33,819 bases of DNA from Clostridiales bacterium (GTDB lineage: Bacteria > Bacillota > Clostridia > Oscillospirales > Oscillospiraceae). A program made the position numbers and the translations under genes. Location: the NCBI GenBank assembly GCA_021203325.1, contig JAJQBL010000029.1, forward strand, positions 29,895-63,713, given 5' to 3'. Positions 1-33,819 of the stretch are shown piece after piece; the first letter of the stretch is position 1, and each line of letters begins with the position of its first letter. The notes below the pieces were generated by a model. The model searched no databases. It was not told where the DNA came from and saw only the letters and a program-made list of their open reading frames with translations.

Positions 1-84
1 AACCATACGGTGGGCCTGCGGTCCGACGGCACCGTGGTGGCCGTGGGGAACAATCAGTTCGGTCAGTGCAATGTGACAGGGTAG
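1..84 (+). CDS. C-terminal fragment of RCC1-repeat (alpha-tubulin suppressor-like) protein, 5' truncated by window
   Basis: Frame 1 reads NHTVGLRSDGTVVAVGNNQFGQCNVTG-stop, a typical RCC1 repeat (HTVGLRSDGTVVAVGxNxxGQCxV). Confidence 0.75.
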   Translation, partial: NHTVGLRSDGTVVAVGNNQFGQCNVTG

Positions 85-141
85 CAATCCCGCCGCCCGA
101 TGAGACTGTCAGTACGGCATGGGGCACATCTTTTACACAAA

Positions 142-187
142 AAACAGAGGTCAGGCGCATGAAAACGCCTGACCTCTGTTTGATTTT
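142..187. terminator. Bidirectional intrinsic terminator between convergent genes
   Basis: Perfect 16-bp stem AAACAGAGGTCAGGCG (142-157) / CGCCTGACCTCTGTTT (166-181), 8-nt loop; T-rich on the + side, A-run (T-run on minus) on the other side. Confidence 0.9.
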
Positions 188-194
188 CGTTCGT

Positions 195-896
195 TCAGCG
201 GCCTTTGTTGGCCTTGCACAGGGCGTTCCGGGCCTTCAAATCCCTGGAAAGCTGTTTGCACAGATTGCCGGCCCCCGCCGCATCGCCGCCACTGATGGCT
301 GACCCCAGGGAGGAAACCTCTCCGTAAAGCCTGTCCTCCAGCTCTCTCGTGGCCGGGCTGCTGACAAAATCACTGTAGCGTATTTCCTCCGCAAGCCGCT
401 GCAAATCGTCCGCCAGAGCGGTATCCTCCGCCTGGCTGACCAGGGCCGTCGCCTGACCGTAGAACCAGCGCATAAAATCCGTACTGGTTTTAACCTCGGC
501 CTCCTGCTTTTCCACATAGCCCCTGACGCTGTCGGCGCTGATCAGTCCAATCGCCGCGCCGCCGGTCAACAGGATGTACACCACCAGCGGAACCCAGAGG
601 GGCAGCTGAGGAAAGAGGACGGAAAGGGCCACAAAAATCACGGCGCAAACCAGAAGCGCGGAGGCATACCCAAAGCCCACCCTCAAAATGGGCCAGCCGT
701 AGAATTTGCTTTTGGCCGTTCCGGCGTCCTTCAGGGCAATCCGTTCCGCAGCGGCCAGAACCAGCAGGGAGAGGACAAGAAATCCGTCCGACAGCCAGAA
801 AACCTCTGTTTTTTGAAACGGAAGCACAAAGGCGACCAGATTGCAGACAATCAGCACGATTGCCCAGGTGAGAACGTTCTTTTGAGACAGTTTCAT
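195..896 (-). CDS. Small multi-pass membrane protein with cytosolic C-terminal region
   Basis: 233-aa ORF with about four hydrophobic segments and a hydrophilic C-terminal domain; last gene of the minus-strand cluster. Confidence 0.8.
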   Translation of the reverse strand: MKLSQKNVLTWAIVLIVCNLVAFVLPFQKTEVFWLSDGFLVLSLLVLAAAERIALKDAGTAKSKFYGWPILRVGFGYASALLVCAVIFVALSVLFPQLPLWVPLVVYILLTGGAAIGLISADSVRGYVEKQEAEVKTSTDFMRWFYGQATALVSQAEDTALADDLQRLAEEIRYSDFVSSPATRELEDRLYGEVSSLGSAISGGDAAGAGNLCKQLSRDLKARNALCKANKGR

Positions 897-935
897 ATGA
901 CTTTAGCGCCCCTTTCGTTTCGGTGAAACGCCGGG

Positions 936-2593
936 TCACATCCGGCTCAGCACCTCGTTTACCTTTGCGTTGTACTGCTCCTGAGAGATCAGCCCACAGT
1001 CCAGCAGCTTTTTCATCTTTTGCAGGACGGCCGCCGGGTCGTCGTCGGCAGGCTGTGGGGCAGCGGTTGCGGATGCCCCCGGCGCGGGAGTCCCCGGGAC
1101 GGCGGCGCCCTGGAGGGCGTCTCTGGTCATGTCCACCACGCTGCCCATGGCCCCCAATGCGACACCAAGACCTGCAATGTCCCCAATGGCGTTTCCGCCG
1201 GAGCCGCCGGTGATGCCGTTCTGCATGGCCTCCAGGCCCACCTGCCGGGCGGTCTCCTGCTGATAGCTGTAGCCCTTCATCCGCATTTCCTCCGCTTCGG
1301 CGGCGGCCTTGAGGCGGTATGCCTCCGCCTCAGCCTGTGCGCCGATGATCTGGGCCTGGGCCTTCGTCTGCGCTTCGGTCAGGATGCGGTCTCTGGCGGC
1401 CGCCGCTGTCGCATGGCCGACCTGCTCCCGCTTCACATCCAGGTACTGTTTGGCGTACAGCTCTTTCATCTCCATGTACTGCCTGTGCATGGGGTCAGAC
1501 GGGTCATCCTCCGGGGTGGCAAAGCGCATGATGTAGAATTCCGTCATGGTCAGGCCATATTCCGCCAGGCTCTGATTGATGATGTCCCGCAGGGCGTCCG
1601 AAAGCTCCGCCATATGCTCGTCCAGCTCCAGCACGCTGATGGACTGCTGCCGAATCACTGTGGCCAGATAGCTCTTCACCCGGTTCATCACCAGGGCGCG
1701 GAAGTAGCCTGTCATATTGGTAGGGGCGGAGTGATACCGGTTCTGCTGCCCTGCCCCCTGAGGCGTTTGGAGGGACGTACCCATAATCAAACCGGTGGTG
1801 TTGCCCACCAGCTTCAGCAGGATGCGTTTGGAGTCGGTTGCCCGAATGTTAAACTCCCCGCTGGCGCCAATGCCGACATGAAGCCCGGAAATGGGGTCAA
1901 AGACCCGCGCCTTGGAATCTGTCCCCCATTTGATACCCATCTGGGTGGTCAGGTTGACAAAGTAAACCTCCGCGTGGAAGGGCGTCCGCCCGGCTCCGGT
2001 GGAGAGGGGATACTGTTTCTCCAGTTCGGGCAGGCTCTTTGTCTCCAGAGTGTACTGTCCGGCGGGAAATGTGTCCAGGGCCTGCCCGTCCCGGAAGAAC
2101 ACCGCCTCTTGGTTCTCGTGGACGATCAGCTGGGAACCGGACTGGAAGTTTTCGATGGGATGCTTCCAGGCGAAGGTGTGGTTGTCCCCTTCGTACTGGA
2201 GGATGCTGACGGCCGCCTCGTTGGCATAGCGCTGCTTCGCCAGCTCCCGCTTCACGTCGATTCTGCAATCGCAGATGGGGCAGCTGTAGGAGGCGGTCCC
2301 CTCTGCCGTGCTCAGCTTGACGCCGCATTCCGGGCACTGGAAGCTGACCATCTTCAAACCGGATGCCGGGGCGATCCTGGCCTTGCAGACAGGGCAGCTG
2401 GGATTTTTTTGCTCTGGTCGTAGATGATGGAGTTGCGGCAGGAAGGGCACACAATGGAGGTCATGCGCTCCGCATGAACGTCGATTTTTGCGCCGCAGCG
2501 ACAGGTGATCCTGTTCTGAAACAGCCCCCGCAGCCCGTTATAGGCGGTGACGTAATTGCCGCATTGCGGACATTCTATGGCAAATTTACCCAT
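936..2593 (-). CDS. SPFH/Band 7 (YdjI-like) protein with N-terminal zinc ribbons; frameshifted at an A7 tract
   Basis: ORF 936..2450 contains an SPFH core and C-terminal short SHOCT-like segment (LLDCGLISQEQYNAKVNEVL). The upstream frame MGKFAIECPQCGNYVTAYNG... (ATG at 2593, RBS GGAGG) continues the zinc-ribbon region if one A is added to the A7 tract at 2404-2410. Confidence 0.85.
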
Positions 2594-2645
2594 AAACCAT
2601 TTTCCTCCATAACGATAGTCCCCGCTGTGAGACGGAACGGCGCCG

Positions 2646-4052
2646 TCAGGATGCCGGGGCAATGATGCCGCTTCTGAGTTTCACTTCCAATATTTTCAGC
2701 ACGCTTTCCTGAATCCGTTCCTCGGAAATGGTGCCATCCTCCACTGCCGACAAAATGCCCTGCACCGCGCCGGTCAGGCTGGACGGCTCCAGAATCACGT
2801 CCACGCCGGCCTGCACAGCCAACACCGCCGCCTGGGCGGAGGTGTACCGGTCGGCGATGGCGCTCATCACCATGGAATCGGTGATGATCAGGCCCTGGAA
2901 GTTCAGCTCGTCCCGGAGGATACCGATCATTGTGGCGGACAGGCTGGCCGGGGTATCGTCCCCGGTCACCTCCGGAACGGAGATGTGGCCCATCATCACA
3001 AAGTCCGCACCGGCGTCAATGCCCGCCTGGAAGGGCAGAAACTCCACGCTCCGCAGTTCCTGGAGGGTTTTCAGCAGCTCGGTATAACCGTAATGGCTGT
3101 CGGTGTCGGTATCCCCGTGGCCTGGGAAGTGTTTCAGCGTGCAGAGCATTCCGCTATCCCGGAATCCCTGCACAGCTGAGGCCACCATTTCAGCCACTAG
3201 CTCCGGGTCGGAGCCGAAGGCCCGATCCCCAATGACGGTGTTGTTGGGGTTGGAGTTGACGTCCGCCACCGGCGCGAAGTCCAGGTTGAAGCCGAACTGC
3301 GCGATCTCGGTGCCGATGGTGCTGCCCACCTCGTAAGCCTTGCTGACATCCCCCGTGCTGCCGATGGTGGACATACTGGAGAAGGAGGTGGTGCCCATGG
3401 CGCTGTTGCTGCCGATACGGGCCACCCGGCCGCCTTCCTCATCCACTGCGATGAACAGGCCGATCTCCGAATAGGACTGGGTGTTGGAGATCATGGTGGT
3501 GCACTGTTCCGGCGTGAGGATGTTGGCGGCGAAGTAGACCAGCCCGCCGACAGGATGGGCCTGGAGCGCCGCCTTTGTCGTGGCCCCCGCCTGGGTGACG
3601 GCGGAGGCTCCGGTCAGCGTTTCCGGCGTGACGATAAACATCTGGTAGACCTGTTCCTCCAGCGTCATGGACGCCAGAATTTCCCGGGCCCGGGCCGTAA
3701 TGGCGGCGTCCGAATCGGTCTCTGTTTCCTCCGGCTCGGCGGCGCTTTCCGCTTCCGCGGAGCCGGAAGCGCCTTCCGCCTCCGTGGAACCGGCGGAGCC
3801 GTCCGCCTCCTGTTCGCCTTCCGTGTCGTCCGACTGCTCCGCAGCCGCCTGGGACGCCTCGGTGCCGGGTTCGGACGCCAACCCCTCAGATGCCTGCGTC
3901 AGGCTGGAGGAAGAGGCGCTGCCGGAGGACGGGGCGGTGGAACACGCCGTCAGCCACAACCCCAGCAGAGCCACAAGAGCCAGCATGACCAGCGGCCAGC
4001 GGACAGGGCCAGGTCTGCGGGAGGGGTTCCCCTGCGGATGTTGCCCTTTCAT
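2646..4052 (-). CDS. Glycoside hydrolase family 3, NagZ-like beta-N-acetylhexosaminidase, predicted lipoprotein
   Basis: Lipobox LLGLWLTACS, acidic Ser/Glu linker, NagZ signature KHFPGHGDTDTDSHYG, catalytic-region IITDSMVMSAI. Confidence 0.92.
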   Translation of the reverse strand: MKGQHPQGNPSRRPGPVRWPLVMLALVALLGLWLTACSTAPSSGSASSSSLTQASEGLASEPGTEASQAAAEQSDDTEGEQEADGSAGSTEAEGASGSAEAESAAEPEETETDSDAAITARAREILASMTLEEQVYQMFIVTPETLTGASAVTQAGATTKAALQAHPVGGLVYFAANILTPEQCTTMISNTQSYSEIGLFIAVDEEGGRVARIGSNSAMGTTSFSSMSTIGSTGDVSKAYEVGSTIGTEIAQFGFNLDFAPVADVNSNPNNTVIGDRAFGSDPELVAEMVASAVQGFRDSGMLCTLKHFPGHGDTDTDSHYGYTELLKTLQELRSVEFLPFQAGIDAGADFVMMGHISVPEVTGDDTPASLSATMIGILRDELNFQGLIITDSMVMSAIADRYTSAQAAVLAVQAGVDVILEPSSLTGAVQGILSAVEDGTISEERIQESVLKILEVKLRSGIIAPAS

Positions 4053-5140
4053 TCCGTGTACCCGTCGTCAAACTCAATGACATAGCCGACCTTCCCGCTG
4101 ACGGAGGGGAAGTCCTCCACCAGGTTATCCCGCTGGTCGTTGAAGGTCCAGCCGATGTCCTCTCCGCCATAGGCGGCGCACCACAGGCAGAGGCAGGATT
4201 CCGGCGTGCCGTCGGTATCCGCCAGGCTGGGCTCCCCAGGATACCAGGCATCGAAGCTCCAGCTCTCTCCGGTGATCCAGCAGCCGTCCTCGCCCCATGT
4301 CATTTCGTCTGTGGACAGCACCGCGCCCAGCCAGAGGTATTTCAGGCCGCTTTCCTCGGCCAGGGCACAGATGACGTCATATTCCTCCTCTGAGGTGATG
4401 GTCGCCAGATGGCCACCCGCGTCAGCCGCCGCTTCGCAGGCCTCGGACCAGGACAGGTCAGAGGCGACGATTTCGTACCGGCGCTCAGAGACGGGGACCT
4501 CGATCACTTCCTCCTCCGCTTCGGACTCCGCTTCCGGTTCCACCGACGATTCAGAGGACAGGTCGTCGTCCTCCTCCGGTTCGGCGTCCCCTTCGCTTTG
4601 GGCGGCGTCCTCCGGTTCGGCGGCGCTGTCAGAGGCGTCCGCACCGCCGTCCGCCGGGGCCTCGCTCTGGCTGGATGTCTCGCCGGCGGGGAGGGAGAGC
4701 CCGTCTGACCCATTACTGGAGGAGGAGCCGGAGAAGAACCAGCCCTGCCACATGCCGACGCCCACCACAATGCCAACCAGCAGCAGCACGAACAGCACCG
4801 CCCCCAGAATAACGGGGAGCCGGGATTGCTTCTTTGGCTGCGTTGGCTGCGGCTGCGTTTGCTGCGTTTGCCGCGCCGGCTCCGGAGGACGGACGCGCTC
4901 CGCTGGTGCAGGAGGAACCTGTCTCGGCGGCACCGGAGGCACCACCGGCGGCGTCGCCGTTATCGCCACAGGAAGATCCTGTAACAGCTCCGGCGGCAAT
5001 GCCGTCCCGTCAAAGGCGCAGAATCTGGCGCTGGTCCTCAGTACGCGGTTGCAGGACGGGCACCGGGCAATTTTATGGCCGCAGGACCCGCAGAATTGCG
5101 CTTCATCTTTTGTCGTTTTTCCACAATAAGGGCAAATCAT
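4049..5140 (-). CDS. Zinc-ribbon / single TM / C-type lectin-like domain protein
   Basis: MICPYCGKTTKDEAQFCGSCGHK zinc ribbon, second CPSCNRVLRTSARFC motif, TM segment (LPVILGAVLFVLLLVGIVVGVGMW), acidic linker, CTLD-like region (SWSEACEAAADAGGHLATITSEEEYD...YLWLGA...WSFDAWYPGEP...FNDQRDN). Stop overlaps the GH3 start (ATGA). Confidence 0.85.
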   Translation of the reverse strand: MICPYCGKTTKDEAQFCGSCGHKIARCPSCNRVLRTSARFCAFDGTALPPELLQDLPVAITATPPVVPPVPPRQVPPAPAERVRPPEPARQTQQTQPQPTQPKKQSRLPVILGAVLFVLLLVGIVVGVGMWQGWFFSGSSSSNGSDGLSLPAGETSSQSEAPADGGADASDSAAEPEDAAQSEGDAEPEEDDDLSSESSVEPEAESEAEEEVIEVPVSERRYEIVASDLSWSEACEAAADAGGHLATITSEEEYDVICALAEESGLKYLWLGAVLSTDEMTWGEDGCWITGESWSFDAWYPGEPSLADTDGTPESCLCLWCAAYGGEDIGWTFNDQRDNLVEDFPSVSGKVGYVIEFDDGYTE

Positions 5141-5181
5141 ACCTTGTTCCCCTTCTTTTTGAGAGCGGTTTGCCTGGCCCA

Positions 5182-5216
5182 CGCTGCCCTATGCCGCTGT
5201 GCGGCATAGGGCAGTG
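5182..5216. repeat. Strong intercistronic inverted repeat
   Basis: CTGCCCTATGCCGC (5184-5197) TGT GCGGCATAGGGCAG (5201-5214): perfect 14-bp stem, 3-nt loop, no T-run on the transcribed (minus) strand. Confidence 0.85.
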
Positions 5217-5242
5217 AAAAGCACAGACCTGGATTGATGCAA

Positions 5243-6389
5243 TCAGCCGTTCTTTTTCTCCCGAATCAGGCTCCGCATGGCGGCGAACTGGCTGTTGCCC
5301 ACCGAGGAACCCACCTCGCTGTTTACGCTGCACCGGAAGTTGCAGCCGCCCAGAAACAGGGTAAACTCATTGGTGATCCGGTTTTCGTAGCGGCGTTTCC
5401 GAACGTTCAACACCTTGTACAGGGACTCACTGAGGCGAACGCCCTCGATATCCTCATAGAAGCATTCTGCAGTATACTCGTCGTAAACCAGGCCGGTGGA
5501 GATGTCCACATCGCCGGAATACATCAGCACCTGGTTCTCCGTAAAGGCGTAGACGGTGACCTCCTGAAGGATAGAGCGAATCCTTCCGTTGGAACCGATC
5601 TTGCGCTTGGGAATCGGGTCAAGTTCCGTCCCCTTACGCTTGCCGAAAAACAGATTACGCAGGGTTGTGAACGCTCTACTCAGGATTGAGAGCTTGTCGA
5701 GTTGCTTCGTCTGCTTTGCACCCTCTCCTCTGGCATCAGCAAAGCTTTCATCCGGCGACCGGCCGAAGCCAACCAACACCAGCGGCTCGATCAGGCTCAT
5801 CTGCTCCTGCACCAGGTTCAGCTTTTCCAGCCCGCGCTTGCGCATGGTGGCCCTTTGCTGCTCCCAGGCGGCATCCACTTCATCCTCATGAGGGAAGCCG
5901 ATGAAATGAGACCAGATATAAATCACAGGAATCGCAAGCAGACCAACAACGATCAACATAAGCCCGATAGCATGAATAGCGTCACTCTTGGCTCTGACAA
6001 ATATCAAAAAACCAATCAGCATCACGACGTAAGGCCATTTGTACTTACGGCCAAAGAAATATTCCCGGATATGGTCGGTATTCACACCGGACTTCTGGCC
6101 GCCGGAGCCGCCGGAGTTCCCGGTGCTGCCGGGGATGTAAGCGCCGGAGCCGCCGGGGGTATAGGAGCCGGAGCTGCCGGGGGTGTAGGAGCCGGAGCCG
6201 CCGGGCGTGTAGGAGCCGGAGTTACCGGGGGTGTAGGAGCCGGAGCCGCCGGGCGTGTAGGAGTTAGAGCTTCCGGGGGTGTAGCTCCCCCCCGGTCTGA
6301 GCCGGGGCCTCTTCGGGCACCGGGGTTTCGCAGACAACGCAGAACTTGGCGTCCTTTTCCAGGGTAGCGCCGCAGTTGGGACAATTCAT
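5243..6389 (-). CDS. Zinc-ribbon protein with SYTPGGSG repeats, two TM segments and PH-like C-terminal domain; frameshifted at a G7 tract
   Basis: ORF 5243..6337 starts in low complexity. The other frame from ATG 6389 gives MNCPNCGATLEKDAKFCVVCETPVPEEAPAQTGG (good RBS GGAGG), and removing one G of the G7 (C7 on +, 6287-6293) joins it to SYTPGSS... Confidence 0.82.
6119..6286 (-). repeat. Seven tandem 24-nt repeats encoding SYTPGxSG
   Basis: SYTPGSSN SYTPGGSG SYTPGNSG SYTPGGSG SYTPGSSG SYTPGGSG AYIPGSTG, read directly from the sequence. Confidence 0.9.
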
Positions 6390-6508
6390 GATGTTTCCTC
6401 CATCTCTTCTTTTATTTCAAAAAGGCCGGGCCGCCGCATTCCGCCGCTGAAACGAAGCCTTTCTGACAAGGTTATGCCGCCCGTTCCTCAGGCGGTGCCG
6501 ACGCAGGG

Positions 6509-7102
6509 TTACAGACAGGCCGGTTTCTGGGTGCCCAGCGTTGCATAGAGCTGCGTTACCTCACGGGTGGTAAGCCCCGCACGCAGCGCCGATTGCAGTT
6601 CTTCCTGATAGGTGGGAGAGGTGCGCAGATGCTTGTTGAAATAAAAGTCATATTTTACATACGAAAGAAAATAATAGTAAATGCCCTTTCGCTGAATCAT
6701 CAGCGCCGCATGGACGTATTCCTCAATTTTGAGGATGGCCGCCCGCCCGGCCAGGAAGGGCCGCTTTCCGTGCAGCAGGGCCACCGCCGCATAGAAGTAG
6801 AGGTCCGCGTTGTTCATGTCGTCCGCCATGGCCCGCTCGAAGGATTTTTCGGCCTGGCTATGCAGGCCCAGCCGCAGGTAGCACATGGCGGCGGAGAGGT
6901 TCACCCTGCCGTTATTCGGCCGCGCCTCCAGGGGCACACGATAGAAATCCGCATAAGCATGGGCCTTTTCATCTGGCATATTGAAAAACGTATCGTAGTT
7001 GGTGATATACAGCTTTGTGCCGCAGAATTCACAAACGGGGTTGTCAATATCAATCGGCGCACCGCAGTTGGGGCATTTGGTGGAGACTGCCTGATATGGC
7101 AT
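6509..7102 (-). CDS. Zinc-ribbon plus TPR-like protein
   Basis: MPYQAVSTKCPNCGAPIDIDNPVCEFCGTKLY then TPR-like helices (VNLSAAMCYLRLGLHSQAEKSFERAMADD); RBS GGAGGG before ATG 7102. Confidence 0.82.
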   Translation of the reverse strand: MPYQAVSTKCPNCGAPIDIDNPVCEFCGTKLYITNYDTFFNMPDEKAHAYADFYRVPLEARPNNGRVNLSAAMCYLRLGLHSQAEKSFERAMADDMNNADLYFYAAVALLHGKRPFLAGRAAILKIEEYVHAALMIQRKGIYYYFLSYVKYDFYFNKHLRTSPTYQEELQSALRAGLTTREVTQLYATLGTQKPACL

Positions 7103-7153
7103 AGAAAACCCTCCTTCGACGCATAGCGACAAAATCATTCCAATTATGTTAAT

Positions 7154-7182
7154 ATTATACAAGGTTGAACAGTATGTGTCAA
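7154..7182 (-). promoter_or_regulatory. Perfect-consensus sigma-A promoter for the zinc-ribbon cluster
   Basis: Minus strand TTGACA (7182-7177), 17-bp spacer, TATAAT (7159-7154). Confidence 0.85.
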
Positions 7183-7190
7183 GAACGAAT

Positions 7191-7245
7191 AGACAAAAAT
7201 AGACAACAGCGCACAGGGGCAGACATTTGCTCCTGTGCGCTGTTT
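7191..7245 (-). terminator. Intrinsic terminator of the luxS operon
   Basis: 17-bp stem AACAGCGCACAGGGGCA (7205-7221) / TGCTCCTGTGCGCTGTT (7228-7244) with one G-U pair; minus strand continues GTCTATTTTTGTC. Confidence 0.8.
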
Positions 7246-7281
7246 GGGGTGAAAAAATTCGTTGTCCGCAGCTGCGGGGGT

Positions 7282-7752
7282 TTACAGATGCTCCTTACAG
7301 GAGAGGGTCAGCACCTCCATCCGCCAGACCGCCGTCTGCCCCAGCATGGCGTCCGGAAAGGCCCAATCGCTTTGATTGGTGTAATGGGCCAGCAGCAGGC
7401 CCAGGGCCCGCCGCTTTCCGTCCGTGTCCTCCACCAGCGCCGTCCGGCCTGTGCCGATGACGCTCTGAAAGCGGTAGGAGTACTGGCAGCCGGTGGCTCC
7501 GGCGTTCAGGCGGTGGTCGGTGTCCAGCTCAAAGCCCACCACCGGGTTTTCCCGCAGCAGGTCCAGCTTTCGGCCCTCTGTGGCGCTGTGGAAGTAAAAA
7601 ATCCGCTTCCCATCCTCCCAGACAAAGCCGAAGTTCAGGGGAACGATATACGGCGCGCCGCCGGTGGCGAAGGCCAGGCGGCAGCAGTCGCAGCGCTGAA
7701 TCACATCGTCGATGCTCCGGGGGTCGGTAACTGCTCTGTCGCTTCTTCTCAT
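7282..7752 (-). CDS. Pyridoxamine 5'-phosphate oxidase-like (NimA-type) flavin-binding protein
   Basis: 156 aa; LAFATGGAPYIVPLNFGFVWEDGKRIFYFHSATEGRKLDLLRENPVVGFELD is typical of the NimA/PNPOx-like family. Confidence 0.85.
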   Translation of the reverse strand: MRRSDRAVTDPRSIDDVIQRCDCCRLAFATGGAPYIVPLNFGFVWEDGKRIFYFHSATEGRKLDLLRENPVVGFELDTDHRLNAGATGCQYSYRFQSVIGTGRTALVEDTDGKRRALGLLLAHYTNQSDWAFPDAMLGQTAVWRMEVLTLSCKEHL

Positions 7753-8780
7753 GGATTTGTGACCTCCCCGGTTGGGTTTTTGAGCAAAAATGCCTGCAAA
7801 GCCGCCTCATAGTCGGCCTTCATCCGGGGCGGAGCGAAGGAGCAGCGGTTGGCGTTCAAGAGCAGCTCCGGCACCTCAGCTGGGGTCAGCCCACAGTGGA
7901 GGCAAAGCCGTTCCAGTTCCTCCGTCAGGGTGGTGCCGCTGACGGTGCGGTTGTCCGTGTTGACGGTCACGGTCAGTCCGGCCTCCCGGAATCGCCGGAA
8001 GGGGTAGGTGTCCCAGCCGGACACCGCCCTGGTCTGCAAATTGCTGAGGGGGCACAGCTCCACCCCAATGCCCGCCTCCGCATAGGCCCGCAGCAGTTCC
8101 GAGGATTTTTGAAGGGCGATACCGTGCCCCACCCGGGCCGCGCCATAGGACAAGGCGGCCTCCAGATTTTCCACGCTGCCCGTCTCGCCGGAGTGGATGG
8201 TGAAGGGGATGCCCAGCTCCCTGGCCCGGCGGAACACGGCCTCCTGCTTCCAGGTGGGGTGGGCCGCCTCGTCCCCGGCCAGGTCCAGCCCCCAGATCAG
8301 GTCGGGATAACACCGGGCGGCCTCCTCCAGCATCTCCAGATTCTGGGCAGGGGAGAGGTTCCGCATGGCGCAGGCCAGGAAGCCGCAGCGGACGCCGGTC
8401 TCCGCCGTTCCGGTTTCTCTTCCCCGCCGGACGGCGGCAAAGACCTGTTCCAGGCCCAGCCCCTCCGCCTGGGAAAACGCAGGGGCAAATCGCAGCTCCA
8501 AATAGTAGATTCCCTCCCTTGCGGCATCCCGGAGGACGGCGCGGACAAAATCCGCAATGCTGTCCTCCGTTTGCAGGCAAAGCAGGGGCAGGTCAAAGCA
8601 GGTCAGGTAGTCCGCCAGACTGGTGCAGTCCGCCGGGACGGAGTACCGGAGCGTTTGCCCCGCCGGAAGGCGGCCCGTCCGGGTCAGGTAGTCCGTCATG
8701 GCCTCCGGCGGCAGGCTGCCGTCCAGATGACAGTGCAGCTCCACCTTGGGGAGGGCAGCGAGCCATTCTTTGCGTTCCAT
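7749..8780 (-). CDS. add: Adenosine deaminase family protein
   Basis: PKVELHCHLDGSLP, HSGETGSVENLEAAL, RVGHGIAL, ELCPLSNLQT, TVNTDNRTVSGTTL motifs of the Add family. Confidence 0.9.
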   Translation of the reverse strand: MERKEWLAALPKVELHCHLDGSLPPEAMTDYLTRTGRLPAGQTLRYSVPADCTSLADYLTCFDLPLLCLQTEDSIADFVRAVLRDAAREGIYYLELRFAPAFSQAEGLGLEQVFAAVRRGRETGTAETGVRCGFLACAMRNLSPAQNLEMLEEAARCYPDLIWGLDLAGDEAAHPTWKQEAVFRRARELGIPFTIHSGETGSVENLEAALSYGAARVGHGIALQKSSELLRAYAEAGIGVELCPLSNLQTRAVSGWDTYPFRRFREAGLTVTVNTDNRTVSGTTLTEELERLCLHCGLTPAEVPELLLNANRCSFAPPRMKADYEAALQAFLLKNPTGEVTNP

Positions 8781-8800
8781 CGCTTCCCGTCCTTCCGGTG

Positions 8801-9487
8801 TCAGTAGCGCCGCACCAGCTCGGAGACCAGCCGGATGGAGCGCTCCGCCGCCCTGGCCGCAAACTGGTTGTAGTCCGCCGGGGAGTTGCCGGAGGCGTCG
8901 TCGGAGATGGCCCGAATCACCACGCAGGGCACCTGATTCACATAGCAGACCTGGGCGATGCTGCCCCCCTCCATCTCGGCGGCGATGCCCCCGAAGACGG
9001 TGCGGATGCGCACTTTCTCCCCGTCGGTATGAACAAACTGGTCGCCGCTGGCGATGGTGCCGGTTTCGGTGTGAAAGCCCTGTTCCGCCGCGATCTCCTC
9101 CGCCAGAGAGACCAGCCTGGGATGGCAGGGCAGATGGATGACGTTGATGCCGGACAGCAGGCCCGGCGGGTCGCCGATGGCGGAGGTGTCCATATCGTGC
9201 TGCACCAGGTCGGAGGCGATGGCGATGTCCTGAATCCCGATGTTGGGGGAGAGGGTACCCGCCACGCCGGTGTTGATGACGGCCTCCACCGGATAGCTTA
9301 GCACCATGGTCTGGGCGCAGATGGCGGCGAACACCTTGCCGATGCCGCAGACCGCCAGCACCACGTCCACCCCGTGGAGGCGTCCGCTGGTGTATTCAAT
9401 GCCGCTGATGGTGCGGGAGACGGGGGCCTCCAGCATAGCGCGGAGGCCGTCGATCTCGATCTGCATTGCGCCGATGATACCGATCAT
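8801..9487 (-). CDS. mtnN: 5'-methylthioadenosine/S-adenosylhomocysteine nucleosidase
   Basis: MIGIIGAMQIEIDGLRAML, VINTGVAGTLS, FGGIAAEMEGGSIAQVCYVNQVPCVVIRAISDDAS signatures. Confidence 0.95.
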   Translation of the reverse strand: MIGIIGAMQIEIDGLRAMLEAPVSRTISGIEYTSGRLHGVDVVLAVCGIGKVFAAICAQTMVLSYPVEAVINTGVAGTLSPNIGIQDIAIASDLVQHDMDTSAIGDPPGLLSGINVIHLPCHPRLVSLAEEIAAEQGFHTETGTIASGDQFVHTDGEKVRIRTVFGGIAAEMEGGSIAQVCYVNQVPCVVIRAISDDASGNSPADYNQFAARAAERSIRLVSELVRRY

Positions 9488-9494
9488 AGTTGGG

Positions 9495-9965
9495 TCACTC
9501 CTTCTGATATTGAAAGTCGATGGGCTGCGCGGCGCGGAGTGTGTCCAGATAGGCCCGGCACAGGGTTTTGGCGGACTGCAAATTCAGGTTGCGGTAGTTG
9601 CCGCACTCCTTCCGGGACGCGCCGAACACGGGGCCATCGTAGTCCAAAATCTGCTGCAGGGTGTCCAGCACGGCCTGCAATACCCGTTCCTGGCTGACGC
9701 TGCTGCGCACCAGCAGGTAGAACCCGGTCTGGCACCCCATGGGGCCGAAGTACAGCACGGAGGGGGCGATCTCGGAATTCCGGATGAAGGTGGCGAACAT
9801 ATGCTCCACGGAGTGCATGGTGCAGTTATCCATATACACCCCGGCGTTGGGGGTGCAGGTGCGCAGGTCGTAGGTGATGACGTCCCCGTCGATGCGGGAA
9901 ATATAAATGCCCGGCTTCAGCAGGTCATGGTCCACGGTGAAGCTGGCAATGCGGTGGATAGGCAT
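9495..9965 (-). CDS. luxS: S-ribosylhomocysteine lyase
   Basis: SFTVDHDLLKPGIYISR, HSVEHMFATFIRNS, FGPMGCQTGFYL, ECGNYRNLNL: LuxS signatures. Confidence 0.96.
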   Translation of the reverse strand: MPIHRIASFTVDHDLLKPGIYISRIDGDVITYDLRTCTPNAGVYMDNCTMHSVEHMFATFIRNSEIAPSVLYFGPMGCQTGFYLLVRSSVSQERVLQAVLDTLQQILDYDGPVFGASRKECGNYRNLNLQSAKTLCRAYLDTLRAAQPIDFQYQKE

Positions 9966-9997
9966 GGGGAAGGCGCTCCTTTTCGCTGATTTTCTTT

Positions 9998-10026
9998 AGT
10001 ATAGCACAGCCGCCGGGGGGTGACAA
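9998..10026 (-). promoter_or_regulatory. Promoter for luxS operon
   Basis: Minus strand TTGTCA - 17 bp - TATACT with extended TGC upstream of the -10. Confidence 0.75.
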
Positions 10027-10115
10027 CCCTGCCGGCCGGGAAAAAAGCGGTGGAAAACCCCCGCCGGTATGCTACAATGGAGGCCAATGAAGCAAAGGAC
10101 AGGGAGATTGTGCCG

Positions 10116-10784
10116 ATGGAAACGGTGGAACATCTGGGCCGCTATACCCTGCGCCAGCGGGACGGCCTGCCGAAGCTGGGGACGGATGCGGTGCGGCTGG
10201 CCCGGTTCGCTACCCTCCGCAGCGGCTGGCGGGTGCTGGATCTGGGCTGCGGCGTGGGGGTGCTGCCCCTGCTGCTGGCGGAGCGGGCGGACGGCCTGAC
10301 GCTGGACGGCATTGAGTGCGTCCCGGAGGCGGCGGCGCTGGCCGGGGAAAACCTCCGGGCAAACGGCCTGGCCGGAACGATCGTGCAGGGCGACCTGCGG
10401 GAGCCGGGCTGGCTGACCGAGGGGCACTACGACCTTGTCATCTCCAACCCGCCCTACTTTGCCCCTGGGACGGGCTATGTGGCCACGGGGAATCGGGGCA
10501 TTGCCCGGACGGAGCTTTACTGCACCTTGCCGGAGCTGTGTCAGGCGGCGGGGAGGCGGCTGAAAACCGGCGGGCGGCTGGCGGTCTGCCTCCGTCCGGA
10601 GCGGCTGGCGGACCTGTTCGAGGCCATGCGGGGGGGGGCGTCCATTGAACCAAAGCGGCTGCAGCTGGTGCAGTCCGCCCCCGGCCGCAGCCCGCGGCTG
10701 GCCCTGGCGGAAGGGGTCCGACAGGGCGGCAGGGGGCTGACGGTGGAGCCGGTCTTGCTGTTAAACGAGGAAACTGGAGGGTAA
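10116..10784 (+). CDS. trmN6: tRNA1(Val) (adenine(37)-N6)-methyltransferase family
   Basis: METVEHLGRYTLRQRDGLPKLGTDAVRLARFA, LDLGCGVGVLPLLL, VISNPPYF; RBS AGGGAG before ATG 10116 (the upstream 10020 start is unlikely). Confidence 0.88.
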   Translation: METVEHLGRYTLRQRDGLPKLGTDAVRLARFATLRSGWRVLDLGCGVGVLPLLLAERADGLTLDGIECVPEAAALAGENLRANGLAGTIVQGDLREPGWLTEGHYDLVISNPPYFAPGTGYVATGNRGIARTELYCTLPELCQAAGRRLKTGGRLAVCLRPERLADLFEAMRGGASIEPKRLQLVQSAPGRSPRLALAEGVRQGGRGLTVEPVLLLNEETGG

Positions 10785-10786
10785 TT

Positions 10787-11638
10787 ATGGCAGGAACACT
10801 CTATCTGGTGCCGACGCCCATCGGCAACCTGGGGGACATCAGCCCCCGCATGGCGGACACGCTGAGGGAGGCGGACTTCATCGCGGCGGAGGACACCCGG
10901 GTCTCCCTGAAGCTGCTGAACCATCTGGATATTCACAAGCCGCTGGTCAGCTACTACCGCCACAATGTGGACACCAGCGGCCCCGCCATTGTGAACCGGC
11001 TGCTGGAAGGGGAGAGCTGCGCACTGGTCACCGACGCAGGCACCCCGGCCATCAGCGACCCGGGAGAAGATCTGGTGCGGCTGTGCGCCGAGGCGGGCAT
11101 TCCAGTGGTGGCCATTCCCGGCCCCTGCGCCCTGGTGACGGCATTGGCGGTCTCCGGCCTGCCCACGGGCCGGTTCACTTTTGAGGGCTTTCTGGCCACG
11201 AACAAAAAGAACCGGAGGGCACACCTGGATGCCCTCCGGGGAGAAGTCCGCACGATGATTTTTTACGAAGCGCCCCACAAGCTCTGCGCCACCCTCAGCG
11301 ATTTACAGGAGACCTTCGGCCCACAGCGGCGGGTGGCCCTGTGCCGGGAGCTGACCAAGCTCCACGAGGAGGTGCGCCGCACCACCTTGGGGGAGGCCTG
11401 CGCCTGGTACCGGGAGAATCCGCCCAGGGGGGAGTTTGTGCTGGTGGTGGAGGGGGCCGAAGCGCCGGAGGAGGCCCCTCCGCTGACATTGGAGGAGGGA
11501 GCCGCACGGGTGCGCCGGCTCCAGGAGACTCAGGGCCTGCGCTTAAAAGATGCCGCCCGTCAGGTGGCCCAGGAGAGCGGCCTGCCGAAGAACGAGCTGT
11601 ATCAGGCGGCGCTGGCCCGGAAGGACGCGGAGGGATGA
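10787..11638 (+). CDS. rsmI: 16S rRNA (cytidine(1402)-2'-O)-methyltransferase
   Basis: MAGTLYLVPTPIGNLGDISPRM...AAEDTRVSLKLLNHL...VTDAGTPAISDPG: RsmI signatures. Confidence 0.96.
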   Translation: MAGTLYLVPTPIGNLGDISPRMADTLREADFIAAEDTRVSLKLLNHLDIHKPLVSYYRHNVDTSGPAIVNRLLEGESCALVTDAGTPAISDPGEDLVRLCAEAGIPVVAIPGPCALVTALAVSGLPTGRFTFEGFLATNKKNRRAHLDALRGEVRTMIFYEAPHKLCATLSDLQETFGPQRRVALCRELTKLHEEVRRTTLGEACAWYRENPPRGEFVLVVEGAEAPEEAPPLTLEEGAARVRRLQETQGLRLKDAARQVAQESGLPKNELYQAALARKDAEG

Positions 11639-11660
11639 CCTCCGCGTCTCCGGTTACCGA

Positions 11661-13400
11661 TTACCGGTCACAGACCGATTCGATCCAGTCGCAGACCTCA
11701 CCGGCGTAGTCCGCCTCACAGTGGGGCTGATCCCACACCAGGGCGTAGTCCACCGGCTTTCCGGCGTTGGCCAGCTTCAGCGCCAGCGTCATGCTGATGG
11801 AGAAGGAGGTATCGGCGTCGCTGGCACCCACACGGATGCGGTAGAACTTGGCCTGGTCGCAGGGCTCCTCAGTGCCGATGTAGTTCATCGGGTTGTTAAG
11901 GTACTTCCGCTGGGCCAGCGCTTCGTCCTGGACGTCTGTGGCATAACCGGCATAGTAGCGCCCGTACTCCTCCGGGAACTGCTCCGCCAGGGCGGCGATG
12001 AGGGGGGCAACCGTATCGTCAAAGTGGAAGGTGGGCTGGGTGGCTGTGCCGTACACCTTGTTCTCGCCGCTGTCGCAGTTCAGGGTGTCGAAGGCGGTGC
12101 AGGGCTTCATGCGGCGGCGATGGCTCAGCACATAGCTGTCCAGGTCGGAGACAGTGGCCTGCTGACCGTCCCAGGAGAGCCAGGCAGTCTTGTCCTTGCC
12201 CTGGAGGGTGACGGTGGCGGGGACGAAGGGAGGAGGCGCGGGAACGCCCTTAGGCGGACGGGTCAGCATATCGCCCAGGGAGGGGGGCTTCATGGGCAAA
12301 TCCCCCTCAGGGCCGCCCACAGGAGGCTTGTTCAGGGCGACGCCGGGACCGGCATGGCCCTGCATCAGGTCGGCGTCGTCCGGCTCCTTGTCGCCGCCCA
12401 CGGGGGCGGGGGCCTCATAGGTGTAGTTTCCGCTGAGATAGTCCTCCGGGGTGTACTGCTCCGGCAGTTCGCCCTTGCCCAGCTTGATCAGGTACTTGGT
12501 GGCGGAGGCGTTCAGCTGCTCCATCAGGTAGTCATAGGCGCTGCCGCTCCGGCCGTCGGGGTTCAGGACGATGGCCTCGCCGGTGGCGGGGTGGCGCAGG
12601 TTCAGGCCGTTGAAGTACCGGATATAGGCGTCTTTCAGCTGGCCGGACAGCGCCTCCTGGAAGGGGGTCATGGTACCGGCAGGGCCGGCAGGGGAGGGCT
12701 CGTTCTCCTTATCGGCGGAGAACATCCACTCATAGGCCAGGTCAGCGTGCTCCAGGTCGGTGATGGGGCAATAGATCTGGGCAGCGTACACATCGTCCCG
12801 CTCATCCATAAAGGCTCCGGCCTCTTCCAGATAGGCGTCATAGTTTTTGCTGTTGCCGGTGACGGCCAGCAGGGTGGACATGGCCCCGCCTGCGCTCCAG
12901 CCCACGGAGACGATCTTCTCCAGGTCGCCGGGGAGGGACTGGGCGTTGTGCCGCAGGAAGCGGATGACCATTTTCAGGTCCACCAGGTTGATGGGGGCCT
13001 TGCCGCAGAGGGTGCCGTTCTCGTCCCTGGACTCGTTGCCCCGGTTGCCACAGGTGACGTAGACGAAGCCCCGCTCCAGATACTGGGGGCCGAAGCAGCG
13101 GGGGCCGCCCAGCCACATATGGGGCATCTGCATATAACCGGCGGAGTTGTTGTTCAGGATGACGGGGGCGGTGGCGGCGGTGTAGCCGTTCATGGTGCCG
13201 GTGGGGTCGATGACGCCGCCCTCCTTCATGTAGGGGGCGGGGACGAAGATGCTGAGCCGCTGGAACTTGGGCGTGGTGGCCTTCAGGGTGTACAGCACAT
13301 CCTCCAGGCACCAGCACTGATAGGTGTCGTCAAAGAACCACTGGTTCTGCACCTCGGTCAGCTCCAGGGTTTTGTTGATGATGGGGATCATTTGTTTCAT
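11661..13400 (-). CDS. Tannase-like (subtype B) alpha/beta hydrolase
   Basis: GWSAGG nucleophile elbow, CPITDLEHADLAYEWMF, RRRMKPCTAFDTLNCDSGENKVYG, FYRIRVGASDADTSF, DYALVWDQPH: matches remembered lactobacillal tannase motifs. Confidence 0.85.
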   Translation of the reverse strand: MKQMIPIINKTLELTEVQNQWFFDDTYQCWCLEDVLYTLKATTPKFQRLSIFVPAPYMKEGGVIDPTGTMNGYTAATAPVILNNNSAGYMQMPHMWLGGPRCFGPQYLERGFVYVTCGNRGNESRDENGTLCGKAPINLVDLKMVIRFLRHNAQSLPGDLEKIVSVGWSAGGAMSTLLAVTGNSKNYDAYLEEAGAFMDERDDVYAAQIYCPITDLEHADLAYEWMFSADKENEPSPAGPAGTMTPFQEALSGQLKDAYIRYFNGLNLRHPATGEAIVLNPDGRSGSAYDYLMEQLNASATKYLIKLGKGELPEQYTPEDYLSGNYTYEAPAPVGGDKEPDDADLMQGHAGPGVALNKPPVGGPEGDLPMKPPSLGDMLTRPPKGVPAPPPFVPATVTLQGKDKTAWLSWDGQQATVSDLDSYVLSHRRRMKPCTAFDTLNCDSGENKVYGTATQPTFHFDDTVAPLIAALAEQFPEEYGRYYAGYATDVQDEALAQRKYLNNPMNYIGTEEPCDQAKFYRIRVGASDADTSFSISMTLALKLANAGKPVDYALVWDQPHCEADYAGEVCDWIESVCDR

Positions 13401-13432
13401 TGCGTTACCTCCATTTTATGTGATGTGGCTCA

Positions 13433-13456
13433 CCCGGAGCCCCGCAGGGCTCCGGG
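13433..13456. repeat. Intercistronic GC-rich hairpin between the lipoprotein esterase and the tannase-like gene
   Basis: CCCGGAGCCC (13433-13442) CGCA GGGCTCCGGG (13447-13456). Confidence 0.75.
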
Positions 13457-13516
13457 CTTTGTGTTGACGGTTACAGACAGGGTTGGAGCATGGCTCAGAC
13501 GACCCGACACGCCGGT

Positions 13517-14923
13517 TCAGCTGAGGGCGTCGGTCAGGAAGGCGAACACCTGCGCCAGATTCTCGTCGGTATAGAACAGGTCGTCCTCATGCTCGGCGCC
13601 TTCGATCAGGCCGAAGGTCACATTGTCGCTGCCGATGACCTCTGCCAGCTTTTCGGCAAAGTTCTGGGACTGGGTATAGGGCACGCTGGTGTCGGAGTCG
13701 CCGACCTGAATCCAGGCGCAGAGGGTATAGTCCTCCGGCAGCTGGTCTACATAGGTGTACCACCAGGTGGTGTAGGTGAATTCCTCATCCTCACCGATGG
13801 CCTGGCCCACAAAGGCGCTCTCAAAGGAGGAGTCAGAGGAGTAGGTGGTGCCCTCGATGCCCAGGGCGGCATACTCGTCGTCCATGGTGTAGAATTCCAC
13901 AGGGCCGTAGAAGTCCACCAGGACGGTTACGGAGGAGGAATACTCCAGGTTGTCGGTCACATCACCGTCCAGGGCTTCTACCTCCGGCGTCAGGGCGGTC
14001 ATCAGGGACAGGTAAGCGCCTGCACTCTCACCCCAAATCACGACCTGATCCGGGTCGATGCCGTACAGCTCTGCGTTGGCCCGCAGATACCGCACCGCCG
14101 CCTTGACATCAGACAGTGCACCGGGGAATGTTGCTTCATCAGACTTCCGGTAGTCCACAGAGGCCACCACATAGCCGTTGGCCACGCCGGCCTCAATGAC
14201 GGGCTGAATGATGTCCATGGTCTGGTCGCCAAACTTGAAGCCGCCGCCGTGTACCACGACGATGACGGGGTCGGAGCCGGTGGCGTTTTCAGGCAGATAG
14301 ATGTCCATCACCTGAGCGTCCGAGTTGGAGGCGTAGGAGACGGCGGGGTAGTCCGCGTTTTCGGAGCCGGTGCTGGTGGTTTCCACAGATGCGGTGTCTC
14401 CGCTGTCGGCGTTGGCGGGGGCAAAGGTGCCGTCGCTCATCACGGCGTAGTCGCAGGTGTAGCTCTCGTCAAACATGGAGGAAAGGGTCATGTTGCCGTT
14501 GTCGGACTCCACCAACGTAACCGTGTACAGGCCGTCTGCATAGCTCCAGGTGACAGTATAAGTGGTGTCACCCATGAGGTCATTCGGCTCGAACATGGTG
14601 CCCTCGCCCTCACCGGTGAAGGTCAGCTCCCAGGTCGTAGTAAACCCGTAGGCTTCATTGACCTCGTCATAGGTATAGGTGTTGCCGACCACGTCCTCCG
14701 GCAGCACGTCGCTGGTGAGGGTAGCGGTGCTTTCCGCCTCTGCCTCGCTGTCAGCGGGTTCTGCTTCCACGTCTGCGCTCACAGACGCCTCCGCCTCCGT
14801 CTGGCTTTCCTCAGCGGAGGAGCTTTCCCCGGAGGAGGAACTGCTGGAGGCGTCGGAACCGCCGCAGGCGGCAAGACTCAGGCACAGAGCGAATGCCAGA
14901 ATCAGAGCAATCCATTTTTTCAT
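13517..14923 (-). CDS. Predicted lipoprotein with BD-FAE-type alpha/beta hydrolase (esterase) domain
   Basis: Lipobox LCLSLAACGG, Ser/Glu-rich linker, VHGGGFKFGDQ oxyanion motif and GESAGAYLS nucleophile elbow. Confidence 0.88.
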   Translation of the reverse strand: MKKWIALILAFALCLSLAACGGSDASSSSSSGESSSAEESQTEAEASVSADVEAEPADSEAEAESTATLTSDVLPEDVVGNTYTYDEVNEAYGFTTTWELTFTGEGEGTMFEPNDLMGDTTYTVTWSYADGLYTVTLVESDNGNMTLSSMFDESYTCDYAVMSDGTFAPANADSGDTASVETTSTGSENADYPAVSYASNSDAQVMDIYLPENATGSDPVIVVVHGGGFKFGDQTMDIIQPVIEAGVANGYVVASVDYRKSDEATFPGALSDVKAAVRYLRANAELYGIDPDQVVIWGESAGAYLSLMTALTPEVEALDGDVTDNLEYSSSVTVLVDFYGPVEFYTMDDEYAALGIEGTTYSSDSSFESAFVGQAIGEDEEFTYTTWWYTYVDQLPEDYTLCAWIQVGDSDTSVPYTQSQNFAEKLAEVIGSDNVTFGLIEGAEHEDDLFYTDENLAQVFAFLTDALS

Positions 14924-14954
14924 GGTAATCTTCTCCTCCTTATTTTAGCATCCT

Positions 14955-15911
14955 TTACAGCGTTTTGTCCAGCCATGTCCACAGAACATTCATATTCCAC
15001 TCGCTGGAATACTCCTTGTCCTCATGGTCGGCGTTGGGCAGGGGGACGAACTCCACCCGGCCCTGGCCCAGCTTCTGATAGATGGCGTTGACGAAGTTGA
15101 CGCTCTGCATAAAGGGCACCAGCTTATCCACACAGCCGTGCTCCACCAGCATGGGGGCCATGTTCTCATTGATGTAGGTGGCGGGATTTGCCTTGGCAAG
15201 CCACTCGTCGGACAGGCCGGGCAGCGCGCCGCCCATGTAGCTGCTCTCGGCGGACTGGGGGGTGTCATGGTCCACAAAGCTGACGCCGTTGGCTCTGGCC
15301 TGGTCGTCCATGGTGCGGAAGTCCATGGGGCCGAACTGGTCGATGCAGGCCTGCACGGTGCAGTCCGTGTCAAAGGTCATGCCCTCCTCGCCGGGGAACT
15401 GGCCGTTGGGGATGTTCATGCCCATGATGGCGGACAGGTTGCCGCCGGCGCTGCCCCCCAGGGCGCAGATGCGGTTGGGGTCGATGGCGTACTGCGCGGC
15501 ATTTTTCCGCAGGAACCGGAACGCCTCCCGGCAGTCCAGCACGGCGGCGGGGAAGATTGCCTCACTGCTGAGGCGGTACTCCACCGAGGCGATGGCGTAG
15601 CCGTGGGCCAGCCCTTTCAGGTAGGTGTCCATATGGTCGTCCCGCTTGTCGCCCATGCCGAAGCCGCCGCCGTGGAGATGCACCACCAGCGGGAAGGGCC
15701 CCTCGCCCTCCTCCGGGAGATAGAGGTCCAGTCGCTGGGCCGGGGACTGGTCAGCATAGGGGACGTCCAGAAACTTCCGTTTCACCCAGCTGATGTCGGC
15801 CATTTTCATTTCCATGGCCGGTGCGCCGCCTTCAGCGGGGGCGTCAAAGCGCAGGGAGCCTTCCAGCTTGTCATAGTCCTCCAGACTAAAGGGCTTATTT
15901 TCCAGACTCAT
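14955..15911 (-). CDS. BD-FAE-type alpha/beta hydrolase (esterase)
   Basis: HLHGGGFGMGDKRDDH, LGGSAGGNLSAIMGM, C-terminal DHED. Confidence 0.9.
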   Translation of the reverse strand: MSLENKPFSLEDYDKLEGSLRFDAPAEGGAPAMEMKMADISWVKRKFLDVPYADQSPAQRLDLYLPEEGEGPFPLVVHLHGGGFGMGDKRDDHMDTYLKGLAHGYAIASVEYRLSSEAIFPAAVLDCREAFRFLRKNAAQYAIDPNRICALGGSAGGNLSAIMGMNIPNGQFPGEEGMTFDTDCTVQACIDQFGPMDFRTMDDQARANGVSFVDHDTPQSAESSYMGGALPGLSDEWLAKANPATYINENMAPMLVEHGCVDKLVPFMQSVNFVNAIYQKLGQGRVEFVPLPNADHEDKEYSSEWNMNVLWTWLDKTL

Positions 15912-15924
15912 TTTAAACCATCCT

Positions 15925-15976
15925 TTCTAAAAAGAAAACCGGGACAGCCGAGAAACAACACCTCCGCTGTCCCGGT
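15925..15976 (-). terminator. Intrinsic terminator/attenuator between transporter and esterase genes
   Basis: Minus strand ACCGGGACAGC-N17-GCTGTCCCGGTTTTCTTTTTAG: 11-bp stem plus T-rich tail, ending about 15 nt before the esterase start codon. Confidence 0.75.
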
Positions 15977-16024
15977 AAGGGAGTGAAAAGTTTACTTATG
16001 CACAGTGATGAGTGATAAGGTTGA

Positions 16025-17383
16025 TTACTGGTTGTTGGCAGGCTGATCCTTCATAGCGTTGGCCTCACGGAACTGAGGAGCATACTTCTCCACGTCGGTG
16101 AGCAGCACCAGGACGAGGATAATCACACCGATGATAGCGCCCACAAAGGTGTAATCAAACTGAATGGCGCTGACAACGGCATCAGACTGGGCCTCCAGAG
16201 AGGCATTGTAGCCCACAGCAGCCAGAACCCAGGCGCACATGGCGGAGCCGAAGCCCATACCGATTTTGGAGCCGATGGACTGGGCGGAGGAGATCAGGCC
16301 CTCGGAACGGACGCCATACTTCCAGTAACCATATTCCACCACATCAGGCACGAAGGCAAATACGGCACTCAGCAGAGGACCTGCGCCCAGAGCGCGGATG
16401 ACCACGCCGATGACCACCAGAGTGGTATTGGTGCCGGCAAAGCCGCAAATCAGGAAGCCAATAATCAGCAGGACGGCACCCATGGTCAGATAAGCCCGCT
16501 TGGACCACCGCTTGGAGATAGCGGGCATCAGGAACAGGATGATGATGCCAGGAGCCTGGCCTGCCGTCATCAGAGTAGACATAAACATGGCGTCGCCGAT
16601 CACATAGGAGGCGTAATAGCTCTGAGCGGCAATCGCGTTGGCGTTCATCAGCAGGGAGAAGATGCCAATCAGCAGAAGCAGCCAGAAGTACTTGTTCTTC
16701 ATGACAGCGGGGAACTGCTGCTTCAGGGAGGGCTGCTCGCCCTGAACCTGGTCTGCATCCACTTCTTCGGGCTTCATCTCCTTATTCACCAGACCCGAGA
16801 TGAGGATCAGGACACCAGCGACCAAACCCAGGATAATGCTGGCCCAGTGCCAGCCAAATGCCAACACCAGAGGGGTGATAGAGGAACCTGCGATCAGACC
16901 GATGACGCTGTTGCCCACAGCGGAGAAGGTGGCCAGCATGGTGTTGTCATCCCGGTCACGGGTCATCAGGGGCAGCATAGCTGTGTTGGCAATGCCGAAG
17001 ATGGTGTAGACGATGACGGACATGAAGATGTAGGTGGCATAGGCATAGACCAGCTTCATTCCATCGCTTGCACCAGTGGGAACGTGCATCAGCAACACGA
17101 TGCCGAGGAAGGTGAGAGGGCCGGACAGAATCAGCCAGGGACGGGCCTTGCCCCATTTGGTGTTGGTTTTGTCCACGATAGCGCCCATGATCAGGTCGCT
17201 GACGCCGTCAAAGATACGGCAGACCACGAACATGGTGCCGATGGCCGCCGCGCCGATCAGCGCGGTGTCCGTGTAGTAGCTCAGCAGGAACGCTGCGCCG
17301 ATCTGGCTAAAGACGTTACCACCGCCGGTGCCAAGGCCGTAGATTGTTTTCCGCCAAAGTGGAACCTTTTTGTTTTCCTTCAT
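16025..17383 (-). CDS. MFS transporter of the glycoside-pentoside-hexuronide (GPH) type
   Basis: MKENKKVPLWRKTIYGLGTGGGNVFSQIGAAFLLSYYTD..., RIFDGVSDLIMGAIVDKTNTKWGKARPWLI (GPH signature); strong RBS AAGGAGG upstream of ATG 17383. Confidence 0.9.
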   Translation of the reverse strand: MKENKKVPLWRKTIYGLGTGGGNVFSQIGAAFLLSYYTDTALIGAAAIGTMFVVCRIFDGVSDLIMGAIVDKTNTKWGKARPWLILSGPLTFLGIVLLMHVPTGASDGMKLVYAYATYIFMSVIVYTIFGIANTAMLPLMTRDRDDNTMLATFSAVGNSVIGLIAGSSITPLVLAFGWHWASIILGLVAGVLILISGLVNKEMKPEEVDADQVQGEQPSLKQQFPAVMKNKYFWLLLLIGIFSLLMNANAIAAQSYYASYVIGDAMFMSTLMTAGQAPGIIILFLMPAISKRWSKRAYLTMGAVLLIIGFLICGFAGTNTTLVVIGVVIRALGAGPLLSAVFAFVPDVVEYGYWKYGVRSEGLISSAQSIGSKIGMGFGSAMCAWVLAAVGYNASLEAQSDAVVSAIQFDYTFVGAIIGVIILVLVLLTDVEKYAPQFREANAMKDQPANNQ

Positions 17384-17504
17384 ATAGAGAGACCTCCTTT
17401 TTTTGTGATACCCTTTGACCGGCTGGCGCTGTAGATGGCCTTGCCGCACCGTTTATTCCGGCGCTCCGGCAACCTTTGACAGCCGGTTTTTGTATCTGTT
17501 TCAT

Positions 17505-17533
17505 ATTATAGTTTCCAAAAACTTGACAAGCAA
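17505..17533 (-). promoter_or_regulatory. Promoter for transporter/esterase/tannase operon
   Basis: Minus strand TTGCTT (17533-17528) - 17 bp - TATAAT (17510-17505). Confidence 0.7.
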
Positions 17534-17551
17534 TTCAAAATCCAGTATAAT
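17523..17551 (+). promoter_or_regulatory. Perfect-consensus promoter for the LysR gene
   Basis: TTGACA (17523-17528) - 17 bp - TATAAT (17546-17551). Confidence 0.85.
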
Positions 17552-17588
17552 CAATTCCAGACCAGAATAAATTTGTGAGGTGTGTCAA

Positions 17589-18509
17589 ATGAACCTGAAC
17601 TATTTTCGTGAATTTATTGTATTGGCAGATACTTCCAATTATTTGGAGGCGTCGGAGCGGCTCTTTATGGGCCAGTCCACCCTGTCCAAGCATATCATGG
17701 CCATGGAGCGGGAGCTGGGGGTCTCCCTGTTTGAGCGCACCTCCCGCCGGGTGACGCTGACCAAATTCGGCAAACTGCTGCTGCCCCACGCCAGAACCAT
17801 CGTGCAGGCCCAGTATGACTACACCGCCGACCTGGAGAACGAGATGGAGTCCCTGCGGGGCCGGGTCACCGTGGGGACGGTCTCCGCCACCGCGAAATAC
17901 AGGATCACCGAGATCATTGCCAGTTACAAAAGAAGCTATCCCCACAGCAGCGTGCGCATGATCGAAGGCGACCCCAGTGACCTGATCGCACAATTGAAGG
18001 CGCACCAGTGCGACATGATTTTTGCCCATCTGCCCAATAACAGCCCGGAGGAGGCGGGGCTCCAGGGCTTCTGGTACTGTGAGGACTACCTGGTGGGCGT
18101 CTTTCCCCTGAGTCACCAGCTGGCAAAGGAGAAGGTGTTGCCCCTGGAGCGGCTCCAGGACGAGACGTTTATTGCCCTGGCGGAGAACAGCGTTGCCCAC
18201 GATCTGGTGCTGGAGAGCTGTCATCGGGTGGGGTTCTCTCCCAAAATCGCATTCTTCTGCAACCGCATCGACAGCGTGCTGGACCTGGTCACCAAGGAAA
18301 TGGGCATCGCTATTTTGATGGAAAATATGACGGTGCGGCCGGAGGACTCCAACTTCCCGGACCGTGCCCCCTTCTCCGTGGTTCAGCTCCAGCCCCGTGT
18401 CACCGCCCCGGTCTACCTCTGCTACCGGGCGGATGAGGAGCTTTCCCCCGCCGCAAAGCGGTTCGTCCAGTCCGTACAGGAGGAGATCGCCAGCCGGAGC
18501 GAACCGTGA
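17589..18509 (+). CDS. LysR-family transcriptional regulator
   Basis: MNLNYFREFIVLADTSNYLEASERLFMGQSTLSKHIMAMERELGVSLFERTSRRVTLTKFG: canonical LysR HTH. Confidence 0.95.
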   Translation: MNLNYFREFIVLADTSNYLEASERLFMGQSTLSKHIMAMERELGVSLFERTSRRVTLTKFGKLLLPHARTIVQAQYDYTADLENEMESLRGRVTVGTVSATAKYRITEIIASYKRSYPHSSVRMIEGDPSDLIAQLKAHQCDMIFAHLPNNSPEEAGLQGFWYCEDYLVGVFPLSHQLAKEKVLPLERLQDETFIALAENSVAHDLVLESCHRVGFSPKIAFFCNRIDSVLDLVTKEMGIAILMENMTVRPEDSNFPDRAPFSVVQLQPRVTAPVYLCYRADEELSPAAKRFVQSVQEEIASRSEP

Positions 18510-18590
18510 CCGGGCGCGGCCCTGACCGTTTTCATGCCGATTTGGAATGATACGCCATTTTGCGGGGCAGCGGCTGTCCGGCCTGCCCCG

Positions 18591-18619
18591 CACCCTTTGC
18601 CCCGTCAGCGCATAAAATA
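18591..18619 (+). promoter_or_regulatory. Candidate sigma-K-type sporulation promoter for the cotJ operon
   Basis: CACC (18591-18594) - 16 bp - CATAAAATA (18611-18619), matching mACm-N16-CATAnnnTA. Confidence 0.55.
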
Positions 18620-18656
18620 AGTCGAACGCCGCGTGAAGCAGCATTCGACTTATTTT
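18614..18656. repeat. 13-bp perfect inverted repeat upstream of cotJAB (possible terminator of the LysR gene or operator)
   Basis: AAAATAAGTCGAA (18614-18626), 17-nt loop, TTCGACTTATTTT (18644-18656). Confidence 0.8.
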
Positions 18657-18679
18657 TCACGGAAAAGGAGCTTGTGCGT

Positions 18680-19129
18680 ATGACCAGAAAGTCATCTGAA
18701 ACCGGCCGCTGCACGGACTGCAGCGGCACCATGCCCTCCTGTGCGCCGCTGGCGGTACCCTATGTACCCTTCCAGCAGGAGAACGCCCCCATTTACAAGG
18801 ACTGCGACGCCCTGAGCCAGGGGACCCTGTTTCCCTGCCTGAACCTGCCCTTCCACCTGGCGGTGAACGGCACCCCGGTGCCCATGACGCCGCTGGCCCA
18901 GCTCCAGGCCCTGGACTTCGTCCTCCAGGAGCTGGCCCTGTACCTGGACACCCATCAGGACGATGAGGACGCCTTCGCCCTGTTCCAGGAGTATTCCGCC
19001 ATGATGGAGCGCTCCCGGGCCGCCTACGAGCGGCAGAACGGCCCCCTGAACCTGGCGGCGGCCGCCGCGGACAGCTGCTGGCAGTGGACCCATTCCCCCT
19101 GGCCCTGGGACCTGAAAGGAGAGGATTGA
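18680..19129 (+). CDS. Fused CotJA-CotJB spore coat protein
   Basis: N-terminal YVPFQQENAPIYKDCDALSQGTLFPCLNLPF (CotJA-like), followed in frame by LQALDFVLQELALYLDTHQDDEDAFALFQEYSAMMERSRAAYERQNGPL...WQWTHSPWPWD (CotJB-like); RBS AAAAGGAG before ATG 18680. Confidence 0.87.
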   Translation: MTRKSSETGRCTDCSGTMPSCAPLAVPYVPFQQENAPIYKDCDALSQGTLFPCLNLPFHLAVNGTPVPMTPLAQLQALDFVLQELALYLDTHQDDEDAFALFQEYSAMMERSRAAYERQNGPLNLAAAAADSCWQWTHSPWPWDLKGED

Positions 19130-19132
19130 CCC

Positions 19133-19735
19133 ATGTTTGTCTATGAAAAGAAGCTGGAATACCCCGTCCGCATCAAAAACCCCAACCCCAGGCTGGCAAA
19201 CCTGATCATCTCCCAGTACGGCGGACCGGACGGAGAGCTGGGGGCCTCCCTGCGCTACCTCTCTCAGCGGTACAGCATGCCCTTTGACGAGTGCAAGGCC
19301 GTCCTGACGGACATCGGCGTGGAGGAGCTGGGCCACCTGGAGATGGTGGGCACCATCGTCCATCAGCTGACCCGGAACCTGACCCAGGAGCAGATTGAGG
19401 CCGCCGGCTTTGACGCCTACTTTGTGGACCACACCGCAGGCGTCTATCCCACCGCCGCCAGCGGCGACCCCTGGACCGCCGCCACGATTCAGGTGACGGG
19501 GGACACCATCGCAGACCTGACCGAGGACCTGGCGGCGGAGCAGAAGGCCCGGCTGACCTATGACAACATCCTCCGCTTCTGCCGGGACGACCCGGATGTG
19601 ACCGATGTGATCCGGTTCCTGCGGGAGCGGGAGGTGGTGCACTTCCAGCGCTTCGGCGAGGCGCTGGAGCTTGCGAAGGAAAAGATGAATCACAAAAACG
19701 TCTACCTCTGCAACCCGTCCTTCGACCGGACGTAA
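19133..19735 (+). CDS. cotJC: CotJC, manganese-catalase-like spore coat protein
   Basis: MFVYEKKLEYPVRIKNPNPRLANLIISQYGGPDGELGASLRYLSQRYSMPFDECKAVLTDIGVEELGHLEM is diagnostic of CotJC. Confidence 0.95.
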   Translation: MFVYEKKLEYPVRIKNPNPRLANLIISQYGGPDGELGASLRYLSQRYSMPFDECKAVLTDIGVEELGHLEMVGTIVHQLTRNLTQEQIEAAGFDAYFVDHTAGVYPTAASGDPWTAATIQVTGDTIADLTEDLAAEQKARLTYDNILRFCRDDPDVTDVIRFLREREVVHFQRFGEALELAKEKMNHKNVYLCNPSFDRT

Positions 19736-19744
19736 CAAATGAGA

Positions 19745-19779
19745 AAGCGTCTGCCCCTTTGCGCGGCAGACGCTTTTTT
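19745..19779 (+). terminator. Intrinsic terminator after cotJC
   Basis: AAGCGTCTGCC - 9 nt - GGCAGACGCTT followed by T-run. Confidence 0.9.
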
Positions 19780-19784
19780 ATCAA

Positions 19785-20360
19785 TCAGGATTCCCCATAG
19801 GTCTCCGGGGCCAGCTCTTTCAGTTTCTCCCGGATGCCGATGAGGTCGTCAAAGGTCTCCGGGCGTTTGTTCACGTCCCGCAGCAGGGCAGAGGGATGGT
19901 AGATGGCCGTCATCCAGAAGGGGCCTTTCTGCACCCACTGACCGTGCTCCCGGGTGATGCGGTAGTTGGGGTCGATCAGCCGCTGGGCGGCGATGCGGCC
20001 CAGGCAGACGATCAGTTTGGGCCGCACCAGCTTCACCTGGGCCCGGAGATAGGGGATGCAGGCGTCCTGCTCAATGTTCTGGGGGTCCCGGTTCCGGGGC
20101 GGGCGGCACTTGACAATGTTGGCGATGTAGTACCGGCTGCGGTCCAGGTCGATGATGGCCAGCATCTGGTCCAGCAGCTGCCCCGCCGCCCCCACGAAGG
20201 GGATGCCGGTCAAATCCTCCTGCTCGCCGGGACCCTCCCCCACGAACATGATGCTTGCGTTGGGGTTGCCGTCGCCAAATACCACGTTGTGGCGGGTGTC
20301 GGCCAGGCTGCACTTCTGGCACTGGCTACACATGGCCTGGAGCTGTTCCCAATTCACCAT
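19785..20360 (-). CDS. Uracil-DNA glycosylase, family 4-type
   Basis: CSQCQKCSLADTRHNVVFGDGNPNASIMFVGEGPGEQEDLTGIPFVGAAGQLLD, NIVKCRPPRNRDP, YHPSALLR. Confidence 0.94.
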   Translation of the reverse strand: MVNWEQLQAMCSQCQKCSLADTRHNVVFGDGNPNASIMFVGEGPGEQEDLTGIPFVGAAGQLLDQMLAIIDLDRSRYYIANIVKCRPPRNRDPQNIEQDACIPYLRAQVKLVRPKLIVCLGRIAAQRLIDPNYRITREHGQWVQKGPFWMTAIYHPSALLRDVNKRPETFDDLIGIREKLKELAPETYGES

Positions 20361-20500
20361 AACGGATGCCCCTCCTTTCTTCGGCAAGGTTCGGGTTTTC
20401 TTTCCCTTAGTATAACACGCCTTCGCCGGAAAAGAAAGCCCGGCTGCCGCCGTTTTTCCGGAAAACGCCGTTGAGAACCGTTGATTCTCCTTGAAAATTG

Positions 20501-20529
20501 TTGCGAAGCCTTGTAAAATGTGCTAGACT
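20501..20529 (+). promoter_or_regulatory. Candidate promoter for der-plsY-gpsA
   Basis: TTGCGA (20501-20506) - 17 bp - TAGACT (20524-20529) with TGC extension. Confidence 0.6.
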
Positions 20530-20605
20530 ATTATGGAGTATCTCCTCTCCCACCGCAGACCGGTGAGAGGGGAGCCGCCACCATGAAACACAAGGAAGGT
20601 ACCTT

Positions 20606-21949
20606 ATGGCAAAACCAATGATTGCAATCGTGGGCAGGCCCAACGTGGGCAAGTCCATGCTCTTTAACCGGCTGGTGGGGGAACGGCGCTCCATCGTGGA
20701 GGACACCCCCGGCGTCACCAGGGACAGGCTGTATGCCGACTGCGAGTGGCTGGGCCGGACGTTCACCGTGGTGGACACCGGCGGCATTGAGCCCCGGAAC
20801 GACAACGAGATCCTGAACTTCATGCGGGAGCAGGCGGAGATCGCCATTCAGAACGCCACCGTCATCATCTTTGTCTGCGACATCCGGACGGGCATCACCG
20901 CCAACGATGAGGCGGTGGCCTCCCTCCTCCAGCGCTCCCACAAGCCCATTGTGCTGGCCGTCAACAAGTGCGACAGCACCGGACAGGCCGCCCTGAACAA
21001 CACCGACATCTACGAGTTTTACAACCTGGGCCTGGGGGACCCCATCGCCGTCTCCGCCGTCCACGGCATTGGCGTGGATGAGATGCTGGAGGCCTGCTTC
21101 TCCTACTTCCCGGAGGAGCCGGAGGAGGCCGGGGAGGAGGACGTCATTAAGGTGGCCATCATCGGCAAGCCCAATGTGGGCAAGTCCTCCCTGACCAACA
21201 AGATTCTGGGGGAGGAGCGGGTCATCGTCTCCGATGTGGCGGGCACCACCCGGGACGCGGTGGACAGCTACTTTGAGAATCAGTACGGCAAATACTGCTT
21301 CATCGACACGGCGGGGATGCGGAAGAAGAGCCGTGTCAACGACCGGGTGGAGCAGTTCTCCGTCCTCCGGGCCACCATGGCCATCGACCGGGCGGACGTC
21401 TGCCTCATCCTCATCGACGCCCACGAAGGGGTCACCGAGCAGGACACCAAGGTGGCCGGGCTGGCCCATGAGGCCGGAAAGTCCTCCATCATTGTGGTTA
21501 ACAAGTGGGACGACATCGAGAAGGACGACAAGACCATGGACAGGTTTAAGGAGGACATTCGCCGGGATCTCTCCTATATGCCCTACGCCCCTATGGCCTT
21601 CATCTCCGCCAAAACCGGCCAGCGGGTGAACACCCTGTTCCAGCTCATCAACAAGGTATACGAAGCCTCGCTGATGCGCATTACCACCGGTATGCTGAAC
21701 TCCGTGCTGGCGGACGCCACCACCCGGGTGCAGCCCCCCACCGACCGGGGCCGCCGCCTGAAAATCTACTATATGACTCAGGTCAGCGTGGCGCCCCCCA
21801 CCTTTGTGGTGTTCTGCAATGAGAAGAAGCTGTTTCATTTCTCTTACCAGCGCTATCTTGAAAACCAGATTCGGGGCACCTTTGGTTTGGACGGCACCCC
21901 GATTCGCCTGCTGATTCGGCAAAAGGGAGATAAGGAGGAGAATTTCTGA
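20606..21949 (+). CDS. der: Ribosome biogenesis GTPase Der (EngA)
   Basis: Two tandem G domains (VGRPNVGKSMLFNRL; IGKPNVGKSSLTNKI), NKCD and NKWD motifs, C-terminal KH-like domain. Confidence 0.97.
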   Translation: MAKPMIAIVGRPNVGKSMLFNRLVGERRSIVEDTPGVTRDRLYADCEWLGRTFTVVDTGGIEPRNDNEILNFMREQAEIAIQNATVIIFVCDIRTGITANDEAVASLLQRSHKPIVLAVNKCDSTGQAALNNTDIYEFYNLGLGDPIAVSAVHGIGVDEMLEACFSYFPEEPEEAGEEDVIKVAIIGKPNVGKSSLTNKILGEERVIVSDVAGTTRDAVDSYFENQYGKYCFIDTAGMRKKSRVNDRVEQFSVLRATMAIDRADVCLILIDAHEGVTEQDTKVAGLAHEAGKSSIIVVNKWDDIEKDDKTMDRFKEDIRRDLSYMPYAPMAFISAKTGQRVNTLFQLINKVYEASLMRITTGMLNSVLADATTRVQPPTDRGRRLKIYYMTQVSVAPPTFVVFCNEKKLFHFSYQRYLENQIRGTFGLDGTPIRLLIRQKGDKEENF

Positions 21950-22581
21950 TGAGCGAAGTGATAAAGACCGTTGGACTGGTTGCCCTGGTGGCGGCGGTTT
22001 CCTACCTGCTGGGCTGCTGCAACTGGGCGCTGATTATCTCCAAATATATCCTGCATGACGACGTGCGCAGCCACGGCAGCGGCAACGCCGGCCTGACCAA
22101 CTCCTACCGGGTGTTCGGCAAGAAGATAGTGGTCTGGGTGGTGGTGGGCGATCTGGCCAAGGCCATCCTCGCCTGCGCCTTCGGCGGCTGGATTTTTGGC
22201 ACCATGTTGGACTATGCCGTGGCAGGCAAGCTGGTGGGGGGTATCTTCTGCATTCTGGGCCACTCCTTCCCCTGCATGTTCGGCTTCAAGGGGGGCAAGG
22301 GCGTCCTGGCCGGGGCCGGGGTCATCCTCAGCATGGACTGGCGGATTGCCCTGATTTGCCTGGGGGTGTTCGTCCTGATCGTGGTCTGTACCAGAATGGT
22401 CTCCCTGGGCTCCATGGTGGCGGCGGCGCTGTTCCCCATCACCTGCTGGACCATCTACCATGACGGCCTGGTGGTGGTGCTGGCCTGCGTGGCCAGCGTG
22501 CTGATCGTGGTGCGTCACAAGGACAACGCCAAGCGCATCGCCCACGGCGAGGAAAACAAGTTCGAGTTCAAAAAGGAGTAA
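21949..22581 (+). CDS. plsY: Acyl phosphate:glycerol-3-phosphate acyltransferase
   Basis: DVRSHGSGNAGLTNSYRVFGKK and GHSFPCMFGFKGGKGV signatures. Confidence 0.95.
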   Translation: MSEVIKTVGLVALVAAVSYLLGCCNWALIISKYILHDDVRSHGSGNAGLTNSYRVFGKKIVVWVVVGDLAKAILACAFGGWIFGTMLDYAVAGKLVGGIFCILGHSFPCMFGFKGGKGVLAGAGVILSMDWRIALICLGVFVLIVVCTRMVSLGSMVAAALFPITCWTIYHDGLVVVLACVASVLIVVRHKDNAKRIAHGEENKFEFKKE

Positions 22582-22586
22582 CCGAT

Positions 22587-23597
22587 ATGAAGAAGATTGT
22601 TGTATTGGGCTCCGGCGCCTGGGGGACAGCGCTGGCGCTGCTGCTGCTGGAAAACGGCAACGATGTGACCATGTGGAGCTTCTTCCAGAGCGAATGTGAC
22701 ACCCTGAAGGCCAACCGGGAAAACCCCATGCTCCAGGGCGTTCCCATCCCGGAGGCGCTGGGCCTCACCGCCGACATGGGCTGTGCGGCGGAGGCGGACG
22801 TGGTGGTGCTGGCCACCCCCTCCTTCGCCTACCGTTCCACCGCCGCCCGGCTGAAATCCATCGTCCGCCCCGGTACGGTGATCGTCAGCGTGGGCAAGGG
22901 CTTTGAGCAAAAGACCTCCCTGCGGCTCAGCGAGGTCATCGAGTCGGAGCTGGGCCGGGACTGCCCCATCGTGGTGCTGTGCGGCCCCACCCACGCCGAG
23001 GAGGTGGGCCGTGGGGTGCCCACCGCCATTGTGGCGGCCTCCAAATCCCGGGACGCCGCCGAGCTGGTGCAGGACCTCTTTATGAACCAGCGGTTCCGGG
23101 TGTACACCTCCTCTGACGTGGTGGGCTGCGAGGTGGGGGCCGCCCTGAAAAACGTGATGGCGCTGTGCGCCGGGGTCATCGACGGCATGGGCTATGGCGA
23201 CAACACCAGGGCCATGATGATGACCCGCGGGCTGACGGAGATGGCCCGGCTGGGCACCGCCATGGGCGGCTATCAGTCCACCTTCGCCGGCCTCACCGGG
23301 GTGGGGGATTTGATCGTCACCTGCACCAGCACCCACTCCCGGAACTACACCGCCGGTGTGCTGATCGGGCAGGGCATGACCCCTCAGGAGGCGCTGGACG
23401 CCATGGGCGGCAAGGTGGTGGAGGGCTACTATGCCGCCGCCACCGGCGTGGCGCTGGCAAAGAAATGGAATGTGGAGCTGCCCATCACTCAGGCGGCCTA
23501 CGCCGTGCTGTACGAGGGCGAGCGGGTGGAGGATATGTTCCACTCGCTGATGACCCGCAAAAAGACCCATGAGGTCGAGGACGCCTGGGTAAAGTGA
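22587..23597 (+). CDS. gpsA: NAD(P)H-dependent glycerol-3-phosphate dehydrogenase
   Basis: VVLGSGAWGTALALLL, LCGPTHAEEVGRG, GCEVGAALKNVMALCAG, TGVGDLIVTCTSTHSRN. Confidence 0.97.
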   Translation: MKKIVVLGSGAWGTALALLLLENGNDVTMWSFFQSECDTLKANRENPMLQGVPIPEALGLTADMGCAAEADVVVLATPSFAYRSTAARLKSIVRPGTVIVSVGKGFEQKTSLRLSEVIESELGRDCPIVVLCGPTHAEEVGRGVPTAIVAASKSRDAAELVQDLFMNQRFRVYTSSDVVGCEVGAALKNVMALCAGVIDGMGYGDNTRAMMMTRGLTEMARLGTAMGGYQSTFAGLTGVGDLIVTCTSTHSRNYTAGVLIGQGMTPQEALDAMGGKVVEGYYAAATGVALAKKWNVELPITQAAYAVLYEGERVEDMFHSLMTRKKTHEVEDAWVK

Positions 23598-23642
23598 CGG
23601 TTGCCCGGCAAACCCGCCCCGGCAGCCGCTTTGGAGAGGTTT

Positions 23643-24311
23643 ATGAACTATCAGACAATTTTATTTGACCTGGACGGCACCCTTTTGAACACCCTGGACG
23701 ACCTGCACACCGCCTGCAATTATGCCCTGACCGCGGTGGGGGAGCCGCCCCGCAGCAGGGAGGAGGTGCGCCGGTTCGTGGGCAACGGCATCGGGACGCT
23801 GCTGGCGCGGGCCATCTCCGGCGGAACGGACCATCCCCGGTACAGGGAGGCCCTTGCTCTGCTGCAAAGCTACTATCGGGCCCACGACCGGGTGAACACC
23901 GCCCCCTACGAAGGGGTACTGCCCCTGCTGGATGCACTGACGGAGGCGGGTTATTGCCTGGGCGTGGTCTCCAACAAGCCGGACGGGCCGGTGAAGGCCC
24001 TGTGCCGGGCCTATTTTGGGGACAGGATCGCCGTCGCCATTGGGGACCGGCCGGGATTCCGCCGGAAACCCGCCCCGGATGCGGCGCTGGAGGCCCTGCG
24101 GGCCCTGGGGGCGGACCCGGATTCCGCCCTCTATGTGGGGGACAGCGATGTGGACATTGCCACGGCCCGGAACGCCGGTTTGCGATGCCTCTCCGTGACC
24201 TGGGGCTTCCGGGACCGGGAGGTGCTGCTGGCCGCCGGGGCGACGGCGCTGGCGGACAGCCCTCAGGAGGTGCTGGCCTTTTTACAGGGGGAAGCATTGT
24301 GCGGGTGCTGA
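23643..24311 (+). CDS. HAD-family phosphatase (phosphoglycolate phosphatase-like)
   Basis: ILFDLDGTLLNTLDDL, GVVSNKPDGPVKAL, YVGDSDVDIATARNAGL. Confidence 0.92.
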   Translation: MNYQTILFDLDGTLLNTLDDLHTACNYALTAVGEPPRSREEVRRFVGNGIGTLLARAISGGTDHPRYREALALLQSYYRAHDRVNTAPYEGVLPLLDALTEAGYCLGVVSNKPDGPVKALCRAYFGDRIAVAIGDRPGFRRKPAPDAALEALRALGADPDSALYVGDSDVDIATARNAGLRCLSVTWGFRDREVLLAAGATALADSPQEVLAFLQGEALCGC

Positions 24312-24781
24312 TCGACGGCGACGGCTGCCCAGTGGTGAACGACGCGCTGGCGCTGTGCCGACAGTTCGCTGTGCCCTGCCTGATTTTCTGCGACACCGCC
24401 CATGAATTCCAGCGGGAGGGCGCGGAGACTGTCGTGGTGCCCAAAGGGGCGGACAGCGTTGACTTTGCCCTGGTGAATCGGGCGGAGCCGGGAGACATCG
24501 TCGTGACCCAGGACTACGGCCTGGCGGCCATGTGTCTGGGCCGACAGGCGACGGTGCTGAATCAGGACGGAAAACGCTACACGGAGGAGAATATCAGCGG
24601 CCTGCTCTATACCCGCTATCTCGGCGGCAGGGTGCGCCGGGGCGGCGGACGGCTGAAAGGGCCGCCCAAACGGCAGCGCTGGCAGACGGCGGCCTTCCGC
24701 GCCGCCCTGGGTCAGCTGCTGGAACAGGGCCGCGGAACCCCCCGACATTGGCAGAATCGGCAGAGAATCCTGCCGAAATAA
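24299..24781 (+). CDS. YaiI/YqxD (DUF188) family protein, GTG start overlapping the HAD gene
   Basis: VRVLIDGDGCPVVNDALAL...VVPKGADSVDFALVNRAEPGDIVVTQDYGLAAMCL; 161 codons from GTG 24299 with RBS AGGGGG. Confidence 0.88.
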   Translation: MRVLIDGDGCPVVNDALALCRQFAVPCLIFCDTAHEFQREGAETVVVPKGADSVDFALVNRAEPGDIVVTQDYGLAAMCLGRQATVLNQDGKRYTEENISGLLYTRYLGGRVRRGGGRLKGPPKRQRWQTAAFRAALGQLLEQGRGTPRHWQNRQRILPK

Positions 24782-24820
24782 CGTTATTTTCAGAAATATG
24801 CTGAAAATAGATGCACCGTC

Positions 24821-24850
24821 TTGCAAAGAAAGAGCGGAATATTGTATAAT
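24821..24850 (+). promoter_or_regulatory. Promoter for the MATE transporter
   Basis: TTGCAA (24821-24826) - 18 bp - TATAAT (24845-24850). Confidence 0.7.
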
Positions 24851-24914
24851 AGCAAAACCGACAGATCGGTACCAACTGTAACGTGAGAAACGGAAAAAGG
24901 AGGAGCCTTTCCAT

Positions 24915-26297
24915 ATGAATGAAAAAAGTGAGTCCGTACAGGATAACAAAATGGGGGTGCTGCCCGTCAACAGGCTGCTGGTCAGCATGGCTCTGCCGCT
25001 GATCATCTCCATGCTGGTGCAGGCGGCCTATAATATTGTAGACAGCGTGTTCGTATCCATGGTCAGCGAGGACGCCCTGACGGCGGTTTCCCTGGCCTTC
25101 CCCATTCAAACAGTGATGATCGCCGTGGCCAACGGCACCGGCGTGGGCGTCAACTCCATCCTGTCCAAGGCGCTGGGGGAGAAGAAGCATGACGAGGCCA
25201 CGCAGATGGCAAACCACGGCATCTTCCTTGCCTTCTGCTCCTTCCTGGCCTTCGTGCTGGTGGGGGCCTTCGTCAGCGGGCCCTTCTATCACAGCCAGGT
25301 CAGCGCCGACAGCGAGATCGCCATCGGCGGCATCCAGTACATGACCATCTGCTGCTGCTTCAGCTTCGGCCTGTTTATGCAGAATATGCTGGAGCGGCTG
25401 CTCCAGTCCACCGGGCACACTGTCCAGACCATGATCAGCCAGTCCACCGGCGCCATCATCAACATCATTCTGGACCCGCTGCTGATCTTCGGCGTGGGCA
25501 TTTTCCCGGAGATGGGGGTGGCCGGTGCGGCCATTGCCACGGTGATCGGCCAGCATATTGCGGCCTGCATTGCCTTCTTTATGAACATCAAATATAATAC
25601 GGAGATCAGCCTGTCCCTCCGGGAGGTGTTCCGGCCCAAGCTGGACATCATCAAGCGGATCTATGCGGTGGGCCTGCCCACCATCATCATGCAGTCCATC
25701 GGCTCGGTGACGACCTACGGCATGAACCTGATCCTGATCTCCTTCACCACCACCGCCACCACGGTCTACGGCGTGTACTACAAGCTGCAATCCATCTTCT
25801 TCATGCCGGTATTCGGCCTGACCAGCGCCATGGTGCCCATCATCGCCTTCAACTACGGCGCCCAGAAGCGCAGCCGTATGGTGCAGACCGTCAAGCTGGG
25901 CATTGGCTATGCCCTGGGCTTCATGATTTTGGGCATCGTGCTGTTCCAGGTGTTCCCGGCTCAGCTGCTGAGCATTTTCAGCGCATCGGAGAATATGCTG
26001 GAGATCGGCGTCCCCGCCCTGCGGACGATTTCCCTGAGCTATGTCTTTGCCGGCATCTGCATTGTGCTGGGCACCACCTTCCAGGCCCTGGGGAACGGCG
26101 TGTACTCCATGCTGGTGTCCTTCGGGCGGCAGATCGTGGTGCTGCTGCCGGTGGCTTATCTGCTGAGCAGGGTGGGCGGCCTGTCCGCCATCTGGTGGGC
26201 CTTCCCCATCGCGGAGCTGGTAAGCATGGCGCTGTCCATTTACTTCTTCCTGCGAATCTACCGGAAGGTCATTCGCAACGTCCCTGACGCGGTGTAA
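24915..26297 (+). CDS. MATE-family efflux transporter
   Basis: MALPLIISMLVQAAYNIVDSVFVSMVSEDALTAVSLAFPIQ..., about 12 hydrophobic helices. Confidence 0.94.
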   Translation: MNEKSESVQDNKMGVLPVNRLLVSMALPLIISMLVQAAYNIVDSVFVSMVSEDALTAVSLAFPIQTVMIAVANGTGVGVNSILSKALGEKKHDEATQMANHGIFLAFCSFLAFVLVGAFVSGPFYHSQVSADSEIAIGGIQYMTICCCFSFGLFMQNMLERLLQSTGHTVQTMISQSTGAIINIILDPLLIFGVGIFPEMGVAGAAIATVIGQHIAACIAFFMNIKYNTEISLSLREVFRPKLDIIKRIYAVGLPTIIMQSIGSVTTYGMNLILISFTTTATTVYGVYYKLQSIFFMPVFGLTSAMVPIIAFNYGAQKRSRMVQTVKLGIGYALGFMILGIVLFQVFPAQLLSIFSASENMLEIGVPALRTISLSYVFAGICIVLGTTFQALGNGVYSMLVSFGRQIVVLLPVAYLLSRVGGLSAIWWAFPIAELVSMALSIYFFLRIYRKVIRNVPDAV

Positions 26298-26317
26298 CAT
26301 CGGATTGGATTTACCAG

Positions 26318-26357
26318 AAAAAGGTGTGAGGAAATTCAAATTTCTTCACACCTTTTT
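26318..26357 (+). terminator. Intrinsic terminator after the MATE gene
   Basis: AAAAGGTGTGAGGAAAT - ATTTCTTCACACCTTTTTT stem with one G-U pair plus T-run. Confidence 0.85.
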
Positions 26358-26418
26358 TACCGTTTTCCTGTCGAACTGTGGTAGAATGGCGGTATCATCG
26401 GGTTGCGGAGGTGCGCAA

Positions 26419-27267
26419 ATGAAGAAATGGATACGGCGGAGCGGGCTGACCCTCTGTTTGCTGCTCTGCCTGGCGGTGCTGCTGGTCTGTTCCTCCGACT
26501 CCAGCCTGGGGCGGTGGACCTACTACACGCCGGAGACGGTGGAGTTTAACGGGCAGGAGATAGAGATTGACAGCTCTCTGGAACGCAGCGCGCTGGAGGA
26601 GGACAGTTTCTCCCAGGAGGAGGACGGGACGCTGACCTACAGCGGCGAGGCCCTGTACGGCATTGACCTCTCCGCCCATCAGGGAGAGGTGGACTGGGCC
26701 GCGGTGGCGGACTCCGGGGTGGACTTTGTCATGCTCCGGGCGGGCTACCGGGGCTACAGCACCGGCGGACTGTCGGAGGACAGCCGCTTTGCGGAAAACC
26801 TCACCGGCGCCCTGGAGGCGGGGATTCAGGTGGGGGTGTACTTCTTCTCCCAGGCCGTTACGGCGGAGGAGGCGGAGGAGGAGGCTGCCTTTGTGCTGGC
26901 CCTGCTGGACGGGCAGGCGCTGGACCTTCCCATCGCCTACGACTGGGAGTACATCACCTATGACGACGCCCGCACCGACGGCCTGGACGCGGAGACGGTG
27001 ACGGCCTGCGCGGCGGCATTCTGCGCCGCCATCGAGGAGGCCGGGTATGACGCCATGGTGTACTGCAACGGAGAACTGGGGTATCTGAACTACGACCTCA
27101 GCGCACTGGAGGGCTATGAGGTGTGGTACGCCGAATACGCCGATTCCCCCGGCTTCGCCTACGCCATCGCCATGTGGCAGTATTCCAGCTCCGGCACGGT
27201 GAACGGAATTGCCGGCGATGTGGATTTGGACCTCCTGTTCCTCCCGGAGGAGGCGGAGGAGGAGTAA
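26419..27267 (+). CDS. GH25 lysozyme-like secreted/membrane-anchored protein
   Basis: N-terminal hydrophobic anchor then YGIDLSAHQGEVDWAAVADSGVDFVMLRAGYRGY, YFFSQAVTAEEAEEEA, PIAYDWE, WQYSSSGTVNGIAGDVDLDLLF: GH25 signatures. Confidence 0.93.
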   Translation: MKKWIRRSGLTLCLLLCLAVLLVCSSDSSLGRWTYYTPETVEFNGQEIEIDSSLERSALEEDSFSQEEDGTLTYSGEALYGIDLSAHQGEVDWAAVADSGVDFVMLRAGYRGYSTGGLSEDSRFAENLTGALEAGIQVGVYFFSQAVTAEEAEEEAAFVLALLDGQALDLPIAYDWEYITYDDARTDGLDAETVTACAAAFCAAIEEAGYDAMVYCNGELGYLNYDLSALEGYEVWYAEYADSPGFAYAIAMWQYSSSGTVNGIAGDVDLDLLFLPEEAEEE

Positions 27268-27345
27268 AACCAGATACGGGAAACAGATTTACGGAATTAT
27301 AGGTGGAAAAGGCGAAAAAAACTGTCTAAATTCGCCAAAAAATGA

Positions 27346-27363
27346 TTGTTAAACTATTCGCAA
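27346..27363 (+). promoter_or_regulatory. Candidate Rex (NADH-responsive) operator
   Basis: TTGTTAA-ACTA-TTCGCAA against clostridial Rex consensus TTGTTAANNNNTTAACAA: 7/7 and 5/7 half-site matches; overlaps the -35. Confidence 0.55.
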
Positions 27364-27385
27364 AATCAAAAGATTGCGCTATAAT
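27357..27385 (+). promoter_or_regulatory. Promoter of the Ech-type hydrogenase operon
   Basis: TTCGCA (27357-27362) - 17 bp - TATAAT (27380-27385). Confidence 0.7.
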
Positions 27386-27576
27386 ATTGCCGTATTATGG
27401 TGCGGTGTGCGTGAGGGTGAAGCGCACCCTTCCGGCGTCCGTTTTGGGCCGGACCGGTCCGCAGGGGTTTCTGGATGGGGAGCAGAAATCCGTGCGAATT
27501 GTCGCGGCAAATCGGATGGCTGCCAAAGGGAGGGTGTCCCGGTATCCTGCGGGCACACGCCGAAAGAGAGAAGGCT

Positions 27577-29505
27577 GTGATTGTGATTTTGATACCCGTC
27601 CTGATTCTGTTTCCGTTTGTGATGGCCGCAATCCTGGCGCTGGTGAAGGACGACAGGGCCAGGGGCCTGTGTGTCTACATCGGCTCCGGCGTCACGATGG
27701 CGCTGGCCCTGTTGGTCAGCGGCTGGTGGCTCTCCGGCGGACAGGCAGACCTGCTGCTGTTTGAGGAGACGTCGCTGGTGGATCACTTGATGATCGTGGG
27801 CGACCTGTTCCTGATGTGTCTGGTGGTCTACCTGAGCGTCAAGCATAAGAAGTACCCCATCGTCCTGCTGAGCGTGGCCCAGACCCTGGGTGTGCTGTGG
27901 GTGGAGCTGTTCGGCGGCTCCGTGGAGGAGACGCCCCATATCCTGATAGACCGGCTCAGTGTGATTCTGATGCTGATCGTCGCCATTGTCGGCGGCCTGA
28001 TCGTCATCTACGCCGTGGGCTATATGCGGGGCTATGTCCATCACCACACGGAGTTTGCGGACCGGAGAGGCTTCTTCTTCCCCATGCTGTTTGTCTTTCT
28101 GGGGGCCATGTTCGGCCTGGTGCTGTCGGAGAGCATGACCTGGATGTATTTCTTCTGGGAGATCACCTCCGTCTGCTCCTTCCTGCTGATCGGCTACACC
28201 AGGACCGATGAAGCGGTACATAACAGCTTCCGTGCCCTGTGGATGAACCTGCTGGGCGGCCTGGGCTATGCGGTGGGCATCATCTGGTTCGCCGTGAGCC
28301 ATCACTCCTTCAGCCTGTCCGCCATGGTGTCCGCCGGGAAGGGCGGGGACATGGTGGCCGTGGCCTGCGTGGCCCTGCTGAGCTTTGCGGCGCTGACGAA
28401 GTCCGCCCAGATGCCCTTCAGCCAGTGGCTGCTGGGGGCCATGGTGGCGCCTACCCCCACCTCCGCCCTGCTGCACTCGGCCACCATGGTCAAGGCGGGC
28501 GTGTACCTGCTGCTGCGGCTGGCCCCGGCCCTGCAAAACAACTGGGCGGGGTATATGGTGGCCTTCATCGGCGGCTTCACCTTCTTTGTGGCCTCGCTGA
28601 TGGCCATTTCCCAGAGCGACGGCAAGAAGATTCTGGCCTATTCCACCATCTCCAACCTGGGCCTGATCACCGCCTGCGCCGGCATCGGCGCGTCGGAGAC
28701 CTACTGGGCGGCGGTGTTCCTGATTATGTTCCACGCGGTGTCCAAGTCCATGCTGTTCCAGTCCGTGGGTGCGGTGGAGAACGCCACCGGCAGCCGTGAC
28801 GTGGAGACCATGCACGGCCTGATGCTGCGGATGCCCAAGCTGGCCGTGGTCATGGTTATCGGTATCTGCGGGATGTTCCTGGCCCCCTTCGGTATGCTGG
28901 TGTCCAAGTGGGCGGCGCTGAAAGCCTTCGTGGACGCAGGCGGCCTGCTGGGCACGGCAATGCCCCTGTTTGTCTGCTTCGGCTCCGCCACCACCTGCCT
29001 GTACTGGTCCAAGTGGCTGTGCCGTCTGCTGGTGGTGGACCATATCCGCACCACCAAGGACATCACCGGGCGGAACGAGTATTTTTCCCTGTTCGCCCAC
29101 GCGGCCATTATGATTCTGCTGTGCGTCAGCTTCCCCAGCCTGTCGAACTATGTGGTGCTGCCCATCGTCACCGAGCTGTACGGCGAGGTGGACCCCGCCA
29201 TCACCACCGGCAACCTGCTGTTTATGGTGGTGCTGCTGTTCTGCGTGTTCGTGATTCCGCTGCTGGTGTTCCTGGTGACGCGGCGCTCCCATCCCCACCC
29301 GGTGATGAGCTATGTGGCCGGTATCAACACCGGCGACAGCCAGCACTTTGTGGACTCCATGGGGGATGAGAAGGAGATTCAGACCACCTCCTGGTACATG
29401 GAGGACTGGTTCGGGGAGAAAAAGCTGATGTTCCCCAGCCTGGCGATTTCCAGCTTCATCATCGTGCTGTGTATGATTCTGCTGTTGGGAGGTGTGGCCT
29501 CATGA
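27577..29505 (+). CDS. Group 4 [NiFe] hydrogenase, NuoL/EchA-like proton-pumping subunit
   Basis: Hydrophobic antiporter-like subunit (FFWEITSVCSFLLIGYTR, ALTKSAQMPFSQWLLGAMVAPTPTSALLHSATMVKAGVYLL); GTG start inferred, VIVILIPVLILFPFVM. Confidence 0.92.
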   Translation: MIVILIPVLILFPFVMAAILALVKDDRARGLCVYIGSGVTMALALLVSGWWLSGGQADLLLFEETSLVDHLMIVGDLFLMCLVVYLSVKHKKYPIVLLSVAQTLGVLWVELFGGSVEETPHILIDRLSVILMLIVAIVGGLIVIYAVGYMRGYVHHHTEFADRRGFFFPMLFVFLGAMFGLVLSESMTWMYFFWEITSVCSFLLIGYTRTDEAVHNSFRALWMNLLGGLGYAVGIIWFAVSHHSFSLSAMVSAGKGGDMVAVACVALLSFAALTKSAQMPFSQWLLGAMVAPTPTSALLHSATMVKAGVYLLLRLAPALQNNWAGYMVAFIGGFTFFVASLMAISQSDGKKILAYSTISNLGLITACAGIGASETYWAAVFLIMFHAVSKSMLFQSVGAVENATGSRDVETMHGLMLRMPKLAVVMVIGICGMFLAPFGMLVSKWAALKAFVDAGGLLGTAMPLFVCFGSATTCLYWSKWLCRLLVVDHIRTTKDITGRNEYFSLFAHAAIMILLCVSFPSLSNYVVLPIVTELYGEVDPAITTGNLLFMVVLLFCVFVIPLLVFLVTRRSHPHPVMSYVAGINTGDSQHFVDSMGDEKEIQTTSWYMEDWFGEKKLMFPSLAISSFIIVLCMILLLGGVAS

Positions 29506-30371
29506 TGCTGAGTGTGATGGTTGGCCTTGGATACATTCTGTTCGCCCCGCTGATCGGCGGGCTGCTGGAGGGCATGGGCCGCGTCCTCACCGCCCGTATG
29601 CAGGGGCGGAAGGGCCCCTCTGTATTGCAGCCCTTCTGGGACCTGCAAAAGCTGCTGCGTAAAGAGCTGGTGACGGTCAGCCGTATGCAGCTGATCATGA
29701 TCGGCTCCTACACCCTGTTTGTCATCCTGTCCGGAACCCTGTTTTTCAGCGGCAATGACATTATGATGTGCTTCTTCTCCCTGACCACGGCGGATATGTT
29801 CCTGGTGGTGGCGGCCAGCTGCACCGGCTCCCCCTTCTCCACCATGGGCGCCAACCGTGAGCTGATTCAGATGGCCTCCTATGAGCCGATGCTGCTGCTC
29901 ACCGGCGTGGGCTTCTACCTGGCGGACGGCACCTTCCGGGTGTCCACCATCGGTACCCACGAGGGCCTGCCTGCCATCGTGATGCTGCCCGGCTTCTTCA
30001 TCGGGGTGGTGGTGATTCTGGCCATCAAGCTGCGGAAGAGCCCCTTTGACATCTCCACCTCTCACCACGCCCATCAGGAGATGGTGAAGGGCACCACGAC
30101 GGAGCTGTCCGGCCCCACCCTGGCCTGCTACACCATTGCGGACTGGTACGAGCAGGTCATGCTGATGGGCATTGTGGGCATCTTCTTTGCCAACAACCGC
30201 TGGTGGTCCGTGGTGGTGGCGCTGGTCTGCATTGTCCTGGTCTACTTCTTCGAGGTGCTGGTGGACAACACCTGTGCCCGGGTCAAGTGGCAGGTCATGT
30301 TCAAGGTGGCCTGGGGCGTCACCCTGGTGGCCGCCGGCACCAATCTGCTGCTGCTGCAGATGATTCGTTAA
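29502..30371 (+). CDS. Group 4 [NiFe] hydrogenase, NuoH/EchB-like membrane subunit
   Basis: GGLLEGMGRVLTARMQGRKGPSVLQPFWDLQKLLRKE, SPFDISTSHHAHQEMVKGTTTELSGPTLA. Confidence 0.93.
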   Translation: MMLSVMVGLGYILFAPLIGGLLEGMGRVLTARMQGRKGPSVLQPFWDLQKLLRKELVTVSRMQLIMIGSYTLFVILSGTLFFSGNDIMMCFFSLTTADMFLVVAASCTGSPFSTMGANRELIQMASYEPMLLLTGVGFYLADGTFRVSTIGTHEGLPAIVMLPGFFIGVVVILAIKLRKSPFDISTSHHAHQEMVKGTTTELSGPTLACYTIADWYEQVMLMGIVGIFFANNRWWSVVVALVCIVLVYFFEVLVDNTCARVKWQVMFKVAWGVTLVAAGTNLLLLQMIR

Positions 30372-30384
30372 GGAGGGACAGAAG

Positions 30385-30828
30385 ATGAAATTATCCAGAT
30401 CTCCCTGGCTGATCCACTACGATTGCTCCAGCTGCAACGGCTGCGACATTGAGGTCCTGGCCGCCACCATGCCCCGCTACGACCTGGAACGCTTCGGCAT
30501 TATCAACTCCGGCGACCCCATGCACGCGGACATTCTGCTGACCACCGGCGGCTGCAATTCCCAGAACGCCCCGGTGCTGAAACAGATTTACGACCAGATG
30601 CCCGACCCCAAGGTGGTGGTGGCGGTGGGCACCTGCGCCTGCACCGGCGGCATCTTTAAGTCGTGCTACAACATTCAGGGGGGTACCGACACGGTGATTC
30701 CGGTGGATGTGTATGTCACCGGCTGTGCGGCCCGGCCCCAGTCCATCATTGACGGGGTGGTGCAGGCCCTGGCCATCCTGGACAAAAAATATGAGGCCTA
30801 TACCGAAGACCCAAAGGAGGGCATCTGA
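30385..30828 (+). CDS. Group 4 [NiFe] hydrogenase, NuoB/EchC-like small subunit
   Basis: CSSCNGCDIEVLAATMPRYDLERFGI, VVAVGTCACTGGIF, VYVTGCAARPQSIIDGV. Confidence 0.94.
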   Translation: MKLSRSPWLIHYDCSSCNGCDIEVLAATMPRYDLERFGIINSGDPMHADILLTTGGCNSQNAPVLKQIYDQMPDPKVVVAVGTCACTGGIFKSCYNIQGGTDTVIPVDVYVTGCAARPQSIIDGVVQALAILDKKYEAYTEDPKEGI

Positions 30829-30831
30829 GCG

Positions 30832-31173
30832 ATGGCGAAACTGACTTACAAGGTGGACGACATTGACATTGGCGAGCTGATGCCCCGCTGCGCGGCCTAC
30901 AAGGGCTACGGCTGGCGGCTGTGCCAGATTCACAGCGTCCGCACGAAAATCGGCTACGAGCTGACCTATTCCCTGGCCAAGGATTATGAGCTGCACAACT
31001 TCCGTGTCACCGTGGAGGAGATGGAGGAGGTGCCCAGCATCACCCCCATCTACGCCTGCGCGTGGATGTATGAAAATGAGATTGCGGAGCTGTTCGGGGT
31101 CAACATTGAGAACATTCGGCTGAACTACGACCGGAAGCTGTACAAGCTGAACGTCCAGACGCCGTTTAAGTGA
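30832..31173 (+). CDS. Group 4 [NiFe] hydrogenase, NuoC/EchD-like subunit
   Basis: VPSITPIYACAWMYENEIAELFGVNIENI (30-kDa subunit signature) in operon context. Confidence 0.9.
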   Translation: MAKLTYKVDDIDIGELMPRCAAYKGYGWRLCQIHSVRTKIGYELTYSLAKDYELHNFRVTVEEMEEVPSITPIYACAWMYENEIAELFGVNIENIRLNYDRKLYKLNVQTPFK

Positions 31174-31188
31174 GCGAGGTGTGCTGAG

Positions 31189-32268
31189 ATGAGTAAGAAA
31201 AGTGTGGTACCCTTTGGCCCTCAGCATCCGGTTCTGCCGGAGCCGCTCCATCTGGACCTGGTTCTGGAGGACGAAAAGGTGGTGGACGTGATTCCGGAGA
31301 TCGGATTCATCCACAGAGGGCTGGAACACCTGGTGGACAAGCGGGATTTTAAGGATTACGTCTATGTGGCGGAGCGCATCTGCGGCATCTGCTCCTTCAT
31401 GCACGGCATGGGCTATTGCGAGTCCATCGAGTACGGCATGGGCATTGAGATTCCCAACCGGGCCAAATACCTGCGCACCATCTGGGCGGAGATGAGCCGC
31501 GTCCATTCCCACCTGCTGTGGCTGGGCCTGCTGGCGGACGGCTTTGGCTTCGAGGCCCTGTTTAACGAGTGCTGGCGGATTCGGGAGGACGTGCTGGATA
31601 TACTGGAGGCGTCCACCGGCGGCCGCTGCATCTTCTCGGTCAATAACGTGGGCGGCGTCATCAAGGATATGGACAGCGCCATGCTCCACGGGTTTGTGGA
31701 GAAGTTTGACAAAATCGAGCGGGACCTCCACGACGTGGTGGACACCTTCCTGAACGACTACACGGTAAAGAGCCGTCTGGTGGGGGTGGGCAACCTGACC
31801 AAACAGGCTGCCCTGGGCCTGGGGGCCTGCGGCCCCATGGCCAGAGCCTCCGGCCACGCGCTGGATATGCGGATGCTGGGCTATGCCGCCTATGGCGATT
31901 TGGATGTGAAGATCGCCACCTCGGAGGGCTGCGACTGCTACGCCCGGACGGAGGTGCGTATCCAGGAGATTTTCAACGCCATTGACCTGATTCGTCAGGC
32001 GGTGGACAAAATCCCGGCGGGTGATTTGATCGTTCCGGTGAAGGGCAACCCCACCGGCGAGTTTATGGTGCGGATGGAGCAGCCCAGGGGCGAAGCCTGC
32101 TACTACACCAAGGGCAACGGCACCCCCTATCTGGACCGGTTCCGCGTCCGCACCCCAACCTTTGCCAACATTCCCGCCATGGCGGAGATTATGAAAGGCT
32201 GCGACGTGGCGGATATTCCGATGATCATCCTGACCATTGACCCCTGCGTCAGCTGTACGGAGAGGTGA
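31189..32268 (+). CDS. Group 4 [NiFe] hydrogenase large subunit, EchE-like
   Basis: PFGPQHPVLPEPLHL, L1 motif ERICGICSFMHGMGY, C-terminal L2 motif DPCVSCTER. Confidence 0.95.
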   Translation: MSKKSVVPFGPQHPVLPEPLHLDLVLEDEKVVDVIPEIGFIHRGLEHLVDKRDFKDYVYVAERICGICSFMHGMGYCESIEYGMGIEIPNRAKYLRTIWAEMSRVHSHLLWLGLLADGFGFEALFNECWRIREDVLDILEASTGGRCIFSVNNVGGVIKDMDSAMLHGFVEKFDKIERDLHDVVDTFLNDYTVKSRLVGVGNLTKQAALGLGACGPMARASGHALDMRMLGYAAYGDLDVKIATSEGCDCYARTEVRIQEIFNAIDLIRQAVDKIPAGDLIVPVKGNPTGEFMVRMEQPRGEACYYTKGNGTPYLDRFRVRTPTFANIPAMAEIMKGCDVADIPMIILTIDPCVSCTER

Positions 32269-32274
32269 CAGACC

Positions 32275-33438
32275 ATGGGATTGATGACATTTGCGAAGGT
32301 GGCCGTGCGCAATCTGTTCTCCAAGCCGTACACCACCAACTACCCCTATGAACCGGCGGTCTATCCGGAGCGTTCCCGGGGCCGCATCCTGCTGGACCAC
32401 AGCAAGTGCGTCCTGTGCGGCCTGTGCAGCACCCATTGCCCCACGGACACCATTTTTATCGACCGGAAGGCCGGCACCTGGAACATGAACCGCTTTGACT
32501 GCGTCCAGTGCGGCAACTGCGTGAAGGTCTGCCCCAAATCGGCCCTGTCCATCGTCCCCGGTTACTTTACCCCCAACAGGGAAAAGCTGATTGAGACGAA
32601 CCAAATCAAGGCCCCCGCCGCCTTCACCGGCAAAACCACGGAGCCCGGCGCGATTCCCACCGGCCCGGCCATGGCTGTGCCCGTGGTCAGCGACGCCTGC
32701 ATCCTCTGCGGCGCCTGCGCGGCCCAGTGCCCCGCCGGGGCCATCACCGTGGGTGACGGCTGGTCCGTGAACGCGGAGGCCTGCCTGGGCTGTGAGGGCT
32801 GCATCTCCACCTGCCCGGAGAACGCCCTGACCATGAAGAGCGCCGTGGCCCCCGGCCACGAGGCCGCCATGGCCGCCTCCGACAAGGAGTGGGGCGTGCA
32901 GCGGAAGCTGGGCCGCCGGCCCTATGTGCCCCAGTTCGACAAGGACGGGGAGGAGATTCCCGTCCCCGCCTGCACCCTGCCGGACTATGTGGATGAGTGG
33001 GCCGACCTGCCGGTGTCCACGCCGGAGAACTGCGTGTACTGCGGCCTCTGCTCCAAGCAGTGCCCCAAGGGCGCCATCGTGGTGGACCGGAAGGAAAAGA
33101 TTTGGGAAGTGGACAACGCCGAGTGTATCCGCTGCGGCATCTGCGTGGAGAACTGCCCGAAGGGTGCCCTGACCCTGCCCGACGTCACCATGGACGTCCC
33201 TGCAGAGGAAGAGGCGGACTTCATCATCGCCTGCCTGGAGCCGGGCTATAATGACGAGTTTGTGGACCTGCCCAGAAAGGGCGACGCGTGCGTGTACTGC
33301 TCGCTGTGCGCGAAGAAGTGCCCCGCCGGTGCGCTGACCGTGGACCGCAAGACCAAGACCTGGACGGTGGACAACGAGCTGTGCGTCCGCTGCGGCGTCT
33401 GCGCTGGTGTGTGCCCCAAGAAGTGCATTGACCTTTAA
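32275..33438 (+). CDS. EchF/HyfH-like polyferredoxin subunit with eight [4Fe-4S] motifs
   Basis: Eight CxxCxxCxxxC(P) motifs: CVLCGLCSTHC, CVQCGNCVKVC, CILCGACAAQC, CLGCEGCISTC, CVYCGLCSKQC, CIRCGICVENC, CVYCSLCAKKC, CVRCGVCAGVC. Confidence 0.94.
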   Translation: MGLMTFAKVAVRNLFSKPYTTNYPYEPAVYPERSRGRILLDHSKCVLCGLCSTHCPTDTIFIDRKAGTWNMNRFDCVQCGNCVKVCPKSALSIVPGYFTPNREKLIETNQIKAPAAFTGKTTEPGAIPTGPAMAVPVVSDACILCGACAAQCPAGAITVGDGWSVNAEACLGCEGCISTCPENALTMKSAVAPGHEAAMAASDKEWGVQRKLGRRPYVPQFDKDGEEIPVPACTLPDYVDEWADLPVSTPENCVYCGLCSKQCPKGAIVVDRKEKIWEVDNAECIRCGICVENCPKGALTLPDVTMDVPAEEEADFIIACLEPGYNDEFVDLPRKGDACVYCSLCAKKCPAGALTVDRKTKTWTVDNELCVRCGVCAGVCPKKCIDL

Positions 33439-33454
33439 CCATTGACCTCATTCG

Positions 33455-33479
33455 CCGCCGGTGGGCCTCCCACCGGCGG
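33455..33479 (+). repeat. GC-rich hairpin between the hydrogenase operon and hypF
   Basis: CCGCCGGTGGG CCT CCCACCGGCGG: perfect 11-bp stem, no T-run. Confidence 0.85.
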
Positions 33480-33503
33480 ACTTTCCAATCGGGGAGGGAT
33501 TCC

Positions 33504-33819
33504 ATGGCTGATGCAACGGAGCGTATCACCGTATATGGCATGGTGCAGGGCGTCGGATTCCGCCCCTTTGTGGCCCGTCTGGCGGAGGAGATGGGGGTGC
33601 GGGGCCTCGTCCGCAACAGCGGCGGCATTGTGACCGCCGAGGTGACGGCGGAGCAGTCTGTGCTGAATCGTTTTGTGGAGCGGCTGGAAGGGGAGTGCCC
33701 CTTCGGGGGGCGCATCGACCGGATTGCGCGGGAGACGCTGCCCACCCGGCAGGACAGAGCGTTCTCCATTGTGGAGAGCGAGGCTGCCGCCGGGGAACCG
33801 CCCCTGATTCCCCCCGACC
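33504..33819 (+). CDS. hypF: Carbamoyltransferase HypF, N-terminal acylphosphatase domain, 3' truncated by window
   Basis: ERITVYGMVQGVGFRPFVARLAEEMGVRGLVRNSGGIVTAEV; RBS GGGGAGGG; follows the NiFe hydrogenase genes. Confidence 0.92.
   Translation, partial: MADATERITVYGMVQGVGFRPFVARLAEEMGVRGLVRNSGGIVTAEVTAEQSVLNRFVERLEGECPFGGRIDRIARETLPTRQDRAFSIVESEAAAGEPPLIPPD

Follow-up and report, generated by a model that had tools for sequence, protein, structure and literature searches.

A PspA-free SPFH operon of Oscillospiraceae with a constant membrane partner and a possible role in cell-wall surveillance

Introduction

How might an SPFH protein of the soluble kind be held at the membrane in a bacterium that has no PspA, and what would the zinc-ribbon proteins encoded beside it do there? 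These questions are raised by a six-gene cluster in a 33,819-nucleotide stretch of DNA from a Clostridiales bacterium of the Oscillospiraceae (contig JAJQBL010000029.1, positions 29,895 to 63,713), the whole of which was analysed and is hereafter called the window. In Bacillus subtilis, the SPFH protein YdjI is soluble, has no membrane anchor and carries a C-terminal zinc finger; its recruitment to the membrane needs the membrane proteins YdjG/H, and it recruits PspA in turn (PMC8581546). The ydj system has also been described as a band-7 protein with zinc-ribbon partners (PMC11237479). As far as the literature that we searched shows, YdjI-type SPFH proteins have been studied only together with PspA.

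Results

The six genes, g1 to g6 in transcription order, lie on the minus strand and are bounded by one promoter and one terminator (Table 1), with intergenic gaps of about 119, 102, -4, 52 and 39 nt. A first-pass annotation of the window had described them as a cluster behind a perfect promoter, and the short gaps, the terminator and a promoter whose hexamers and spacing are identical in five species (the window, G124, G138, G141 and G137) bear this description out: the six-gene operon is real. The terminator also serves the plus strand, for a convergent zinc-ribbon gene with RCC1 repeats. The latter belongs to a tandem pair (L047 11709-13979) converging on the operon terminator, the second copy lying just outside the window; RCC1 genes occupy the same place in G124; next to the operon of G138, G141 and G137, no such gene was found. 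Zinc ribbons had been read at the N-termini of four genes, which holds for g1 and g3, both above Pfam cut-offs, whereas in g2 and g5 the ribbons stand here in a separate frame. The only other ribbon-like N-termini in the window belong to a ferredoxin-like gene and to one spurious ORF.

Table 1. Coordinates of the operon and its boundaries, numbered from the first letter of the window
Feature	Position	Strand	Remarks
Convergent zinc-ribbon/RCC1-repeat gene, 3' end	1..84	+	L047 12963-13979; second copy L047 11709-12926
Intrinsic terminator, 17-bp stem	142..181	-	End of operon; strong
g6, four membrane helices and cytosolic helical bundle (predicted)	195..896	-	AF2 pLDDT 91.3; constant SPFH partner
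g5, N-terminal zinc ribbons, SPFH (Band_7_1) and SHOCT-like C-terminus	936..2593	-	PF13421 111.7 bits, 5e-32
A7 run, g5 frame break	2404..2410	-	N-frame from ATG 2593, TGA 2356-2354; SPFH-frame ATG 2351
g4, membrane-anchored GH3 (NagZ/YbbD-type)	2646..4052	-	PF00933 278 bits, 1e-82
g3, double zinc ribbon, one TM, acidic/Pro stalk and C-type-lectin-like domain	4049..5140	-	PF12773 34.2 bits
g2, zinc ribbon (MNCPNCG...), SYTPG repeats, membrane segment(s) and C-terminal domain	5243..6389	-	Frame-broken here
G7 run, g2 frame break	6287..6293	-	Ribbon frame from ATG 6389 stops at 6264; G6 would keep frame
g1, zinc ribbon and TPR-like, 197 aa	6509..7102	-	PF13248/PF13240/PF13431 above cut-off
Sigma-A-type promoter, TTGACA-N17-TATAAT	7154..7182	-	Sigma70 consensus 12/12

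Conservation of the neighbourhood in related genomes had been set beforehand as a test of the cluster, and the cluster withstood it. Near homologues of ada (84-94%) define a subclade of seven species, and the six-gene order, its site and the upstream luxS-mtan-ada-ppox flank are common to the window, G124, G138, G141 and G137, together with the promoter; the 3' flank of the operon varies between species. The sister species G122 has those parts of the operon that its contigs cover. In the seventh species, G148 (apparently L109), g1 and g2 are gone, and a deletion that runs from early g5 to mid-g6 has fused what remains of the two.

The first three genes differ in how far they can be traced. The g1 product is 73-82% identical across four orthologues and, among 291 genomes of the class, was not found outside the subclade; a homologue that is 41-43% identical lies in L081, two genes before another SPFH gene. 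The SYTPG repeats noticed in g2 at first reading are encoded by a 24-bp tandem repeat of 6.9 copies. The C-terminal domain of g2 was present in only one of the 291 class genomes, the window's own; it had no match in a PDB profile search and, in a test for a PH fold, gave a model with a pLDDT of 39.6 from an alignment of five sequences only, which leaves the PH-like fold of the first-pass annotation unsupported. Since g1 and this domain are essentially specific to the subclade, most of the putatively envelope-facing part of the system would be recent. The C-type-lectin-like domain (CTLD) proposed for g3 was recovered in matches to solved C-type-lectin domains in the PDB, down to about 1e-6, and falls just under the cut-off of PF00059 (21.3 bits against 22.6; E 5e-4). 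Of the calcium-sugar motif of C-type lectins (EPN/QPD plus WND), the second part is present as W-T-F/M-N-D, and the canonical EPN reads EPS in all six orthologues, so that sugar binding is uncertain.

The gene g4, first described as a NagZ-like GH3 lipoprotein, kept one half of that name. It is a GH3 protein closest to B. subtilis NagZ/YbbD, with 3bmx and 4gyj as its best PDB matches, and its Asp-His dyad (D318/H320) and nucleophile (D392) align with those of 3bmx and are invariant in six orthologues. Of six orthologues, in contrast, only two have LTAC as their lipobox, the rest reading LTAS, LTAN or LTAH; with the lipobox cysteine thus not conserved, we rejected the lipoprotein reading and take g4 to have, more plausibly, a signal-anchored, uncleaved or otherwise processed N-terminus. 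The likeness to NagZ/YbbD enzymes lies in the catalytic domain, dyad and nucleophile, whereas g4 has a signal-anchor and an acidic/Ser stalk, stops after the first GH3 domain and belongs to an SPFH operon. A CTLD protein and a hexosaminidase that is catalytically intact by its residues, translationally coupled through a 4-nt overlap between g3 and g4, might also suggest surface glycan scavenging, in which the two would capture and cut GlcNAc-containing glycans while the SPFH and ribbon proteins merely organise them. We regard this as very unlikely, as the operon holds no transporter, SusCD-like or sugar-catabolic genes and as such a scheme gives little reason for four cytosolic ribbon proteins.

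The description of g5 as a zinc-ribbon/SPFH gene is corroborated by its Band_7_1 match and by the orthologues of G124, G138, G141 and G137, in which ribbon and SPFH domain form one intact ORF. The protein shows no evident transmembrane segment, and the SPFH profile gave only marginal matches in the PDB, to ribbons and coiled coils. In the window, g2 and g5 each have a one-base frame break in a homopolymer lying between ribbon sequence at the N-terminus and the main part of the protein, while the four orthologues that span both sites have both genes in a single frame. The same A7 break in g5 occurs in G122 (L077), a distinct species with 91.5% nucleotide identity in ada and 90-96% elsewhere. 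Measured by dN/dS, g3 to g6 are under purifying selection (0.03-0.12 for g5), and the SPFH codons past the A7 break, compared between the window and G122, give 0.03-0.10. Generally poor assembly is an unlikely source of the breaks, because no break occurs in the other genes that are syntenic with G137/G141 and because A7 recurs in G122; the remaining multi-frame flags were, by inspection, antisense or two-gene-spanning ORFs.

Slippage, re-initiation and decay are all possible at the G7 and A7 runs. From the sequence, a -1 slip on A7 would give back the orthologous g5 sequence, and the TGA-AG-ATG stop-start (2356-2349) would permit re-initiation of a product that still has the SPFH domain together with the final ribbon. 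That the operon is decaying in the window genome, with both breaks as pseudogene mutations, would agree with the presence of two one-base breaks within one operon and with the congener L109/G148 lacking g1, g2 and most of g5; it seems to us improbable nonetheless, given that a second species shares the A7 break and yet keeps the downstream g5 codons constrained, and that the syntenic genes around are intact. The breaks here and the losses in L109/G148 do indicate that the system is dispensable.

The last gene, g6, has no Pfam or NCBIfam match and no PDB-fold relative at E<=0.001; the assignment of its membrane helices is a reading of hydrophobicity on the AF2 model. An alignment of the SPFH protein, used to scan genome contigs, found 28 loci in Clostridia, 27 of them with an SPFH gene. 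Counted as loci and not as phylogenetically independent events, g6 lies directly downstream on the same strand in 25 of these 27, as it does in the window and its orthologues, and, of 19 loci that were located independently through g6, 18 have the SPFH gene directly upstream. A deeper g6 profile extended the pair to several Bacillota genomes at a greater distance, where most of the matches likewise have SPFH and g6 together. SPFH and g6 are an almost inseparable pair, widespread in Clostridia.

Some copies depart from the usual layout. At L157 and L159, in distant Bacillota, the SPFH and g6 genes overlap where they meet, and the next gene encodes a small membrane protein with a zinc ribbon at its C-terminus. 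At L122-L125 and L127, the g6-like domain forms part of a longer fusion protein of TPR/DUF6273 type, of about 430-550 aa. In the cultured strain Butyrivibrio fibrisolvens D1, plasmid pNP21 (L164, NZ_CP146965.1) has an SPFH gene with a g6 homologue, possibly split, behind it; restriction, recombinase and toxin-antitoxin genes lie close by.

The neighbours of distant SPFH-g6 copies are mostly zinc-ribbon/TPR/TIR proteins whose consensus is a ribbon-like N-terminus and whose C-termini vary. A domain scan of 57 such neighbours found TIR_2 in 30, and their C-termini included RCC1 (9), DUF6273 (6), BspA-type LRR (3) and trypsin-like (2) domains, among others. The TIR domain of these cassettes aligns with that of Brucella TcpB, including a Glu in the W-x-x-x-E segment. 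The window operon resembles the clostridial cassettes in an SPFH protein with N-terminal ribbons and in g6 immediately downstream; the cassettes differ in having, instead of g1 to g4, TIR-bearing putative clients with RCC1, LRR, Ank or DUF6273 C-termini, and in lacking the CTLD and GH3. No zinc-ribbon/TPR/TIR gene occurs in the window operon or its four orthologues, and TIR_2 in the window genome is confined to contig C9. As judged from gene content, TIR-type neighbours appear to be replaced, in the subclade of the window, by ribbon-tagged CTLD, TPR and membrane proteins together with GH3. We found no description of SPFH, zinc-ribbon and TIR operons in the open-access literature that we searched.

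A further SPFH-g6 cluster, which includes TIR genes, lies on contig C9 of the window genome (G000, L033), next to a relaxase-like ORF. Over 10,261 bp, C9 matches contig C33 of another species (G150) at 99.96% identity, owing either to recent transfer or to mis-binning of a contig. The first zinc-ribbon/TPR/TIR gene of this cluster (L033 7011-8672; L078 4561-6222) is itself broken up among several frames, in the same way in the two genomes.

The frequency of TIR_2 among the neighbours, the glutamate aligned with TcpB, the variable C-termini, the Butyrivibrio plasmid copy beside restriction and toxin-antitoxin genes and the near-identity of the C9 copy to one in another species all speak for a derived immune or conflict cassette, that is, an ancestral TIR defence with variable sensors on an SPFH-g6 base from which the TIR protein was lost or replaced here. 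We consider this origin unlikely to explain the operon: PADLOC gave only weak and scattered matches to known defence families, the window operon and its orthologues are free of TIR genes, and the operon is vertically stable at one site.

The observation that no PspA is visible near the operon extends to the whole window genome, in which PF04012 has no match, while 9 of 14 control genomes match; dependence on PspA is therefore ruled out. None of the six genes matches TPM, the domain of the YdjH-type partner. Band_7_1 (PF13421) also matches in B. subtilis, and in the window genome it is limited to g5 and the C9 copy.

Discussion

We propose, tentatively and as the likeliest of the readings, though not one that we rate as probable, that the operon encodes a PspA-independent SPFH-g6 membrane platform with ribbon-tagged clients, which here would monitor the cell wall. 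In this proposal, g5 would be a soluble SPFH protein that g6, its constant partner, tethers to the cytoplasmic membrane, and the ribbon proteins g1, g2 and g3 would dock on the platform as clients or adaptors. The clients in most Clostridia would be zinc-ribbon/TPR/TIR proteins with variable C-terminal domains, whereas those of the subclade would face the envelope: the CTLD of g3 is predicted to lie outside the membrane, and g4 to be a membrane-anchored NagZ-type hexosaminidase on its outer face. The operon would then most likely monitor and locally trim wall or surface glycans, and the state of the wall or glycan would be passed to a cytosolic SPFH/TPR assembly. We infer this envelope-surveillance function from anatomy and linkage. 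The place given to g6 follows from an SPFH protein with no evident transmembrane segment, from the four predicted helices of g6 and, by analogy, from the requirement of YdjI for YdjG/H, which together make g6 the probable anchor of an SPFH platform that does without PspA.

The closest known counterpart is pspA-ydjGHI of B. subtilis, with YdjI as the SPFH protein, YdjG bearing zinc ribbons and transmembrane segments and YdjH a TPM protein. Both systems have, in one operon, a soluble Band_7_1 SPFH protein with zinc ribbons and a zinc-ribbon membrane partner, and both probably form a membrane scaffold. In contrast, ydj has no g6, CTLD or GH3, and the window operon has N-terminal ribbons, no PspA in its genome and no recognised TPM or YpeB/NTF2-like partner. 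Because the defining component PspA is absent, the operon falls outside the PspA-Ydj system, although by analogy it may work like it. The comparison with YdjI, YdjG and YdjH made in the first-pass annotation was thus sound as regards the shared Band_7_1 domain and the anchorless YdjI (PMC8581546), and the annotation was right in kind about an SPFH/zinc-ribbon system associated with the envelope, but it missed the partner g6, the link to TIR proteins and the two frame breaks. The flotillins FloA/FloT with their NfeD partners also place an SPFH scaffold next to a membrane protein; g5, however, belongs to a different SPFH subfamily, without a membrane anchor of its own, and neither Pfam nor fold comparison links g6 to a known partner.

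A broader reading, about which we are more doubtful, takes the ribbon as a modular docking tag for interchangeable clients on the SPFH-g6 base: TIR effectors with RCC1, LRR or Ank sensors in most Clostridia, and lectin-like, TPR and membrane proteins here. The operon would be a polymorphic membrane-surveillance system in which immune-type and wall-type outputs are swapped and in which slippage at the homopolymers between ribbon and body may tune expression. The ribbon-like N-terminal consensus of the neighbours, combined with their variable C-termini, fits a common N-terminal docking tag.

Many gut Clostridia thus have a PspA-free SPFH protein with a constant partner, g6, usually linked to TIR proteins. 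This opens to experiment the question of how SPFH scaffolds without an anchor come to lie at the membrane, and of whether zinc ribbons act as docking tags through which one scaffold may serve immunity-like or cell-wall functions.
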